Below are positions 1 through 64,000 of a DNA stretch of 64,000 nt, in pieces. The first letter of the stretch is position 1. Every line of letters starts with the position of its first letter. The position numbers and the translations under genes are program-made. The stretch is from Ferrovibrio sp. MS7 (lineage in GTDB: Bacteria > Pseudomonadota > Alphaproteobacteria > Ferrovibrionales > Ferrovibrionaceae). Below the pieces are notes generated by a model. It saw only the letters and a program-made list of their open reading frames with translations, was not told the DNA's origin and did not search any database. The DNA is taken from positions 1,392,001 to 1,456,000 of the forward strand of contig NZ_JBBKBA010000001.1 in assembly GCF_038404985.1 (NCBI RefSeq), in the 5' to 3' direction.

Positions 1-1
1 T

Positions 2-1222
2 CTAGCTGCGCAGAAACTGGGCATGGACCCGGTGGAACTCCGCCGCCGCAATCTGATCCCGGACGACGCTTATCCCTATACCGGCCTTGCCGGCCTGCCT
101 TACGAGGACCTCTCGCATCATGCGGCTTTGGATAAGCTGCTAGCGATGATGGATTACAAGGCGCTGCGGGCCGAGCAGGCGGAACTGCGCAAGCGCGGCA
201 TTCATCGCGGCATCGGCTTTGCCAGCTTCATCGAGGTGACCAATCCTTCCGCTGCCTTCTACGGTGTCGGCGGCGCGCGAATCTCCTCGCAGGATGGCTG
301 CACGATCCGCCTCGATCCCACCGGCACGATTACGTGCGCCACTGGCGTCACCGAACAGGGCCAGGGCACCGAAGCGATCATTGCTCAGGTGGCGGCGACC
401 GCTGTCGGCGTCGATATCGCCAAGGTGCGGGTGATCACCGGCGATACCGAGATCACGCCCTATGGTGGCGGCACCTGGGCCTCACGCGGCGCCGGCATCG
501 GCGGCGAAGCGGCGCTCCAGGCCGGCAAGGCACTGAAGCAGAATATCCTTGTTGTTGCCGGCGCCATGCTGCAGGCGGCGCCAGAAACCCTGGACCTGCG
601 CATGGGCAAGATCGTCGATGCCGATACCGGCGCTGAACGCCTGGCGCTGGATGAACTGGGCCGTGTTGCTTATTTCCGCCCGGATACGCTGCCCAAGGGG
701 TTGCAGCCAGAATTCGTGGTGACGCGCCATTATGTGCAGAAGGATTTCCCCTTCGTTTTCACCAATGGCATCCAGGCCAGCTATCTCGAAGTGGACACCG
801 ATACCGGCTTCGTGAAGCTGCTGAAGCATTGGTGCGTCGAGGATTGTGGCACCATCATCAACCCGCAGCTGGTCGACGAACAGGTGCGCGGCGGTGTGGT
901 GCAGGGTCTTGGCGCGGCGCTTTTCGAGGAATGTATCTACGATGATCGCGGCCAGCTCGTGAATGGCTCGATGATCGACTATCTGGTGCCGATGGCTGGT
1001 GAGATGCCGGATATCGAAGTCGGCCATGTGGTCTCGCCGACCCGTTCATCTGAACTTGGCGCCAAGGGCGCGGGCGAGGCCGGCACCGCCGGTGCGCCAG
1101 CCGTGGTGATGAATGCCATCAATGATGCCCTGCATCCCTTCAATGCCCGCGTGCTGGCGCAGCCCTTCACGCCGGAGCGGATTCTTCAAGCCTTGGGCCG
1201 GGTGCAAGCGGCCGCCGAATAG
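2..1222 (+). CDS. Molybdopterin-binding subunit of a xanthine dehydrogenase-family hydroxylase (C-terminal part)
   Basis: The gene enters from the left edge: the frame is open from base 2 and reads LAAQKLGMDPVELRRRN, typical of the middle of XdhB/CoxL-type large subunits, so the Met at base 23 is internal. The visible 407 codons carry the cofactor-binding stretches GVTEQGQGTE and EDCGTIINPQLVDEQ. GAKGAGEAGT near the C-terminus contains the Glu (352 counted from Met23) that acts as general base in this family. Such enzymes hydroxylate N-heterocycles, purines or aldehydes with water as oxygen source; the substrate cannot be told from sequence. It ends 33 bases before a substrate-binding protein gene and probably belongs to the same catabolic operon. 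Confidence 0.9.
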   Translation, partial: LAAQKLGMDPVELRRRNLIPDDAYPYTGLAGLPYEDLSHHAALDKLLAMMDYKALRAEQAELRKRGIHRGIGFASFIEVTNPSAAFYGVGGARISSQDGCTIRLDPTGTITCATGVTEQGQGTEAIIAQVAATAVGVDIAKVRVITGDTEITPYGGGTWASRGAGIGGEAALQAGKALKQNILVVAGAMLQAAPETLDLRMGKIVDADTGAERLALDELGRVAYFRPDTLPKGLQPEFVVTRHYVQKDFPFVFTNGIQASYLEVDTDTGFVKLLKHWCVEDCGTIINPQLVDEQVRGGVVQGLGAALFEECIYDDRGQLVNGSMIDYLVPMAGEMPDIEVGHVVSPTRSSELGAKGAGEAGTAGAPAVVMNAINDALHPFNARVLAQPFTPERILQALGRVQAAAE

Positions 1223-1255
1223 TTAACGCAAAATAAGAACAACCAGGAGGAAACA

Positions 1256-2509
1256 ATGAGCAACAGCAAGATCAAGACTGGCATCAGCCGCCGCCGCGTC
1301 CTCTCTGCCACGGCAGGCGGTGCGGCGCTCGCCGCTTTCACCCCCAGCCTGTTCAACATCGCCCGCGCCCAGGCCGGCAGCATCAAGATCGGCTTCCCCA
1401 CCCCGCTCACCGGCGCCTTCGGTGCCGAGGCGCAGGACCAGGTGCGCGCCGCCGAAATCGCCATCAAGGAATTCAACGATGCCGGCGGCTTCCAGGGCCG
1501 CATGGCAGAACTGCTGGTGCGCGACGACAAGCTCAACCCGGGCGAGGCGGCCACCCGCACGCTCGAACTGATCGAGAAGGACAAGGTGAACTACATCGTC
1601 GGCTCGCTCTCGGCCGCCGTGCAGCTCTCGATCAATAATGTCACCAAGGAACGTGGCGTCATCTTCAACTCGATCAGCCAGTCGGATGCGATCAACGAGG
1701 CGAAGGACTGGAGCAAGTTCACCTTCCATGAGGCGTTGAACCCGCATATGACTGCCGGCGCTGTCGGCCGCTATGCCTTCAACAAGTTCGGTAAGAAGGT
1801 GGTCTATCTCACCGCCGATTATGCCTATGGCCATGAAATGGTGCGTGGCTTCGAAACCGTCGGCAAGGCGGTCGGCGCCCAGACGCTGGCCGATATCCGC
1901 CATCCGATCGGCGCTGCCGATTACTCGGCCTTCCTGCCGCGTATCCAGTCGCTGCGCCCGGATATCCTCTGTATCTGCAATTTCGGCCGCGATCAGGTCA
2001 ATGCCGTGAAGCAGGCGACCGAGTTCGGTATCAAGGAGAAGATCAAGATCATCGCTCCGGTGCTGCTCTACACCGCCCGCGTTGCTGGCGGTTCGGAGAG
2101 CTTCGAGGGCGTGGTCGGCGGCACCTCCTATTACTGGCGCCTGGAAGACACCGTGCCGACCGCCAAGGCGTTCAATGACAAGTTCCGTGCGGCCCATGGC
2201 GGCGCGGTGCCGTCCGATTACGGCGCGCTCGGCTATGCCGGCGTGCGCACGGTGCTGACGGCGGTGAAGAATGCCGGCACCACCGATACCGACAAGGTGA
2301 TCGAGGCGATGCGCGCCCTGAAGTATGACTTCTACAAGGGCCCGCAGTATTATCGCGGCTGCGACCATCAGTCGGTGCAGTCGGTTCTGGTCATCGAGTC
2401 CAAGAGCAAGGACATGAAGGACAAGAACGACGTGTTCAACATCGTGTCTATCGAGCAGCCGGCCGAAGCCAATCTGCGTTCCTGCGCCGATCTCGGCCAC
2501 AAGGCTTAA
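1256..2509 (+). CDS. Branched-chain amino acid-type ABC transporter substrate-binding protein (LivK-like)
   Basis: The 417-residue periplasmic binding protein delivers its ligand to the LivHMGF-like transporter encoded just downstream. The N-terminus has a twin-arginine-type signal (SRRRVLS followed by an Ala-rich core, cleavage near residues 35-38 at ARAQA), so export is probably through Tat. The mature start KIGFPTPLTGAFGAEAQDQ is typical of Peripla_BP_6 proteins. A clear AGGAGG-like ribosome site precedes the ATG. Many such proteins next to catabolic genes bind aromatic or heterocyclic acids or amides rather than leucine. Since it follows a molybdenum hydroxylase, the ligand is plausibly the substrate of that pathway; this is inference. 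Confidence 0.92.
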   Translation: MSNSKIKTGISRRRVLSATAGGAALAAFTPSLFNIARAQAGSIKIGFPTPLTGAFGAEAQDQVRAAEIAIKEFNDAGGFQGRMAELLVRDDKLNPGEAATRTLELIEKDKVNYIVGSLSAAVQLSINNVTKERGVIFNSISQSDAINEAKDWSKFTFHEALNPHMTAGAVGRYAFNKFGKKVVYLTADYAYGHEMVRGFETVGKAVGAQTLADIRHPIGAADYSAFLPRIQSLRPDILCICNFGRDQVNAVKQATEFGIKEKIKIIAPVLLYTARVAGGSESFEGVVGGTSYYWRLEDTVPTAKAFNDKFRAAHGGAVPSDYGALGYAGVRTVLTAVKNAGTTDTDKVIEAMRALKYDFYKGPQYYRGCDHQSVQSVLVIESKSKDMKDKNDVFNIVSIEQPAEANLRSCADLGHKA

Positions 2510-2550
2510 AAAAGCAAGGCCGCGCGCCACGCTGGTGTAATGGGGTGACA

Positions 2551-3435
2551 ATGGGTGGTTTAACCCTCGATCTTTTGCTGTTGCAAATCGTCACCGGCGT
2601 GGCGCTCGGTTCCATTTTCGTCTTGCTGGCGATCGGCCTGTCGCTGATCTTCGGCATGCTCACGGTAGTGAATTTCGCCCATGGCGCCTTCTTCATGGGC
2701 GGCGCCTATCTCGGCGTCTTCCTCTATGGCCTGACCAAGAATTTCTGGGTCTGCCTGGTGCTGGTGCCGCTCGGTATCGGCCTGCTCGGCCTGGTAGTCG
2801 AGCGTTTCCTGGTGCGGCCGCTTTATGGCCGCAATATCGACGACCCGCTGCTGCTCACCTTCGGCCTCGGCTATATCTTCGTCGAGACCGTGCGCATTCT
2901 TTTCGGTCTGAATGGCATTCCGTTCAGCACACCAGCGGGCCTGCGCGGTGCGGTCGATCTCGGCATCGGCTATTTCCCGCTCTACCGCCTGTTCCTGATC
3001 ATCGCGACGGCGGTGATCGTGCTGGGTCTGTGGCTGTTCATCGAAAAGACCAAATACGGCCTGATCATCCGTGCCGGTGCGCGCGATCCCGAAATCGTGC
3101 GCGTGCTTGGCATCGATGTGTCGAAAATCTGGTTGCTGGTCTTCGGCCTCGGCACCGGCATCGCCGGCCTGTCCGGCATCCTGGCGGCGCCCCTGCAGGC
3201 GGTGACGCCGGAAATGGGCATCCCGGTGCTGGCCGAAGCCTTCGTTGTCACCGTGGTCGGCGGCATGGGGTCGCTGGTCGGTGCCGTGGTGGCCGGTCTG
3301 CTGGTCGGCATTGTCGTTGCCATGACCTCGCTGTTCGCCCCGGAAATGGCGAAGGTCTCGATCTTCGCGCTGATGGCTTTGGTGCTGCTGGTGCGGCCCC
3401 AGGGCCTGTTCGGCCGCCCTGGCCTGATGAGCTGA
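2551..3435 (+). CDS. Branched-chain amino acid-type ABC transporter permease, LivH-like
   Basis: This is an inner-membrane permease of the LivH class, about 294 residues with eight or so hydrophobic segments. It contains the family stretch GLSLIFGMLTVVNFAHGAFF near the N-terminus and VVGGMGSLVGAVVAG near the C-terminus. A GTG at 2545 is possible, but the ATG at 2551 has GGGG at good spacing and is preferred. It sits 41 bases after the binding-protein gene and 4 bases before the LivM-like gene, so it is part of the livKHMGF operon and forms the heterodimeric channel with LivM. Confidence 0.92.
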   Translation: MGGLTLDLLLLQIVTGVALGSIFVLLAIGLSLIFGMLTVVNFAHGAFFMGGAYLGVFLYGLTKNFWVCLVLVPLGIGLLGLVVERFLVRPLYGRNIDDPLLLTFGLGYIFVETVRILFGLNGIPFSTPAGLRGAVDLGIGYFPLYRLFLIIATAVIVLGLWLFIEKTKYGLIIRAGARDPEIVRVLGIDVSKIWLLVFGLGTGIAGLSGILAAPLQAVTPEMGIPVLAEAFVVTVVGGMGSLVGAVVAGLLVGIVVAMTSLFAPEMAKVSIFALMALVLLVRPQGLFGRPGLMS

Positions 3436-3439
3436 TCCG

Positions 3440-4396
3440 ATGGCCTCGTTCGCTCCGCTCATGCAATTCGGCAGTCGCCACCGTGTCGCTCTGGTGGCTG
3501 CTTTCCTGCTGCTGTTCCCCTGGCTGATGCCCTATGAGGCATTGGCGGTGAACATCCTGATCCTCGGGCTCTATGCGCTCGGCTTCAACCTGCTGTTCGG
3601 CTATACCGGGCTGCTTTCCTTCGGCCATGCCGCCTTCCTCGGTTCCGGTGCCTATGGCTGCGGCATTGCCCTGGTGCATTTCGGCGTGCCGTGGTTCGGC
3701 GCCATTCTGATCGGCGTGCTGCTCTCGGTATTCTTCGCCGTGCTGATGGGCTTCCTCGCCATCCGCACCCGCGGCATCTACTTTGCCATGGTCACATTGG
3801 CACTGTCGCAATGCGTCTACTACATCTTCTATCAGGCCGTGGGCCTTACCGGCGGCGAGAATGGCCTGCGTGGCATCAATCTGGCCAAGATCGGTATTCT
3901 TGGTTTCGAGGTGAATTTCCTCAACCCGACGGTTAAGTATTACGTCGTGGTGGTTTTCGTGCTGGCGGCGGTGTGGGTGTTCTCGCGCATCCTGGCCTCG
4001 CCCTTTGGCGCCGTGCTGGAGGCGATCCGCGAGAACGAGAACCGGGCGCGCGCCTGTGGCTATGACGTGGCGCGCACCAAGTTCGTTGCCTTCGTGCTCT
4101 CGGGTGCCTTCTGCGGCCTCGCCGGGGCGCTGAAGGCGCTGCACCTCTCCATCGTGCCGATCGAGACGCTGCATTATCTCACCTCGGGCCAGGTGGTGAT
4201 GATGGCCCTGCTCGGCGGCATGGGCACTTTCTTCGGGCCGTTCGTGGGGGCGGCCGCGTTTCTGCTTTTGGAAGATGTGCTCACCACGCTGACCTCGCAT
4301 TGGCAGCTTGTGCTCGGCGCGGTGTTCGTGGTCTTCGTGCTGTTCCTGCCCAAGGGCATCTGGGGTACTTTCCTGGCGCTGGGGAGGCCGCGATGA
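3440..4396 (+). CDS. Branched-chain amino acid-type ABC transporter permease, LivM-like
   Basis: The protein has 318 residues and many membrane segments. The stretch LGFNLLFGYTGLLSFGHAAF and the later ENRARACGYDV cytoplasmic loop (coupling region) mark it as the LivM partner of the preceding LivH. LLGGMGTFFGPFVGA near the end is the conserved C-terminal motif. Its stop overlaps the start of the ATPase gene as ATGA, so translation of the two is coupled. Confidence 0.92.
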   Translation: MASFAPLMQFGSRHRVALVAAFLLLFPWLMPYEALAVNILILGLYALGFNLLFGYTGLLSFGHAAFLGSGAYGCGIALVHFGVPWFGAILIGVLLSVFFAVLMGFLAIRTRGIYFAMVTLALSQCVYYIFYQAVGLTGGENGLRGINLAKIGILGFEVNFLNPTVKYYVVVVFVLAAVWVFSRILASPFGAVLEAIRENENRARACGYDVARTKFVAFVLSGAFCGLAGALKALHLSIVPIETLHYLTSGQVVMMALLGGMGTFFGPFVGAAAFLLLEDVLTTLTSHWQLVLGAVFVVFVLFLPKGIWGTFLALGRPR

Positions 4397-5146
4397 GCGA
4401 CATCATCCTCGCCACCCAGGGTGTCTCGAAATATTTCGGCAAATTCCTGGCGCTGAATGACGTGTCGGTATCCTTCGAGCGCGGCAAGCTTTCCGCCATC
4501 ATCGGACCGAACGGCGCCGGCAAGAGCACATACTTCAATGTGCTCTCAGGCGCCTTCCCGCCGAGCCAGGGCACACTGACCTATGATGGCCGCGACATCA
4601 CCGGGCTGCCGCAGCATGAATTCGCCCGCATCGGCATCGCCAAGTCATTCCAGATCACCAATGTCTTCCCCAAGCTCACGGCCTTCGAGAATGTGCGCGT
4701 GGCGGTGCAGGCAAGCCATGTTCGCTTTGGCTTGTGGCGTCCGCGTCAGGCTTACGAGGAAGTGAACCAGCGCGCGCATGAATTGCTGTCCCTTGTCGGC
4801 CTGGCACAGCATGCCGACCGCCCGGCGCAGGACATGGCCCATGGCGAACAGCGCGCGCTGGAAATGGGCATGGCCTTGGCCGCCGAGCCGAAGCTGCTGC
4901 TGCTGGACGAGCCGACCGCCGGCATGTCGCCGGAAGAAACCCGCACCATGATGGACCTGATCCAGCGCCTGGCCGGCGACCGCACGGTGATCCTGGTGGA
5001 ACACAAGATGAAGCTGGTGATGGGCATCTGCGAGCGTATCGTGGTACTGCATCATGGCGAGCTGCTGGCCGATGGCACGCCGGCGGAAGTGCAGAACAAT
5101 GCCGATGTGAAGCGCGTCTATCTCGGCCAGGGCAGGAGCGGTGGCC

Positions 5147-5160
<14 letters not shown>
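4393..5160 (+). CDS. ABC transporter ATP-binding protein, LivG-like
   Basis: This is the cytoplasmic ATPase of the Liv-type importer, 255 residues. Walker A is GPNGAGKST at residues 38-46. The signature helix is AHGEQRALE, a variant common in LivG proteins, followed by Walker B LLLLDEPTAGMSPEE and the H-loop EHK. The start is the ATG inside the LivM stop (ATGA); an upstream in-frame start would lie wholly inside livM and has no support. It works as a heterodimer with the next gene's product. Confidence 0.92.
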
Positions 5161-5851
<691 letters not shown>

Positions 5852-5863
5852 AAGGAGCCTGCC

Positions 5864-6298
5864 ATGGCGATCGACAAACTGGCCCATTACTCCATCCGCA
5901 CCACGGACCTCGAGGCTTCGCGGGTGTTCTACACCGAGATTCTCGGCTTCCGTGTCGGCTATCGTCCGCCCTTCGATTTCCCAGGTATCTGGCTCTATAT
6001 GGGAGAGGACGAGCGCGAATACGGCACGGTGCATATCATCGGCATCGATCCGAATAATCCGGAAGGGCTGATCAAGTATCTCGGCGACAAGTCGCTGGAC
6101 AGCCTCAAGGGCACCGGCAGCGTCGATCATATCGCCTTCAATGCCACCGGCTTGGCCGAAATGCGCCAGAAACTGACCTCGCGCGGCATGGCGATCCGCG
6201 AGCGCACCGTGCCGTCGCTGAACCTGCATCAGGTGTTTCTGGAAGACCCCTCCGGCGTCACCATCGAACTGAATTATCCGGCAGCGGAAGCGGCCTAA
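5864..6298 (+). CDS. VOC (glyoxalase/bleomycin-resistance/dioxygenase fold) family protein
   Basis: This 144-residue protein has one VOC unit of two beta-alpha-beta-beta-beta modules. The N-terminal module starts KLAHYSIRTTDLEASRVFYT and has a putative metal His at residue 8. The second module begins GSVDHIAFNATGL (His about 88), and VFLEDPSGVTIELNY supplies the C-terminal Glu (about 136). His-His-Glu is the usual metal triad of lyases, isomerases and extradiol-like enzymes in this superfamily. It sits between livF and an FAD monooxygenase, so it may act on a ring-cleavage or hydroxylated intermediate. The exact reaction cannot be called. Confidence 0.8.
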   Translation: MAIDKLAHYSIRTTDLEASRVFYTEILGFRVGYRPPFDFPGIWLYMGEDEREYGTVHIIGIDPNNPEGLIKYLGDKSLDSLKGTGSVDHIAFNATGLAEMRQKLTSRGMAIRERTVPSLNLHQVFLEDPSGVTIELNYPAAEAA

Positions 6299-6302
6299 GG
6301 CG

Positions 6303-7520
6303 ATGCGCCGCGCCCTGATCGTCGGCGGCTCGCTTGGCGGGCTGTTCGCCGCCAATCTGCTGCATCGCGCCGGCTGGGATGTGCTGGTGCTTGAACGCGC
6401 CGGCGAAGCGCTCTCGGGCCGTGGCGCCGGCATCGTCACTCATCCGGAATTGTTCGATTGCCTGCGCGCCGGCGGCGTCACCGTGGATGCCACCATCGGC
6501 GTTTCCGTTCCTGGCCGCGTGACGCTCGCGCGCGACGGCAGCGTGGCCCAGACCAGCGACCTGCCGCAGGTGCTCACCGCCTGGGGCCGGCTGTATCATC
6601 TGCTGAAGGCGGCGTTGCCGCCCACGCTCTACCGCTTCGGTGCCAATCTGCGTCAGATTACTCAGGATGAGAGCAGTGTCACCGCCCACCTTGCCGATGG
6701 CAGCACTGAGCGCGCCGATCTGCTGGTGGGAGCCGATGGCATCCGTTCGACAGTTCGCTCTCAGTACATGCCTGAGGCGAAACCGGTCTATGCCGGCTAT
6801 ATCGCCTGGCGCGGCCTCACCGACGAGGCCGCCTTGTCTCCGGCCACCCATGCAGCCCTGTTCGAGCGCTTCGCCTTCTGCCTGCCGCCCAGCGAACAGA
6901 TGCTGGGCTATCCGGTGGCCGGCCTGAAGGATGCCGTATTACCTGGCCAGCGGCGGTTCAATTTCGTCTGGTATCGCCCGGCGGATGAAGCAACGACCTT
7001 GCCGCGCATGCTTACCGACGAGACCGGACGCTGCCACATGGAAGGCATTCCACCGGGTCTAATCCGCGCCGGTCTGCTGGCCGAGATGCATCAGGCCGCT
7101 GATGATGTGCTGGCGCCGCAATTCGCCGAGGTGGTGCACAAGGCGACGCAGCCTTTCTTCCAGCCGATCTTCGATCTGGAAGTACCGAGCATGGCAGCTG
7201 GCCGTGTCGCCATTCTGGGCGATGCTGCCTTCGTTGTCCGGCCACATCCCGGCATGGGCGTCACCAAGGCTGGCGGCGATGCCTATGCGCTGATGCGGGC
7301 CTTGCAGCGCCATGACGATGTGGCCACGGCGCTCAAAAGTTTCGATGCCGAGCGGCGCCGTATCGGCGCCTTCCTGGTCGAACATGCCCGCCGGCTCGGC
7401 GCCTATATGCAGGCGCAGCAGAAGACGCCAGAGGAGCGCGCCATGGCCGAACGCTACCGCAGCGTGGCGGCGGTGATGCGGGAAACCGCCGTGGCCCCGC
7501 CTTATCCGGCTTCCGCTTAG
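6303..7520 (+). CDS. FAD-dependent aromatic/heterocyclic monooxygenase
   Basis: This 405-residue flavoprotein belongs to the group A (PHBH-fold) monooxygenases. The FAD Rossmann motif is GGSLGGLFAANLL at the N-terminus, the middle fingerprint DLLVGADGIRSTVR is near residues 140-153, and GRVAILGDAAFVVRPHPGMG near 300-320 is the GD motif contacting the ribityl chain. The segment GRGAGIVTHPELF recalls 2,6-dihydroxypyridine 3-hydroxylase-type enzymes; that sub-family assignment is from memory and tentative. Next to a molybdenum hydroxylase it fits a two-step ring hydroxylation. It starts 4 bases after the VOC gene and is probably in the same operon. Confidence 0.85.
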   Translation: MRRALIVGGSLGGLFAANLLHRAGWDVLVLERAGEALSGRGAGIVTHPELFDCLRAGGVTVDATIGVSVPGRVTLARDGSVAQTSDLPQVLTAWGRLYHLLKAALPPTLYRFGANLRQITQDESSVTAHLADGSTERADLLVGADGIRSTVRSQYMPEAKPVYAGYIAWRGLTDEAALSPATHAALFERFAFCLPPSEQMLGYPVAGLKDAVLPGQRRFNFVWYRPADEATTLPRMLTDETGRCHMEGIPPGLIRAGLLAEMHQAADDVLAPQFAEVVHKATQPFFQPIFDLEVPSMAAGRVAILGDAAFVVRPHPGMGVTKAGGDAYALMRALQRHDDVATALKSFDAERRRIGAFLVEHARRLGAYMQAQQKTPEERAMAERYRSVAAVMRETAVAPPYPASA

Positions 7521-7573
7521 CGCCAGCCGTATACTATCCTGGCACTGATAAAAAAGTTCCGGGAGAAAACGCC

Positions 7574-9073
7574 ATGAATATCGCCACGATTCTGTCCAAT
7601 GCTGCCGGGCCCTTCGCTGCGCGGCCGGCCCTGTTCCATGGCGAGCAGGCAGTGTGCAGCTATGCCGAGCTGCATCGCCGTGCCGGTGCCATTGGCGGCT
7701 GGCTGCGCCGGCAGGGGATCGGGCCGGGCCAGTTCGTCGGTCTCTACATGAAGAATGTGCCGGCCTATTTCGAGGTGCTGTTCGGGGTCTGGTATGCCGG
7801 CGCCTGCGCGGTGCCGATCAATGCCAAGCTGCATGCCAAGGAAGTGGCTTTCATCCTGGAGAATTGCCGTGCCCCGCTGGCTTTCGCCACCGACGACCTG
7901 ATCGAGAACCTGCCCGGCAATCTGCGGGTGATCGATCCGGACACGACAGATTATGCCCGCATCATTGCCGGTGAGCCGGCGCCGATGGCGGACGTGAAGC
8001 CGACCGACATGGCCTGGTTGTTCTACACCTCGGGCACCACCGGCCGGCCTAAGGGTGCGATGCTCAGCCACCGCAACCTGTTCAATATGACGGTGTCCTT
8101 CCTCGCGGATATCGATCCGGTGGATTGCTTCGATGCCTCGCTTTATCCGGCGCCGATCTCCCATGGCGCGGGTTTGCTCTCGCTGGCGCATTTCGTGCGC
8201 GGCGCGGCGCATATCGTGCCGGAGAGCGGTGGCTTCGAGCCACCGGAACTGATAACCCTGATCAACCGCTTCCCCGGTTCATCGCTGTTCGCCGCGCCCA
8301 CCATGCTGAAGCGTCTGGTCGACTCGCCGGCTGTAGGTGAGCTGAAGGCGCAGCATATCGACCAGATCTTCTATGGCGGCGGCCCGATGTATGTGGAGGA
8401 TCTGAAGCGCGCGCTCGATCGCCTCGGTCCCTGCCTGTGGCAGCTCTACGGCCAGGGCGAGGCACCCTGCACCATCTCCTATCTGCCGAAGCACCTGCAT
8501 CTCGATACCGGCGATGGCCGGCTGGAGCAGCGGCTGGCCTCGGCCGGCATCGCGCGCAGCGGTGTGCAGATGCGCGTGGTGGATGCCGAAGACCGCGAAT
8601 TGCCGCCGGGCGAGACCGGCGAAGTGATCGCGCGCGGCGATGTGGTGATGGAAGGCTACTGGGCCAATCCGGAAGCCAGCGCCACCACCTTGCGCAATGG
8701 CTGGTTGCATACCGGCGATGTCGGCTTCATGGATGGGCACGGTTTCCTGACGCTGAAGGATCGCGTCAAGGACATGATCATCTCCGGTGGCTCGAACATC
8801 TATCCGCGCGAAGTGGAGGAAGTGCTGCTGCTGCACCCGGCGGTGCTGGAAGTCAGCGTCATCGGCAAGCCGCATGAAGACTGGGGCGAGGAAGTGGTGG
8901 CGATCGTGGTGCCGCGCCCGGGGCAGAACATTGGCGCTGCCGAACTCGACCAGCTCTGCCTGGATAATATCGCCCGCTTCAAGCGGCCCAAGGCCTACCA
9001 TATCGTGGATGCGCTGCCGAAGAACAATTACGGCAAGATCCTCAAGACCGAGTTGCGCAAGCTCTATGGTTAG
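7574..9073 (+). CDS. Acyl-CoA ligase / AMP-dependent synthetase
   Basis: This 499-residue ANL-superfamily enzyme activates a carboxylic acid with ATP and CoA. The phosphate loop YTSGTTGRPKGAML lies near residues 150-163. The adenine-binding stretch YGQGEAP is at about 295, the hinge region WLHTGDVGFMDGHGFLTLKDR follows, and the C-terminal NYGKILK carries the catalytic Lys488. GGGAG precedes the ATG at good spacing. The length and motifs resemble short/medium-chain or aromatic acid ligases rather than acetyl-CoA synthetase. It is downstream of the monooxygenase and may thioesterify the ring-opened or side-chain acid. Confidence 0.85.
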   Translation: MNIATILSNAAGPFAARPALFHGEQAVCSYAELHRRAGAIGGWLRRQGIGPGQFVGLYMKNVPAYFEVLFGVWYAGACAVPINAKLHAKEVAFILENCRAPLAFATDDLIENLPGNLRVIDPDTTDYARIIAGEPAPMADVKPTDMAWLFYTSGTTGRPKGAMLSHRNLFNMTVSFLADIDPVDCFDASLYPAPISHGAGLLSLAHFVRGAAHIVPESGGFEPPELITLINRFPGSSLFAAPTMLKRLVDSPAVGELKAQHIDQIFYGGGPMYVEDLKRALDRLGPCLWQLYGQGEAPCTISYLPKHLHLDTGDGRLEQRLASAGIARSGVQMRVVDAEDRELPPGETGEVIARGDVVMEGYWANPEASATTLRNGWLHTGDVGFMDGHGFLTLKDRVKDMIISGGSNIYPREVEEVLLLHPAVLEVSVIGKPHEDWGEEVVAIVVPRPGQNIGAAELDQLCLDNIARFKRPKAYHIVDALPKNNYGKILKTELRKLYG

Positions 9074-9088
9074 CGGTTAACTCGGGCG

Positions 9089-9565
9089 ATGATCACGCTC
9101 AAGCCCCAGCCGCTTACCGCTGAAGCCTTCGCTCCCTATGGCCATGTCGTCGTCATGCCGGCCGATCCGCGGCGAATCTATTTCGGCGAGTTGATCGAGA
9201 ATCGCCGCCCCGGCGTGCCGCTCGGCCTGTCCTATTCCGTGATGCAGGGCGTGGAACTGCCCTGCCGGCTGACCTTGTTCGAACGCCACGAATTCTCCGC
9301 TCAGGCTTTCCTGCCGATGAACGGTACGCGCTATCTCGTCACCGTCTGCCCCGATACCGGCACCGGCCGGCCAGACCCCAGCCGCGCCATCGCCTTCCTG
9401 GCTGCGCCTGACCAGGGCATCGTCTATGGCGCTAATGTTTGGCACCACCCGATGACGGCTTTGACCCCGCGCGGCGAATTCACCGTGGTGATGTGGGCCA
9501 ACAACGATCCCCAGGACGAAGAACTGGTGCCGCTGGAATTCGACATGCAGGTCGGCGCTGCCTGA
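9089..9565 (+). CDS. Ureidoglycolate lyase-like protein
   Basis: This 158-residue cupin-like protein matches the AllA family in length and motifs: LTAEAFAPYGHVV at the N-terminus, ERHEFSAQAFLPMNG in the middle and GVWH-like ANVWHHPMTAL near residue 118. AllA cleaves ureidoglycolate to glyoxylate and urea in allantoin catabolism. No allantoinase or allantoicase is visible in the window, so this copy may act on a different ureido acid of the local pathway. It lies 15 bases after the ligase gene and is the last gene before a palindromic repeat cluster. Confidence 0.78.
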   Translation: MITLKPQPLTAEAFAPYGHVVVMPADPRRIYFGELIENRRPGVPLGLSYSVMQGVELPCRLTLFERHEFSAQAFLPMNGTRYLVTVCPDTGTGRPDPSRAIAFLAAPDQGIVYGANVWHHPMTALTPRGEFTVVMWANNDPQDEELVPLEFDMQVGAA

Positions 9566-9595
9566 TTAAATATTGGGCGAGAAATTCGGCAAGAG

Positions 9596-9667
9596 ATCGC
9601 CGGGTCGAGCCCGGCGATGACGACATTACTGAAATTAGATCGTCATACGCGGGCTTGACCCGCGTAT
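9596..9667. repeat. REP-like pair of palindromes, inverted relative to each other
   Basis: There are two palindromes of identical geometry. The first is 9596-9618, with arms ATCGCCGGG and CCCGGCGAT around loop TCGAG. The second is 9645-9667, with arms ATACGCGGG and CCCGCGTAT around loop CTTGA. Each has 9-base arms and a 5-base loop, and they face opposite ways. A third half-copy (ATCGCCGGG) follows at about 9674. Similar pairs occur at 53881-53950 and a worn single copy at 14621-14640. These resemble the intergenic REP elements common in alphaproteobacteria; they could end transcription of the upstream operon or stabilise its mRNA. Confidence 0.8.
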
Positions 9668-9694
9668 CTCATCATCGCCGGGCCAATTGTATGT

Positions 9695-9710
9695 TGGCAA
9701 ACAAATTGCT
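9695..9710 (+). promoter_or_regulatory. Possible sigma-54 promoter before the diaminopropionate lyase operon
   Basis: TGGCAAA-CAAA-TTGCT fits the -24/-12 consensus, with invariant GG (9696-9697) and GC (9708-9709) separated by ten bases. The predicted start of transcription, about base 9721, is only two bases before the ATG, giving a leaderless message, and no ribosome site precedes the ATG. Either the mRNA is leaderless or the match is fortuitous. Confidence 0.4.
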
Positions 9711-9722
9711 TAACCTTCCGGC

Positions 9723-10835
9723 ATGATTGCCTGGTTCGAGAATCCCCGCCGGCTTGCCGAGGCCTATCCGCTTGGCCTGCAGGCCATCCAGTCGCATGCG
9801 GCGCTCGCCGAGGCACGCCGGGTCATCGCCGGCTGGCCGGGCTATGCCCCGACGCCCCTGCATTCCCTGGACATCATGGCGCGGACGGAAGGCTTAGCCG
9901 CGATCCGCTACAAGGATGAGGCCGGGCGGTTCGGCCTTGGCAGCTTCAAGGCGCTCGGCGGTGCCTATGCCGTCTGGCGGCTGTTGCAGAAACAGGGGCC
10001 TGGCGGCAAGCGCATCACCGTCACCTGCGCCACCGATGGCAACCATGGCCGCTCGGTAGCCTGGGGGGCGCAGAATTTTGGCTGCGCCTGCGTCATTTAT
10101 GTCCATGCCGCGGTAAGTCAGGGCCGCGTCGATGCCATCGCCCGCTATGGCGCCGAGGTGCGCCGTGTTGCCGGCAATTATGACGATGCGGTGCGTCAGG
10201 CGCAGCGCGATGCCGATGCCAATGGCTGGTTCGTGGTCTCGGATACCTCCTATCCCGGCTATCGCGATGTGCCGCGCGATGTGATGCAGGGCTATGGCGT
10301 GATGGCCGCCGAGGCTTATGAGCAGATGATGCCCGCCGAGTATCCGACGCATGTTTTCGTGCAGGGCGGCGTCGGCGGCCTGGCGGCAGCGGTGCTGGCT
10401 TATCTGTGGCAGCGTTTCGGTGCGGAGCGGCCGCGTTTCGTGGTGGTGGAGCCGGAACGTGCCGCCTGCCTTTATGAGAGCGCGCGGGCCGGCCAGCCGG
10501 TGGTGGTGCCGGGCGATCTCGATACGGTGATGGCGGGTCTGGCCTGCGGCGAAGTCTCGGAACTGGCCTGGGAGATTCTCGATCCCGGCGCCGATGGTTT
10601 CATGACCGTGCCGGACGAGGCGGCGCTTGGGCTGATGCGCCGGCTGGCGGATTGGGGCGTCGTGGCGGGCGAGTCGGCGGTGGCCGGGCTTGCCGGGGCG
10701 CTGGCGGCACGACAGGCCGGCCTGTTCGGTGTCGATGCAGCCTCGCGGCTGCTGGTTTTCGGTAGTGAGGGCGCCACTGATCCGGCATTGTATCGCCAGA
10801 TCGTCGGGCGTGGGCATGAAGAGGTGACGACATGA
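9723..10835 (+). CDS. dpaL: Diaminopropionate ammonia-lyase
   Basis: This 370-residue fold type II PLP enzyme converts 2,3-diaminopropionate to pyruvate and two ammonia. RFGLGSFKALGGAYAV contains the PLP-binding Lys76, matching the family position. TDGNHGRSVAWGAQ is the substrate/cofactor loop, VQGGVGGLAAAV the phosphate-binding glycine loop, and FGSEGATD the C-terminal PLP pocket. It is somewhat shorter than the roughly 400-residue E. coli YgeX. Its stop overlaps the next gene as ATGA. In E. coli ygeX lies with an M20 hydrolase (ygeY), a hydantoinase and molybdenum hydroxylase genes, much as here. Confidence 0.88.
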   Translation: MIAWFENPRRLAEAYPLGLQAIQSHAALAEARRVIAGWPGYAPTPLHSLDIMARTEGLAAIRYKDEAGRFGLGSFKALGGAYAVWRLLQKQGPGGKRITVTCATDGNHGRSVAWGAQNFGCACVIYVHAAVSQGRVDAIARYGAEVRRVAGNYDDAVRQAQRDADANGWFVVSDTSYPGYRDVPRDVMQGYGVMAAEAYEQMMPAEYPTHVFVQGGVGGLAAAVLAYLWQRFGAERPRFVVVEPERAACLYESARAGQPVVVPGDLDTVMAGLACGEVSELAWEILDPGADGFMTVPDEAALGLMRRLADWGVVAGESAVAGLAGALAARQAGLFGVDAASRLLVFGSEGATDPALYRQIVGRGHEEVTT

Positions 10836-12061
10836 GCACAGATCTACGCATCAATGGCGCGCGATTGTCGCAAAGGCTGGAAGAGCTGGGCCAGATCGGC
10901 GGTCTGCCCGGTGGTGGCAATGCCCGGCTTGCCTTCACCGATGAGGACAAGCAGGGCCGCGATCTGGTGTCCGGCTGGATGCGCCAACTTGGCCTGGAGG
11001 TGACGGTCGACAAGATCGGCAACACCATCGGGGTGCGGAAGGGCCGGGAAGAGGGGCCGCCGGTGATGACTGGCTCGCATATCGACACTGTCCGCACCGG
11101 CGGCCGCTACGACGGCAATCTCGGCGTCATCGCCGGCCTGGAAGTGATCGAACGGCTGAACGAAGCCGGCATTACCACGCGGCGCCCGCTGGCGGTGGCA
11201 TTCTTTTCCAATGAGGAAGGCGCCCGCTTCCATCCCGATATCATGGGCAGCATGGTCTATACCGGCCAGCTCGATCTCGACCACGCCTATGAGGTGGTGG
11301 GTATCGATGGCAAGGTCTGTGGCGACGAACTCAAGCGTATCGGTTATTGCGGCCCGGCCGAGCCCGGCTGGCTGAAGCCCCATGCCTTCGTGGAATTGCA
11401 TATCGAGCAGGGGCCGATTCTGGAGGCGGAAGGACTGACCATCGGCGCTGTCGATGGGGTGCAGGGTATCTCGTGGACCGAGGTGACCGTGGAGGGTGTT
11501 TCTGCCCATGCCGGCACCACGCCGATGCGGTTGAGGAAGGATGCCGGCTATGCCGCCGCTGAGATCGCCGTGTTTGTACGTCAGCTTACGCGTGAACTGG
11601 GCGGCGGCCAGGTCGGCACGGTCGGCCGCATGGAATTCCGCCCCGGCATCACCAATGTGGTGCCGAACCGCGCGGTGATGACGGTGGATATCCGCAATCC
11701 CGACGAGGCTGTGCTGCAGCAGGCGGAAGCCAAGCTGTTTGCCTTCCTGGACCAGATCGCCATTGCCGAGGGCGTGAAGATTTCCACCCGGCCGCTGGCC
11801 CGCACCAGGCCCGTGGTATTCGCGCCGCATATGATCGACATGGTGAGCGAGATTGCCGGCGATTTCGGCTACAAGGCGCGGCGCATGACGTCGGGTGCCG
11901 GCCACGACGCCCAGATGATGGCAACGATCTGCCCCACCGGCATGATCTTCGTGCCGAGCGTCAATGGCTTGAGCCATAACGTGAAAGAGCATACAGAGCC
12001 GGCCGATCTCGAAGCTGGCGCCAATATCCTGCTGCGCATGATGCAACGCCTGGCTGCCTGA
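10832..12061 (+). CDS. Zn-dependent M20-family hydrolase, N-carbamoyl-L-amino acid hydrolase / allantoate amidohydrolase type
   Basis: This 409-residue metallo-amidohydrolase has two metal sites. GSHIDTVRTGGRYDGNLGV supplies His83 and bridging Asp94, FFSNEEGARF supplies Glu128/Glu129, ELHIEQGP the next His, and SGAGHDAQMM the C-terminal His. The dimerisation domain includes GVSAHAGTTPM. The family removes carbamoyl groups from L-ureido acids or hydrolyses allantoate/ureidoglycine. It is translationally coupled to the diaminopropionate lyase (ATGA) and to the next hydrolase (TGATG). The context suggests it produces an amino acid such as diaminopropionate from a ureido precursor; that is inference. 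Confidence 0.87.
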   Translation: MSTDLRINGARLSQRLEELGQIGGLPGGGNARLAFTDEDKQGRDLVSGWMRQLGLEVTVDKIGNTIGVRKGREEGPPVMTGSHIDTVRTGGRYDGNLGVIAGLEVIERLNEAGITTRRPLAVAFFSNEEGARFHPDIMGSMVYTGQLDLDHAYEVVGIDGKVCGDELKRIGYCGPAEPGWLKPHAFVELHIEQGPILEAEGLTIGAVDGVQGISWTEVTVEGVSAHAGTTPMRLRKDAGYAAAEIAVFVRQLTRELGGGQVGTVGRMEFRPGITNVVPNRAVMTVDIRNPDEAVLQQAEAKLFAFLDQIAIAEGVKISTRPLARTRPVVFAPHMIDMVSEIAGDFGYKARRMTSGAGHDAQMMATICPTGMIFVPSVNGLSHNVKEHTEPADLEAGANILLRMMQRLAA

Positions 12062-12984
12062 TGCCTCGCCCGCTCACCGTTGGTGCGGCGCAGCTTGGGC
12101 CAATCCAGCGTGCCCATGGCCGCGCCGAGGTGGTGGAGCGCCTGATCGCGCTGCTGCGTGAAGGGCATCGCATGGGCTGCGAATTGGTGGTGTTTCCGGA
12201 ACTGGCGCTTACCACCTTCTTTCCGCGCTGGTTCATGGCCGAGCAGGCCGAGATCGACCTTTTCTTCGAGGCCAGTATGCCCGGGCCGGAAACGCAGAAA
12301 CTGTTCGATGAAGCCAAGCGGCTGAAAATCGGCTTCTATCTGGGCTATGCCGAGATTGCTGGCGAAAAGCGTTACAACACCGCCATCCTGGTCGAACGCG
12401 ACGGCAGCATTGTCGGCAAGTACCGCAAGGTGCATCTGCCCGGCCATGCCGAGCATGAACCCTGGCGCAAATTCCAGCATCTGGAAAAGCGCTATTTCGA
12501 CGAGAGCGATACCGGCTTCCAGGTCTGGCGCGCCTTCGGCGGCATCATCGGCATGGCGATCTGCAACGACCGCCGCTGGCCGGAGACCTACCGCGTCATG
12601 GGCCTGCAGGGCGTCGAGATGATCCTGCTGGGCTATAACACGCCGGTGCATAACCCGCCGGCGCCGGATCATGATGCCCTGTCGCTGTTCCATAATGGCC
12701 TGGTGATGCAGGCCGGCGCCTACCAGAATGGCTGCTGGGTGGTTGGTGTTGCCAAGGCCGGCGAGGAGGAGGGCGTGCCGATGATCGCCGGCAGCCAGAT
12801 CGTCGCGCCTTCGGGTCAGCCGGTGGCGATGGCGCGCACCGAAGGCGATGAACTGATCGTTGCCTGCTGCGATCTCGATGCCGGCTTGAGCTACAAGTCG
12901 ACCACGTTTAATTTTGCCCGGCACCGGATGCCGCAGCATTACGGACTGATCACCAGCCGCAAGGGAGCGGAGCCACCACAATGA
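12061..12984 (+). CDS. N-carbamoyl-D-amino acid hydrolase (nitrilase superfamily)
   Basis: The 307 residues cover the full nitrilase fold and match D-carbamoylase closely along their length: VVFPELALTTFFPRW, GKYRKVHLPGH, ICNDRRWPETYRVMG, NTPVHNPP and the C-terminal HRMPQHYGL. The catalytic triad is Glu47, Lys123 and Cys168. D-carbamoylases release D-amino acid, CO2 and ammonia from N-carbamoyl-D-amino acids made by hydantoinases. A D-specific and an L-specific carbamoylase side by side, plus a racemase-like gene nearby, suggests that both enantiomers of one ureido acid are used. Confidence 0.92.
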   Translation: MPRPLTVGAAQLGPIQRAHGRAEVVERLIALLREGHRMGCELVVFPELALTTFFPRWFMAEQAEIDLFFEASMPGPETQKLFDEAKRLKIGFYLGYAEIAGEKRYNTAILVERDGSIVGKYRKVHLPGHAEHEPWRKFQHLEKRYFDESDTGFQVWRAFGGIIGMAICNDRRWPETYRVMGLQGVEMILLGYNTPVHNPPAPDHDALSLFHNGLVMQAGAYQNGCWVVGVAKAGEEEGVPMIAGSQIVAPSGQPVAMARTEGDELIVACCDLDAGLSYKSTTFNFARHRMPQHYGLITSRKGAEPPQ

Positions 12985-13202
12985 AGAAGAGCGCCACGAA
13001 GAAGCCGGACAAGAATCCGCTGCCGCCGACCCTGGTCGCCGCCATGTTCAATGAAGCCGGTGTGCTGCTGCGCCCGGGCCGCGCCAAAGCTATTGCTGGG
13101 GCGTTGACGCCAGCCCTGACCCGTTTCCGCCCGCTTGCTGCCAAGCTGCCGATGGAGGCCGAGCCCGGCCTGTTCCCAGCAAAGAAGCCGGGAGGCAAGT
13201 GA
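12981..13202 (+). CDS. Small AtzG-like (GatC-like) protein, partner of the next amidase
   Basis: The 73-residue protein overlaps the upstream gene (ATGA) and its stop shares a base with the next ATG. It has a basic N-terminus (KKSATKKPDK), one helical region LVAAMFNEAGVLLRPGRAK, and ends AAKLPMEAEPGLFPAKKPGG. The small AtzG subunit of the cyanuric-acid pathway has the same size, position and end pattern (short helices, then an acidic-proline tail ending FxP) and binds AtzE as GatC binds GatA. I therefore read it as an AtzG-like subunit. Similarity is weak by eye and the call rests on both pattern and context. Confidence 0.55.
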   Translation: MKKSATKKPDKNPLPPTLVAAMFNEAGVLLRPGRAKAIAGALTPALTRFRPLAAKLPMEAEPGLFPAKKPGGK

Positions 13203-14611
13203 TGAGCCAGGATATTGCCCTGCTATCGCTGACCGATGCTGTTGCCGCGCTCAAATCCGGCAAGGTCACATCGCAAGCCCTGGTCGAGGCGGCTCTGGTG
13301 CGCACCGCCGAGTGGCAGCCGAAAGTGAATGCCTTCATCAAGTTGGAATCCGAGACTGCGCTAAAAGCGGCCAAGGCCGCCGACCGCGCCCGCAAGCGCG
13401 GCGCCAAGCTCGGGCCACTCGCCGGCATCCCGCTGGCGCACAAGGACATGTTCTATCGCCAGAACAAGGAAAGCTCCTGCGGTTCGGCGATCCGCCGCCA
13501 CTGGAAGGCGGACAAGACCGCCACGGTACTTGAGCGCCTGGATGCGGCTGGCGCGCTGGATCTTGGCCGCCTCAACATGGCGGAATTCGCTTTCAATCCC
13601 ACCGGGCATAATTATCACTACGGCCATGCCGGCAATCCGTGGAATCCGGCCCGCATCACCGGCGGTTCCTCCAGCGGTTCGGCAGCGGCGGTGGGGGCGC
13701 GGCTGATCTATGGCGCGCTCGGTTCCGATACCGGCGGTTCGATCCGCGAGCCGGCGCATCTTTGCGGCATTGTCGGCATGAAGCCGACCTGGGGCCGTGT
13801 CAGCCGCTATGGCTGCATGCCGCTGAGCTGGTCTCTGGATACCATCGGCCCGATGACCCGCCGTGTCGCCGACAACGCGCTGCTGCTGAAAATCCTCGCT
13901 GGTGCCGATCCGAATGATCCGACGGCGGCGCTGGAAGCGGTGCCGGATTATGTCGCGGCGGCCAAGCCAGGTTCTTTGCGGGGTCTGAAGCTGGCGGTGC
14001 CGCGTGCCTTCTTCTGGGACAAGATGAGCAAGCCGACCGGCCAAGTGCTGGAGCAGGCGATTGCTACCTTCTCCAAGCTCGGTGCCAAGATCATCGAGAT
14101 GACGCCGCCGGACATGGACATGATCACGGCGGCGGCGAATATCGTGATCTCCACGGAAGCCGCCTCGATCCATGGTCCCTGGCTCAAGACCCGGCCGCAT
14201 CTCTATTCCGATGCCATGCGCGCTCGCGTCGAGAATGGCCTGGCATTGAGTGCGGTGGATTACGCCGATGCACTGCGCTGGCGCTCGATTGCGATTGCCG
14301 GCTGGCTGCGTGCCATGAATGGCGCCGATGCGGTGTTTGCGCCGGTGGTGGCCGCCGCCACGCCCAGCATCGCCGAAACCGATCTCGCTGGCCGCCCGGA
14401 AGCCGCCAAGCTGATCGCCTCGCTTACCCGCCTGGTGCGGCCGATCAATTATCTCGGGCTGCCGGGCCTCACGGTGCCGGCCGGCTTCGTGCGCGGCCGC
14501 ATGCCGGTGGGCTTCCAGCTTGTCGGCCAGCCTTTCGGTGAAGCGACGCTCTACCGTTTCGCCGGTGCCTTCGAGGCCAAGGTGCCGACCTACGAGGAAG
14601 TGCCGGGCTGA
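13202..14611 (+). CDS. Amidase signature family protein, AtzE/GatA-like
   Basis: This 469-residue amidase has a complete Ser-cisSer-Lys triad. Counted from the alternative GTG at 13199, these are Lys82 in PLAHKDMF, Ser157 in TGGSSSGSA and Ser181 in SDTGGSIREPA. GGGAGG lies 6-8 bases before ATG 13202. The family hydrolyses C-N amide bonds; AtzE acts on carboxybiuret, GatA on glutamine. Preceded by an AtzG-like gene and by two carbamoylases, it probably deaminates a ureide-type intermediate. It is the last gene of the coupled block that starts at the diaminopropionate lyase. Confidence 0.88.
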   Translation: MSQDIALLSLTDAVAALKSGKVTSQALVEAALVRTAEWQPKVNAFIKLESETALKAAKAADRARKRGAKLGPLAGIPLAHKDMFYRQNKESSCGSAIRRHWKADKTATVLERLDAAGALDLGRLNMAEFAFNPTGHNYHYGHAGNPWNPARITGGSSSGSAAAVGARLIYGALGSDTGGSIREPAHLCGIVGMKPTWGRVSRYGCMPLSWSLDTIGPMTRRVADNALLLKILAGADPNDPTAALEAVPDYVAAAKPGSLRGLKLAVPRAFFWDKMSKPTGQVLEQAIATFSKLGAKIIEMTPPDMDMITAAANIVISTEAASIHGPWLKTRPHLYSDAMRARVENGLALSAVDYADALRWRSIAIAGWLRAMNGADAVFAPVVAAATPSIAETDLAGRPEAAKLIASLTRLVRPINYLGLPGLTVPAGFVRGRMPVGFQLVGQPFGEATLYRFAGAFEAKVPTYEEVPG

Positions 14612-14620
14612 AAATAGGAT

Positions 14621-14640
14621 CGCCGGGTCAAGCCCGGGCA
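14621..14640. repeat. Degenerate copy of the REP-like palindrome
   Basis: CGCCGGG-TCAAG-CCCGGGCA keeps the loop and a 5-base stem core but the outer arm no longer pairs. It lies between the convergent amidase and racemase-like genes and may help end transcription there. Confidence 0.55.
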
Positions 14641-14645
14641 GCTTC

Positions 14646-15377
14646 TTATCCCTTGAGTAAGGACGTGAGTTCGGGACTCAAGCCTGTCGTCGCAATCGGC
14701 CCACGCCAGGCCGGCGATTTCTGGCCGGCTGCCGCCTCGGCCATACGGATCGCCGGGGTCAGGCCATCAATCACCGGCACGCTGACCCGTGCCGCCAGCG
14801 GTTCGATCTGCGCCACCATGCCTGCGCCGCCCAGTACGATCAGCTCGGCGCCATCCTCGGTGATGGCTTTCACGGCGGCTTGATAAATCGCTTCACGCGC
14901 CGCTTCCGGGTTGGCGCCGATCTGGCCGCCATCGGCTTCCAGCACGCGCACACTGGCCAACTGATCCGCCAGCCCCAGCGATGCGGCATATTCGGTCAGC
15001 ATCGGGCCCCAGGCAGCGCCGCCGGTGATAATGGAAAAGCGTTGCGCCTGCGCCGCTGCCGCGTGGCAGCCGGCTTCCGCCATGCCGAAGCAGGGGACAC
15101 CGGCCACGTCTTTCAGCGCTGCCAGGCCGGGATCGCCGAAACAGGCCAGCACCACGGCATCTATGCCATTGCCATACGCCGCCCAGGCCTGGGCATAGGC
15201 ATCCAGCACCGCATACCCGGCAATGGCATAGGCGGCGCGGCTGGCGATCACCTCGGCGCCGAAACGGCCGGTAATTGGGATGATCTCCGTATCCGGACGA
15301 ACGATGGCACGGGACGCCACCGCCAAGCGGTCGGTCATGACTTGGCTGGTATTGCCGTTCAGCAGCAGGAGACGCAT
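14646..15377 (-). CDS. Asp/Glu/hydantoin racemase family protein with one catalytic Cys replaced
   Basis: The 243 residues match the hydantoin/allantoin racemase family: LLLLNGNTSQVMTDR at the N-terminus, LACFGDPGL with the first catalytic Cys79, SIITGGAAWGP, and LIVLGGAGM where the second catalytic Cys (184) is expected. Here residue 184 is Gly (codon GGC instead of TGC). Family members normally use the two Cys as a proton-shuttling pair, so simple two-base racemisation would be impaired. It is convergent with the amidase and divergent from the Dpp-type transporter. It may still isomerise by a one-Cys route or catalyse a decarboxylase-like reaction. Confidence 0.8.
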   Translation of the reverse strand: MRLLLLNGNTSQVMTDRLAVASRAIVRPDTEIIPITGRFGAEVIASRAAYAIAGYAVLDAYAQAWAAYGNGIDAVVLACFGDPGLAALKDVAGVPCFGMAEAGCHAAAAQAQRFSIITGGAAWGPMLTEYAASLGLADQLASVRVLEADGGQIGANPEAAREAIYQAAVKAITEDGAELIVLGGAGMVAQIEPLAARVSVPVIDGLTPAIRMAEAAAGQKSPAWRGPIATTGLSPELTSLLKG

Positions 15378-15431
15378 GGCGCAATCATCCCGGATGCCGC
15401 TTCGCTATTCAACTAACGGCTAAGGTATATG

Positions 15432-15463
15432 GCAAGCCAAAGGTGCCCAATAATTAGGCTTGC
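15432..15463. promoter_or_regulatory. Inverted repeat, possible upstream activator site
   Basis: GCAAGCC (15432-15438) is mirrored by GGCTTGC (15457-15463). The centre lies about 110 bases before the predicted sigma-54 start site, the usual distance for an enhancer-binding activator. The binding protein is unknown. Confidence 0.4.
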
Positions 15464-15532
15464 GCTGGGTTGTTTGTGTGCCGATGGCTTTGCATTCCTC
15501 GCATCTCCTTGGAATCTCGCACATCAATTCCG

Positions 15533-15547
15533 TGGCACGGAGTTTGC
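15533..15547 (+). promoter_or_regulatory. Sigma-54 (RpoN) promoter of the Dpp-type operon
   Basis: TGGCACG-GAGT-TTGC is a full match to the -24/-12 consensus, with GG and GC separated by ten bases. Transcription should start near 15559, leaving a leader of about 25 bases with an AGGA before ATG 15584. This implies control by nitrogen status or another enhancer-binding protein. Confidence 0.75.
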
Positions 15548-15583
15548 GACGCAGCAAACACCTTCCACTGCAGGATCATATCC

Positions 15584-17200
15584 ATGGCCCGCCCAATCTC
15601 TTTTTCCCGCATGCTCAGCCTGGTTGTTGCTACGGCGTTGACAAGCATCGCCGCCACCGGCGCCTTCGCCCAGGGCACGCTGCGCATCGGCATGACCGCT
15701 TCCGACATTCCCCTGACCACCGGCCAGACCGACAATGGCGGCGAAGGCATGCGCTTCCTTGGCTACACAGTCTATGACGCGTTGATCAACTGGGACTTGT
15801 CGAAAGCCGACAAGCCCTCCGATATCGCGCCCGGTCTGGCCGAGAGCTGGGGCGTCGACGCCACCGATAAGACCAAGTGGATATTCAAGATTCGCCAGGG
15901 CGTGAAGTACCACGATGGCAGTGAATTCACTGCCGAAGCCGTGGTGTGGAATTTTGAAAAGCTGCTGAACAAAGATGCGCCGCAATTCGATCCGCGCCAG
16001 TCGGCGCAGGGCCGCTCACGCATCCCCGCCGTCGCCAGCTACAAGGTGGTGGACAAGTACACCCTGGAAATAATCACCAAGTCGCCCGACGCGACACTGC
16101 CCTACCAGCTTGCCTGGATTATGATGTCCTCCCCGGCGCATTGGGAGAAAGTCGGTAAGAACTGGGATGAATATGCCAAGGCGCCGTCTGGCACCGGCCC
16201 ATGGAAGCTGACCGCCTTTGTGCCGCGCGAGCGCGCCGAGATGGTGCCGAACCCGGGCTACTGGGATAAGGCGCGCGTGCCCAAGCTCGACAAGCTGGTG
16301 GTCATCCCGCTGCCTGAGCCGAATGCCCGTATCGCCGCCCTGCGTTCGGGCCAGGTGGACTGGATCGAGTCGCCGGCGCCGGACGCGGTGCCGTCGCTGA
16401 AGAATGCCGGCTTCACCATTGTCACCAATGCCTACCCGCATAACTGGACCTGGCATCTCTCGCGCGCCGAGGGCTCGCCCTGGAACGACATCCGCGTGCG
16501 CAAGGCTGCCAATCTGGCAGTCGATCGCCAGGGCCTCAAGGAATTGCTCGGCGGCATGATGATCCCGGCAGAGGGCTTCTATCCGCCCGGTCACCAGTGG
16601 TTTGGCAATCCCAGTTTCAAGCTGAAGTATGACGTGGCCGCTGCCACCAAGCTGATGGCCGAGGCTGGCTACAGCAAGGCCAAGCCACTGAAGACCAAGG
16701 TACTGATCTCGCCCTCGGGCTCGGGCCAGATGCTGCCGCTGCCGATGAATGAATTCGTGCAGCAGAATCTCGCTGAAATCGGCATCCAGATCGATTTCGA
16801 AGTGGTGGAATGGAACACCCTCATCAACATCTGGCGTGCTGGCTCTAAGCATGAGAGTTCGCGCGGCGGCACGGCGATGAACTACACCTACTTCATTCAG
16901 GATCCGTTCACTGGCGTCATCCGTCATCTCCAGTGCAATCTGGCTCCGCCAGCCGGCACCAACTGGGGCCATTATTGCGATCCTGACATGGACAAGCTGT
17001 TCGACCAGCTGCGCACCACGTTCGACTCTGCCGAGCAGACCAAGGTGATGCAGAAGGTGCATGAGAAGTATGTGGACGATGCGCTGTTCCTGATGGTGAC
17101 GCATGACGTCAACCCGCGTGCCATGACCAACAAGGTCAAGGGCTTTGTGCAGGCGCAGAACTGGTTCCAGGATTTCTCACCCGTCTACATGGTGAAGTAA
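15584..17200 (+). CDS. Peptide/nickel-type ABC transporter substrate-binding protein (SBP family 5, DppA-like)
   Basis: The 538-residue periplasmic protein has a Sec signal (MARPISFSRMLSLVVA, cleavage after about AFA at residue 28). DALINWDLSKADK, PGLAESWGVD, FKIRQGVKYHDGSEFTAE and the RKAANLAVDRQ segment are typical of SBP_bac_5. The chosen ATG fits the promoter and signal peptide; an earlier in-frame start at 15470 would lie upstream of the sigma-54 site. The family binds di/oligopeptides, amino-acid derivatives, glutathione or nickel. Given its neighbours, a ureide or peptide-like nitrogen source is plausible. Confidence 0.92.
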   Translation: MARPISFSRMLSLVVATALTSIAATGAFAQGTLRIGMTASDIPLTTGQTDNGGEGMRFLGYTVYDALINWDLSKADKPSDIAPGLAESWGVDATDKTKWIFKIRQGVKYHDGSEFTAEAVVWNFEKLLNKDAPQFDPRQSAQGRSRIPAVASYKVVDKYTLEIITKSPDATLPYQLAWIMMSSPAHWEKVGKNWDEYAKAPSGTGPWKLTAFVPRERAEMVPNPGYWDKARVPKLDKLVVIPLPEPNARIAALRSGQVDWIESPAPDAVPSLKNAGFTIVTNAYPHNWTWHLSRAEGSPWNDIRVRKAANLAVDRQGLKELLGGMMIPAEGFYPPGHQWFGNPSFKLKYDVAAATKLMAEAGYSKAKPLKTKVLISPSGSGQMLPLPMNEFVQQNLAEIGIQIDFEVVEWNTLINIWRAGSKHESSRGGTAMNYTYFIQDPFTGVIRHLQCNLAPPAGTNWGHYCDPDMDKLFDQLRTTFDSAEQTKVMQKVHEKYVDDALFLMVTHDVNPRAMTNKVKGFVQAQNWFQDFSPVYMVK

Positions 17201-17212
17201 GCGTGTAACCCG

Positions 17213-17240
17213 GGGCCGGGCTGCTCAGCCAGTCCGGCCC
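17213..17240 (+). other. Stem-loop between binding-protein and permease genes
   Basis: GGGCCGG (17213-17219) pairs with CCGGCCC (17234-17240) over a 14-base loop. There is no T-run, so it is more likely an mRNA stabiliser that lets the binding-protein message accumulate than a full terminator. Confidence 0.45.
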
Positions 17241-17267
17241 ATCCCGCCGCCCCACGCCGGATCGTGC

Positions 17268-18221
17268 ATGCTGCTGTTTGCTCTCAAGCGTCTGCTCTAT
17301 GTGCTGCCCGTCGCCTTCGGCGTCAGCATCGTCTGTTTCCTGCTGGTCCACATCACGCCCGGGGATCCACTCACCGCCGTGCTGCCGACCGACGCCTCGG
17401 CGGAAGTGCAGGCGCAGATGCGTGCCTTCTACGGTTTCGACCGACCGTTGCCGGTGCAGTATTTCATCTGGCTCGGCAAAGTGATGATCGGCGATCTTGG
17501 CCAATCCATCGCCTCCGGGCGCCCGGTACTTTCCGAAGTGATGCGTGCTGTCGGTAACACCCTGATCCTGGCCGCGCTCGCCACCATGATCGGCTTTTTC
17601 TTCGGCTGCCTGTTCGGCTTCGTTGCCGGCTATTTCCGCAATTCACCTGTCGACCGCATTGCCTCTGCTCTCTCGGTGCTGGGGGTCAGTGTGCCGCACT
17701 ACTGGCTCGGCATGGTGCTGGTGATCGTGTTTTCGGTGCAACTCAACTGGCTGCCTTCTACCGGTGCTGGCCCCGGTGGGTCCGCTGAATGGAAATGGGA
17801 CTGGGAGCATATCCGCTACCTGATCCTGCCGGCCATCACCATGTCAGTGATTCCGATGGGCGTGATCGCTCGCACCATTCGTGCCCTGGTGGCTGATATT
17901 CTGTCGCAGGATTTTGTGCAGGCCCTGGCCGCGAAGGGCTTGGGCCATGGTGGTGTGTTCCGCCATGTGGTGAAGAATGCGGCGCCAACTGCGTTGGCGG
18001 TGATGGGCCTGCAACTCGGCTATCTGCTCGGCGGCTCGATCTTGATCGAAACCGTGTTTGCCTGGCCGGGCACTGGCTTCCTGCTCAACCTGGCGATCTT
18101 CCAGCGCGATCTGCCGCTGCTGCAAGGCACCATCCTGGTGCTGGCGATGTTCTTCGTGTTGCTCAACCTGCTGGTCGATGTGCTGCAGACAGCCTTCGAT
18201 CCGCGTATCCAGCGAGGCTAG
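17268..18221 (+). CDS. ABC transporter permease, DppB-like
   Basis: This inner-membrane permease has 317 residues, beginning LLFALKRLLYVLPVAFGVSI and followed by the DppB/OppB N-terminal pattern HITPGDPL. The BPD_transp_1 core includes the EAA-type loop ALAAKGLGHGGVFRHVVKNA and LGGSILIETVFAWPGTG. It forms the channel with the next gene's product, which begins 3 bases later. Confidence 0.93.
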   Translation: MLLFALKRLLYVLPVAFGVSIVCFLLVHITPGDPLTAVLPTDASAEVQAQMRAFYGFDRPLPVQYFIWLGKVMIGDLGQSIASGRPVLSEVMRAVGNTLILAALATMIGFFFGCLFGFVAGYFRNSPVDRIASALSVLGVSVPHYWLGMVLVIVFSVQLNWLPSTGAGPGGSAEWKWDWEHIRYLILPAITMSVIPMGVIARTIRALVADILSQDFVQALAAKGLGHGGVFRHVVKNAAPTALAVMGLQLGYLLGGSILIETVFAWPGTGFLLNLAIFQRDLPLLQGTILVLAMFFVLLNLLVDVLQTAFDPRIQRG

Positions 18222-18224
18222 ATA

Positions 18225-19115
18225 ATGGCGGTGGGGGCAATCGATTCCGGCGCCAAGGTTCAGGCTATCGAGGTATCGGAAGGTTATTGGCGCGGCGTGG
18301 CGCGCCGCCTGATGCGTGATCCGGTGGCGATGGTGGCACTCGCCGTCATCCTTGCACTGGTCTTGATGGCGATTCTGGCGCCCTGGTTGGCCCCGGCTGA
18401 TCCCTATCGCGGCTCTATGCTGCGCCGCCTGCGCCCCATTGGCACGCCGGGCTTTCCGCTGGGCGCGGATGAACTTGGCCGCGACATGCTCTCGCGCCTG
18501 ATCTACGGCGCGCGGTTGTCGCTGTTCATGGGTGTGACGCCGGTGTTGATGGCCTTTGTGCTGGGCTCCAGCCTTGGCATATTCGCCGGCTATATCGGCG
18601 GCAAGATCAACACCGCGATCATGCGCACCATTGATGTGTTCTACGCCTTTCCCTCGGTGCTGCTGGCGGTGGCTTTGTCGGGTGCTTTGGGTGCCGGCCT
18701 CACCAATGCGCTGGTCTCTCTCACTATCGTCTTCATTCCGCCGATTGCCCGCGTGGCAGAGAGCGTCACCACGCAGGTGCGCAACCGCGATTATGTAGAA
18801 GCAGCGCGTGCCTCAGGTGCCGGCGGCTTCACCATCGTGCGGGTGCATGTGCTCGGCAATGTGCTGAGCCCGATTTTCGTCTACTCCACCAGCCTGATCT
18901 CGGTGGCGATGATCCTGGCCTCCGGTTTGAGCTTCCTCGGCCTCGGTGTGCGGCCGCCAGAGCCGGAATGGGGCCTCATGCTCAACACATTGCGCACCGC
19001 GATCTATGTCAATCCGCTGGTCGCGGCCCTGCCCGGCGTGATGATCTTCATCACCTCGATCTCGTTCAACATGTTCTCCGACGGCTTGCGGTCGGCGATG
19101 GATGTGCGCGCATGA
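18225..19115 (+). CDS. ABC transporter permease, DppC-like
   Basis: This permease has 296 residues. It has the extended N-terminal helix of DppC/OppC proteins (LMRDPVAMVALAVILALVLM), the LGADELGRDMLSRLIYGAR signature and the EAA loop AARASGAGGFTIVRVHVLGN. FLGLGVRPPEPEWGLML is the conserved C-terminal region. Its stop overlaps the next start as ATGA. Confidence 0.93.
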   Translation: MAVGAIDSGAKVQAIEVSEGYWRGVARRLMRDPVAMVALAVILALVLMAILAPWLAPADPYRGSMLRRLRPIGTPGFPLGADELGRDMLSRLIYGARLSLFMGVTPVLMAFVLGSSLGIFAGYIGGKINTAIMRTIDVFYAFPSVLLAVALSGALGAGLTNALVSLTIVFIPPIARVAESVTTQVRNRDYVEAARASGAGGFTIVRVHVLGNVLSPIFVYSTSLISVAMILASGLSFLGLGVRPPEPEWGLMLNTLRTAIYVNPLVAALPGVMIFITSISFNMFSDGLRSAMDVRA

Positions 19116-20167
19116 CCGAAATCGCCGATCCCCTGCATCATCCCGAAGACCGCGGCGGGCCACGTCAGCCGCTGCTGTCCGTGCGTGGCCTGGTTAAGCA
19201 TTTCCCGGTCGGGAAAGGGCTGTTCGGCCGCAGCAAGACCGTGGTCCGTGCTGTCGATGGCGTCGATTTCGACCTGCTGAAGGGCGAGACGCTTGGCATC
19301 GTCGGCGAAAGCGGTTGCGGCAAATCCACCACCGCGCGGCTACTGATGCATCTTATCGAACCCGATGCCGGGCGTATCGTGTTCGATGGCGAGGCGCTTG
19401 GCGAGGAGCTAGAGCTCAGCAGCTTCCGCCGCCAGGTGCAGATGGTGTTCCAGGACAGCTACGCCTCGCTCAATCCGCGCCTGACCATCGAGGATTCGAT
19501 TGCCTTCGCACCGCAGGTGCATGGTGTTCCACGCCGTGAAGCACTGGCCCGTGGCCATGACCTGCTCAGCCGCGTCGGCCTGGAGCCACGCCGTTTTGCC
19601 GGCCGCTATCCGCATGAGCTTTCCGGCGGTCAGCGCCAGCGCGTCAATATTGCCCGTGCCCTGGCGCTGGAGCCGCGCCTGGTGATCCTGGATGAAGCCG
19701 TCTCGGCACTCGACAAGTCGGTGGAAGCCCAGGTGCTGAACCTGCTGCTCGACCTGAAGGATGCTTTCGGCCTTACCTACATTTTCATCTCCCACGATCT
19801 GCATGTGGTGAATTTCATCTCCGACCGCGTGATGGTGATGTATCTCGGCAAGGTGGCTGAGATCGGCCCGGCCGACAGCCTGTTCGGTGCTCCGACGCAT
19901 CCCTATACGGCGGCCTTGCTCAACTCCATGCCGGCGATGGATCCGGATAACCGCACCATGGAAGCGCCGCTCTATGGCGATCCGCCCAATCCGATCGATC
20001 CGCCGCCAGGCTGCCGTTTCCACACCCGTTGCCGCATTGCTTCCGATGTCTGCGCTTCCATTGTGCCGGCCCTGTCGCCGATTGCCGAATACCATGACTC
20101 TGCCTGCCTAGCGCGTCAGCCCGGCAGCGGCCATCCGCAGGCACCGGCCGTGGAGGAAGCGGCATGA
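19112..20167 (+). CDS. Oligopeptide-type ABC transporter ATP-binding protein, DppF/OppF-like
   Basis: This is a 351-residue ATPase. Walker A GESGCGKST is at residues 65-73, signature LSGGQRQRVNIARAL, Walker B LVILDEAVSAL and H-loop SHDLHVV. The C-terminal peptide-ABC domain has the usual Cys-bearing segment PPGCRFHTRCRIASDVC. The N-terminal FPVGKGLFGRSK insert is typical of DppF. The start is the ATG overlapping the permease stop; an upstream in-frame start lies within the permease gene. It is coupled to the next ATPase gene (ATGA). Confidence 0.92.
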   Translation: MTEIADPLHHPEDRGGPRQPLLSVRGLVKHFPVGKGLFGRSKTVVRAVDGVDFDLLKGETLGIVGESGCGKSTTARLLMHLIEPDAGRIVFDGEALGEELELSSFRRQVQMVFQDSYASLNPRLTIEDSIAFAPQVHGVPRREALARGHDLLSRVGLEPRRFAGRYPHELSGGQRQRVNIARALALEPRLVILDEAVSALDKSVEAQVLNLLLDLKDAFGLTYIFISHDLHVVNFISDRVMVMYLGKVAEIGPADSLFGAPTHPYTAALLNSMPAMDPDNRTMEAPLYGDPPNPIDPPPGCRFHTRCRIASDVCASIVPALSPIAEYHDSACLARQPGSGHPQAPAVEEAA

Positions 20168-21180
20168 ACGCGGAAGCCATCGTCGATATCCGCAACCTCA
20201 CCGTCACCTTCACCGGCGGCCGTACTCCGGTGAATGCGGTCAACGGTGTCAATCTGCAGGTGGCCCGGGGTGAAGTGGTGGCGCTGCTCGGCGAGTCCGG
20301 TTCGGGCAAGAGCGTAACCCTGCGCTCGCTGTTGCGGCTGCATCCGGAAAAGCGCACGCGGATCAGCGGCAGCCTGCAGGTGCTGGGCCAGGATGTGATG
20401 GCGCTGAAGGGTGCGGCGCTCACCGACTTTCGCGGCAAGCTGGTATCGATGATCTTCCAGGAGCCGCTGCTGGCGCTGGATCCGGTCTACACCGTTGGCC
20501 AGCAGATTGCCGAGGCGATCCGCAAGCATGAGCCGAAGGTGACGCGCGAAGCCGCCGAGGCCCGCGCCCTGGAGGCGTTGAAGCGTGTGCGCATCCCCTC
20601 GCCGGAGCGCCGGCTCAAGGCCTATCCGCATGAGATGTCCGGCGGCATGCGCCAGCGTGCCATGATCGCCCTGGCGCTGGCCTGCAATCCGCAAGTGCTG
20701 CTGGCCGACGAGCCGACCACGGCGCTCGACGCCACCGTGCAAATTCAGATTCTGCTGCTGCTCCGCGAATTGCAACGCGAACTCGGTCTCTCGGTGATCC
20801 TGGTGACACATGATATCGGTGTCGCCGTGGAGGTCGCCGACCGTATCGCGGTGATGTATGCCGGCCGCATCGTCGAAACCGGCCCGGTGCGCGATGTGAT
20901 CCGCAATCCCAGCCATCCCTATACCAAGGGCCTGCTCGGTTTTCGCTCCGGTCATGGTGCCAGTCATGGTGCGGGTGGCGGCATGGGCGGCATGAAGGGC
21001 GGCCGGCTGGACGCGATCCCCGGCGCGCCGCCCGATCTCGCCAAACTGCCGCCCGGTTGTGCCTTTGCGCCGCGCTGCAAATATGCCGGCGATGAGTGCA
21101 GTCAGATGCAGCCCGAGCCGGTCAGCATCGGGGCCGAGCATTGGGCGCGTTGCCTCAAGCTGGCGCAGGCGGCGGAATAG
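20164..21180 (+). CDS. Oligopeptide-type ABC transporter ATP-binding protein, DppD/OppD-like
   Basis: This is the second ATPase, 338 residues. Walker A is GESGSGKSV, signature [15 protein letters not shown], Walker [14 protein letters not shown]-loop THDIGVAVE. The C-terminal domain carries [17 protein letters not shown]. Between [12 protein letters not shown] and this domain is an odd Gly/Met/His-rich insert ([18 protein letters not shown], about residues 264-281) of unknown role. DppD and DppF are the expected pair, so the transporter set is complete, 15.6-21.2 kb. Confidence 0.92.
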
Positions 21181-21212
21181 GGTTAGCCTCCGGCCATAAA
21201 CCGGAGGAAACC

Positions 21213-21500
21213 ATGGCCGCCTATATCCTTGCCTTCATCGATGTGACCGACACCGAAGCTTACGAGCGCTACAAGCAGCTCGCGCCAGGCGCTATTGCCG
21301 AGGCTGGGGGCAAGTATCTGGTGCGTGGCGGCGCCGTCGATGTGCTGGAGGGTAAGCATGATGGCCGCCGCGTGGTGGTGCTGGAATTTCCCAGCACGGA
21401 AGCGGCCAAGGCTTTCTATGATGGCGAACGCTACCGCGAGGCCCGCGCCGCGCGCGCCAATGCCGCCAAGGGCGATTTCCTGCTGGTGCCGGGTATCTAG
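21213..21500 (+). CDS. DUF1330 domain protein
   Basis: This is a small 95-residue alpha/beta (ferredoxin-like) protein. AYILAFIDVTDTEAYERY at the N-terminus, GKYLVRGG and VVVLEFPSTEAAKAFYD are the DUF1330 hallmarks. CCGGAGGAAACC just before the ATG is a strong ribosome site and sets this start. The function of the family is not established; members resemble dimeric ABM-type monooxygenases. It ends 4 bases inside the convergent SDR gene. Confidence 0.85.
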   Translation: MAAYILAFIDVTDTEAYERYKQLAPGAIAEAGGKYLVRGGAVDVLEGKHDGRRVVVLEFPSTEAAKAFYDGERYREARAARANAAKGDFLLVPGI

Positions 21501-22375
21501 TCCGGATCGACCACCCGGGTCGCCTCGCGAAACCATTGCGGCTTGTCCGTGGTCCAGGTCTCGCCCCAGAGATTGCCGCCACCGCTGATCTCGATGGTTT
21601 CACCGGTGATGAAGCCGCCGGCCGGCCCGCCGACGAACAGCACTGCTTCGGCGACCTGCCAGGGGCTGCCGGCGATGCGCATGGGATTTACGTTCTCATA
21701 ACGCTTGCGCACATGCGGCTGGTAGACCTGCCAGCCTTCCGAGCGGATGGTGCCCGGCGCAATGCAGTTGACGCGGATGCCGAGCGGGGCCCATTCGATG
21801 GCGACGGCTTCCGAAAAAGCCTTCACGCCGGCCCGCGCTGCCACGGTATGCGCCACGTTATGCAGGCCGCGCGGCGATACCACGATGGTGACAATGCTGC
21901 CCGGCCGCTGCGCGTCGCGCCAGCGTCGCGCCGCCGCCTGCATGGCATTGAACGTGCCAGTCAGATTGGTATCGATCACCGCGCGCCAGCCCTTTTCGCT
22001 GTAATCGATGGCGGGTTGCGGAAACTGCCCGCCGGCGGAATTGACCAGCAGGTCCGGCGGCGTACCCCAATGGCTGGCGGCCTGATCGAACATTGCTTCC
22101 ACGCTGTCGCGCTGGCGGATGTCCACCGCCAGGGTCAGGCAATCAAAGCCCCGCTGCTTCATGGCCGCTGCCGCAGGCTCCAGCCGCTCCAGCCGCCGCC
22201 CGGCAATCGCCACGCGGGCGCCGAGCCTTGCTGCCAGCCAGGCGGTGGCACGCCCGATACCGCCGCCGCCGCCCGTCACCAGCAGCGTGCGACCCGCCAG
22301 GCTACCAGCGGCAAGATTGGTCGGATGCGCCGCGAGGTCGTCGTCGGATAGGCGGAGCGGGGCCTCGTCGGTCAT
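21497..22375 (-). CDS. SDR-family oxidoreductase, enoyl-CoA reductase / citronellol dehydrogenase-like subgroup
   Basis: This is a short-chain dehydrogenase of about 292 residues. The NAD(P) motif is TGGGGGIG, then NSAGG and NTNLTGTF. The usual YxxxK is replaced by HTVAARAGVKAF. That pattern (HxxAARAGV) is normal in trans-2-enoyl-CoA and 2,4-dienoyl-CoA reductase-like SDRs and in citronellol-type dehydrogenases of acyclic terpene catabolism, so the protein is probably active. Start: ATG 22375 has GGAAGAA before it; a TTG at 22381 is less likely. It is downstream of the isovaleryl-CoA-type dehydrogenase in the same operon (20-base gap). Confidence 0.85.
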   Translation of the reverse strand: MTDEAPLRLSDDDLAAHPTNLAAGSLAGRTLLVTGGGGGIGRATAWLAARLGARVAIAGRRLERLEPAAAAMKQRGFDCLTLAVDIRQRDSVEAMFDQAASHWGTPPDLLVNSAGGQFPQPAIDYSEKGWRAVIDTNLTGTFNAMQAAARRWRDAQRPGSIVTIVVSPRGLHNVAHTVAARAGVKAFSEAVAIEWAPLGIRVNCIAPGTIRSEGWQVYQPHVRKRYENVNPMRIAGSPWQVAEAVLFVGGPAGGFITGETIEISGGGNLWGETWTTDKPQWFREATRVVDPD

Positions 22376-22395
22376 TCTCAATTCTTCCAGGCGGT

Positions 22396-23589
22396 TCAGC
22401 TTTTAAGAATTTCACCGGCAATGATCAGCTTGCGCACCTCAGTAGTGCCGGCGCCGATTTCCAGCAGCTTGGTGGCGCGGAACAGCCGGTTGATCTCTGC
22501 TTCCCAGATATAGCCGCTGCCGCCATGGATCTGCACGGCATGATCCAGCACGCGGTTCATGGTATCGGCGGCATACATCACCGAGGCGGCGGTCAGTGCA
22601 TGGATGGAGCCACGGCCGCCACCGCCGACTTCCAGTTCATTGGCTTCCAGCAGCACGCGGTAGGTGAAGCTGCGCATGGTTTCCACCATCACATACATTT
22701 CCGCCACGCGGCTTTGCACCATCTGGAATTCGGCAATCGCCTTGCCGAACTGCTTGCGGGTGCGGGAGTAGTCGATGCTGATTTCCAGGGCGCGTTCGCA
22801 GATGCCGAGGCAGATTGGCGCGATCATGGCGCGTTCCAGGTCCAGACCGCTCATCACCACGCCGACGCCGCGATTCTCGCCGCCGACCAGATTTTCCGCC
22901 GGCACGCGGCAATCATCGAAAACCAGCTCGGCGGTCTGGCTGCCGCGGAAACCCATCTTCACCAGCTTCTGCGCCACGCGGAAGCCGGGATAGTCCTTCT
23001 CCACAATGAAAGCGGAAATACCATGGGCACCGGCGGAAGGGTTGGTCTTGGCATAGACCAGCAGTACATCGGCCACCGGGCCGTTGGTGATATAGATTTT
23101 GCCGCCATTCAGCAGGTAATGGTCGCCTTCGCGCCGCGCCGTGGTACGCATCGAGCCGAGCGCATCCGAGCCGGCACCTGGCTCGGTGAGGCCAAGCGCA
23201 CCAGTCAGCGAGCCATCACAGAGGCCGGGCAGGTATTTGCGCCGCTGGGCGTCGTTGGCGTTGCGGTAGATGTTGTTGAGGCAGAGATTCTCATGCGCCA
23301 CCCAGCTCAGCGCCAGGGCGTGGTTCCAGCGCGAGAAAGCCTGCAGGATCAGGCCGCTGGTCATCAGGTCGGCGCCGACGCCGCCGTATTCCGGATCGAC
23401 GGTGATGCCAAAATAGCCGGCCTTGCCGAGCTTGGCGAAGGCATCGCTGGGCCACCATTCCTCGTTATCCATGCGCTCGGAGAGTGGATGCAACTCGGCT
23501 TTGGCATAACGGTCGGCAGCATCGAGCACGGCGGTCTGGTCCGGCGTGAGCGCGAATTGGGTGGCGGCATTCGGCAAAGTGCTGGTCAT
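22396..23589 (-). CDS. Acyl-CoA dehydrogenase, isovaleryl-CoA/citronellyl-CoA dehydrogenase type
   Basis: The 397-residue flavoprotein has GALGLTEPGAGSDALG (FAD/substrate loop), QIHGGSGYIWE and KLLEIGAGTTEVRKLIIAGEIL at the C-terminus. The GAGT sequence stands where most acyl-CoA dehydrogenases carry the catalytic Glu (YEGT). This is the hallmark of isovaleryl-CoA-type enzymes, whose base is instead the Glu in the GLDLERAM segment, present here. It oxidises isovaleryl-CoA to 3-methylcrotonyl-CoA (leucine route) or citronellyl-CoA (terpene route). Its promoter region carries operator 23617-23635. Confidence 0.9.
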   Translation of the reverse strand: MTSTLPNAATQFALTPDQTAVLDAADRYAKAELHPLSERMDNEEWWPSDAFAKLGKAGYFGITVDPEYGGVGADLMTSGLILQAFSRWNHALALSWVAHENLCLNNIYRNANDAQRRKYLPGLCDGSLTGALGLTEPGAGSDALGSMRTTARREGDHYLLNGGKIYITNGPVADVLLVYAKTNPSAGAHGISAFIVEKDYPGFRVAQKLVKMGFRGSQTAELVFDDCRVPAENLVGGENRGVGVVMSGLDLERAMIAPICLGICERALEISIDYSRTRKQFGKAIAEFQMVQSRVAEMYVMVETMRSFTYRVLLEANELEVGGGGRGSIHALTAASVMYAADTMNRVLDHAVQIHGGSGYIWEAEINRLFRATKLLEIGAGTTEVRKLIIAGEILKS

Positions 23590-23616
23590 GTTTCCCGGCT
23601 TTCGCTTGGCGCGTTA

Positions 23617-23635
23617 TGATGAATTGCGTTCATTA
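23617..23635. promoter_or_regulatory. Palindromic operator copy 1, TGAA-N5-TTCA type
   Basis: TGATGAATTGCGTTCATTA has the core ATGAA-TTGCG-TTCAT. It lies 28 bases before the acyl-CoA dehydrogenase start, between that gene and the divergent TetR-family gene. It shares its layout with 28858-28876 and 35904-35922. Confidence 0.7.
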
Positions 23636-23750
23636 GAAACGCGCATCATGGCCCTGTCAATGCCGGCAAGCTGGCGGCAGGGTGGCAAACGGCGCTGATG
23701 AACCGCGTTCGCTTAAATCGTTGACCAACGCCCCGGCAGAGGGCTAGATC

Positions 23751-24518
23751 ATGGCCATGGCGAGGAACGGGACCACACGCAAGAGAGCCAGCCGTTTGCC
23801 GCGCGAGCGGCGCGAGGCGGATATCCTGGAGGCGGCACGCACGGTATTCCGGCTGCGCGGCTACGAGGCTGCCTCGATCTCGGAGATCGCCGAGCGAGCC
23901 GGCGTGGTGGAAGGCTCGATCTATCGTTATTTCCAGAACAAGCGCGCGCTTCTGGTACGGGTGATCGAGGATTGGTATAGCGGCATGATCGAGGAGGATA
24001 GCCATCTGCTGGCCTCCGTCACCGGTATCCGCAACCGGCTGCGCTACATCATCTGGCATCACTTGAAGGCGCTGCATGACGAGCCCGGACTTTCCAGCCT
24101 GGTGTTTCTGGAATTCCGCCCCGACCCGCAATACCGCAAGACCACAATCTACGCCCTGAACCGGCGCTACACGGCGCGGGCCACGGCGGTGGTGCGCGAT
24201 GCGATGCAAAGCGGCGAATTTCGCAGCGATGTGCCACCCGGGCTGGTGCGCGATCTGATCTATGGCTGCGTCGAGCATCACACCTGGGCCTTCCTGCGTG
24301 GCGAAGGCGATTTCGATATCGAGGCGGTGGCCGATTCCATCACCGATCTGGTCTATCGCGGCCTCGCAGCGGCGCCCGCTGCTGCTATGCCGGCTGCGCC
24401 GCTGGATGCGGCCTTGCAGCGGCTGGACGCAGCGGTGAGCAAGCTCAATACCCTATCGCTTGATGCGCCGGCGCAGGAAGGCGTCGAGCACCTCGAGAGT
24501 CGCCGGCGACGCCGCTAG
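23751..24518 (+). CDS. TetR/AcrR-family transcriptional regulator
   Basis: This is a 255-residue repressor-type protein. The helix-turn-helix is at about residues 23-66 (AARTVFRLRGYEAASISEIAERAGVVEGSIYRYF by motif, cited in parts: GYEAASISEIAER and GSIYRYFQNK). The C-terminal half is a ligand/dimer domain with an Ala-rich tail. It is divergent from the acyl-CoA dehydrogenase operon, and its last 66 bases overlap the end of the crotonase gene on the other strand. Its position and the three shared palindromes make it the likely regulator of the whole acyl-CoA module, probably released by an acyl-CoA. Confidence 0.88.
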   Translation: MAMARNGTTRKRASRLPRERREADILEAARTVFRLRGYEAASISEIAERAGVVEGSIYRYFQNKRALLVRVIEDWYSGMIEEDSHLLASVTGIRNRLRYIIWHHLKALHDEPGLSSLVFLEFRPDPQYRKTTIYALNRRYTARATAVVRDAMQSGEFRSDVPPGLVRDLIYGCVEHHTWAFLRGEGDFDIEAVADSITDLVYRGLAAAPAAAMPAAPLDAALQRLDAAVSKLNTLSLDAPAQEGVEHLESRRRRR

Positions 24519-25232
24519 GCGGGCAACGCTTTCGGCTTCGCGGTCAAGCTGCTGCTGCAGGCTGCTATCCATGCTGGTGGCCATCAGTTTCTTCAATGCC
24601 GGCAACGCACCCGCCGGCATTGCCGCCACTTGCTGCACTATCGCCTCGACATCGGCCTCGAAACTGGCATCGTCGAACACGCGGGTGATGATGCCGAGGT
24701 CTAGTGCCTGCTCGGCGGAAAGAGGTGTGTTCAGCGCCATCAGCTCGAAAGCACGGCGGATGCCGACGAGGCGCGGCAGATTGTAGGTGAGGCCACCATC
24801 GGGCGAGAGGCCGGAACTGGTATAGGCGGCGACGAAACGCGCCGAGCGCTTGGCCAGCACGATATCGGCCAGGATGGCGATGCTGAAGCCGCCGCCCGCC
24901 GCCATGCCGTTCACCGCCGAGATCACGGGGGCCGGTCCCTGATGCAGCCGCATGATGCCAAGATGGAACAGGCTGGCCATTTCCAACACATGCGGCCGCA
25001 GATGCGCGCGATTGGCGATGAAATTGTCGATGTCGCCGCCGACGCTGAAGAAATCGCCTTCCGCCGAGAGCACCGCCACCTTGATCGATTCATCGGCAGC
25101 ACAGGCGATGGCGGCTTCAGCGAATTCGCGGCACCATTGCAGGTCCACGGCATTGCGCCGGGCCGTGCCGGTCATCACCAGGCGGGCAATGCCATCCTTA
25201 ATGCTGAGTTTGATCCGTCGGTCGCCCATCAT
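24453..25232 (-). CDS. Enoyl-CoA hydratase/isomerase (crotonase) family protein lacking the hydratase Glu pair
   Basis: This is a 259-residue crotonase. The oxyanion-hole segments FFSVGGDIDNF and AVNGMAAGGGFSIA are present. The two Glu of true hydratases are absent: Ser117 and Tyr137 stand at the aligned places, while GLSPDGGLTYNLPRLVG has Asp145 where PaaG/isomerase-type crotonases have their Asp. In a Liu operon one expects methylglutaconyl-CoA hydratase (LiuC) here, but these residues suggest an isomerase or an unusual hydratase. It lies 8 bases after the carboxyltransferase gene. AAAGGAAACC precedes its start. Confidence 0.85.
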   Translation of the reverse strand: MMGDRRIKLSIKDGIARLVMTGTARRNAVDLQWCREFAEAAIACAADESIKVAVLSAEGDFFSVGGDIDNFIANRAHLRPHVLEMASLFHLGIMRLHQGPAPVISAVNGMAAGGGFSIAILADIVLAKRSARFVAAYTSSGLSPDGGLTYNLPRLVGIRRAFELMALNTPLSAEQALDLGIITRVFDDASFEADVEAIVQQVAAMPAGALPALKKLMATSMDSSLQQQLDREAESVARLAASPATLEVLDAFLRRRIKR

Positions 25233-25240
25233 GGTTTCCT

Positions 25241-26848
25241 TTAAAGCCGCAGCACGCCATAGCCCGGTTCGCCGAACGGCGCGTTCAGCGCGGCGGCAAT
25301 GCTGATACCCAGCGCGTTGCGGGTATCCACCGGGTCGAGTAGGCCATCGTCCCAGAGTTCCGAGGTGGAATGATAGGCGGAGAGCTGCTGCTGATAGGCC
25401 TGCAGGGTTTCTTCGCGGACCCGGGCCAGGTCTTCCGGCCCATAGGCGATGCCATCGCGTTCAAGCTGGCGCAGCTTCACTTCGGCCAGCGTGTTGGCGG
25501 CCTGCTCGCCGCCCATCACGCCGATCTGGTGATTGGGCCAGGAGAACAGGAAGCGTGAATCGAAGGCGCGGCCACACATGCCGTAATTGCCGGCGCCGAA
25601 GGAGGCGTGGCACATCACGGTGAATTTCGGCACATGACTGCAGGCCTGGGCCATGATCATCTTGGCGCCATCCTTGGTGATGCCGGCGGCCTCGTAGGTC
25701 TGGCCCACCATGTAGCCGGTGATGTTTTGCAAAAACAGCATCGGCGTATTGTTCTGATTACACAGCTCGATGAAATGCGCGCCCTTCAGCGTGCTGTCGT
25801 TGAACAACACGCCATTGTTGGCCAGGATGCCGATGCGATGGCCCCAGATACTGGCATAGCCGCAGACAAGCGTAGGGCCGTAATTGGGCTGGTATTCGTG
25901 GAAGCGGCTGCCATCCACCAGGCGCGCGATCACTTCGCGCATGTCGAAGCCCTTCTTGATGGTGTCCGGCAGGATGCCGTAAAGCTCGTCCGGGTCGTAG
26001 AGCGGTGAGTCGGGACTGGCCATTGCGATCGGTGTTTTCCGTGCCGGCTCCCATTGCGCCACGATCTCGCGGCCGATACGGATGGCATCCAGTTCGCTGG
26101 CTGCCGGGTAATCGCAGGTGCCGGAGGTGCGCGTATGCAGGTCGGCGCCGCCGAGGTCATCGGCCGAAACGATGGCGCCTGTCGCAGCTTTCACCAGCGG
26201 CGGGCCAGCCAGGAACACCGCGCCGGTGCCGCGTACAATTACATTGTAGTCGCTCAAGGCCGGGATATAGGCACCGCCCGCAGTGCAATGACCAAAGACC
26301 AGGGCAAGCTGCTTGATGCCGCGTTTGCTTAAGTGGGATTGGTTGCGGAAGATGCGCCCGGCCATATGCTTGTCGGGAAAGACATCCGACTGCAATTGCA
26401 GGAAGCCACCGGCGGAATCGCAGAGATGCACCACCGGCAAGTGGTTCTCCAGCGCGATTTCCAGGCAACGCACGATCTTCTTCACCGTGAGCGGATACCA
26501 GGCGCCGCCTTTCACCGTTGAATCATCGGCATGGATCATCACCTCGCGGCCCGAAACGATACCGATGCCAGTGATGCAACTGGCACTGGGCGAGGCGCCT
26601 TCGCCGGCCATGTTGCCGGCCAGCGTGGAAAGCTCCAGGAAGGGCGTGCCGGGATCGAGCAGTTTTTCCAGCCGCTGGCGCGGCAGCAGCTTGCCATGCC
26701 CGGCCATGCGCTGCAGGTCGCGCGCCGGGCGGTCATAGCGCGCCGCCTGCTGGCGCTCGCGCAGTTCCTGCGCCAATTGCCGGTTGGCGGCATAGCGGAG
26801 GCGGAATTCCTCGTCGCTAGTGCGAATGGCGGATTTCAGCACGCTCAT
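25241..26848 (-). CDS. Acyl-CoA carboxylase carboxyltransferase (beta) subunit, methylcrotonyl/geranyl-CoA type
   Basis: This 535-residue protein has both carboxyltransferase halves. The N-domain includes GGAYIPALSDYNVIV and HTRTSGTCDYPA. The C-domain includes FLQNITGYMVGQTYEAAGI and SFGAGNYGMCGRAFDSRF, typical of the methylcrotonyl-CoA carboxylase beta family. With the biotin carrier and biotin carboxylase genes upstream it makes a complete carboxylase that adds CO2 to 3-methylcrotonyl-CoA (leucine) or geranyl-CoA (terpenes). I cannot decide between these by eye. It overlaps the carrier gene by 4 bases. Confidence 0.9.
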   Translation of the reverse strand: MSVLKSAIRTSDEEFRLRYAANRQLAQELRERQQAARYDRPARDLQRMAGHGKLLPRQRLEKLLDPGTPFLELSTLAGNMAGEGASPSASCITGIGIVSGREVMIHADDSTVKGGAWYPLTVKKIVRCLEIALENHLPVVHLCDSAGGFLQLQSDVFPDKHMAGRIFRNQSHLSKRGIKQLALVFGHCTAGGAYIPALSDYNVIVRGTGAVFLAGPPLVKAATGAIVSADDLGGADLHTRTSGTCDYPAASELDAIRIGREIVAQWEPARKTPIAMASPDSPLYDPDELYGILPDTIKKGFDMREVIARLVDGSRFHEYQPNYGPTLVCGYASIWGHRIGILANNGVLFNDSTLKGAHFIELCNQNNTPMLFLQNITGYMVGQTYEAAGITKDGAKMIMAQACSHVPKFTVMCHASFGAGNYGMCGRAFDSRFLFSWPNHQIGVMGGEQAANTLAEVKLRQLERDGIAYGPEDLARVREETLQAYQQQLSAYHSTSELWDDGLLDPVDTRNALGISIAAALNAPFGEPGYGVLRL

Positions 26849-27348
26849 GGCGCGCCTCCTTCGTCTTTGGCAAAACTGATCAGCGCGACGCCCCGGTCGA
26901 AAGTGGCATTCTCGGCCACATGCACCTTGGCGATACGTCCGGCGCGATGCGCGGTAATGCTCATCTGCAGCTTCATGCTCTCGATCACCAGCAGCTTGTC
27001 GCCTTCGGCGACCTCCTGACCCACGGCGGCATGCAGGCTGATCACCGTGCCGGGCATTTCGGCCAAGATGTCGTTGCCGCCGGCATTGGCGCCGCCGGTG
27101 TCACCACCCTCCTGCTGGCGCCGCAGATGCAGGTTGCGGCCCTGTATGCGCAGATAGATGTCGTCGCCTACCACCAGGCGCCAGCCGGTGATGCGGCGGC
27201 CGTCGATATCAAGCGCGAAGGCACCGCTTTCGGCAGGACGCTCCTCGGCGATGACGCTCTGGCCATCCAGGGCAAAGCGCAAGGCCGGGCGGCGCGCGAG
27301 AATGGCGAGGTCTAGTTCCTTGCCCAGCAGGTCGAAACGATAGCTCAT
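26845..27348 (-). CDS. Separate biotin carboxyl carrier protein with BT-like domain
   Basis: This 167-residue protein has an N-terminal beta-rich region (residues 1-85) resembling the BT domain that links subunits in methylcrotonyl-CoA carboxylase. A C-terminal biotinyl domain begins at ILAEMPGTVISLHA, with the biotin Lys in VIESMKLQ (the canonical AMKM is SMKL here). In most bacteria these parts are fused to biotin carboxylase. Here the carrier has its own ATG, one base after the carboxylase stop, and its ribosome site GGAGG lies inside the last codons of the carboxylase gene. Confidence 0.88.
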   Translation of the reverse strand: MSYRFDLLGKELDLAILARRPALRFALDGQSVIAEERPAESGAFALDIDGRRITGWRLVVGDDIYLRIQGRNLHLRRQQEGGDTGGANAGGNDILAEMPGTVISLHAAVGQEVAEGDKLLVIESMKLQMSITAHRAGRIAKVHVAENATFDRGVALISFAKDEGGAP

Positions 27349-27349
27349 C

Positions 27350-28843
27350 TCAATTCCTCCAGGCGCCGATGCTGGCCTGCGGCTCCGGCGTGGCGAGCAG
27401 GGTGCGGCGGATATCCTCGGTGCCAAGCGCGGCGGCAATGGCAGCGGCCTGCTCGGTTTCAGTACTGAGCGGCGGCGGGTTGAGGGTAGCGGCTTGCTCG
27501 GCAAGGAAGCCGGTATGCAGCCGGCCGGCAAGGAATTCCGGATGTGCCAGAATGCGCGTCAGGTAATCGCCATTGTGGTTGACGCCGAGCAAAGCCAATT
27601 CTTCCAGGCCCTGATGCAGCCGGGCAGCCGCTTCGTCGCGGTCGGCGCCATAGGCGATCACCTTTGCCAGCATCGAATCGAAGGCCGGCGTCACCGCCTG
27701 GCCCTCAAGAATGCCGCCATCCCAGCGCAGGCCATCGCCCTGGGGAATGCGCAGCAGGCCGATGCGGCCCACGGCAGGGCGGAAATCGCGCTCCGGCTCC
27801 TCGGCGCAGAGCCGCACCTCGATGGCATGGCCCTGGCGGCGCAGTTCGTCTTGCTTGTAGGGTAGCGGCAGGCCGGCGGCGATGCGAAGCTGCTGCTCGA
27901 CCAGATCAACGCCATAGACCGCTTCCGTCACTGGATGCTCCACCTGCAGGCGGGTGTTCATTTCCAGGAAATAGAAGGCGCCGTCACTGCCGAGGATGAA
28001 TTCCACCGTGCCGGCATTGCGGTATTTCGCGGCACTCGCCAGCTTCACGGCGGCATCACAGATTGCTGAGCGCAGCTTCTCGGACAGGTTCGGTGCCGGG
28101 GCTTCCTCGACGATCTTCTGGTACCGCCGCTGCAGCGAGCATTCGCGCTCGCCGAAATGCAGCACATTGCCCTGGCCATCGCCCAGCACCTGCACCTCGA
28201 TATGACGCGGCATCTGCACCAGTTTTTCGGCATAGACGCGGCCATCGCCGAAATAGCGCTTGGCTTCGCTGGCGGCAAGCGAAGCAGCCTCGGCCAGTTC
28301 ATCGGGGCCGCGCACGATCTTCATGCCCTTGCCGCCGCCACCGGCCGAAGCCTTGATCAGCAGCGGATAGCCGACTTTCGCCGCCTGTGCCGCGATGGCG
28401 GCGGCATCGCCGGATAGATCGAGGCTCGGCGCCACCGGCACGCCCTGGTCGCGGGCATAGTCGCGCGAGCGGATCTTGTCGCCCATCAAATGCATGCTGG
28501 CGGCATCCGGGCCGATGAAGGTGAGGCCGGCCTCCGCCACCGCCTTGGCGAAGCCGGCATTCTCGGACAGGAAGCCATAGCCGGGATGGATGGCAGCGGC
28601 GCCCTGCGCCTTGGCGGCCGCGATGATCTGCGCGCCATCAAGATAGGCAGCGGTCGGTACGGAGCCGGTCAGTTCGACGGCCGCATCGGCGAGCGCCACA
28701 TGCGGCGCCTTGCGGTCCTCGAAATGGTAGACGGCGACGGCGCGGATGCCGAGACGTTGCAGCGTGCGGATGACGCGGCAGGCGATCTCCCCGCGATTGG
28801 CGACAAGAACCGCAGGAAAGAGCGGCATGTCAGGCTGGCCCAT
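27350..28843 (-). CDS. Biotin carboxylase subunit (stand-alone) of an acyl-CoA carboxylase
   Basis: The 497-residue protein contains the biotin carboxylase N-domain (VLVANRGEIACRVIRT), the ATP-grasp domain with the glycine loop ASAGGGGKGMK, HFGERECSLQRRYQK, EMNTRLQVEHPVTE and the C-domain. It ends where methylcrotonyl-CoA carboxylase alpha subunits (about 650-670 residues) continue into BT and biotinyl domains; those are in the next gene. It is the first gene of a four-gene operon (carboxylase, carrier, carboxyltransferase, crotonase). Its start lies 15 bases after operator 28858-28876. Confidence 0.92.
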   Translation of the reverse strand: MGQPDMPLFPAVLVANRGEIACRVIRTLQRLGIRAVAVYHFEDRKAPHVALADAAVELTGSVPTAAYLDGAQIIAAAKAQGAAAIHPGYGFLSENAGFAKAVAEAGLTFIGPDAASMHLMGDKIRSRDYARDQGVPVAPSLDLSGDAAAIAAQAAKVGYPLLIKASAGGGGKGMKIVRGPDELAEAASLAASEAKRYFGDGRVYAEKLVQMPRHIEVQVLGDGQGNVLHFGERECSLQRRYQKIVEEAPAPNLSEKLRSAICDAAVKLASAAKYRNAGTVEFILGSDGAFYFLEMNTRLQVEHPVTEAVYGVDLVEQQLRIAAGLPLPYKQDELRRQGHAIEVRLCAEEPERDFRPAVGRIGLLRIPQGDGLRWDGGILEGQAVTPAFDSMLAKVIAYGADRDEAAARLHQGLEELALLGVNHNGDYLTRILAHPEFLAGRLHTGFLAEQAATLNPPPLSTETEQAAAIAAALGTEDIRRTLLATPEPQASIGAWRN

Positions 28844-28857
28844 GCGTGAACCCTCCG

Positions 28858-28876
28858 TAATGAATTCGGTTCATTA
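28858..28876. promoter_or_regulatory. Palindromic operator copy 2, perfect TAATGAA-N5-TTCATTA
   Basis: TAATGAA-TTCGG-TTCATTA has perfect 7-base arms and lies directly before the biotin carboxylase gene. A repressor bound here would block initiation. It is the best of the three copies and gives the consensus. Confidence 0.8.
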
Positions 28877-28915
28877 ATTGTGCGTAAAGAGTCCCGGGAT
28901 GCATGGCGCGCTCCG

Positions 28916-29707
28916 TCAGGCCAGCCAGCGCTTGCGGCGGCGGTAATGCTTCACGGCGTGATAGTCGACCTTGGCGACGCCACCGAGATAGGCGTCCTGC
29001 ACATCCGGGTTGGCGCGCAGCACATCGGCGGTGCCGTTCATCACCACGCGGCCATTCTCGATCAGGTAGGCGGTTTGGGCCACGTCCAGCGCGGCGGCGG
29101 CATTCTGCTCCACCAGCAGCACCGCCACCTTCTGCTCGGTGTTGATGCGACGGATGATGTCGAAAATCTCGTCCACCAGATAGGGCGCCAGGCCAAGGCT
29201 GGGCTCATCCAGCATGATCAGCTTCGGCTCGGTCATCAGCGCGCGGGCGATGGCCAGCATCTGTTGTTCGCCGCCGGAAAGATAGCCGGCCTTGGCCTTG
29301 GCGCGGTCGCGCAGACGCGGAAACAGGTCGAACATGCGCTCCATCAGGTCGCGCACCCGGGCGCGGTCGCGGTGCATGGAGGTGGCGGCAATCAGGTTTT
29401 CTGCAGGCGTCAGATGGCCGAACACGCGGCGGCCTTCCAGGCAATGCACGATGCCCTTGCGCACGCGCTCCGGCGCATCGGTCTTGAGAATGTCCTGGCC
29501 CATGAAGGTAACGTCGCCGCGCGTCACCTCGCCGCGTTCCGGCTTCAGCAGGCCGCTGATGGTCTTGAGCACAGTACTCTTGCCGGCACCATTGGCACCG
29601 AGCAGGGCAACCAGGCCGCCTTCCGGCACTTCGATGGAAATGCCCTTCACGGCCAGGAACACCTGGTCGTAGACCACTTCGACATTGTTCAGCGCCAGCA
29701 GGGCCAT
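28916..29707 (-). CDS. ABC transporter ATP-binding protein, LivF-like (second importer)
   Basis: This ATPase has 263 residues. Walker A GANGAGKST is at residues 37-45, signature LSGGEQQMLAIARAL, Walker B LIMLDEPSLGLAP and H-loop VEQN. Start ATG 29707 has GGAG 8 bases upstream; a GTG at 29716 would overlap that ribosome site. It is the last gene of the - strand operon that begins at the LivG-like gene at 35768. Confidence 0.92.
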   Translation of the reverse strand: MALLALNNVEVVYDQVFLAVKGISIEVPEGGLVALLGANGAGKSTVLKTISGLLKPERGEVTRGDVTFMGQDILKTDAPERVRKGIVHCLEGRRVFGHLTPAENLIAATSMHRDRARVRDLMERMFDLFPRLRDRAKAKAGYLSGGEQQMLAIARALMTEPKLIMLDEPSLGLAPYLVDEIFDIIRRINTEQKVAVLLVEQNAAAALDVAQTAYLIENGRVVMNGTADVLRANPDVQDAYLGGVAKVDYHAVKHYRRRKRWLA

Positions 29708-29729
29708 TTCAGTCACTCCGGGAAGGGCA

Positions 29730-29755
29730 GGCGCGGCGGCGGATACCGCCGCGCC
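29730..29755 (-). other. Strong stem-loop between binding-protein and LivF-like genes
   Basis: GGCGCGGCGG (29730-29739) pairs perfectly with CCGCCGCGCC (29746-29755) over a 6-base loop. It has no T-run and sits in the 65-base gap after the substrate-binding-protein stop. It probably stabilises the binding-protein mRNA and tunes its excess over the last gene. Confidence 0.6.
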
Positions 29756-29772
29756 ACCCCAGTCACGTCACA

Positions 29773-31041
29773 TTACTTGCCGGACTTGGCGAACTCGGAC
29801 GAGTACTTCTTGATTTCCGCCCAGACCACATCCTGGTTGGCGGAGAACCAGTCGGTCACCGGCTTGAAGCCCTTGCCATCCCACTGCGAGATGCGGCCCA
29901 TGCCGCCGCCCTGGTGATCGGCGGCGGTCACCGTGGTGGAAGGCATCATGCCTTCCGCGGTGAAGCCCTTGATCGCCTGCAGGCCGGCATTCAGCCAGGG
30001 GCCGTTCACCGGGCCGTTCGGCGCCAGCGCGAAGGCCTGCTTCACGCCCTCAAGAATGGTGGCCATGATCATGACGCCGTAATTGTAGTAGACGGTGCCG
30101 ACCTTGTTCTCCGGACCGGCGCCCTTGCCGGCGGAAACCACGCTCTTGAGGATGTCCTGGATCGGCTTCGGCTCACGGCCAAGCACGCAGGGATCCACCT
30201 TCATCACACCCTTGGCGGCATCGCGGCCGGCCACGTCCATGTCGGACTCTGAGATCCACACCGACGAGCACATGCGGTCCATGCGGATGCCGTTGCGTAC
30301 GGCTTCGGTCAGCGCCACGGTCTGGCCGACGCCGGCACCCCAGAAGATCACCCAGTCCGGACGCGCGCGACGCACCTGCGGCCAGATCGCCGACTGGTCG
30401 TTACCAGGCGGAGTGTAGGGGAAGGGCAGCAGCTCGAAGCCGAGCTTGTCGCGCAAAGCTTCCAGAATCGGCAGCGGTTCCTTGCCGAACGGCGTGTCGA
30501 TATGCACATAGGCAATCTTCTTGCCCTTGAGGCCGCCATCCTGCTTGTTGGCGTAATCCAGGATCAGGCCCATCTGCGTCCAGTAATTGGGCGAGAGCGG
30601 GAAGATATAGGGGAACACGGTGCCGTCGGCGGCATCCGAGCGGCCCGAGAAGGCCGTGACCATGTTGACCTTGTCGGCCAGCACGCGCGGCACCAGGGCG
30701 CGGGCCACCGGCGTGGAGAGCGGATCGACCAGCACCATGCCCTGGCCCTTGGCGCGCTCGTAAGCTTCGATGGCGCGCGGCAGGTCGTTACCATGGTCGG
30801 TCACTTCGGCAACGATCTTGTAGCCGTTGATGCCGCCGCGCTCGTTGATCAGCGTCATGTAATCGCGCTGGCCCTGGCTGTATTCGGCCGTCACGAAGGT
30901 ATAGACCTTGGTGAAGTCCTGGGTCATCAGGAAGCGGATAGTCTTGTCCTGGCCAAAGGCCAGTTTCACGGGCTGCGCCGCGAGCAGGGCGGCGGCACCG
31001 GCACCAGTCAACAGGGTGCGACGATCGACAGTGATGGTCAT
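29773..31041 (-). CDS. Branched-chain amino acid-type ABC transporter substrate-binding protein (second importer)
   Basis: The 422-residue periplasmic protein starts MTITVDRRTLLTGAGAAALL, a twin-arginine-like signal cleaved near AFGQ (about residue 30). The mature part has the Peripla_BP_6 layout (EYSQGQRDYMTLINERGGING, YVHIDTPFGKE). It is co-transcribed with an acyl-CoA synthetase and shares a predicted operator with the carboxylase operon. The ligand may therefore be a branched or isoprenoid carboxylic acid rather than an amino acid; that is inference. Confidence 0.9.
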   Translation of the reverse strand: MTITVDRRTLLTGAGAAALLAAQPVKLAFGQDKTIRFLMTQDFTKVYTFVTAEYSQGQRDYMTLINERGGINGYKIVAEVTDHGNDLPRAIEAYERAKGQGMVLVDPLSTPVARALVPRVLADKVNMVTAFSGRSDAADGTVFPYIFPLSPNYWTQMGLILDYANKQDGGLKGKKIAYVHIDTPFGKEPLPILEALRDKLGFELLPFPYTPPGNDQSAIWPQVRRARPDWVIFWGAGVGQTVALTEAVRNGIRMDRMCSSVWISESDMDVAGRDAAKGVMKVDPCVLGREPKPIQDILKSVVSAGKGAGPENKVGTVYYNYGVMIMATILEGVKQAFALAPNGPVNGPWLNAGLQAIKGFTAEGMMPSTTVTAADHQGGGMGRISQWDGKGFKPVTDWFSANQDVVWAEIKKYSSEFAKSGK

Positions 31042-31074
31042 GGGCGTTCTCTCCTGTGTTTTTCGTTAGGCACT

Positions 31075-32148
31075 TCAGCGTTGGGCATGGCGGAATGGCC
31101 ATACCAGGAAATAGTTGCGGATATTGTTGTAGATCTTGGCCAGGCCGAGTGGCTCCCAGAGCAGGAAGCCGACGATCATGGCGCCATAGAGCATCAGCGG
31201 CAGATGCGCGCGCAGGTCGGCGCTGAGTTGCCAGGCGAAGCTGGTGGCCAGCGTGCCGATCAGGTTGTTCAGTACGATGGGGGCGAACAGGATCAGCGCG
31301 GCGCCGAAGAAGCTGCCCAGCACGCTGCCCATGCCACCGACGATCACCATGGCGATAAGCTGGATCGAGAGTTCGATATGGAACTGCTCGGGCGAGATCT
31401 GGCGGAAGTAGCATACCGCCAGCACGGCGCCGACCACGCCGCCGATGAAGGAGGAAACCCAGAAGGCCAGCAGCTTGAAGCGGAAGGTATCGACGCCGAT
31501 CACTTCCGCCGCATAGTCCTTCTCGCGCACGGCGGCGAGCGCGCGGCCAAGGCTGGTGCGGCGCAGGTTGAGCATGAACAGCGTGACAATGACGCAGATC
31601 GCCAGCGCCAGATAATAAACCGCGCGGTCGCCCTGCACGGCGATGCCGAGGAAGGTGATCGGCGGCACGGTGATCGAAGCCTGGCTGCCGCCGCTGATCG
31701 CCGGCACATGGGAGATCACGAAATCGACGATATACTGCATCGCCAGGGTCGCCATGGCGAGGTAGAGGCCCTTCACACGGAGCGCTGCGGCGCCAAACAC
31801 GATGCCGACACTGGCGGAAACCACGCCGCCCAGCAGCATGGCGATTTCAAACGGCACGCCGGCGCGCACCGCATGCACTGAGGCATAGGCGCCGATGCCG
31901 ATCACCGCGCCATAGCCCAGATGCACCTGGCCGGCCACGCCCATCAGCATGTTCAGGCCAAGGGCTGCCGTTGACCAGATGATCCAGGGCAGCAGGTAGC
32001 CGACGAGATAGAGGCGGTCGACCAGGAACGGCGCGGCAAGGCCGAGCAGCAGCATGAAGCCGGCAAGGCGGCGGTCCAGCGGCAACGGCCAGATCTGGCG
32101 TTCGTCGCTGTATTTGGTGAAGCGGATGCCGGAGCGGCGGTAAAACAT
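31075..32148 (-). CDS. Branched-chain amino acid-type ABC transporter permease, LivM-like (second importer)
   Basis: This membrane permease has 357 residues from ATG 32148, which has GAGGG five bases upstream and follows the LivH stop by 7 bases. An upstream in-frame start at 32184 would overlap livH. Key segments are LGLNMLMGVAGQVHLGYGAV, ALRVKGLYLAMATLAMQ and the GRALAAVREKDYAAEVIGVD coupling loop, as in LivM. Confidence 0.9.
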   Translation of the reverse strand: MFYRRSGIRFTKYSDERQIWPLPLDRRLAGFMLLLGLAAPFLVDRLYLVGYLLPWIIWSTAALGLNMLMGVAGQVHLGYGAVIGIGAYASVHAVRAGVPFEIAMLLGGVVSASVGIVFGAAALRVKGLYLAMATLAMQYIVDFVISHVPAISGGSQASITVPPITFLGIAVQGDRAVYYLALAICVIVTLFMLNLRRTSLGRALAAVREKDYAAEVIGVDTFRFKLLAFWVSSFIGGVVGAVLAVCYFRQISPEQFHIELSIQLIAMVIVGGMGSVLGSFFGAALILFAPIVLNNLIGTLATSFAWQLSADLRAHLPLMLYGAMIVGFLLWEPLGLAKIYNNIRNYFLVWPFRHAQR

Positions 32149-32155
32149 CTTGCCC

Positions 32156-33043
32156 TCAGATCCGTTCGATATGTTCGCGGCCAAACAAGCCGTGCGGCTT
32201 CAGCAGCAGGGTGAGCAGGATAATGACGGAAGCAACGACATCGCGGGTGCCGCCGCCAACCAGCGGATCGAGCACGCCGGTGGCAACGCTTTCCGCCACG
32301 CCGACGATCAATCCGGCGATCAGCACACCGGGGATCGAGTCAAGGCCGCCCAGGATGGCGATGGCCAGGGCCTTGATCAGCAGCAGCGATAGCGACCAGT
32401 CGACGCCCTGGGTAGCGCCCCACATCACACCAGCAACGGTGGCGCTGGCGGCAGCCAGACCCCAGGAAATCGCAATCGCGCGCTCGACACGGATGCCCAC
32501 CGCCCAGGAAGCGGTCTGGTCGTCAGACACCGCGCGCATCACCACGCCGAGGCGGGAATTGAACAGCAGCAGCGATACCAGGATCATCAGCAGCGACACG
32601 GCGCCGCCGATCATGGTGGAGCGGTTGATCAGCAGGTCGCCGAGAAAGAGCGGCGAGCCGGGAATGCCGATATCGAGGCGCTTCACCGCCACGCCGGCCA
32701 TGCCCGGCAGCAGGCCGCGCAGCATGATTTCGATACCCAGCGTCAGCATGATCGCCATGATCACCGGCTGGCCAATCATGCGGCGCAAAGCCAGGCGCTC
32801 GGTGGCGGCACCCAAGCCGAACATGCCGACGATGGCCACCGGTACAGCGAGCCAGATCGGGATGCCGAGCGGGCCAGACACTACCCAGGCCATGTAGGCG
32901 CCAGTCATCGCCAGGGCGCCCTGGGCCAGATTGGCGATGCCGGAGGTCTTGTAGATCAGCACCATGCCCAGCGCCACCAGGGCATACATCAGGCCGACGA
33001 AGACGCCATTGACGCCGAGTTCCAGGATCAGCAGGTAATCCAT
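32156..33043 (-). CDS. Branched-chain amino acid-type ABC transporter permease, LivH-like (second importer)
   Basis: This membrane permease has 295 residues. ALVALGMVLIYKTSGIANLAQGAL is the LivH N-terminal signature (here GMVLIYKTSGIANLAQ), and ILGGLDSIPGVLIAGLIVG the C-terminal one. The start shares a base with the acyl-CoA synthetase stop (TGATG), so translation is coupled. Confidence 0.9.
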   Translation of the reverse strand: MDYLLILELGVNGVFVGLMYALVALGMVLIYKTSGIANLAQGALAMTGAYMAWVVSGPLGIPIWLAVPVAIVGMFGLGAATERLALRRMIGQPVIMAIMLTLGIEIMLRGLLPGMAGVAVKRLDIGIPGSPLFLGDLLINRSTMIGGAVSLLMILVSLLLFNSRLGVVMRAVSDDQTASWAVGIRVERAIAISWGLAAASATVAGVMWGATQGVDWSLSLLLIKALAIAILGGLDSIPGVLIAGLIVGVAESVATGVLDPLVGGGTRDVVASVIILLTLLLKPHGLFGREHIERI

Positions 33044-34968
33044 CAGGCCGCCCCCTCACGAATCGCGAGCACGCGGCTCAGTTTGCCCTTCGAGCCATCC
33101 TCGTAGGTGATTTCGGCCTCGAAGGTCACATCCTTCACGCCAGAATAGAGCGCCTCGATCAGCTTGCCGTAGCGTTCCTCGATGGTGTTGCGGCGCAGCT
33201 TGCGGGTGCGGGTGATTTCACCGTCATCGGCGTCGAAATCCTTGTGCAGGTTCACGAAGCGGCGGATGCGCAAGGCTTCCGGCTGCAGCGAATTGACATG
33301 CGCCACCACGCCCTGGATCAGCTCCAGCACTTCCGGCTTCTGCGACAATTCGGCATAGGAGGTATAGGTGATCGAACGCTTCTCGGCCCAGTGGCCTACA
33401 GCTTCGAGGTCGATGCAGACAATGGCGGTGAGATAATCCCGGCCGGCGCCGAGGATCGCCACGTTGCGCACGTACTGGCTGAATTTTAGCCGGTTCTCGA
33501 TATAGTTCGGGATATAGCGTTCGCCCGCCGCCGTGCGTACTACTTCGCTGACGCGGCCGAGCACGGCAAGGTGGCCGTCTTCGTCCAGGTAGCCGGCATC
33601 GCCGGTGCGCAGCCAGCCATCGGAGAATGCCTTGGCGCTGGCCTCGGCATCATCGAAATAACCGTCGATCACGGAAGCCGAGCGAATCAGGATTTCGCCG
33701 CTATCGTCGATGCGGATATCGACGCCCGGCATCGGCTTGCCGACGGTCTGCAACTTCACCGCCCCTTCCGTCTGTGCCGCCGAAAGCGCAGCGGTCTCGG
33801 TCTGGCCGTAGAATTGCTTCAGCTTGATACCCAGCGCGCGGAAGAACAGGAAGGTGTCCTCGCCCATCGCTTCGCCGCCGGTGAAGGCGCGTTCAGCGCG
33901 GGTGAGGCCGAGATAATCCTTGATCGGGCCATAGACGAAGATTTCGCCCAAGGCCAGTTTCAAGTGGTCGAGCAGGCTGGGCTGCTGACCGTTCATGCGG
34001 CCTTGCTCAACCTTGATGGCATGCGGCATGAACACATCGAACAGCCAGCGTTTCAGGGGTGTCGAATCCGCCATGCCGACCTGCACGCGGGTCAGCATGT
34101 TGTCCCAAGCGCGCGGCGCGGCGAGATAGAAAGTCGGTGCCACGGCGCGGATATCGCTCAGCACGGTTTCCTGGCGCTCGGGGATGTTGATCGTTGCCGT
34201 CATCAGCAAGCCGGCGCCGAGCGTGAACACGAAGTCGCCGACCCAGGCGGTGGGCAGATAGGCAAAGAGTTCTTCATGCTGGCGGAAATAGCCGCCCTTG
34301 GCGGCATTGCTGATACCGCCAACCACATTGCGATGGCGCAGCGGAATGCCCTTGGGCAGGCCGGTGGTGCCTGAAGAATAGAGCAGCACGGAGATATCGT
34401 CAGGCTGTGCCCGCAGTAGCAGGTTTTCGGCCAGGCCACTTTCCGCCTGCAGCCGGGCGCGGCCTTTTTCGGCCACCTCTTCCAGCGCCAGCACCCCCTC
34501 GGGTCGCTGATGGCCCAAGCCGCGCGGATCGTCGAACAGGATCACCTGGGGGCGGCCGGTGCGTTCGCGCAGGCCCATCAACTTGTCGACCTGTTCCTGG
34601 TCTTCCGCCACTGCCAGCTTTGGCGAACCGAAGCGGGTGAAGGTGTCGAGTTCGTCCACCGGCACATCGGGATAGATCGGCGAGGGGAAGGCGCGCAGCA
34701 CATTCGCCGCCAGCATCGAGAAATACAGATTAGCGCGGTTGTCGCCCACCACGATCACCGCATGGCCGGGTTCGACGCCCAACTCCTCGAAGCCTGCGGC
34801 CAGTGCCAGCACCCGGTCGCGCGCCTGCGGCCAGGTGAATTCCTGCCAGATACCATAGTCGCGCTCGCGGAAGGCAACGCGGTTGGGATAGCGCATCGCA
34901 TTATGCGCCAGGGCGCCCACCAGGGTGCTGGGCGCCAGGCTATCGTGTAAATGAGCCGCGTTCATCAA
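33043..34968 (-). CDS. Long-chain/branched acyl-CoA synthetase (AMP-forming) embedded in a Liv-type operon
   Basis: This is a 641-residue ANL enzyme of the larger COG1022 type. Phosphate loop YSSGTTGLPKGIPLRH, substrate/adenine motif FYGQTETAA, hinge GWLRTGDAGYLDEDGHLAVLGR and a C-terminal extension ending in GSKGKLSRVLA are visible. It is inserted between livG-like and livH-like genes with overlaps at both ends, so it is made together with the importer. The pair can be read as import plus CoA activation of one carboxylic acid. The shared operator with the isovaleryl-CoA-type genes suggests the product feeds them. Confidence 0.88.
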   Translation of the reverse strand: MMNAAHLHDSLAPSTLVGALAHNAMRYPNRVAFRERDYGIWQEFTWPQARDRVLALAAGFEELGVEPGHAVIVVGDNRANLYFSMLAANVLRAFPSPIYPDVPVDELDTFTRFGSPKLAVAEDQEQVDKLMGLRERTGRPQVILFDDPRGLGHQRPEGVLALEEVAEKGRARLQAESGLAENLLLRAQPDDISVLLYSSGTTGLPKGIPLRHRNVVGGISNAAKGGYFRQHEELFAYLPTAWVGDFVFTLGAGLLMTATINIPERQETVLSDIRAVAPTFYLAAPRAWDNMLTRVQVGMADSTPLKRWLFDVFMPHAIKVEQGRMNGQQPSLLDHLKLALGEIFVYGPIKDYLGLTRAERAFTGGEAMGEDTFLFFRALGIKLKQFYGQTETAALSAAQTEGAVKLQTVGKPMPGVDIRIDDSGEILIRSASVIDGYFDDAEASAKAFSDGWLRTGDAGYLDEDGHLAVLGRVSEVVRTAAGERYIPNYIENRLKFSQYVRNVAILGAGRDYLTAIVCIDLEAVGHWAEKRSITYTSYAELSQKPEVLELIQGVVAHVNSLQPEALRIRRFVNLHKDFDADDGEITRTRKLRRNTIEERYGKLIEALYSGVKDVTFEAEITYEDGSKGKLSRVLAIREGAA

Positions 34969-35768
34969 TGGCCCCCGGCAGCAACACGGGCGGCGGCGCG
35001 CTTGCCCAGATAGGCAGAGACCACCTCGGGCTTGGCAATAGCGGCATTGGGCTCGCCCTCGGCGATGATCTCGCCATAGCTCAGCACCACGATGCGGTCG
35101 CAGATCGCGGTCACCACATCCATGTGATGCTCGATCAGCAGGATGGTGACACCGCGTTCCTCGCGCGCATCCAGGATGAAGCGGGCGATATATTCCTTCT
35201 CTTCCTGGTTCATGCCGGCCATCGGCTCGTCCAGGATCAGGAAACGTGGCTCGGCCACCAGGGCGCGGGCCAGTTCCACGCGCTTCTGCAGGCCCATCGG
35301 AATGGTTTCCACCGGCTCGTCGCGGATATCCTGCAACTGCATGAAGTCGATCACGTCTTCCGCCGCGCGGCGATGCTCATGCTCCTCGCGTGCCGCCCAG
35401 ACCCAGTAAAACAGTGATGCCAGCGCACTTGGCCGCATTCGCACATGGCGGCCGAGCAGGATGTTGTCCAGCACGCTCATGCCCCGGAACAGCGCCAGAT
35501 TCTGGAAGGTGCGGGCCACGCCGAGGCTGGCGACGCGGTGCGGTTTGACCGCCGTGATATTCTGGCCGAACAGATGCACTTGGCCGGCATTGGGCGGATA
35601 GAAGCCGGTCACCACATTGACCATGGTGGTCTTGCCCGAGCCATTGGGGCCGACCAGGCCGAAGATTTCGCCGCGGTCGACATGCAGGTCCACGCCCTTC
35701 AGCGCCTTGAGGCCGCCGAAGGAGCGTTCAATGCCACGGCATTCCAGAACGCGGTCGCCGCTCATCAA
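34965..35768 (-). CDS. ABC transporter ATP-binding protein, LivG-like (second importer)
   Basis: This ATPase has 267 residues and is the first gene of the six-gene operon. Walker A GPNGSGKTT is at about residues 40-48. The signature helix is PMGLQKRVELARAL, a LivG variant of LSGGQ. Walker B FLILDEPMAGMNQEE and IEHHMDVV follow. The ATG at 35768 is followed by a second ATG; either may serve. Its stop overlaps the synthetase start by 4 bases. Confidence 0.9.
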   Translation of the reverse strand: MMSGDRVLECRGIERSFGGLKALKGVDLHVDRGEIFGLVGPNGSGKTTMVNVVTGFYPPNAGQVHLFGQNITAVKPHRVASLGVARTFQNLALFRGMSVLDNILLGRHVRMRPSALASLFYWVWAAREEHEHRRAAEDVIDFMQLQDIRDEPVETIPMGLQKRVELARALVAEPRFLILDEPMAGMNQEEKEYIARFILDAREERGVTILLIEHHMDVVTAICDRIVVLSYGEIIAEGEPNAAIAKPEVVSAYLGKRAAARVAAGGH

Positions 35769-35903
35769 ACTGCCTTGCCCATACTGGTAATCCCCTGCCG
35801 GCCGGGCGCAGCAACGCCATGGCCGATGGGCTCGCCTGCCGCGCGCCGCATCCGTTTCCTCCTATGGGCCGACTCATGTTTCTGGTCGGGCCTCGATTGG
35901 GCT

Positions 35904-35922
35904 TATTGAATGGCATTCATTA
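35904..35922. promoter_or_regulatory. Palindromic operator copy 3, TGAA-N5-TTCA type
   Basis: TATTGAATGGCATTCATTA matches the 28858 palindrome with one arm mismatch. It lies about 136 bases upstream of the LivG-like start in the 252-base divergent gap 35769-36020, and is thus placed to control the importer/acyl-CoA synthetase operon. Nothing else could be identified in this gap. Confidence 0.65.
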
Positions 35923-36020
35923 GGCGGAGTCAATCACGCTCTCCAGGGCTTGGGTGAGTTCACCACCCCTTGCCGTCAGCGGGTGAGGCGTCCTAACTGG
36001 GGCGTACAAGGACGAGGCTC

Positions 36021-36440
36021 ATGCAGCAGCAGATTTCCGTGATCACCCTGGGCGTCGCCGATCTGGCGCGCTCGCGGCATTTTTATACCGCTGGCTTTGG
36101 CTGGCAGCCGGTGTTCCAGAATGACGAGATTGCCTTCTACCAGATGAACGGCCTGATGCTCGGCACCTGGCTTGCTTCGGCACTCGCCGCCGATAGTGGC
36201 CGGGCGGTGATGCCGCCCGGAAACATGTCGCTGGCGCATAACGTGACCAGCCGCGCGGCCGTCGAGCCGCTGATGCGGGCGCTGGTCCAGGCTGGCGGCA
36301 GCCTGTTGCGGGCAGCGCTTGCACCACCCCATGGCGGCTATTGCGGCTATGTCGCCGATCCCGATGGCCATGCCTGGGAAATCGCCTGGAATCCGGCCTG
36401 GCCGATTTCGCCGGAGGGCTACGTCACTTTTGGCGTTTAA
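36021..36440 (+). CDS. VOC family (glyoxalase-like) protein
   Basis: This 139-residue single VOC domain has QISVITLGVADLARSRHFYT at the N-terminus and YVADPDGHAWEIAWNP at the C-terminus, with a His/Glu pair typical of this branch. The usual first metal His near the N-terminus is not present in the ISVITLG strand, so it may lack a full metal site. It stands alone on the + strand, and its 3' end overlaps the convergent dehydrogenase by 17 bases. The function cannot be assigned. Confidence 0.75.
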   Translation: MQQQISVITLGVADLARSRHFYTAGFGWQPVFQNDEIAFYQMNGLMLGTWLASALAADSGRAVMPPGNMSLAHNVTSRAAVEPLMRALVQAGGSLLRAALAPPHGGYCGYVADPDGHAWEIAWNPAWPISPEGYVTFGV

Positions 36441-37320
36441 GCTTGAGCAAAGCCAACAGCATGGCGTCGCGCTCAGCGGCAAGTTGCGGGATGCTGCGGC
36501 CTCGGCTTTCCTTCACAATGCCTTGCACCAGCTTGCGCTTGGTGGCGGCATCCAGCGTCGGTGAGCCAAGCGAGCGCCAGCGCTTTTCCTGGCTCGGGCC
36601 GAGATGGTCGAGATAATGCTTCAGGCCGCCATCGCCGCCGCCGAGATGGTAGGTCATGTGGGCACCCTGGATCGCCCAGCGCAGGCCGGGGCCTTCCACC
36701 AGCGCCTTGTCCACGTCTTCCACGTCGGCGATGCCTTCGGCAACGATATTGACGGCCTCGCGCCATAAGGCCGAGGCCAGACGGTTGGCGACATGGCCTG
36801 CGGCTTCGCGGCGGATCCGGATCGGTTCCTTGCCAAAGCCTTCATAGAAGGCGAAAGCCTGATCAACCGCCGCCTTGGTGCGGCCGTAGATTTCCACCAG
36901 CGGCACCAGATGCGGCGGGTTGAAGGGATGCGCCACCACCAGCCGGTTCGGCCACTTCATTTCGGCGGCGAGTTCAGACCATTGGAAAGAGGAGGTGGAG
37001 GAGGCGATCAGCGCCCTGGTGTTCAAGGCTTCGATTTCGGCATAGAGCGCGCGTTTCAGCGGTATCTGCTCCGGCGCATTCTCCTGTATCCAGGCGGCAT
37101 CACGCACGGCTTCGGCCAGTGTCGCGACCACGCGCAACTCGCCCTTGGCCTTGAGGCCAAGCGGGCGCAACTGGCGGCGCATGATATCGGTGCGCTTGGT
37201 GAAGCTCTGGCGCATGGCCGCGATGGGATCCCAGGCCACCACCTTGGCGCCATGGGCCAGGAAAAGGGCAGCCCAGCTCGCGCCGATCAGGCCGCCGCCG
37301 ACAATAGCGATGTGAGACAA
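36424..37320 (-). CDS. 3-hydroxyacyl-CoA dehydrogenase / L-carnitine dehydrogenase-like protein
   Basis: This 298-residue NAD-dependent beta-hydroxyacid dehydrogenase has Rossmann motif IVGGGLIGASWAALF, then ENAPEQIPLK, SSTSSF, and VVAHPFNPPHLVPLVE with the catalytic His, then GHVANRLASALWREA of the C-domain. The PFNPPH motif and length fit the carnitine dehydrogenase/lambda-crystallin group rather than fatty-acid FadB-type enzymes. It is the last gene of the importer operon that starts at 41873, 15 bases after the DeoR gene, so it may oxidise a hydroxylated product of that pathway. Confidence 0.85.
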   Translation of the reverse strand: MSHIAIVGGGLIGASWAALFLAHGAKVVAWDPIAAMRQSFTKRTDIMRRQLRPLGLKAKGELRVVATLAEAVRDAAWIQENAPEQIPLKRALYAEIEALNTRALIASSTSSFQWSELAAEMKWPNRLVVAHPFNPPHLVPLVEIYGRTKAAVDQAFAFYEGFGKEPIRIRREAAGHVANRLASALWREAVNIVAEGIADVEDVDKALVEGPGLRWAIQGAHMTYHLGGGDGGLKHYLDHLGPSQEKRWRSLGSPTLDAATKRKLVQGIVKESRGRSIPQLAAERDAMLLALLKLKRQK

Positions 37321-37335
37321 GGTTTCCTCCGCCGA

Positions 37336-38103
37336 TCACTCGGCGAGGATTGTTTCGCCTAAGCCGGCCTGGCGCAAGGCTGCCAATTGGCGGCGGTCGG
37401 CGCCGGCATCGGTGATCACCATGTCGATGCGGCTGCAGGGGCAGATCGAGACGCGGCTCACCGTGCCGATCTTGGCGTGGTCGGCCAGGAAGATGACGCG
37501 CTGGCTCTGCTGGATCATGCTGCGGGCGATTTCGGCTTCATGCAGCACGAAGTCGGTGGCGCCATGTTCGGGATGCACGCCCACCGGCGAGAGCAATGCG
37601 ACATCGGCGCGAAAGCGCGCGATTTCGCTCAACGTCAGTTCGCCATAGGTGCCGGGCACATCGCTATGCAGCCGGCCGCCGAGCAGCAGGGTGGTCACAT
37701 CCTGGCGCAGGCCGTTCAGCGTCGAAGCCACGTCGATGGAATTGGTGATCACCGTCAAGCCGGCGATCTTGCCGAGTTCGGCGGCGAGGATGGCCGTGGT
37801 GGAGCCGGCATCGACGAAGCAGACCTGCCCCGGTTTGATTTCCCGGATGGCGGCCCGCGCGATGGCCTGTTTCTCCTTGCGCCGTACCTGCAGGCGGTCG
37901 GCGAAGGGCGCCTCGCTCGGCGGATCTGGCAGCACCGCGCCGCCATGCACCCGCTTCAGCAGGCCGGCGGCTTCCAGTTCCAGCAGGTCGCGGCGGATGG
38001 TTTCGCGCGAGACATCCAGGTCGCGTGCCAGGTCGTCGGCGGACATCTGCTTGAACTGGTGCAGCAGCCCCTGGATGCGGATATGGCGTTCCTGCGCCCA
38101 CAT
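37336..38103 (-). CDS. DeoR-family transcriptional regulator
   Basis: This repressor-type protein has 255 residues. The N-terminal HTH is ERHIRIQGLLHQFKQMSADD followed by LDVSRETIRRDLLELE, the DeoR signature. The C-terminal sugar-phosphate-isomerase-like sensor includes CFVDAGSTTAILAAEL and LLLGGRLHSDVPGTYG. DeoR proteins usually sense phosphorylated small molecules. It sits in the importer operon, 4 bases after the permease gene, and is the natural candidate to control the divergent promoter region 41874-41998. The ATG at 38103 fits the family's usual start; upstream residues are in the permease gene. Confidence 0.9.
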   Translation of the reverse strand: MWAQERHIRIQGLLHQFKQMSADDLARDLDVSRETIRRDLLELEAAGLLKRVHGGAVLPDPPSEAPFADRLQVRRKEKQAIARAAIREIKPGQVCFVDAGSTTAILAAELGKIAGLTVITNSIDVASTLNGLRQDVTTLLLGGRLHSDVPGTYGELTLSEIARFRADVALLSPVGVHPEHGATDFVLHEAEIARSMIQQSQRVIFLADHAKIGTVSRVSICPCSRIDMVITDAGADRRQLAALRQAGLGETILAE

Positions 38104-38107
38104 TTTC

Positions 38108-39793
38108 TTATACTCCCGGCAACCGCGCCCGGCGCTGCGCCAGATGCACGGCACCGCGCGCCAGCAGCAGCGAGGCGGCAACCACCAGCATGATCACGGT
38201 GGAGAAGGCGGCGGCCTGCGAGGTAAAGCCGCCTTCGTCCAGGCGCATCACGGTGACGGCGGCCAGCATCAGCTTCGGCGTTACCAGGAAGATCACGGCA
38301 GACAGCGTCACCATCGAACTCATGAACAGGAAAAAGAACACGGAAATCAGCACCGGCAATGTATAGGGCACATAGACATCGCGCACCACCTGCCAGGTGG
38401 AAGCGCCGATGCAGGTGGCGGCTTCTTCCAGCGCTGGCGGTATCTGACGCAGGCCGGTCGTCATGGTGACAAACCCTTGCGTGTGATAGTGGTAGAAATT
38501 GCACATCGCCAGCAGAGCGGCGCTGCCATAGAGCAGCATCAGTGGCGTGCCGGGCTGGTTGAAGGCGAATACATAGGCGAGGCCCAGCACCAGGCCGGGT
38601 ACGGCGGCCGGCAGCATGGCGATGAAGTAGATGATGCGCGCGAATGGCCCGCTCATGCGTTTCAGCGCCACGCCCAGCAGCAACAGGAACACTGTGCCGA
38701 AGGCGGCCGCGGCCGCCGAGATGCCAATGCTGATCCACAGCGGATCATAGCCACCAGCCAGCTTGATATCGTAATGCCGCCAAGTGAAATCCAGGCGGTA
38801 GGGCCATAGCCGCATGAAGCTGGCATAGACCACCACGCCGACCACGGTGAGCGGCAGCAGGGCCACCGTCCAAGCCAGGCCGCCGACAATGCCATCGCGC
38901 CACGGGTCCTTGGGCGGGATATAAGGCACGGCATTTTCCGATTGGGTGCCGAATTGCCGCTGGCTGGCTAGGCGCTCGAAATAGAAGGAGAGCAGGGTGG
39001 GCAGCAGCAGCAGCATGCCGACCACGGCGCCGAGATTGAGGTTCATCTGGCCGATGACCTGATTGTAGATTTCGATCGCCAGCACGGTGTAGTCGCCGCC
39101 GATTACTGCCGCGTTGCCGAAATCGGTGATGGTGACGGTGAAAACCACGAAGACGGCGCTGAGCAGACCATAGCGGATATTCGGCAGCGTGAGGTCGATG
39201 AAGCGGCGCCAGCCCGAAGCGCCCATCACTTCCGCTGCCTCGAACAGCCGCGCATCGGCATGGCGTAGGGCGGCGCCGATGATCATGGTCGCCTGTGGCA
39301 GGCCATAGAGCGTGTTGGCGATCAGCAGGCCCCAGAAGCCGTAGATCTCGACATTGAGGCCGAAGCTCTTGTTGATCAGGCCATTGCGGCCGAGCAGGAA
39401 GATCAGGCCGAGGCCCTGCACCAGGGAGGGCGCGATGATCGGCAGCGAGATGATGGCGAGCAGCACCGCCTTCAGCCACAGCCGGCAGCGATGCAGTGCG
39501 AAGGCCACCAGCAGGCCAAGCAGCACGGTCAGCGCCGTGGTCGCCAGGCCCATGATCAGGCTGTTGTTGAGTGCCTTGGCGAAGCCGCGCGATGTCAGGA
39601 TGCGAGCGAAATTGCCAAAGCCCAGCGAGCCATCAGGCTCCAGCAGGCTGCGATAGCCCATCATGCCGATCGGATAGGCGAAGAACAGCAGCAGGGCGGC
39701 GGCGGGAATCAGCAGGCAGGCGAGATTGAACAACCGGTCCCTGGAATCCTGCGCCGGCCCCGGTGCCGAAGCGGGTGACGGCGATGCAGCCAT
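38108..39793 (-). CDS. ABC transporter permease with two fused membrane domains (2-aminoethylphosphonate / Fe3+ type)
   Basis: The 561-residue protein has two BPD_transp_1 units, about residues 70-270 and 350-555. Each has its own EAA loop: EAAEVMGASGWRRFIDLTLP and EEAATCIGASTWQVVRDVYVP. The fused layout is used by FbpB-type iron and PhnU/AepS-type aminoethylphosphonate importers. The binding protein in this operon favours the phosphonate-type reading. It starts 2 bases before the ATPase stop region, i.e. directly downstream of the ATPase gene. Confidence 0.88.
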   Translation of the reverse strand: MAASPSPASAPGPAQDSRDRLFNLACLLIPAAALLLFFAYPIGMMGYRSLLEPDGSLGFGNFARILTSRGFAKALNNSLIMGLATTALTVLLGLLVAFALHRCRLWLKAVLLAIISLPIIAPSLVQGLGLIFLLGRNGLINKSFGLNVEIYGFWGLLIANTLYGLPQATMIIGAALRHADARLFEAAEVMGASGWRRFIDLTLPNIRYGLLSAVFVVFTVTITDFGNAAVIGGDYTVLAIEIYNQVIGQMNLNLGAVVGMLLLLPTLLSFYFERLASQRQFGTQSENAVPYIPPKDPWRDGIVGGLAWTVALLPLTVVGVVVYASFMRLWPYRLDFTWRHYDIKLAGGYDPLWISIGISAAAAAFGTVFLLLLGVALKRMSGPFARIIYFIAMLPAAVPGLVLGLAYVFAFNQPGTPLMLLYGSAALLAMCNFYHYHTQGFVTMTTGLRQIPPALEEAATCIGASTWQVVRDVYVPYTLPVLISVFFFLFMSSMVTLSAVIFLVTPKLMLAAVTVMRLDEGGFTSQAAAFSTVIMLVVAASLLLARGAVHLAQRRARLPGV

Positions 39794-39795
39794 GG

Positions 39796-40788
39796 TCAGG
39801 CCGCTACCCAGGCGGCGCGGGCAGGGTCGACCGCGATCTCGATGCCGTCGCCCGGCGCGAAGCGCGAGCGGCCATTTTCCTCAGCCACCAATGGCCCAAG
39901 CGGCGTATCGAGTTTCAGCCGCGTGATATTGCCGAGGAAGCTGACCGCCAGCACAGTGCCGAAGGAACCCTGGCGCAGGGCCACATGCTCGGGCCGCAGG
40001 CAAAGCAGGTGGTCGTTGCCGGGGCAGCCCTGCAGCAATTCGGGCCGCGCAGCCTGCAGCTTGCCCGGCTCGATCAGGTTGCTCACGCCCATGAAGTCGG
40101 CAACGAAGCGAGTGGCCGGGTGCAGGTAGAGATCAGCCGGGCTGCCGGCCTGCTCGATGCGGCCTCGGCTCATGCAGACGATGCGGTCTGCAAGGCTCAG
40201 GGCCTCTTCCTGGTCATGCGTCACCATCACGGTGGGAATCTTCAGGCGGCGCTGCACGTCGCGGATTTCCTCGCGCAGTTCGGCGCGCACCTTGGCATCC
40301 AGGGCCGAAAGCGGCTCGTCCAGCAGCAGCAGGCTGGGATCGACAGCGATGGCGCGGGCCAGGGCCACGCGCTGCTGCTGGCCGCCGGAAAGCTCCCAGG
40401 GGAAGCGTTCCGCCACTTGCGGCAGCTTGATCAGTGCCAGCAATTCGGTCACGCGGCGGTCGATCTGTTCGCGCGGCGTGCCGCGTAATTTCAGGCCGTA
40501 GCCGATATTGTCGGCCACCGTCATGTTGGGAAACAGCGAATAGCTCTGGAACACGATGCCAAAACCGCGCTGCCGCGCCGGCACTTTGCTCAGGTCGCGG
40601 CCGGCGAGCGTCATGGTGCCCGAATCCTGCATCAGCAGGCCGGCGATGATGCGCAGCAGCGTGGTCTTGCCGCAGCCCGACGGCCCGAGCAGGCAGACGA
40701 ACTCGCCTGCTTCCAGCGAGAGCGAAACATTGTCCAGCGCCAGCACGGGACCGAAACTCTTGCGCACGCTGTCGATGACGAGATGCAT
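39796..40788 (-). CDS. ABC transporter ATP-binding protein (2-aminoethylphosphonate / polyamine type)
   Basis: This ATPase has 330 residues. Walker A GPSGCGKTT is at residues 35-43, signature LSGGQQQRVALARAI, Walker B LLLLDEPLSALDAKVR, H-loop THDQEEA. A C-terminal TOBE-like domain (about 240-330) contains CLRPEHVALRQG. It belongs to the PotA/FbpC/PhnT group. It is separated from the upstream binding-protein gene by a rho-independent terminator. Confidence 0.9.
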   Translation of the reverse strand: MHLVIDSVRKSFGPVLALDNVSLSLEAGEFVCLLGPSGCGKTTLLRIIAGLLMQDSGTMTLAGRDLSKVPARQRGFGIVFQSYSLFPNMTVADNIGYGLKLRGTPREQIDRRVTELLALIKLPQVAERFPWELSGGQQQRVALARAIAVDPSLLLLDEPLSALDAKVRAELREEIRDVQRRLKIPTVMVTHDQEEALSLADRIVCMSRGRIEQAGSPADLYLHPATRFVADFMGVSNLIEPGKLQAARPELLQGCPGNDHLLCLRPEHVALRQGSFGTVLAVSFLGNITRLKLDTPLGPLVAEENGRSRFAPGDGIEIAVDPARAAWVAA

Positions 40789-40826
40789 GGTGGGTCTGTT
40801 CGCTCGGCTCTGGTCTTGGGGATAAG

Positions 40827-40855
40827 AAAAACCCCGGGCGGTTGCCCGCCCGGGG
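40827..40855 (-). terminator. Rho-independent terminator after the binding-protein gene
   Basis: CCCCGGGCGG (40832-40841) pairs perfectly with CCGCCCGGGG (40846-40855) over a 4-base loop. On the - strand the hairpin is followed by TTTTT (40831-40827). It lies 11 bases after the binding-protein stop and before the ATPase gene, so it should limit read-through and give excess binding protein over transporter. Confidence 0.88.
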
Positions 40856-40865
40856 TGATGTCGCC

Positions 40866-41873
40866 TTAGCGGCCGATTTCCTTGTTCCAGCGCGCCAGGA
40901 TGGCATCGCGCTGGGCGGCGGAAGCGGCGAAATCCATCTTGTAGAGCACCGTACCCGGATCCTCCGGCATGCCGGCTTCGCGCGCCACCTTGCCCGGCTT
41001 GAAGCCCGGCAGCGTCACCAGTTCCTTGTACTTGCCATAGAGGCCGGCGGCGTTGGCCGAGAGCGTCCAGTCGAGGAACTTCTTGGCATCCGCCTTGTTC
41101 TTCGAGGCAGCCATCAGGGCCGAGGCTTCCAGTTCATAGCCAGCGCCTTCTGCCGGCAGCACCATGGCGAGCGGGAAGCCTTCCTCCACCGACTTGATGG
41201 CGGCAAAGGCCAGCGAGGTGCCGACGGTGAATTCACCGGCGCGCGCCTGGCGGCAGGGGCGGGAGCCAGACTTGATATACTGGTTCACATTGCCATCGAG
41301 CTGCTTGAGGAAAGCCCAGCCCTTCTCCTCGCCCATCTTCTGCAGGATCGACACGATCTGCAGATAGCCGGTGCCAGAGGATACCGGGTTCGGCATCGCG
41401 ATCTCGCCCTTGAAGGCGGGATTGAGCAGGTCGGCCCAGCTCTTCGGCATCGGCAGGTTCTTCTGCTTCAGGCGTTCGGTGTTGACGCAGAAGGCGCCGA
41501 TATAGCCGGTGGCGGCGAACCACTTCTTGTCGGCGGCGACATAGGCGCTACCCATCTTCTCCGTGCCCTTGGCGGCATAGGGTTCGGCCAGCGCCAGCAC
41601 GCGGGTGTCCATCATGTTGGTGACGGCCCAGCCCCAGATCACGTCATGCTGCGGGTTGCCGGCCTCGGCCAGGATGCGGGCGCCGAGATCACCGGTGGAA
41701 AGGCGCAGCACATTCACCGTCACATCCGGGATGTCCTTTTTCGCCTGCGCCACGTAATCGGCGATTTCGTCCTCTTCCAGCGCGGTATAGACCGTGATGG
41801 TGCCGGCCTGCGCTTGCGCCGCGGCGGCCAACAGCAGGGCGCCAGCGGCCCAGCCGAACAGATTGTGCTTCAT
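40866..41873 (-). CDS. 2-aminoethylphosphonate-type ABC transporter substrate-binding protein
   Basis: This 335-residue periplasmic protein has a Sec signal (MKHNLFGWAAGALLLAAAAQ, cleavage near AQA at 23). The mature start TITVYTALEEDEIADY and the segments LAEAGNPQHDVIWG, MPNPVSSGTGYLQI and SGSRPCRQARAGEFTVGTSL match the PhnS/AepX group of aminoethylphosphonate-binding proteins. AGGGGG six bases before ATG 41873 fixes the start. Other members of the wider family bind Fe3+ or polyamines; the GSxPC-AGEF motif argues for a phosphonate/phosphate amine ligand. It is the first gene of the - strand operon. Confidence 0.87.
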   Translation of the reverse strand: MKHNLFGWAAGALLLAAAAQAQAGTITVYTALEEDEIADYVAQAKKDIPDVTVNVLRLSTGDLGARILAEAGNPQHDVIWGWAVTNMMDTRVLALAEPYAAKGTEKMGSAYVAADKKWFAATGYIGAFCVNTERLKQKNLPMPKSWADLLNPAFKGEIAMPNPVSSGTGYLQIVSILQKMGEEKGWAFLKQLDGNVNQYIKSGSRPCRQARAGEFTVGTSLAFAAIKSVEEGFPLAMVLPAEGAGYELEASALMAASKNKADAKKFLDWTLSANAAGLYGKYKELVTLPGFKPGKVAREAGMPEDPGTVLYKMDFAASAAQRDAILARWNKEIGR

Positions 41874-41891
41874 AATATCCCCCTTGGTAGC

Positions 41892-41995
41892 GTGGATTTG
41901 CGGAATCGTGGAAACCCTGCCCTGAATTATTGCGGAATTGTTGCAGAGAAGCGCAAGGGCGTCTATATAAATTCCACAGAAACACACAAATCCAC
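41892..41995. promoter_or_regulatory. Divergent control region with mirrored GTGGATTTG sites and direct repeats
   Basis: GTGGATTTG (41892-41900) lies 19 bases upstream of the binding-protein start, and its exact reverse CAAATCCAC (41987-41995) lies 4 bases upstream of the phosphatase start. Between them TTGCGGAAT occurs twice (41898 and 41930), 32 bases apart, about three helical turns. The layout suits a DeoR-type repressor acting on both divergent operons. Confidence 0.55.
41941..41969 (+). promoter_or_regulatory. Sigma-70-like promoter of the phosphatase/gamma-glutamyl ligase operon
   Basis: TTGCAG (41941-41946) and TATATA (41964-41969) are 17 bases apart, a good -35/-10 pair. The start of transcription would be near 41976, about 23 bases before the ATG at 41999. 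No clear Shine-Dalgarno lies in that leader. Confidence 0.55.
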
Positions 41996-41998
41996 AAA

Positions 41999-42817
41999 AT
42001 GCCACTTACCGTCACCCCTTCCGGCTCCCAGCCAGCCCCCACTGAACCCGGCCCCGCCCTGCGGGCCACGGCGCAGGCCCTGGCGGCTGCGGCGCGGCCC
42101 ATCGCGCAGCGTTATTTCCGGCAGAAACTGGCGGTGGAGCATAAGGCGGACCATAGCCCGGTGACGGTGGCCGACCGTGCCATCGAGACGGCCATGCGCT
42201 CCATAATTGCCGAGCGCCACCCGGAGCATGCCATCTATGGCGAGGAGCATGGCGCCGAACGCCTGGGTGCCCGCTATACCTGGGTGATCGACCCCATCGA
42301 CGGCACCAAGAGCTTTGTAACCGGCCTGCCACTTTTCGGCACTTTAATCGCCCTGCTTGAGCATGGCGTGCCGAAGCTCGGGCTGATCGACATGCCGGCG
42401 CTGCATGAAACCTGGGTCGGCGAGGCGGGTGAGCCGACGCGGTTCAATAATGCGCCGTGCCGGGTCAGCGGCTGTAAAGATCCGGCGGAAGCGGTGCTTT
42501 ATGCCACCTCGCCAGACATGTTCGAGGGCGCGGCACGGGCCGGCTTCGAGCGCGTGAGCAATGCTGTGCGGCTGCGCCGTTTCGGCGGCGACTGCTACGC
42601 CTATGCCCTGCTGGCGGCGGGCTATGTCGATCTCGTCATCGAGGTCGGCCTGCAGCCCTATGATTACCTGCCGCTGGTGGCGGTGATCGAGGGGGCCGGT
42701 GGCGTGGTGACGGATTGGAATGGCCAGCCGCTGAGGCTCGGTTCGGATGGCCGCGTTGTCGCGGCTGCCTCGCCGGCCTTGCATGCCTGGGCGCTGGGGT
42801 TGATCAATAAGTCTTGA
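41999..42817 (+). CDS. Inositol-monophosphatase-family phosphatase (HisN-like)
   Basis: This 272-residue Mg-dependent phosphatase has metal ligands in YGEEHG and WVIDPIDGTKSF, and the second signature GGDCYAYALLAAGYVDLVIE-type region (here GGDCYAYALL). HisN-type members hydrolyse histidinol phosphate; others act on inositol or other sugar/alcohol phosphates. No histidine genes are nearby. It is first in an operon with a gamma-glutamyl ligase, aldehyde dehydrogenase, alcohol dehydrogenase and amidotransferase, so a phosphorylated amino alcohol is a plausible substrate; that is inference. The ATG has no good ribosome site. Confidence 0.85.
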   Translation: MPLTVTPSGSQPAPTEPGPALRATAQALAAAARPIAQRYFRQKLAVEHKADHSPVTVADRAIETAMRSIIAERHPEHAIYGEEHGAERLGARYTWVIDPIDGTKSFVTGLPLFGTLIALLEHGVPKLGLIDMPALHETWVGEAGEPTRFNNAPCRVSGCKDPAEAVLYATSPDMFEGAARAGFERVSNAVRLRRFGGDCYAYALLAAGYVDLVIEVGLQPYDYLPLVAVIEGAGGVVTDWNGQPLRLGSDGRVVAAASPALHAWALGLINKS

Positions 42818-42843
42818 ACGGGGCAGAACGGGGGATGGCTAGG

Positions 42844-44217
42844 ATGGCGTTGCAGTCGAGGCAAGTGAAAACCGTAGCCGATGCACGGCGTATTATCGCC
42901 GAACGCAAGATCGACCGCGTCAAGGTCGGTGCCTTCGATGTCGATGGCATCCTGCGCGGCAAATATATCTCGGTAGAGAAATTCCTCTCGGCACTGGATA
43001 GCGGCTTCGGCTTCTGTGACGTGGTGCTGGGCTGGGATTCCAACGACCAGCTTTACGACAATGTCAGCTATACCGGCTGGCACACCGCCTATCCCGATGC
43101 CCCGGTGCGTGTGCTGCCCGATACCTGCCGCGATATTCCCTGGGAGCCGAACACCCTGTTCTTCCTCGGCGAATTCTCGGCCCCGGCGGATACGGTCTGC
43201 CCGCGCGCCGTGCTGCGCCGCGTGCTCGAACGCGCCGACAAGCTCGGCTACAAGGTGCTGGGCGCCTGCGAATTCGAATTCTTCGTCTTCGACGAAACCC
43301 CGCATTCGATCCGCGACAAGGGCTATCGCGGCCTGAAGCCGATCACGCCGGGCTTCTTTGGCTATTCCGTGCTGCGCAATTCGGTCGAATCCTCGCTCTA
43401 TCACGACTTGATGGATCTTGGCGTGAAGATGGATTTCCCGCTGGAGGGGCTGCATACCGAAACCGGCGCCGGTGTGCTGGAAGCCGCCATCACTGTGGAC
43501 GAGGCGCTGAATGCCGCCGACAAGGCGGCCTTGTTCAAGACCTTCACCAAGGCATTGTTGCAACGCCAGGGCAAGATGGCCACGTTCATGGCGAAATGGT
43601 CGCATGACTGGCCGGGCCAGAGCGGCCATATCCATCTTTCGCTGAAGAAGAAGGATGGCAAGCCAGTCTTCCACGACGCGAAGCAGAAGCACAATATCTC
43701 CGACACGATGCGGCATTTCATCGGCGGCCAGCAGGCTTTGCTGCCGGAGCTGCTCGCCATGGTCGCCTGCACGGTGAACAGCTACACCCGCCTGATCCCC
43801 GGCTTCTGGGCGCCGACCCAAGCCTCCTGGGGTGTTGAGAACCGCACCACGGCCCTGCGCGCGATTCCGGGCTCGCCGAAGTCGCAGCGCGTCGAATTCC
43901 GCATCGCTGCAGCCGATATCAACCCCTATATCGCCATGGCGGCGGCGATTGGCGCCGGCCTCTGGGGCGTGGAAAACAAGATCGAGCCGACGGCGCCGAT
44001 CCAGGGCAATGCCTATGCCGTGGACCTGCCGGCCAAGTATCAACTGCCGCGGACGCTGTTCGAGGCGGCTGGCCGCCTGAAGAAGAGCAAGCCGGCGCGC
44101 GATTTGTTCGGCGATGCCTTCGTCGAGCATTACGCCGCCAGCCGCGAATGGGAGGAGCGGGAATACCGCAAGGCGATCACCGACTGGCAGTTGGCGCGCT
44201 ATTTCGAAATCATCTGA
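42844..44217 (+). CDS. Glutamine synthetase-like gamma-glutamyl-amine ligase
   Basis: This is a protein of about 457 residues with the glutamine synthetase catalytic core: ACEFEFFVFDE (metal Glu pair), LHTETGAGVLEAAI, SGHIHLSL (His of the active site), NSYTRLIPGFWAPTQASWG and VEFRIAAADINPY. The N-terminal beta-grasp domain is of the PuuA/GlnA3-4 type rather than housekeeping GlnA. The family ligates glutamate to amines such as putrescine, ethanolamine or isopropylamine. Start: ATG 42844 has a G5 tract 9 bases upstream. ATG 42835 and TTG 42814 are alternatives, the latter overlapping the phosphatase stop. Confidence 0.85.
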   Translation: MALQSRQVKTVADARRIIAERKIDRVKVGAFDVDGILRGKYISVEKFLSALDSGFGFCDVVLGWDSNDQLYDNVSYTGWHTAYPDAPVRVLPDTCRDIPWEPNTLFFLGEFSAPADTVCPRAVLRRVLERADKLGYKVLGACEFEFFVFDETPHSIRDKGYRGLKPITPGFFGYSVLRNSVESSLYHDLMDLGVKMDFPLEGLHTETGAGVLEAAITVDEALNAADKAALFKTFTKALLQRQGKMATFMAKWSHDWPGQSGHIHLSLKKKDGKPVFHDAKQKHNISDTMRHFIGGQQALLPELLAMVACTVNSYTRLIPGFWAPTQASWGVENRTTALRAIPGSPKSQRVEFRIAAADINPYIAMAAAIGAGLWGVENKIEPTAPIQGNAYAVDLPAKYQLPRTLFEAAGRLKKSKPARDLFGDAFVEHYAASREWEEREYRKAITDWQLARYFEII

Positions 44218-44224
44218 GGTCTGC

Positions 44225-45607
44225 ATGTTGAAATGTGTCAGCCCGGTCGACGGCCGGGTCTATGTCGAACGCGAACTGGCCAATGCCGCTGCCATCGAGG
44301 CAGCTCTGGCGAAATCAGTGGCTGCCGGCGCAGCCTGGCGGGCCACGCCGCTTAAGCAGCGCCAGGAAGTGCTGCGCAAGGCAGTCGCGGCATTTGTCGC
44401 CAAGGGCGCGGATATCGCCACGGAACTGACGTGGCAGATGGGGCGTCCAGCGGGTCAGACGCCCGGCGAGGTGCGCGGGTTCAATGAACGCGCCAGCTAC
44501 ATGATCGACATTGCGCCGCAGGCGCTTGCCGATATCGAACCAGCGGCGAAGGATAATTTCCGCCGCTTCATCCGCCGCGAACCGCATGGCGTGGTGTTTG
44601 TCATCGCGCCGTGGAACTATCCCTATCTTACGTCGGTGAACGCGGTGATCCCGGCCCTTTTGGCCGGCAACACGGTGCTGCTCAAGCATTCGCATCAGAC
44701 GCCGCTCTGCGCCGAACGCTATGCCGAGGCGTTCCGTGAAGCGGGCCTGCCCGATGGCGTGTTCCAGTACCTGCATTTAAGCCATGCCGATGCCGACAAG
44801 GTGATGCGCGATGCCCGCGTCGGCTTCGTCGCCTTCACCGGCTCGGTGGCTGGCGGCCATGCGGTACAGCAGGCGCTGGTCGACCGCTTCGTTGGTGCCG
44901 GGCTTGAGCTTGGCGGCAAGGACCCGGCCTATGTGCGGGCGGATGCCGATCTCGCCCATGCGGTGGAAAACCTGGTCGATGGCGCTTTCTTCAATTCCGG
45001 GCAATCCTGCTGCGGCATCGAGCGCATCTATGTGCATGAAAAGCTCTACGATGCCTTCGTCGATGGCTTTGTCGATCTGACGAAGAAATATGTGCTTGGC
45101 GATCCAACCAAGGCCGAGACCAATCTCGGCCCGATGGTGCGCGCCGCGGCGGCGGAATTTGTGCGCGGCCAGGTGGCGGAAGCGGTGGCGCAGGGCGCGA
45201 AGTCGCTGGTGGCGCCAGGGCCTTTCGGTGCCGACCGCCAGGGTACGCCTTACATGGCGCCACAGGTGCTGGTGAACGTGACGCACAAGATGCGGCTGAT
45301 GTCGGAGGAAACCTTCGGGCCCGCCATCGGTATCATGAAGGTAAGTTCGGATGCCGAGGCCGTGAAGCTGATGAATGACAGCGAGTATGGACTTACGGCG
45401 GCGATCTGGACCAAGGATGCAGAGGCCGCAGCACGTCTTGGCGCCGAGCTTGAGACCGGCACGGTGTTCATGAACCGCTGCGACTATCTTGATCCTGCGC
45501 TGGCCTGGACCGGGGTGAAGAATTCCGGCCGCGGCTGCACGCTCTCCTCGGTCGGTTTCGAATCACTCACCCGGCCGAAATCCTTCCACCTGCGCCTGAA
45601 CACCTAA
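44225..45607 (+). CDS. NAD(P)-dependent aldehyde dehydrogenase
   Basis: This 460-residue aldehyde dehydrogenase has Asn131 in APWNYP, Glu228 in LELGGKDPAYV and nucleophile Cys262 in NSGQSCCGIERIYV, followed by EETFGPAIGI. The complete triad indicates an active enzyme. It resembles the succinate-semialdehyde/PuuC-like broad group. The ATG at 44225, 7 bases after the ligase stop, fits the family start; the longer upstream frame lies in the ligase gene. In the proposed route it oxidises a gamma-glutamyl-amino aldehyde to the acid. Confidence 0.9.
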   Translation: MLKCVSPVDGRVYVERELANAAAIEAALAKSVAAGAAWRATPLKQRQEVLRKAVAAFVAKGADIATELTWQMGRPAGQTPGEVRGFNERASYMIDIAPQALADIEPAAKDNFRRFIRREPHGVVFVIAPWNYPYLTSVNAVIPALLAGNTVLLKHSHQTPLCAERYAEAFREAGLPDGVFQYLHLSHADADKVMRDARVGFVAFTGSVAGGHAVQQALVDRFVGAGLELGGKDPAYVRADADLAHAVENLVDGAFFNSGQSCCGIERIYVHEKLYDAFVDGFVDLTKKYVLGDPTKAETNLGPMVRAAAAEFVRGQVAEAVAQGAKSLVAPGPFGADRQGTPYMAPQVLVNVTHKMRLMSEETFGPAIGIMKVSSDAEAVKLMNDSEYGLTAAIWTKDAEAAARLGAELETGTVFMNRCDYLDPALAWTGVKNSGRGCTLSSVGFESLTRPKSFHLRLNT

Positions 45608-45627
45608 TTCTCTCTGGAGTCCGCCCC

Positions 45628-46788
45628 ATGCTCGTCGGTAAATGGAATTACCCCACCACCATGTGGGTCGGCCCTGGCCGTATCAAGGAACTGCCCCAGG
45701 CCTGCCGTTCGCTCGGCATGAAGCGGCCGCTGCTGATCACCGATGCCGGCCTCGCCAATGCGCCGATGGTGCTGGCGGCGATTGCCGGCAATGAAGCCGC
45801 CGGCCTGCCCACCGGGCTGTTCGCCGGCGTCAAGGGCAACCCCACGGGTGCCAATGTCGATGCCGGCGTTGCCGCCTATCATGCCGGCAAGCATGATGGC
45901 GTGATTGCCTTCGGCGGCGGCAGCGGTGTCGATGCCGCCAAGGCGGTGGCCCTGATGGTCGGCCAGGACCGGCCGCTGTGGGATTTCGAGGATGTCGGCG
46001 ACAATGCCGACCGCGTGAACGTCGCCGGCATGGCGCCGGTGGTGGCGGTGCCGACCACGTCTGGCACCGGCTCTGAAGTCGGCCGCGCCTCGGTGATCAC
46101 CAAGGAAGATACCCACGAGAAGAAGATCATCTTCCATCCGCGCATGCTGCCGGCCCTGGTGATCGCAGATCCGGAACTTACTCTCGGCCTGCCGCCACAT
46201 ATCACGGCGGCCACCGGCGTCGATGCTTTCGTGCATTGCTTCGAGGCCTATTGCGCGCCGGGTTTCCATCCGATGGCGGTCGGTATCGCGCTGGAAGGCA
46301 TGCGGCTGTGCAAGGATTATCTCGGCCGTGCCTATCGCGATGGCAAGGATATTGAGGCGCGCTCGCGCATGCTGGCGGCGGCTTCCATGGGCGCGGCGGC
46401 ATTCCAGAAAGGCCTGGGCGGCGTGCATGCCCTGGCGCATCCGATTGGCGCCGTCTACGACACACATCACGGCCTTACCAATGCCGTGCTGCTGCCCTAT
46501 GTGATGCAGCATAACAAGGCGGCGATTGCCGAAAGCATGAACCTGCTCGCCCGCGTGCTCGACCTGCCGGGCAGCGGCTATCAGGCGGTGTTCGACTGGG
46601 TGCTGGCCTGGCGCCGCGAACTCGGCATTCCGAACACCCTGGCCGAGATCAAGGTGCCGGTGGACCGTGCCGCCGAGATTGGCCGCATGGCCGAAGCCGA
46701 TCCTTCCGCCGGCGGCAATCCCTGTCCGGTGGATGCGGCGGCGCTGGAAAAGATCTTCCGCAAGGCGGTGGCCGGCGATCTGGGCTGA
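45628..46788 (+). CDS. Iron-containing (group III) alcohol dehydrogenase
   Basis: The protein has 386 residues. The NAD-binding GGGSGVDAAKA and TTSGTGSE segments are present. Metal ligands come from ADPELTLGLP (Asp nearby), TGVDAFVHCFEAY (His), GVHALAHPIGA (His) and YDTHHGLTNAVLLP (His). The GGNPCPVD motif near the C-terminus is common in this family. It converts alcohols and aldehydes with NAD. Next to an aldehyde dehydrogenase it should catalyse the first of two oxidations of a hydroxyl group. The gap to the preceding gene is 20 bases with a CTGGAG ribosome site. Confidence 0.92.
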   Translation: MLVGKWNYPTTMWVGPGRIKELPQACRSLGMKRPLLITDAGLANAPMVLAAIAGNEAAGLPTGLFAGVKGNPTGANVDAGVAAYHAGKHDGVIAFGGGSGVDAAKAVALMVGQDRPLWDFEDVGDNADRVNVAGMAPVVAVPTTSGTGSEVGRASVITKEDTHEKKIIFHPRMLPALVIADPELTLGLPPHITAATGVDAFVHCFEAYCAPGFHPMAVGIALEGMRLCKDYLGRAYRDGKDIEARSRMLAAASMGAAAFQKGLGGVHALAHPIGAVYDTHHGLTNAVLLPYVMQHNKAAIAESMNLLARVLDLPGSGYQAVFDWVLAWRRELGIPNTLAEIKVPVDRAAEIGRMAEADPSAGGNPCPVDAAALEKIFRKAVAGDLG

Positions 46789-46793
46789 TTGCC

Positions 46794-47648
46794 ATGGCGC
46801 CACGCATTCTGATTGCCGACGGCAATCTCGCCGCGATCAACCAGGCCAATATCGCCGCTGGCGGCACCGCCAGCGGTGCGCATTATGCCGATGTGCTGCG
46901 CGGCCTCGATGCGCGGCTTGAGATCGAGGTGACGCATCCCGCCGATGCCGCCGACCCGTCGCTGGATCTGCTTCGCTATACTGGCGTAGCCTTCACCGGT
47001 TCGGCGCTGAATGTCTATGACATGACCGAGCCGGTGACGCGCCAGATCGATCTGGCAAAGCGGGCGCTGGATGCCGGCCTTAGCCTGTTCGGCTCCTGCT
47101 GGGGCTTGCAGGTGATTGCCACTGCGCTGGGCGGCAGGGTGCATCGCAATCCGAAGGGCCGCGAGATTGGCGTGGCACGCCGTATCCGTCGCACCCAGGC
47201 CGGTATTGCGCATCCGTTGCTGGCCGGCAAGGCGGAAGTGTTCGAGGCGATCTGCGTGCATCTCGACGAGGTGGCGGAACTGCCCGCAGGCATGACCGTG
47301 CTGGCCAGCAATGCGGTGAGCGAGGTGCAGGCGGCGAGCTACGGCGATGCCAAGGCCGGGCCGCATGCCTGGGCGGTGCAGTACCACCCGGAATACGATT
47401 TCAACGAGATTGCCGCGGTGATGACGCGCTACGGGCCACGCCTGCTGGCCGATGGGCTGTTCGCGGATGAGGCGGCGATGCAGCGTTATCTGGCCGATTT
47501 GCGCAGCCTGCATGCGGCGCCACACCGCCATGATCTTGCCTGGGCCCATGGCCTGGATGCCAGCACACTGGATCGCGCACAGCGCGAACGGGAACTCGCA
47601 AACTGGATCGACAGCATCATTTGGCCACGCTGGTCCGCCGCGCAATAA
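46794..47648 (+). CDS. Class I glutamine amidotransferase-type gamma-glutamyl hydrolase candidate
   Basis: This 284-residue protein has the class I amidotransferase triad: Cys102 in FGSCWGLQ, His198 and Glu200 in VQYHPEYDF. No synthetase domain is attached, so it should act as a free-standing hydrolase, as PuuD does on gamma-glutamyl-GABA. It begins 5 bases after the alcohol dehydrogenase stop and closes the operon. The last 80 residues (from about 205) are an extension not needed for the fold. Its end overlaps the convergent transporter gene by 32 bases. Confidence 0.85.
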   Translation: MAPRILIADGNLAAINQANIAAGGTASGAHYADVLRGLDARLEIEVTHPADAADPSLDLLRYTGVAFTGSALNVYDMTEPVTRQIDLAKRALDAGLSLFGSCWGLQVIATALGGRVHRNPKGREIGVARRIRRTQAGIAHPLLAGKAEVFEAICVHLDEVAELPAGMTVLASNAVSEVQAASYGDAKAGPHAWAVQYHPEYDFNEIAAVMTRYGPRLLADGLFADEAAMQRYLADLRSLHAAPHRHDLAWAHGLDASTLDRAQRERELANWIDSIIWPRWSAAQ

Positions 47649-48924
47649 GGGCGCGCAGCCGCTGTTGGCGTGCCTGCGTGATCGGATAACCCCGCATCAG
47701 CATTATTGCCGCCAGCTTGAATGCCACGGGTACCAGGCAATAAAGCGCGGTGAGGCCGAACAGGGCTTGACCATCGTTGTCGCCTTTCGCGGAAAAGTCG
47801 ATCAGGTCGAGCAGCGGAAAGGCGATGCCGACAGCCAAGGCCAGGGCCAGCTTGGTTGCCATGCCCCAAAGGGCGAAGAACAAGCCGGCGCGCTGCTGGC
47901 GGTGGCGTGCTTCATCCAGGTCGATCACGTCCGCCTGCATCGCGGGCGGCAAGGCCAGGTCGGCACCCAGGCTCAATCCAGTGAGTACGGAGATGGCAAC
48001 GAACCAGTATCCGTCGCCCGGTCCGAGCAGGGGGACCAGCAGGAAGAAGCCGCAGGTCCAGAGCATGGCGCCGCACCAGACCCGATGCTTGCCATAGCGC
48101 GCGGCCAGTTTCAGCCATAGTGGAACGGCCGCGATGCCCGCCGCGAAATAGGCCAGCAGCACCGCGCCGGCCAGGTTCGGTTCCCCCAGTACATGGGTCA
48201 CATACAGCAATACCAGGGAGGCGGGCAGACCATTGGCGGTGCCATTCAGCAGCCAGGCCTGCAACAGCCGGCGGAACGGCCGATTGCGCCAGAGTTGCCC
48301 CAGGCTTTGGCGGTTCAGTTCTGTGCCTGCGGCTACAGTGACCCCACCGGGCAGGCGCCACAATGCCAGCATCAGCACCGGTGGCAGCAATATGGTGATC
48401 ACCAGCGCCAGCGCGGCCAATCCCTTTGCTGGCACTAGCGCTGGAATCAGCACGGCGATCAGCGTGCCGGCCACGATCATGCCCTCGCGCCAGCCGGCGA
48501 TACTGGTCCGCTCGCCGTAATCCGGGGATAACTCCGCTCCCCATGCCAGATACGGTATTTGCAGCATGGCGGCGCCGAGATAAAGCACCATTGTCCAAAG
48601 CAGCAGATAGGGCCAGCCGGCATCGCCGGGTGGCACAAAAAGCAGCCAGGTGCTGAACAGGATCACTGGCAATGCGGCCAGCAGCCAGGGTTTCCGGCGG
48701 CCAAAGCGGCTCTGTGTCCGGTCGCTGAGATAGCCGATCAGCGGGTCAATGGCGATATCCCACAGCCGCGCTGCCAGTAATGCCGCGCCGACGGCGGAAA
48801 GGCTCAAGCCAACGGTTTCGGCGTAATAGGTCGGCAGATGCACATAGACCGGCAGCAGCAGCATCGCGGCGGGCAGGCCGGGGGCTGCGTAGGCCAGCAA
48901 TTGCAAGCGGGAAAGGCGCGTCAT
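47617..48924 (-). CDS. MFS transporter of the GPH (MelB-like) type
   Basis: This 435-residue protein has twelve likely membrane segments. The MelB/GPH pattern is clear: ARLWDIAIDPLIGYLSDRTQ followed by SRFGRRKPWLL, then LQIPYLAWGAELSPDYGERT. Members carry sugars or other organic solutes with a cation. It is convergent with the amidotransferase gene and seems to be alone. The substrate is unknown. Confidence 0.85.
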   Translation of the reverse strand: MTRLSRLQLLAYAAPGLPAAMLLLPVYVHLPTYYAETVGLSLSAVGAALLAARLWDIAIDPLIGYLSDRTQSRFGRRKPWLLAALPVILFSTWLLFVPPGDAGWPYLLLWTMVLYLGAAMLQIPYLAWGAELSPDYGERTSIAGWREGMIVAGTLIAVLIPALVPAKGLAALALVITILLPPVLMLALWRLPGGVTVAAGTELNRQSLGQLWRNRPFRRLLQAWLLNGTANGLPASLVLLYVTHVLGEPNLAGAVLLAYFAAGIAAVPLWLKLAARYGKHRVWCGAMLWTCGFFLLVPLLGPGDGYWFVAISVLTGLSLGADLALPPAMQADVIDLDEARHRQQRAGLFFALWGMATKLALALAVGIAFPLLDLIDFSAKGDNDGQALFGLTALYCLVPVAFKLAAIMLMRGYPITQARQQRLRALIARRTSVAK

Positions 48925-48987
48925 GGTGGCGGATTTAGATGACCGTGGCCTCTGGGCAAATGGCCTCGGCGCGCTATGTTGCGGTTC

Positions 48988-50004
48988 ATGCTGAAACTAT
49001 CCATCCTCGATCAATCCACCGCCGCTGCCGGACGCGGCCAGGACCAGGCGATCCGCGATACCCTGGCGCTGGCTGAGCAGGCCGAGGCATTGGGGTATCA
49101 CCGCTTCTGGGTTTCGGAACATCACAATCACGACAGCATTGCCGGCACGGCGCCGGAAGTGCTGATGGCCGCCATCGCGGCGCGCACCAGCCGCATCCGC
49201 ATCGGCAGTGCCGGCGTCATGCTGCCGCATTACAACGCGCTCAAGGTGGCGGAACAGTTCCGCGTGCTGGATGCGCTGGCGCCGGGCCGCATCGATCTCG
49301 GCGTCGGTCGCGCGCCGGGCGGCGATAGGCGCACCGCCTATGCGCTCAACCCGCATGCCTTCTCATCCGGCGAGGATGAATTCCCCGCCCAGGTGCGCGA
49401 CCTGGAAGGCTGGATCGCCGGCTATACGCCGAAGGAAGGCGATCCGCGCCATGGCGTGCGGGCCTTCCCGATGGCGCCGAGCCAGCCGCGGCTGTGGATG
49501 CTCGGCTCCTCGGATTACGGCGCGCAACTGGCAGCGCATTTCGGCCTGCCGTATTCCTTTGCCTATTTCATCACCGACGGTCGCGGGGCCGATCAGGCAC
49601 TGGAAGTCTATTACCGCTATTTCAAGCCGACGCCGCAGCAGCCCGAGCCGGAGGCCAATGTTTGCGTCTGGGCACTGGCGGCCGAGACGCGCGAGGAAGC
49701 CGAGCATCTGTTCATGACCCGGGCGCGCTGGCGCCAGGGCCGCGACATAGGCGAATTGCTGCCGCTGCAGACGCCGGAAGCCGCTGCCGCCCATGACTAC
49801 ACGCCGACGGAGCGCGCCAAGCTGGAGCGCGACCGCCAGCGCGCCCTGATCGGCACGCCGGCCGAACTTGGGGTCCGCCTGCGCGAGCTGGCGGCGAGCC
49901 TTAAGGTGCAGGAACTGGTGATCCTGACCTGGACCCATGATCCGGCGGCGAAGCTGAAAAGCTACCAATTGCTGGCCGAGGAATTTAACCTCTCCCGCAG
50001 CTAA
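48988..50004 (+). CDS. LLM-class flavin-dependent oxidoreductase (luciferase-like)
   Basis: This 338-residue protein has the bacterial-luciferase-like TIM barrel: LSILDQSTAAAGRGQDQAI, ALGYHRFWVSEHHNHDSIAG, IRIGSAGVMLPHYNALKVAE, RIDLGVGRAPGGD. This is the MsnO8-like group, whose physiological roles are mostly unknown. ATG 48988 gives the usual family start; ATG 48976 is possible. It is followed 16 bases later by a carboxymuconolactone-decarboxylase-like gene, with which it is probably co-transcribed. Confidence 0.88.
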   Translation: MLKLSILDQSTAAAGRGQDQAIRDTLALAEQAEALGYHRFWVSEHHNHDSIAGTAPEVLMAAIAARTSRIRIGSAGVMLPHYNALKVAEQFRVLDALAPGRIDLGVGRAPGGDRRTAYALNPHAFSSGEDEFPAQVRDLEGWIAGYTPKEGDPRHGVRAFPMAPSQPRLWMLGSSDYGAQLAAHFGLPYSFAYFITDGRGADQALEVYYRYFKPTPQQPEPEANVCVWALAAETREEAEHLFMTRARWRQGRDIGELLPLQTPEAAAAHDYTPTERAKLERDRQRALIGTPAELGVRLRELAASLKVQELVILTWTHDPAAKLKSYQLLAEEFNLSRS

Positions 50005-50020
50005 ACAAGGGGAGAGAGCT

Positions 50021-50422
50021 ATGTCCGAGACGGAATTGAAGCAGCTATTCGAGGCCGGCCTGAAGGTGCGCCGCGAGGTGCTGGGCGCCGATTATGTCGA
50101 TAATTCGCTGGCCAAGGCCAACGACTTCACCATGACCTTCCAGCATGCCACCACGGAATTCTGCTGGGGCTATGTCTGGGACCGCCCCGGCCTTGAGCGC
50201 AAGACGCGCTCGATGCTGAATCTGGCCATGCTCACAGCTCTCGGCCGCACGCCGGAACTGAAACTGCATGTGCGCGGCGCCATCACCAACGGCGTCAGCG
50301 TCGACGAGATCAAGGAAATCCTGCTGCAGGCAACGATCTACTGCGGCATTCCTGCCGGGCTCGATGCCTTCAAGGCGGCGAACGAAGTGCTGGTGGAACT
50401 CGGCAAGCTGCCGAAGGCTTGA
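50021..50422 (+). CDS. Carboxymuconolactone decarboxylase family protein
   Basis: This 133-residue all-helical protein resembles PcaC: YVDNSLAKANDFTMTFQHATTEFCWG, WDRPGLERKTRSMLNLAMLTALGR and LLQATIYCGIPAGLDAF (each cited in part) are the family blocks. PcaC converts carboxymuconolactone to enol-lactone in protocatechuate catabolism, but no other pca genes are present, so the substrate is uncertain. GGGGAGAG before the ATG is a strong ribosome site. Confidence 0.85.
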   Translation: MSETELKQLFEAGLKVRREVLGADYVDNSLAKANDFTMTFQHATTEFCWGYVWDRPGLERKTRSMLNLAMLTALGRTPELKLHVRGAITNGVSVDEIKEILLQATIYCGIPAGLDAFKAANEVLVELGKLPKA

Positions 50423-50431
50423 GGCGCCCGA

Positions 50432-51283
50432 TTACTGGGTCTGATGCCCGGCGTTCAGGGTCTTGTGCAGCACGTCCAGCATGTTGCGCGCGATCGGATC
50501 CTGGCCGTTGAGGATCAGGGTCAGTGCGATGCGCGTCACGCCCATCTTGGAGGCGATCAGGTCCATCGAGAGGCCTTTGACGCGGCAGACCTGGGTAACG
50601 AGGTCGAAGCTGCCCTTGGCCAGGAAGACGCGGCCCCAGTCGTCGCGGTGTTCCAGCTTGATCACCGGTGGCAAAGCCGGCTGCTTGCCAGCCGGCGGCG
50701 CCGAGGGTGGTGGGCCGGAGGCGCCGCCACGGACGCGACCGGCGGTGGGTGCCGGGGGGCGGCTGCGGGTCTGTGGCCGATGGTTCGGATCGCGCTCGAA
50801 CACAGCCAATTCCGGCGACCGGTCCATCAGCATCTGCAGCATGTTGCGCATATGCTGCATCAGTTCGCCGGCCGAGCCGTCGGCCTCGGGGCCGTCCGAC
50901 AGGATATGCGCCAGTTCGCCCAGCCGCTTCAGGCGCGAGGAGAAGAATTCGCGCGCGCCATAGGGTAGCGGCGCCTGGGCCTCGATCAGTCCCTCCAGAT
51001 AGCTCTGGGTGATGTCGATTTCCATTTTCAGGATCTTGGCGCGGATCTGCGTCACATAGCGGCGCAGTTCATCGCGGCGGTCGGATTTCAGCAGGGTAAG
51101 GCGGCCCTCGGCAACTTCGGCCGACTGATGGAAATCATCGATCATGGCGCTGAAACGGCGGAAGCCGGCGACATTATCGCGGCGCTCCGCCGGATTCTCG
51201 GTGAAGCGGAAAATCTCCATCGCCCGCGCTTCGATGCGCGAGACCAGCTCGTTACCTTCTTGAGTATGTTGATCAACGATCAT
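50432..51283 (-). CDS. Uncharacterised protein with helical N-terminal half and C-terminal HTH-like segment
   Basis: I do not recognise a named family. From ATG 51283 it has 283 residues. Residues 1-165 are charged and helical (coiled-coil-like, e.g. RRDELRRYVTQIRAKILKME). Residues about 175-215 are a Pro/Arg/Gly-rich linker. The end (VCRVKGLSMDLIASKMGVT and ALTLILNGQDPIAR) reads like a helix-turn-helix of XRE type. An alternative start at 51322 would add 13 residues. It is convergent with the carboxymuconolactone gene. A DNA-binding or cell-cycle role is only a guess. Confidence 0.6.
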   Translation of the reverse strand: MIVDQHTQEGNELVSRIEARAMEIFRFTENPAERRDNVAGFRRFSAMIDDFHQSAEVAEGRLTLLKSDRRDELRRYVTQIRAKILKMEIDITQSYLEGLIEAQAPLPYGAREFFSSRLKRLGELAHILSDGPEADGSAGELMQHMRNMLQMLMDRSPELAVFERDPNHRPQTRSRPPAPTAGRVRGGASGPPPSAPPAGKQPALPPVIKLEHRDDWGRVFLAKGSFDLVTQVCRVKGLSMDLIASKMGVTRIALTLILNGQDPIARNMLDVLHKTLNAGHQTQ

Positions 51284-51390
51284 GTGTAAAAAGACTCCGT
51301 CCAGCGGTAAATCCACCGGCACTACAGTCTAGGATAGCATGGTGCGCTTTTCGCCCCAAGCCGCTGTGGAAAAATTACGCCGCCCAGCTT

Positions 51391-52785
51391 TTAGGCAGCA
51401 TTCCGCAGGCCTTCGCGGGCAATCCAGGCCTCGGTCTTGGCCAGGGCGCGCTCGAAACGGTCAAACATTTCGTCGATTTCGGCTTCGGTGATGATCATCG
51501 GCGGGCAGAAGGCCAGGGCGTCGCCGGCCAGGGCGCGATGGATCAGGCCTTCTTCCTGGGAGAAGGCAGCGCAGGTGGCGCCCACCGCCTTGGCCGGATC
51601 GAAGTTACGCCGGCTGACCTTGTCGGCAACCAGTTCCACGGCGCCGATCAGGCCGATACCGCGCGCCTCGCCCACCAGCGGATGGTCGGCCAGGCGCTTC
51701 AGCCGCGCCTGGAAGCGCGGCGACACCATGGCGACGTGATCATAGATTTTGCGTTCTTCGTAAAGTTGCAGGGTGCGCAGGGCGACCGCCGCCGAGACCG
51801 GGTGGCCGCCATAGGTGAAGCCGTGGCCGAAAGTGCCGATGGTGCCGGACTGGTCGCGGATCGCCTCGTAGACCGGCTCGCTGATCATGCAGGCGGCAAT
51901 CGGCAGGTAGGCCGAGGAAAGCTGCTTGGCGCAGGAGATCATGTCCGGCTGGTAATCGAGCGTCTGGGCACCCCAGACATTGCCGGTGCGGCCGAAGCCG
52001 CAGATCACTTCATCGGAAACGCTGAGGATGTCGTGCCGTTTCAGCACCGCCTGGATGGCGGGGAAGTAGCCTTCTGGCGGCACGATCACGCCGCCGGCAC
52101 CCATCACCGGCTCGGCGAAGAAGGCCGCCACTGTTTCCGGTCCCTCGCGCTGGATGAATTCCTCGAGATTGCTGGCCAGCCGCGCAGTGAATTCGGCCTC
52201 GCTCTCGCCCGGCAGAGCGTTGCGGTAGTAATGCGGGCAATCGACATGCTTCACGCCGGCAATCGGCAGGTCGAAGGCGCGGTGATTGGCGGGCAGGCCG
52301 GTGAGGCTGGCGGATGCGATGGTGACGCCGTGATAGCCGCGCTGGCGCGACAGGATGGTCTTCTTCTTCGGGCGGCCGATGGCGTTGTTGTAGTACCAGA
52401 TGAACTTCATCTGGGTATCATTGGCTTCCGAGCCGGAATTGACGAAGAACACCTTCGATACCGGCACCGGCGATAGCTCTTTCAGTTTCTCGGCCAGTTC
52501 GATCACCACCGGCGCGCTCTTGTGGCCGAAGGAATGGTAGAAGGGCAGCTTGCGCATCTGCTCGATGGCGGCATCCACCAACGCCGGCTCCTCGAAGCCG
52601 AGCCCAGCGCACCACAGGCCGGCCAGCGCCTCGATATATTCGCGGCCCTGATCGTCGTAGACATAGATGCCCTTGCCACGCTCGATCACCAGCGGGCCGG
52701 CCTTCTCGTGCTTGACCAGGTTGGTATAGGGGTGCAGCACATGGGCGATGTCGCGGGCGGCGAGGGAATTTGGCAGCTGGGTCAT
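51391..52785 (-). CDS. Class III PLP-dependent aminotransferase (omega-transaminase type)
   Basis: The 464-residue protein has VNSGSEANDTQMKFIWYY (PLP phosphate region), RGYHGVT, SDEVICGFGRTG with Asp258, and the PLP Lys287 in ISCAKQLSSAYLPI, followed by GHGFTYGGHP. The length and FYHSFGHKS segment match omega-transaminases acting on beta-alanine, putrescine, taurine or aromatic amines with pyruvate. Amino-donor specificity cannot be told. It stands alone on the - strand. Confidence 0.92.
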   Translation of the reverse strand: MTQLPNSLAARDIAHVLHPYTNLVKHEKAGPLVIERGKGIYVYDDQGREYIEALAGLWCAGLGFEEPALVDAAIEQMRKLPFYHSFGHKSAPVVIELAEKLKELSPVPVSKVFFVNSGSEANDTQMKFIWYYNNAIGRPKKKTILSRQRGYHGVTIASASLTGLPANHRAFDLPIAGVKHVDCPHYYRNALPGESEAEFTARLASNLEEFIQREGPETVAAFFAEPVMGAGGVIVPPEGYFPAIQAVLKRHDILSVSDEVICGFGRTGNVWGAQTLDYQPDMISCAKQLSSAYLPIAACMISEPVYEAIRDQSGTIGTFGHGFTYGGHPVSAAVALRTLQLYEERKIYDHVAMVSPRFQARLKRLADHPLVGEARGIGLIGAVELVADKVSRRNFDPAKAVGATCAAFSQEEGLIHRALAGDALAFCPPMIITEAEIDEMFDRFERALAKTEAWIAREGLRNAA

Positions 52786-52895
52786 GATTCTATTCTCTGT
52801 CTACGGAGGCCGCGATTAGACCGGCTTAGGCCCCGCCCGGCAAGGGTCGAATTGCCGCCTGACAATGCCCCGCTGGCCGGGCTAAGCTCTGGCTC

Positions 52896-53846
52896 ATGAC
52901 CCATGCCGATCTTGAACTCCGTTCCGAATCCGATGGCCTGATCCTGCGCGGCCATGTCTGGCGTCCCGTGCCCAGTGCCGAGCAACCGCGCCCCAAGGCG
53001 GTGGTGCATATCGCACACGGCATGGCCGAGCATGCCGGGCGCTATGCCCGTTTCGCCACGGCGCTGAATACCGCCGGTTATGCGGTCTATGGCTTCGATC
53101 ATCGTGGCCATGGCCGCACGGCTGTGATGCACGGCGGCAAGGCTGCTTTGGGCCATATGGCCGATAGCGATGGCTGGAACCGCGCCCTGGCCGATCTGCT
53201 GCAGATCAACCGCTTTGCCGCTGCCGCCGAAGGCGGCTTGCCGGTGCTGCTGTTCGGCCATTCCATGGGCTCGTTCATGACGCAGCGTTACGTCGAGCTG
53301 CATGCGGCGACGATCCGTGGCGCGGTGCTCTGCGCCTCCAACGGCAAGCCGCCGCCGATCTCCACCATCGGCAAGCTGATCGCCCGCGCCGAACGCCTGC
53401 GGCTGGGCCGCCAGGGACACAGCGCTCTGATCCACAAGATGGGTCTCGGCGCCTTCAACAAGCGCTTCGAGCCGGCGCGCACGCCCTTTGAATGGCTGTC
53501 ACGCGACGCGGCGGAAGTCGATGCCTATATAGCGGACGAATTCTGCGGCCATGAAATGAGCACCCAGTTCTGGGTCGATTTCCTGGATGGCCTGTCCGAG
53601 ATGGCGGAAGCGACCGAGCAGGCGCGGATTCCGAAGGATCTGCCGCTGCTGGTGATTGCCGGCATGCATGATCCGGTTTCGGCTGGCACGCGTGGCCTGA
53701 GCCAGCTATTGCAGGCCTATCAGGCTGCCGGCCTCAGCCGTGTCGAGCATATTTTCTACGAGCAGGCGCGCCACGAACTGCTCAACGAAACCAACCGCGA
53801 TGCGGTGACCGCCGACGTGATCCGTTTCCTGGATGGATGTTTGTAG
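52896..53846 (+). CDS. Alpha/beta hydrolase, monoacylglycerol lipase-like
   Basis: This 316-residue serine hydrolase has catalytic Ser123 in LLFGHSMGSFM, Asp259 in IAGMHDPVS and His293 in QARHELLNETN. The oxyanion region is HIAHGMAEHAGRYARFA and the GFDHRGHGRT strand follows, as in monoglyceride lipases/lysophospholipases. No signal peptide is visible, so it acts in the cytoplasm. It is divergent from the aminotransferase. Confidence 0.88.
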   Translation: MTHADLELRSESDGLILRGHVWRPVPSAEQPRPKAVVHIAHGMAEHAGRYARFATALNTAGYAVYGFDHRGHGRTAVMHGGKAALGHMADSDGWNRALADLLQINRFAAAAEGGLPVLLFGHSMGSFMTQRYVELHAATIRGAVLCASNGKPPPISTIGKLIARAERLRLGRQGHSALIHKMGLGAFNKRFEPARTPFEWLSRDAAEVDAYIADEFCGHEMSTQFWVDFLDGLSEMAEATEQARIPKDLPLLVIAGMHDPVSAGTRGLSQLLQAYQAAGLSRVEHIFYEQARHELLNETNRDAVTADVIRFLDGCL

Positions 53847-53880
53847 GCGGCAAGTCTAACCGCATCATTGCCTGCCAGAG

Positions 53881-53950
53881 ATTCCCGGCTCAAGGCCGGG
53901 AATGACGCTAGGAATCATTCATTCGTCATGCCCAGGCTTGACCCGGGCAT
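53881..53950. repeat. Second REP-like inverted pair of palindromes
   Basis: The first palindrome is 53881-53903: ATTCCCGGC, loop TCAAG, GCCGGGAAT. The second is 53928-53950: ATGCCCAGG, loop CTTGA, CCCGGGCAT (one arm mismatch). The same 9-5-9 geometry and the same opposite orientation as at 9596-9667. The pair lies between the convergent hydrolase and MarR genes and probably serves both as terminator. Confidence 0.8.
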
Positions 53951-53955
53951 CTCAT

Positions 53956-54417
53956 TCAGCCGCCATTCGCTGCCGCAGGCAGGCGGCGACCCTCGAGATT
54001 GTCATAGACCCGGCGCAGCAATTCCTTGAGCTGGGTTTCCTCGGCTTCCGTAAGCCCGGCCAGCGCGTTACGCTCCAGGGCTTCAGCGGCGGGCAGCAGC
54101 CTTTGCACCATCTCGCGGCCACGCGGCTCGATACGGATGGCGACGGCGCGGGCATCGGTGTTGGCGCGCGTACGGCGCAGCAGGCCGGTGGTTTCCATGC
54201 CGCCGATGATGCGCGAAAGCGTGGAGATTTCGATCGAGGTACGTTCGGCCAGATCCGACAACCGCTGGCCGTCTTGCTCGAACAAGGCGGCAAGCACGCG
54301 CCAATCCTGGATGCCGAGGCCCTCGGCGCGCAGCCGGATGCTGAAATGCGCAACGAGGCGGACGCCGGCGCGGTTGATCAGATAGGGGAGGTAGCTGTCG
54401 AGGGCGAGCGGCGTCAT
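53956..54417 (-). CDS. MarR-family transcriptional regulator
   Basis: This 153-residue winged-helix protein has IQDWRVLAALFEQDGQRLSD, TSIEISTLSRIIGGME (recognition helix) and RGREMVQRLLPAAEALERNA, as in MarR proteins. Its ATG shares a base with the stop of the upstream cheY gene (TGATG), so it is translated with the chemotaxis operon. Its target is unknown; it ends 6 bases from the REP pair. Confidence 0.88.
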   Translation of the reverse strand: MTPLALDSYLPYLINRAGVRLVAHFSIRLRAEGLGIQDWRVLAALFEQDGQRLSDLAERTSIEISTLSRIIGGMETTGLLRRTRANTDARAVAIRIEPRGREMVQRLLPAAEALERNALAGLTEAEETQLKELLRRVYDNLEGRRLPAAANGG

Positions 54418-54806
54418 CAGCCGAGCTTGCCGAGCACCGCTTCGATTTTCTGCTTCATCGTGGCGGCGTTGAACGGCTTCACCATGTAATTGTTCACGCC
54501 GGCCTGAATGGCGGTTTTCACCAGCTCGGTATCGCGCTGGCCGGTGGCCATGATGAAGGGCATGCGCTTGGTCAGCGGATTAGCGCGGATGGTCTTGAGT
54601 AGAGTCAGACCGTCCATCCCGTCCATGTTCCAGTCGGAGATGATCAGGTCGAATTTGTTCGAATTCATGGCCAGGAGCGCCTCGTTGCCGCTCTTGGCCT
54701 CAACGACGTTCTTGATGCCGATTTCCTGCAAGCAATAGCGCGCAATGCCGCGCATGCTCATCTGGTCGTCGACAATCAGAACTCGCAATTGGCTGGCCAC
54801 CGGCAT
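54417..54806 (-). CDS. CheY-like single-domain response regulator
   Basis: This 129-residue receiver domain has acidic pocket Asp13/Asp14 in LIVDDQ, phospho-acceptor Asp58 in IISDWNMDGMDG, Thr88 in MATGQR and Lys110 in MVKPFN. With no output domain it fits CheY: phosphorylated by CheA, it acts on the flagellar motor or as a phosphate sink. The segment SDWNMDGMDGLTLLKTIR resembles motor-binding CheY. It is the penultimate gene of the che operon. Confidence 0.92.
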   Translation of the reverse strand: MPVASQLRVLIVDDQMSMRGIARYCLQEIGIKNVVEAKSGNEALLAMNSNKFDLIISDWNMDGMDGLTLLKTIRANPLTKRMPFIMATGQRDTELVKTAIQAGVNNYMVKPFNAATMKQKIEAVLGKLG

Positions 54807-54913
54807 GTTCGGTCCTCGCTCCTTCCTTACTACCAGTCACCCTGCCGAATGCCGCAAAAGGGCAACGGTTACAAGGCGATGAATAACCCAAAAGCCCCGG
54901 TTGCTCAATACTG

Positions 54914-54938
54914 CCGGGCGCCTGACTGCGGCGCCCGG
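54914..54938 (-). terminator. Stem-loop between cheB and cheY, possible weak terminator
   Basis: CCGGGCGCC (54914-54922) pairs with GGCGCCCGG (54930-54938) over a 7-base loop. No T-run follows directly on the - strand, so it may be an attenuator or mRNA-stability element rather than a full terminator. Confidence 0.45.
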
Positions 54939-54955
54939 GCCGGGTTTCGCTGCAC

Positions 54956-56005
54956 CTAACGCTGCTTGCAGCGGTTCAAAATCTCCGCAGCGATCTGCCC
55001 GATCGGGGCTTCCTGCTGCACTGCGCCCACCAGTTTCGCCGCCTTCGGCATGCCATAGACCAGGCTGGTGGCTTCATCCTGCCCGATGGTCTGGGCCCCG
55101 GCTTCGAGCATTTTCTTCAGGCCGGCGGCACCATCCTTGCCCATGCCGGTCAGGATCACGCCGATGGCATTGTGGCCGGCATGCTCGGCTACCGAAGCGA
55201 ACAAGACGTCCACGGAGGGCCGGTGGCCGGAAACCGGCGGGTCATGGTTAAGCTTGGTGTAGTAGTGCCCGCCCGAGCGATGCAGCGTCAGGTGGAAATC
55301 GCCCGGTGCGATATAGACATGGCCCGGAAAGACCCGCACCCCGTCCTTGGCTTCCGAGACCGAAACAGCGGACAGCGAGTCGAGGCGGGCGGCAAAGCTG
55401 CCAGTGAAACGTGGTGGCATATGCTGGGTGATCAGGATCGGCGGGCTGTCTGGCGGCAGCACCGTAATCACTTCCTTCAGCGCCTCCACGCCGCCGGTGG
55501 AGGAGCCGATGGCGCAGATCATATCTGTCGAGGTGAAGCCGGGGCCGGGCGTGAGGCGTTTCGGTGTGGCGCCTTCAGCCGGCCTGCTGCGCGCCACCAC
55601 ACGGGCGGTGGCGGCCATCTTCACCTTGGCCACCAATTCGCCTTTGATCTCCTCCAGCGCATGCTTGATATCCAGCGTCGGCTTCGGCACGAAGTCGACG
55701 GCACCCATTTCCAGCGCCTGCATGGTGATCGAGGCGCCCTTCTGGGTCAGGGTGGACACCATCACCACCGGCATCGGTCGCAGCCGCATGATCTTCTCAA
55801 GGAAGGAGATGCCGTCCATGTTCGGCATTTCCACATCCAGGGTCAGCACGTCCGGATTCAATTCCTTGATCATGCTGCGCGCCACCAGCGGATCCGGCGC
55901 GGCGCCAACCACTTCGATTTCCGCGTCGCTGCTCAGCGCAGCCGTCAGCAACTGACGGATCAGTGCCGAGTCATCGACAATAAGAACCTTGATCTTCTTC
56001 GCCAT
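54956..56005 (-). CDS. cheB: Chemotaxis protein-glutamate methylesterase CheB
   Basis: This 349-residue protein has a receiver domain 1-125 (Asp11/12, phospho-Asp57 in TLDVEMPNMDG, Lys108 in VPKPT). A C-terminal methylesterase domain has triad Ser169 (AIGSSTGG), His195 (ITQHMPP) and Asp291 (GMGKDGAAG). It removes methyl groups from, and deamidates, chemoreceptors when phosphorylated by CheA, giving adaptation. All key residues are present. It follows cheR by 21 bases. Confidence 0.95.
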   Translation of the reverse strand: MAKKIKVLIVDDSALIRQLLTAALSSDAEIEVVGAAPDPLVARSMIKELNPDVLTLDVEMPNMDGISFLEKIMRLRPMPVVMVSTLTQKGASITMQALEMGAVDFVPKPTLDIKHALEEIKGELVAKVKMAATARVVARSRPAEGATPKRLTPGPGFTSTDMICAIGSSTGGVEALKEVITVLPPDSPPILITQHMPPRFTGSFAARLDSLSAVSVSEAKDGVRVFPGHVYIAPGDFHLTLHRSGGHYYTKLNHDPPVSGHRPSVDVLFASVAEHAGHNAIGVILTGMGKDGAAGLKKMLEAGAQTIGQDEATSLVYGMPKAAKLVGAVQQEAPIGQIAAEILNRCKQR

Positions 56006-56026
56006 GCTTGTCCCGGACGCGTCTGC

Positions 56027-56872
56027 TTAAGCGATCTTGCGATGGATGTTGCGGCCCAACAGCTTGAACCGCTCGGTGATGCCGAACAGGTTCTCTGAAT
56101 GGCCGATATAGAGGAAGCCGCCTGGCACCAGCAGGTTGGCGTAGCGGTCGAACAGCACCCGCTGGGTGTCCTTGTCGAAATAGATCACCACGTTGCGGCA
56201 GAAGATGACATCGAATGGCCCCTTCATCGGCCAGTGCGACATCAGGTTCAGGTGCTTGAAAGCAATCATCTGGCGCAGTTCCTGGCGCACCCGCACCTTG
56301 CCCGGGCCGTATGGCTCGAAGCATTTGTCGCGGATATCGGCAGGCACGCCCTCGGCGGATTCCGTGCTGTAGACGCCCTCGCTGCCACGCCGCACCATCT
56401 CGGTGTCGATATCGGTGGCGAGAATTTTGGCATCCCACTGGTTCAGGTCCGGCATCGCCTGGCGCAGGGTGATGGCGATGGAATAAGGCTCTTCGCCTGA
56501 CGAACAGCCGGCAGACCAGATGCGCAGGCGGCGGCCCTGGCTGGTGGCGCGGGTGCGTATTTCGCTCAAGGCCTGGCCGGCCAGATGCTCGAAATGGTGG
56601 TTCTCGCGGAAGAACTTGGTCAGGTTGGTCGTCAGCGCATTCAGCGTGGCGCCAAGTTCGTCGATGCCTTCTGGGCTGGCGATGAAGTCGCAATAGGCGC
56701 GGAAGCTCGGGATATGCAGTTTGCGCAGCCGCTTGGCAAGCCGGGCATAGACCATGTTCTGCTTCGACGGACCAAGGTCGATGCCGGTCTTTTCCTTCAG
56801 CAGCTTGGCCAGGAAGGCATAGTCATCGGCTGAGAAGGTGAATTCCCTGTCGTCGGCCACCGCGTTGCTCAT
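56027..56872 (-). CDS. cheR: Chemotaxis protein methyltransferase CheR
   Basis: The protein has 281 residues. The N-terminal helical domain includes YARLAKRLRKLHIPSFRAYC. The SAM-binding domain has IWSAGCSSGEEPYSIAI, ATDIDTEMV and FDVIFCRNVVIYFD. It methylates receptor glutamates as counterpart of CheB. Its position between cheW and cheB is common in alphaproteobacterial che operons. Confidence 0.95.
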   Translation of the reverse strand: MSNAVADDREFTFSADDYAFLAKLLKEKTGIDLGPSKQNMVYARLAKRLRKLHIPSFRAYCDFIASPEGIDELGATLNALTTNLTKFFRENHHFEHLAGQALSEIRTRATSQGRRLRIWSAGCSSGEEPYSIAITLRQAMPDLNQWDAKILATDIDTEMVRRGSEGVYSTESAEGVPADIRDKCFEPYGPGKVRVRQELRQMIAFKHLNLMSHWPMKGPFDVIFCRNVVIYFDKDTQRVLFDRYANLLVPGGFLYIGHSENLFGITERFKLLGRNIHRKIA

Positions 56873-56907
56873 GGTTGCGGTTTCCTGTTCACCGGCGCCG
56901 CGCCGCC

Positions 56908-57453
56908 TCAGGCCGCCCCGGCATCGGCCGACGGGCCGGCCAGCATAGGCCGCGACGCCATATCTGCCGAGTCCAGCATGCGGCCGGAGAACATGCGGTC
57001 GAGGCCGATCAGGCCGACCATGCGTTCGCCCACGGTGATCAGGCCTTCCATGAAGCCGATACCCGACACCTGCTCCATCTCCGGCATCGGCCGGATTTCG
57101 TCTTCGTTGATGGTGATGATGTCTGATACCGCGTCCACCAGGATGCCGACGATGCGCGAAGCGACGGAAACGATGATCACGACATTGTACTTGGTCGGCT
57201 CGGTGCGTGGCATGCCGAAGCGGGCGCGCAGGTCGAAGATCGGCACGATGGCGCCACGCATGTTGATCACGCCGCGCACCACTTCCGGCGTATTCGGCAG
57301 CGGTGTGGTTTCCGACCAGGCGCGGATCTCGCGTACTGCCATGATGTCGACGCCGTATTCCTCGTTGCCGACGGTGAAGGAGATGAGCTGGATGGTGCGG
57401 CTTGAGCGGTTTGCCGCTTCCGCTGCTGCGCCGGCCTGTGCGTTGCCTGACAT
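56908..57453 (-). CDS. cheW: Chemotaxis coupling protein CheW
   Basis: This 181-residue protein has QLISFTVGNEEYGVDIMAVREI, PNTPEVVRGVINMRGAIVPI and FDLRARFGM (each a family block). It links chemoreceptors to CheA. N- and C-terminal tails are rich in Ala/Gly and Ser and probably disordered. It lies 17 bases downstream of cheA. Confidence 0.95.
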   Translation of the reverse strand: MSGNAQAGAAAEAANRSSRTIQLISFTVGNEEYGVDIMAVREIRAWSETTPLPNTPEVVRGVINMRGAIVPIFDLRARFGMPRTEPTKYNVVIIVSVASRIVGILVDAVSDIITINEDEIRPMPEMEQVSGIGFMEGLITVGERMVGLIGLDRMFSGRMLDSADMASRPMLAGPSADAGAA

Positions 57454-57470
57454 GGTGTGGCCTCCCTACG

Positions 57471-59735
57471 TCACGATGCCGCGGCGGTATTGAGCGCCGT
57501 CACATTGCCGTTGCCGTTGTTCGTATTGCCGTTGCGTAGTGCCGGCCGCTGCGTTTCGTGTTCGGCGATATACTTGATGCCGGCCACGTCCAGAATCAGC
57601 GAAACGCGGCCATTGCCCAGGATGGTGGCGGCGCCGACGCCGCGGATCGGATCGAAATTCTCTTCCAGGCTTTTGATAACCACCTGCTGTTGGCCGATGA
57701 TCTCGTCCACCACCAGGCCCATCTTGGAACTGTCTTCCATCTCCACGATGATCACCAGGGCCTTGGTCGGGTCGTCGATGCCACCGGCCACCTTGAAGAT
57801 ACGATGCAGGTAGACCAGCGGCACGTATTCGCCACGGATGCGCAGCAACTGGCTGGCATTGGCTACCACGTTGATCTGGTCGGCTTCCGGCCGCAAACTT
57901 TCTACGATATTGGCTAGCGGCAGGATGTAGCTCTGCTGCCCCACCTTCAGCACCATGCCATCCAGCACGGCCAGCGTCAGCGGCAGTGTCAGGATGAAGC
58001 TGGAGCCCTGGCCGGGGCGCGACTGGATATGCACGCGGCCGCCAAGCGACTGGATATTCTGGCGCACCACGTCCATGCCGACGCCGCGGCCCGAAATATT
58101 CGACACCTGGTCGGCGGTGGAGAAGCCCGGCAGGAAAATCAGGTTGTCGATTTCCTCGTTGCTTAAGACCGCATCCGGCGCCACCAGTTTCTTCTCAATC
58201 GCCTTGCGCATCACCTTGTCGCGGTTGATGCCGCGGCCATCGTCGGAAATCTCGATCACGATGCGGCCGCCGCGCTGGTCGGCGGATACATGGATCACGC
58301 CTTCCGGCGGCTTGCCGACGGCGACGCGGTCATCCGGCGTCTCGATGCCATGGTCGCAGGAATTGCGGATCATGTGCGTCAGTGGATCGCCAAGCTGTTC
58401 GATCACCGTCTTGTCGATTTCGGTGTTCTCGCCGCTCATGTCGAGGCGGATCTTCTTGTTGGTGAGCTGCGCCAGTTCGCGCACCAGACGCGGCAGGCGG
58501 GCGAACACGCTCTTCACCGGCTGGGCACGCATCGCCATCACGCTTTCCTGCAGATCGCGGATGTGATGCGAGAGTTCGGCCAGGCCGTTGGCGAGTTCAG
58601 GATGCTGGTCGGCATGCAGATGCTCGGTCTGCTGCGCGATCATGGCATGGGTGATCACCAGCTCGCCCACCATGTTGACCAGCTTGTCGACACGGTCGAG
58701 ATCGACGCGGATCGAGCGGACTGCCTTGGCGCCTTCGGCACCGCCGGCAGCGCCGGGCTTGGCTTCCGCCTTGGCGGCTTCCGGGTGCGGTTCCTTGTGT
58801 TCCGCTGCAGCAGCAGCGGCCGGGGCTGCCTGCTGCGGCGCGGCGGCTGGCGCAGGCTCGGCTGGCTTCGGCGCGGCCGGGCTGGCGGCTGCCGGGCTGG
58901 CTGCGGGCGCGGCGGGTTTGGCTGCGGCTGCCGGTTGCGGTGCTGCTGCCTCGGCCGGCGGATTGAGGCAGGTGATTTCAAGCTCGCAATCGTCGAGCAC
59001 GAATTCGAACACGTCGCGGATGGCGTCTTCGCCCTTGTCCGTCTCGATATCGAACTCCCACTTGATGTAGGCGCCCTCGGCGCTCATGTGGTCGAGATCG
59101 GGCAGGGCGCTGGTGTCGGCACGGGCCAGGAAGCCGCCGAGATTGCGCAATTCGCGGATCAGGATCAGCGGCTCATTGGCGCGCTGGTAGAGCGCATCGC
59201 GCGGCGCGAACTTCACCAGGTATTTCAGCAGCGGTACCTTGGCCGCTTCCGGTTCCGGCTCGGGTTCGGCGAAAGCGTTGTTGAGGCCGAGCTCGGCATC
59301 CAGCGCCGCCAGTTCGTCACCGGCGGCATGCGGGTCGGCATTCACACCAATGGTGGCGGCCAGCGCGATCAGCGATTTGCGGCCGTCATTCTCATGTTCG
59401 GCGGGCAGTTCGGTGCCCGACTGAGCGGCCTTCACCAGATCCGACAGGATATCGGCGCAGCGCAGCACCAGCAGCACGGAATCCGGCGCCGGTTCCAGCC
59501 GACCGTCGCGCATCAGGTCGAGCACGGTCTCGAAGATATGGGCGAAATTCACCAGGCGCTCGAAGCCGAAGGCTCCTGCGCCGCCCTTGATCGAGTGGAT
59601 GGCGCGGAACACGGCGTTCAGCGTGTTGCTGTCGCCTTCGCCGGCCTGCAGGGCCATGAGATGGCCTTCCAGGTCGCCAAGCAACTCCTCGCATTCCTGG
59701 AAGAAGGTCTGCTTAAACTGCTGCAGTTCATCCAT
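57471..59735 (-). CDS. cheA: Chemotaxis histidine kinase CheA
   Basis: The 754-residue kinase has an HPt domain 1-105 with phospho-His47 in FRAIHSIKGGAGAFGF. A middle domain lies at about 150-260. An Ala/Pro-rich linker runs about 262-335. The dimerisation helices (VDKLVNMVGELVITHAMIA) follow. The ATPase has N box THMIRNSCDHGIE, G1 DDGRGINRD and G2 GRGVGMDVVRQNI. A CheW-like regulatory domain is at the end. All catalytic motifs are intact. It phosphorylates CheY and CheB. The long low-complexity linker is a visible peculiarity. Confidence 0.96.
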   Translation of the reverse strand: MDELQQFKQTFFQECEELLGDLEGHLMALQAGEGDSNTLNAVFRAIHSIKGGAGAFGFERLVNFAHIFETVLDLMRDGRLEPAPDSVLLVLRCADILSDLVKAAQSGTELPAEHENDGRKSLIALAATIGVNADPHAAGDELAALDAELGLNNAFAEPEPEPEAAKVPLLKYLVKFAPRDALYQRANEPLILIRELRNLGGFLARADTSALPDLDHMSAEGAYIKWEFDIETDKGEDAIRDVFEFVLDDCELEITCLNPPAEAAAPQPAAAAKPAAPAASPAAASPAAPKPAEPAPAAAPQQAAPAAAAAAEHKEPHPEAAKAEAKPGAAGGAEGAKAVRSIRVDLDRVDKLVNMVGELVITHAMIAQQTEHLHADQHPELANGLAELSHHIRDLQESVMAMRAQPVKSVFARLPRLVRELAQLTNKKIRLDMSGENTEIDKTVIEQLGDPLTHMIRNSCDHGIETPDDRVAVGKPPEGVIHVSADQRGGRIVIEISDDGRGINRDKVMRKAIEKKLVAPDAVLSNEEIDNLIFLPGFSTADQVSNISGRGVGMDVVRQNIQSLGGRVHIQSRPGQGSSFILTLPLTLAVLDGMVLKVGQQSYILPLANIVESLRPEADQINVVANASQLLRIRGEYVPLVYLHRIFKVAGGIDDPTKALVIIVEMEDSSKMGLVVDEIIGQQQVVIKSLEENFDPIRGVGAATILGNGRVSLILDVAGIKYIAEHETQRPALRNGNTNNGNGNVTALNTAAAS

Positions 59736-59758
59736 CGGACGGCACCTCCGGCTTCAGC

Positions 59759-60124
59759 TCAGGGGCTGACTTTACGGATCACTTCGAGCAGTTTGGCGGG
59801 ATCGAAGGGCTTCACGATCCAGCCGGTGGCACCGGCGGCGCGGCCTTCAGCCTTCTTCGCCTGGCTGCTTTCAGTGGTCAGGATCAGCACTGGCGTCGCC
59901 TTGCATTTCGGCTTCTTGCGCAGTTCCTTGATGAACGTGATGCCGTCCATCACCGGCATGTTGATATCACTGATGATCACGTCCACGTCATGCTGGTCGA
60001 GCAGGTCCAGGCCTTCCTGGCCATTCTCGCCCTGGATGACGGTGTAGCCGCCCTGCTTCAGCGCGAACTGGAGCATCTGCAGCATGGTCTTCGAGTCGTC
60101 GACCGTGAGGACGGTTTTGGTCAT
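59759..60124 (-). CDS. cheY: CheY-like response regulator
   Basis: This 121-residue receiver domain has Asp9/10 in LTVDDSKT, phospho-Asp53 in IISDINMPVMDG, Thr83/84 in LILTTESS and Lys105 in IVKPFDP. The start is the ATG overlapping the STAS gene stop as ATGA, so both are translated together. It lies directly upstream of cheA and is the best candidate for the motor-acting CheY of this cluster. Confidence 0.93.
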   Translation of the reverse strand: MTKTVLTVDDSKTMLQMLQFALKQGGYTVIQGENGQEGLDLLDQHDVDVIISDINMPVMDGITFIKELRKKPKCKATPVLILTTESSQAKKAEGRAAGATGWIVKPFDPAKLLEVIRKVSP

Positions 60125-60435
60125 GTTTGTACCGGCCATTTCATGAGAAACGAAAACAGCCCCAGATCGTCAAAGGCCGAGACGAAAGCATCACTCGGCG
60201 ACTTGATGACGAAGGCGGCCTGATTCTGCTCGAGTTGCTGGAGCGCCGCGATCAATACCTGCACGCAGGGCGTCGAGAGACGGTCAACGGCAGAGGCATC
60301 GACTACCAGCTTGCCGCCAGCGCTGATCGCTTCCTGCATTGTCTGCAACAACGGTTCGGCTGCCCGCAAATCCATCGTCGCCGCCAGCTTGAGCTGGACC
60401 GCGTCGTCGGCTTTGACGATGCTGAACGGCTCCAT
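60121..60435 (-). CDS. STAS-domain protein of the chemotaxis operon
   Basis: This 104-residue protein has a STAS (anti-sigma-antagonist) fold pattern: VQLKLAATMDLRAAEPL, GKLVVDASAVDRLSTPCVQVL. Ser54 falls where SpoIIAA-type proteins carry the phosphorylated Ser, although the usual DSSG is LSTP. Such small STAS proteins begin che operons in several alphaproteobacteria; their role is not settled. It is coupled to cheY through ATGA. The 204 bases upstream (60436-60639) probably hold the promoter, but I see no convincing consensus. Confidence 0.82.
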   Translation of the reverse strand: MEPFSIVKADDAVQLKLAATMDLRAAEPLLQTMQEAISAGGKLVVDASAVDRLSTPCVQVLIAALQQLEQNQAAFVIKSPSDAFVSAFDDLGLFSFLMKWPVQT

Positions 60436-60639
60436 GGTTTTAACCCCCCTTGCGGCGGTTTGCGCGCCGGCGGTTTTCGCCGTTGAGTGAGCCTAGCCGA
60501 TGGCTGGGGGCGCGGCAAAGGGGTTGGTTGTTAAATTGCGTAGATAACTTGGTAAAAATCCCTTCACAGGCGGGAGAGTATGGCCTGCGGGTTGCTCCGG
60601 AATCTGACGAATTGAGCCGTTCGGGCGAGGGCGGGGCGA

Positions 60640-61077
60640 CTATTGCCGCCGGGACATATCAAAAGTGGCGGCGTGACGCGCCAAGGTTGCCAGTTTCAGG
60701 CCGGCATAGCGCTGATGCAGTTCGGCACGGGTGCCGCCAGCAAGCTGGAACATCAGCATGATCGAGCTTTCGAGGTCGTCGGCGCAGCGCACCAGGCTGT
60801 CGAGATCGCCATCGGCCATTTCGGTTTGGCCCAGGCCGCGCAGGTAATCGACGATCCACAGGGAATGCACCGCAATCTGCGACAGCGTCTGGCCGTGGAA
60901 TTCGGTCTCGGTGTTGAAGTGGTCGGCGAGGCGGGGCGGCGGCGCATTGCCGCGGCTTTCGTGGGATTTCTCGTTGTTCTGGCCGGAAGAAAGCTCCTCC
61001 GCCTCCACGTCGATCACCGTATCGGCGCCGAAGGCGAATCCGTCATCATCCTGCTGCGACCAGCGCGCGCTATCCAA
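60640..61077 (-). CDS. Uncharacterised protein of the chemotaxis cluster
   Basis: The 145-residue protein starts with TTG (AGGA about 8 bases upstream); no ATG or GTG lies between it and the in-frame stop upstream. Residues 1-55 are acidic and probably disordered. Residues 60-145 look helical (LSQIAVHSLWIVDYLRGLGQ and SLVRCADDLESSIMLMFQLA). I do not recognise a family. Its place between the HPt-like gene and the STAS gene, on the same strand, suggests an accessory chemotaxis role. Confidence 0.6.
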   Translation of the reverse strand: MDSARWSQQDDDGFAFGADTVIDVEAEELSSGQNNEKSHESRGNAPPPRLADHFNTETEFHGQTLSQIAVHSLWIVDYLRGLGQTEMADGDLDSLVRCADDLESSIMLMFQLAGGTRAELHQRYAGLKLATLARHAATFDMSRRQ

Positions 61078-61101
61078 GGCGGAATCCTGCGGTAAGAGGT
61101 T

Positions 61102-61140
61102 GATTCGGCTAAGCCGAATCGGAACGAACCCCGATTCGTT
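61102..61140. promoter_or_regulatory. Nested palindromes before the uncharacterised che gene
   Basis: GATTCGGCT-A-AGCCGAATC (61102-61120) is a perfect 9-base palindrome with one central base. It overlaps CGAATCGG (61115-61122) pairing with CCGATTCG (61131-61138). Only one of the two hairpins can form at a time, as in an attenuator; a dimeric operator is the alternative. It lies 25 bases upstream of the TTG start. Confidence 0.5.
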
Positions 61141-61237
61141 CTGACCTTACTGGCACCGAGTCGCAGGGTCAAGCTCGAACCGCTGCATGCAGTGGTGCGG
61201 CAGGTTTCCAGCTACTAGGTTTTGCGTTTTGCGGAAA

Positions 61238-61747
61238 TCAGCCGCGGCCGCCGATGCGCGCGCCGGTCTTGAGCACCACGGTTTCGAGGCCGCGCACCAG
61301 TTCACGGCCGATGGCGCCGCCATCGCCGGCGATCTTCTGGCTCAGCACCACATAGAGCGCGTCGATATGCGGCTGCACCACGGCAGCGCTCACCGAGGTC
61401 TCGGGACTGTTGGCGCAATGCTCAAGGTAATTGCTGAGGAAATGCGTGATTTCGGTGACCAGCGGGAAGCCGAAGCTGCCGCCTAGGCCCTTCATATCCC
61501 AGCAGATGCGCAGCATGCTCTGCACGCCGGCGGGATCGTCCAGATTGGTGTTGCGCAATTCATCGAACGCTTCACGCAGGCGGCCAAGGTCCTTGTCCGC
61601 CCATTGCTGGTACATCTTCTGGCCCAGCACCTGGATCGCGTTCTCGGCTTCCTTGATGGTCTGCTTGTCGAAGCCGCCATTCCCCACCTTCATTTTCAGA
61701 AAGTTGGGCGGATCGATGAACTCGCCTTTCTTGGTCTGGTCCGGCAT
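61238..61747 (-). CDS. HPt-like protein without the phospho-histidine
   Basis: This 169-residue protein is mostly helical. The segment RICWDMKGLGGSFGFPLVTE lines up with the HPt motif of the local CheA (FRAIHSIKGGAGAFGFERLV), but Asp84 stands in place of the phospho-His. The rest (NAIQVLGQKMYQQWADKDLG, NYLEHCANSPE) fits a four-helix HPt bundle. It probably cannot relay phosphate through His; it may bind receiver domains or act as a scaffold. It is on the che strand, between the CheZ-like gene and the unknown gene at 60640. Confidence 0.65.
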   Translation of the reverse strand: MPDQTKKGEFIDPPNFLKMKVGNGGFDKQTIKEAENAIQVLGQKMYQQWADKDLGRLREAFDELRNTNLDDPAGVQSMLRICWDMKGLGGSFGFPLVTEITHFLSNYLEHCANSPETSVSAAVVQPHIDALYVVLSQKIAGDGGAIGRELVRGLETVVLKTGARIGGRG

Positions 61748-61868
61748 CGGGGGCGGAAATCCTCTAGCGTTCAGGGCAGAACGGCTTGATGCCGAAACAC
61801 CTGATTACCCAGGCAGGCTAATACTTTCGAACGAGTCACGCAATCAATTAGCATGCCTAGGCAAAGCG

Positions 61869-62393
61869 CTAGAACAACTCCACATCGTCGCCGGCAACGG
61901 TTTCCGGTTTTGCCGTCGGCTTGCCCTGTTCGGTGCCGGGACCAAGCAGATAGTGATGGAAATGGGCGCGCACCATTTCCAGATTCTGCCCTGCCAGCAG
62001 GCCTTCGCCCCAGCCGGTGGCACGTTCGGTCAGGTTGGGTTCCCAGTCGCGGCCGAAGCGCTCGCGGATCAGGTCTTCCACATAGCGCAGCGCGTTCACC
62101 ACATGCTGCTGGCGCTGGTTGCGCAGATCATCGCCCTGCATCAGTTCTACGATCGCGGCCATCGCCGGTGACTGCGGCAATTGCTTGCCGATTTCCATGA
62201 GCTGCGCACTGAAGGCCTGGGCGGACTTCGATTGTGCGTTGCGCAGGTCTTCGATTTCTTCCTTGATTGCCAGCATCACCAGGGCGATGAAGTCCAGCAG
62301 TTCGCGTTCGGCGGCGGTTGGCTGCTCTCGCACCGTCGTCTTGCCGCCCTGTGCTTTGCTCGCTTGCCGTGCCACGCCGGATTTGCGCGTCAC
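61869..62393 (-). CDS. CheZ-like phosphatase candidate
   Basis: This 174-residue helical protein has a long coiled stretch (ELLDFIALVMLAIKEEIEDL). Then DDLRNQRQQHVVNALRYVED contains Asp89-x-x-x-Gln93, the same spacing as the Asp143/Gln147 pair by which CheZ dephosphorylates CheY. The C-terminus ends GDDVELF, like the acidic-hydrophobic CheY-binding tail of CheZ. Both features together, in a che cluster, make a distant CheZ plausible. Overall similarity is low by eye, so the call is tentative. Confidence 0.5.
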   Translation of the reverse strand: MTRKSGVARQASKAQGGKTTVREQPTAAERELLDFIALVMLAIKEEIEDLRNAQSKSAQAFSAQLMEIGKQLPQSPAMAAIVELMQGDDLRNQRQQHVVNALRYVEDLIRERFGRDWEPNLTERATGWGEGLLAGQNLEMVRAHFHHYLLGPGTEQGKPTAKPETVAGDDVELF

Positions 62394-62432
62394 CGGACTC
62401 CCCTATGCTTGTGTGTCCGCCGCCCCTGGCAA

Positions 62433-62512
62433 GCATTAAGACACAAGACGGGGTAAAATGCGACTAGCTCCCCAGCAATTAAGAACGGGGCATTTAAGTG
62501 CCGGCATTTAAG
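62433..62512. repeat. Array of short direct repeats GCATTTAAG in a divergent promoter gap
   Basis: GCATTAAG (62433), GCAATTAAG (62475), GCATTTAAG (62490) and GCATTTAAG (62504) occur in the 257-base gap between the CheZ-like gene and the pentapeptide gene. The last three are 14-15 bases apart. They may be binding sites for a regulator of the chemotaxis cluster. No other feature was found in this gap. Confidence 0.45.
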
Positions 62513-62650
62513 CGATTGCACCGCAGGCGCCCCCGTTCCATTATGCCGCCAGGGGGCAAAGGCGGCTGTCGGCTGCCTGTAGTTGAGTGCAGTACAACCG
62601 TGCTGGCATAACGGCCGGCGCGCTTGCGGTCTGGAGGATGGCGGCCGCCA

Positions 62651-63871
62651 ATGGATCCGCTCGATATCAAGGAAATGCTGCACCACCATCAGCTTTGGCT
62701 GAAGGGGTTGCCCACAGGCAAGGCCGCCGATTTCAGCGGCAAGGACCTGACTGGCGCAGACCTTTCCAAGGCTGATCTGCGGCGTGCGGTTTTCCGTGCC
62801 GCGATCCTGCGCAATTGCCAACTCCAGGGCGCCAATCTGGCGCAGTGCAGCTTCTTCAAGGCTGATCTTTCCGGGGCTGATCTTTCCGCGGCGGACCTGA
62901 CCCGCGCCGACATGCGCGGCGCCGTGCTGGAAAGCACCAATTTCGCCAATGCGGTGATGGCCGGGGTCAATTTCCGCCGTGGCCTGGAAATCGGCGAGGC
63001 GGTGCCCGGCGCCGGTACCGGCGAGGGCATTGCTGTGCTGCGCCAGAATATCACCGGCAGCAATTTCGCCGGCGCGAATCTGGCCGGGGTCGATGCTCTG
63101 GGTGCGGACTTTACCGGCAGCAATCTGGCTGGTGCCAACCTGGAGAATTCGGCTCTGACCGATTGCCAACTCGCCCAGGTCGACCTTTCCGGCGCCAATC
63201 TCGGTGGTGCCACCCTGGTCGGCGCCAATCTGATGGGGGCGGAGCTGTCCGGCGCCAAGCTTGCAGGCGCCACTTTGGCCGGTGCCAACCTGACGGATGC
63301 GCATCTGCATGGTGTCGATCTCAATGGTGTTGAGGTTTATGGCGCGAATATCGCCATGGCCAACCTGGCTGCCGAAGCCTTGCCGCCGCCTAAACCGCTG
63401 ACGCCGGAAGAGATTACCACGCTGCTAGAGGAGCATCGCAGCTGGGTGCAGACCGGCCGCGGCCAGCCTGCAAACCTGCGTGGTGCCGATCTTTCCGGGT
63501 TCGACTTGCGCGGGCAAGACCTGTCCGGCATCCGTCTGCGTGGCGCCAAGCTGCGCGAGGCTCGCATGGAGCGCACGGTGCTGCGCTTCGCCGATCTCTC
63601 TGGCATCGATGCGCGCGATGCCGAGGCCAAGGGGGCGGTGTTTCTCGGTGCCACACTCACTGGTGCCGACTTCCGCTTTGCGGATATCGCGGAGGCGGTG
63701 TTCGGCAGTGCCGAAATCCTTACCGCCCAGGGTGAGCGTACCGGTCGGCGCATGCGCTGCGATCTCACCGGGGCCAATCTGGGTGGTGCGCGGGTTGATG
63801 CGGTGCAATGGAACGATGCCGTGATCGAACAGGTCACCGGCCTTGAACCCAGCATGGTTGCCGGTCCATGA
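62651..63871 (+). CDS. Pentapeptide-repeat protein with two repeat domains
   Basis: This 406-residue protein is built mostly of A(D/N)LxG-type pentapeptides: residues about 28-235 and 283-400, forming right-handed quadrilateral beta-helices. Each domain is preceded by a related short module (MLHHHQLWLKG and LLEEHRSWVQTG), so the gene contains an internal duplication. A Pro-rich hinge (ALPPPKPLTPEE) separates them. No signal peptide or membrane segment is seen. The ATG at 62651 starts the first module. It lies next to the che genes and directly before a probable cheD; the function is unknown. Confidence 0.85.
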   Translation: MDPLDIKEMLHHHQLWLKGLPTGKAADFSGKDLTGADLSKADLRRAVFRAAILRNCQLQGANLAQCSFFKADLSGADLSAADLTRADMRGAVLESTNFANAVMAGVNFRRGLEIGEAVPGAGTGEGIAVLRQNITGSNFAGANLAGVDALGADFTGSNLAGANLENSALTDCQLAQVDLSGANLGGATLVGANLMGAELSGAKLAGATLAGANLTDAHLHGVDLNGVEVYGANIAMANLAAEALPPPKPLTPEEITTLLEEHRSWVQTGRGQPANLRGADLSGFDLRGQDLSGIRLRGAKLREARMERTVLRFADLSGIDARDAEAKGAVFLGATLTGADFRFADIAEAVFGSAEILTAQGERTGRRMRCDLTGANLGGARVDAVQWNDAVIEQVTGLEPSMVAGP

Positions 63872-63881
63872 TGGCCGCCGC

Positions 63882-64000
63882 ATGAGCACGCTGAGCACCA
63901 ATCTGCAACGAAACGAGGCAGGCTTCGGCGTCGCGCCGATGAGCGAGCGTCGGCGTTACTACGATCCGGTGCTCAAGGTGCATGTGGTGCAGGTGTTCCA
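63882..64000 (+). CDS. Start of a probable CheD (chemoreceptor glutamine deamidase), truncated by the window edge
   Basis: Only 39 codons are visible (MSTLSTNLQRNEAGF then SERRRYYDPVLKVHVVQVF). The RRYYDP segment followed by a VxVxxVF strand resembles the N-terminus of CheD proteins, which deamidate or demethylate receptor glutamines. The location in a che cluster supports this. It starts 10 bases after the pentapeptide gene stop. The catalytic Cys and His lie beyond the window, so the call is tentative. Confidence 0.45.
   Translation, partial: MSTLSTNLQRNEAGFGVAPMSERRRYYDPVLKVHVVQVF

Follow-up and report, generated by a model that had tools for sequence, protein, structure and literature searches.

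What might a protein of HPt type do in a chemotaxis cluster once it no longer has the histidine that carries the phosphate? The question is raised by an ORF at positions 61238..61747, minus strand, of a 64,000-nucleotide stretch of the genome of Ferrovibrio sp. MS7 (the window, by which we mean the whole stretch of DNA that was analysed). This CDS begins with ATG and encodes 169 amino acids, predicted to form a CheA-P1-like bundle. As set out below, it encodes a real, conserved HPt-like protein without a phospho-His, which we will call the pseudo-HPt.

Structure prediction speaks for an HPt fold. The AlphaFold2 (AF2) model possesses five long helices (residues 28-66, 72-91, 95-113, 121-136, and 144-159) with a mean pLDDT of 82.3. 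Its best structural match is the P1 domain of R. sphaeroides CheA3 (3kyj, crystallised with CheY6; Z 14.1, 2.4 A, 121 residues aligned), followed by Salmonella CheA P1 (Z 13.5), though one should keep in mind that Z scores of about 13-14 are also possible between unrelated helical bundles. Foldseek gave 1i5n as the best match of the model (E 4.7e-3, probability 1.00), and nothing reached E 0.001. At the level of sequence, the Pfam Hpt family (PF01627) reaches 17.6 bits on the pseudo-HPt, under its gathering cut-off of 24.6, and a profile built from 62 relatives picks up CheA P1 (1i5n) at E 1.9e-7. The top match of that profile, above 1i5n, is the designed repeat protein BRIC1 (6ff6, E 1.9e-13), the repeats of which carry a CheA-like His motif aligned in the same register as 1i5n. 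Across all 62 rows of our alignment A2, Pfam reports Hpt in 56 at E 0.01 and no other family in more than one row. Because the sequence and fold evidence agree, the predictions give good support to an HPt-type helical bundle despite the caveat on Z, and the fold that a sequence-only reading of this ORF had proposed is the one returned. Matches to GM-CSF and HIV protease also appeared in the database searches and were taken as chance.

The same reading had matched the protein without gaps to the HPt motif of CheA and had placed Asp84 at the phospho-His position. The gapless match is borne out by alignment with the window's own CheA, in which ICWDMKGLGGSFGF of the pseudo-HPt lies over AIHSIKGGAGAFGF (the shorter core pairs RICWDMKGLGGSFGF with RAIHSIKGGAGAFGF) and 10 of 39 residues are identical to the CheA P1. 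The placement of Asp84 was off by one. In this alignment, in that with the His-bearing relative L017 (the pseudo-HPt motif over VCHDMKGQGGTFGY; CWDMKGLGG versus CHDMKGQGG), and in the profile alignment with 1i5n, it is Trp83 (codon TGG, 61499..61501, minus strand) that stands at the phospho-His position. Asp84 (codon GAT, 61496..61498, minus strand) is the next residue, paired with Ser in the window's CheA and with Asp in L017.

That next residue is always D, E, or N in the 55 distinct His-bearing members of the family (33, 16, and 6, respectively). Since Asp84 is thus the ordinary residue following the His, the suggestion that an Asp here mimics the phosphorylated state finds no support, and we rejected it on the register given by the three alignments. 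What survives of the original proposal is an HPt-like bundle without phospho-His; what does not is an Asp in its place. Of the HPt active-site residues, Lys86 at +3 and Gly87 at +4 (61484..61492, minus strand, together with Leu88 at +5) are present in 9/9 orthologues, where an HPt should have Lys or Arg and Gly. It is the phosphorylatable His of that helix that is missing, Trp83 taking its place in all nine. The +5 residue is Gln in 51 of the 55 His-bearing members and Leu88 in 9/9 orthologues. The active-face residues retained are Lys86, Gly87, and FG[FY]PL.

Is the loss of the His an accident of one sequence? Trp83 is fixed in all nine Ferrovibrio genomes (that of the window and eight relatives), with the codon TGG throughout. 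His (CAY) and Trp (TGG) differ at all three bases, so a single miscall does not explain it. The motif CWDMKGLGG is invariant across the nine orthologues, and dN/dS (Nei-Gojobori) lies between 0.07 and 0.24 in eight orthologue comparisons; by this measure the pseudo-HPt is under purifying selection. Seven Ferrovibrio-type loci (L138-L144) are 74-85% identical to the pseudo-HPt and add no independent counts to the nine genomes. The argument as a whole draws on a single genus. Whether homologues carry a His at this place, a point on which the earlier reading had hung its proposal, has two answers: the wider family does (55 of 119 distinct members), and the direct orthologues have Trp in every case. 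With His in the wider family and Trp in all nine orthologues, the loss of the phospho-His looks derived and is fixed in the genus.

These observations bear directly on the view that the pseudo-HPt is a functionless relic that is still drifting. One could point to the lost catalytic residue, to the fact that seven of the nine family members in this genome lack the His, and to the match in genome G001, which is listed with one internal TGA. The aligned coding region is, however, free of stops in all nine orthologues, G001 (L015) included, the genes around it keep their order in 9/9 genomes, and the active-face residues do not vary. The selection result largely refutes the relic, and we regard it as extremely improbable.

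The pseudo-HPt gene is embedded in a che cluster, all on the minus strand, that begins with a CheZ/CheT-like candidate (61869..62393), followed by the pseudo-HPt and by orfX (60640..61077; 145 amino acids), which is the next gene downstream. Then come a STAS-domain protein (60121..60435), the CheY1 receiver (59759..60139), CheA (57471..59735), CheW (56908..57453), CheR (56027..56872), CheB with receiver and methylesterase (54956..56005), and the CheY2 receiver (54417..54806). The same cluster order around the pseudo-HPt is seen in all nine genomes of the genus. The active-site residues are present in both CheY receivers, and CheA possesses its P1 His; Pfam, at E 1, lists no P2 domain for it. 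The receiver nearest to the pseudo-HPt is CheY1, three genes downstream, and none adjoins it directly. The gaps between the pseudo-HPt and the neighbouring CDSs are 121 and 160 bases long, and a search for a sigma-70-like promoter found none.

The assignments of the less familiar neighbours should be read with caution. The CheZ/CheT-like candidate carries a DxxxQ motif (DDLxxQRQQH) and a C-terminal VELF in 9/9 rows, has no Pfam CheZ match, and yields a low-confidence AF2 model (pLDDT 53). The STAS protein is CheS-like as judged by domain and position only, and orfX, which has a conserved core reading AVxSLxIxDYxRxLGxTEMADGDxDS, has no Pfam or NCBIfam match.

Both orfX and the CheZ-like gene are genus-specific in this sample, being present in 9/9 Ferrovibrio genomes and in 0/52 of the others (61 genomes searched, E 1e-3). 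This co-occurrence, with the adjacency of the three genes in all nine genomes of the genus, invites the reading that the pseudo-HPt partners the CheZ-like protein or orfX, as an adaptor or in a dimer, within a three-gene complex, its HPt fold being a mere helical scaffold. A scaffold would have no obvious need of an invariant CWDMKGLGG on the active face, and we hold this reading to be unlikely. Among 31 genomes searched, G017 is the sole one outside the genus with a match to the STAS protein; there, STAS, CheY, and CheA stand in a row, and the 1.5 kb read upstream of them contains neither orfX nor the CheZ-like gene.

Two further features of the region may be recorded here. The gap between the pseudo-HPt and orfX contains (61102-61144) a perfect 9-nt inverted repeat, GATTCGGCT/AGCCGAATC, together with overlapping ones; it is not among the terminator-like sites listed. 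Close to two kinds of His-less HPt paralogue, the opposite strand carries pentapeptide-repeat genes: the che copy and the L002 type (window 62624-63871, plus strand; L002, L060, L062, L070, L080, L082, L094, and L103).

The relatives of the pseudo-HPt show how far its condition is shared. A family match was found in 37 of the 61 genomes searched, its own included. The window's genome has nine members at E values up to 7.4e-4, of which two keep the His (L003 and L004) and seven have W, F, F, L, L, V, or V instead; in one of the Val members, L110, a His stands one place further on, so that its register is less sure. The 119 distinct members comprise 55 with His, nine with Trp (all of them the che orthologue), and 55 with another residue. 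This total is what remains of 147 aligned rows after removal of duplicate ORFs, CheA rows, and one row outside the family (L047, 14421-14921), and the 55 His-bearing members were found without any pattern on the active site. Also left out of the family reading were G027 C37 and one of two neighbouring matches each in G060:C148 and G006:C21. Ten of the fetched His-less rows come from outside the genus (L023, L025, L067, L112, L115 twice, L121, L126, L132, and L133). Such domains are rare in bacteria, the His-less ones making up 90 of 10,312 sampled (0.9%) in the part of PMC12632262 available.

A scan with the pattern [WH]DM[KR]G[LQ]GG, by which only W or H can be found, gave 143 loci, and the best 80 were used. 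Owing to that pattern, neither the scan nor alignment A2 entered the residue counts for the His position, +1, and +5; the scan serves as context. Among these best 80 of 143, 73 loci are not of Ferrovibrio type, and each has a His-bearing member; within the 4-18 kb seen of each of the 73, no homologue of CheA, CheW, CheR, or CheB above 80 bits was found. A CheY-like gene lies within 400 bases in 61 of the 80 His-bearing rows of the same scan. When the sample is the family irrespective of pattern, a CheY-like (rarely CheB-like) gene within 400 bases accompanies 36/55 His-bearing rows and 30/65 others.

A quick tree sets the Trp clade apart from a large F/L/V/Y clade and calls for ten or more switches between His and another residue. 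Separate losses of the His in these two clades would fit that tree, but the AU test does not reject a single Trp plus F/L/V/Y clade (p 0.77), the constrained tree being better by 13.8 lnL, so that the two clades may go back to one loss or to several.

Across the loci examined, 103 HPt genes have a receiver gene upstream on the same strand, and here the state of one partner can be compared with that of the other. Two paralogous pairs in the window's genome are instructive, L005 (receiver at 932-1480, then an HPt with Leu at 1480-1989, plus strand) and L007 (receiver at 2019-2630, then an HPt with Phe at 1486-2034, minus strand). In both, the His-less HPt directly follows a receiver that passes the Pfam receiver cut-off and in which the phospho-Asp is replaced by Glu (ITEWDL, ITEWNL) and the second acidic Asp by Pro or Asn. 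Thr and Lys are kept, and the C-terminal stretch reads YFGPDRRR. To judge by these residues, they are apparently dead relay pairs that have stayed together.

Over all 103 pairs, 69 combine His with Asp, nine His with Asn, 18 non-His with Glu, and seven non-His with Asp, and the two states are associated (Fisher p 2e-8), though in rows that are not independent. Repeated, independent co-loss of the HPt His and the receiver Asp was considered and rejected, for it finds no independent repeat on the tree. When the 50 receiver-bearing rows are placed on the tree, one independent pair falls on starred branches and five on all branches; D57 changes only twice, and none of 200 random pairings lost D57 together with the His. 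On these figures, the combination of His-less HPt and Glu receiver is probably one event kept in the descendants. The persistence of such pairs suggests that an HPt of this family may stay next to its receiver even after both partners have lost their chemistry.

Other states of the receiver were noted along the way. The nine pairs of a His-bearing HPt behind an Asn receiver are the reverse case and mostly of NWQM type (L027, L031, L034, L074, L083, L102, L161, L210, and L212). At L068, L069, L075, L076, and L087, where the HPts are His-bearing, there is a receiver-like gene on the opposite strand, with Arg for the phospho-Asp and Leu for the Lys.

What, then, might the window's copy do? As the phospho-His is absent, the pseudo-HPt cannot carry out canonical His-Asp transfer. 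Could the phosphate sit on another residue, such as His102, His110, His127, or Asp84? Among the eight W-clade rows, His102 and His127 are each found in all and His110 in seven, a degree of conservation that one might take for a phosphosite. His127, however, is also present in 43/54 relatives with a normal phospho-His and is a family trait, and Asp84 is the normal H+1 residue. We know of no HPt that uses another phosphosite, and consider this very unlikely.

An HPt-like bundle without phospho-His inside a che cluster could possibly block or titrate receivers, if the predicted fold is right. We favour a reading of this kind, to which we give a probability of roughly 0.45, a little under even: a stand-alone HPt that performs no transfer would dock a receiver of its cluster and tune either its phosphorylation or, with the CheZ-like neighbour, the turnover of CheY-P. 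The pseudo-HPt would bind CheY1, CheY2, or CheB through the retained face (Lys86, Gly87, and FG[FY]PL), with Trp83 and Leu88 occupying the places of His and Gln at the receiver interface. Such docking might limit how much receiver is phosphorylated by CheA, for example by competition with CheA P1 for CheY or CheB. Alternatively, the pseudo-HPt might set the rate at which CheY-P is removed with the CheZ-like product, for example by presenting CheY-P to it.

Binding without transfer is feasible if one goes by the yeast HPt Ypd1, where altering the Gly at H+4 impairs transfer much more severely than binding; the surface by which HPts contact receivers is a hydrophobic patch, and the His sits at its margin (both from the part of PMC6341664 available). 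The frequent linkage of the family to receivers, the co-occurrence with the CheZ-like gene and orfX, and a top structural match that was crystallised with a CheY also speak for receiver binding. Against it counts that no receiver gene adjoins the pseudo-HPt. With a bulky Trp and the +5 Gln lost, the face could as well bind another partner, e.g., CheA P4 or the CheZ-like protein.

The first of these partners leads to a rival in which the pseudo-HPt is a decoy for CheA, a pseudo-P1 that lowers autophosphorylation by competing with CheA's own P1 for P4 (the kinase domain) or for contacts in the array. The closest solved folds among natural proteins are indeed CheA P1 domains, and at His102, which matches a His of CheA P1, the Trp clade is the more P1-like (His in 8/8 W-clade rows against 1/54 His-bearing rows of A2). 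Against this, the pseudo-HPt resembles the P1 of the window's CheA weakly in sequence (the 10/39 above), and the closer kin are receiver-linked HPts; we think the decoy improbable. As to the site itself, the His102 codon is at 61442-61444, the His-bearing rows of A2 mostly have N or D there, and the CheA P1 His with which it aligns lies ten residues past the phenylalanine of FGF.

Our preferred reading of a receiver-docking pseudo-HPt may be extended to the genus. Much of this relay family would have turned phosphate-free, with HPts (W/F/L/V for His), some of them still encoded with Glu receivers that lack the second acidic residue, serving as constitutive protein-protein modules, and the window's copy would be the one tied to chemotaxis, a dedicated non-catalytic binder of CheY or CheB (or CheA) that acts with the genus-specific CheZ-like protein. 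We put this forward tentatively and with the odds against it.

Comparison with known systems places the protein between several groups. With CheA P1 (1i5n, 3kyj) it shares the helical bundle, the gapless active-helix motif, Lys at +3, and Gly at +4; it differs in being stand-alone, without a kinase core, and in having Trp for His. With the receiver-linked alphaproteobacterial HPt family (HD[IM]KGQGGTFGYPL), it shares the N-terminal PPxxLKxKV, the active helix, and the C-terminal GDGG, and His-bearing rows of that family are 28-41% identical to it. That family keeps the His and often adjoins a receiver gene, whereas the pseudo-HPt does neither.

In S. meliloti, CheT is described as carrying a DXXXQ motif, with a predicted structure like that of CheZ, and CheS as a CheA-binding protein of STAS type (PMC12654446, in the sections available). 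There, a STAS protein and a DxxxQ phosphatase occur in an alphaproteobacterial che cluster and resemble the window's neighbours by description, and the window's cluster has, on these descriptions, the outline of a CheS/CheT-like set plus a pseudo-HPt. The available portion of that account mentions no His-less HPt.

His-less HPts are found in other chemosensory systems as well, in P. aeruginosa ChpA and R. sphaeroides CheA3 (PMC10542144, as far as its available text goes). There they are domains of a CheA, whereas the pseudo-HPt is a separate protein, and that text describes the role of His-less HPts in CheA proteins as yet to be determined. Among the open-access titles listed, papers on pseudo-HPts are nearly all on plants, and those for the combination of Ferrovibrio and chemotaxis do not concern Ferrovibrio che genes. 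The interest of the present case lies in a pseudo-HPt that is stand-alone, fixed for Trp, and che-linked, in a genome where most of the HPt family lacks the His. The role of His-less HPts becomes testable with a small, conserved, stand-alone protein in an otherwise ordinary che cluster, and the same genome offers a comparison series in L003 (His, normal receiver) versus L005 and L007 (no His, receivers without the Asp).

Pseudo-HPts are already known as a kind, and plant AHP6 is the tested precedent. AHP6 is likewise a stand-alone HPt with its phospho-His replaced, and this HPt with a mutated His inhibits cytokinin signalling (PMC3572949, in the part available), from which it follows that a His-less HPt can damp a relay. 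The features by which AHP6 is recognised recur in the pseudo-HPt: the HPt fold is kept (here by prediction), the phospho-His is replaced, and this state is evolutionarily stable. AHP6 differs in being eukaryotic, in acting in the cytokinin pathway, and in being a tested inhibitor (same part of PMC3572949), and the two are compared here as alike, without any claim of kinship.
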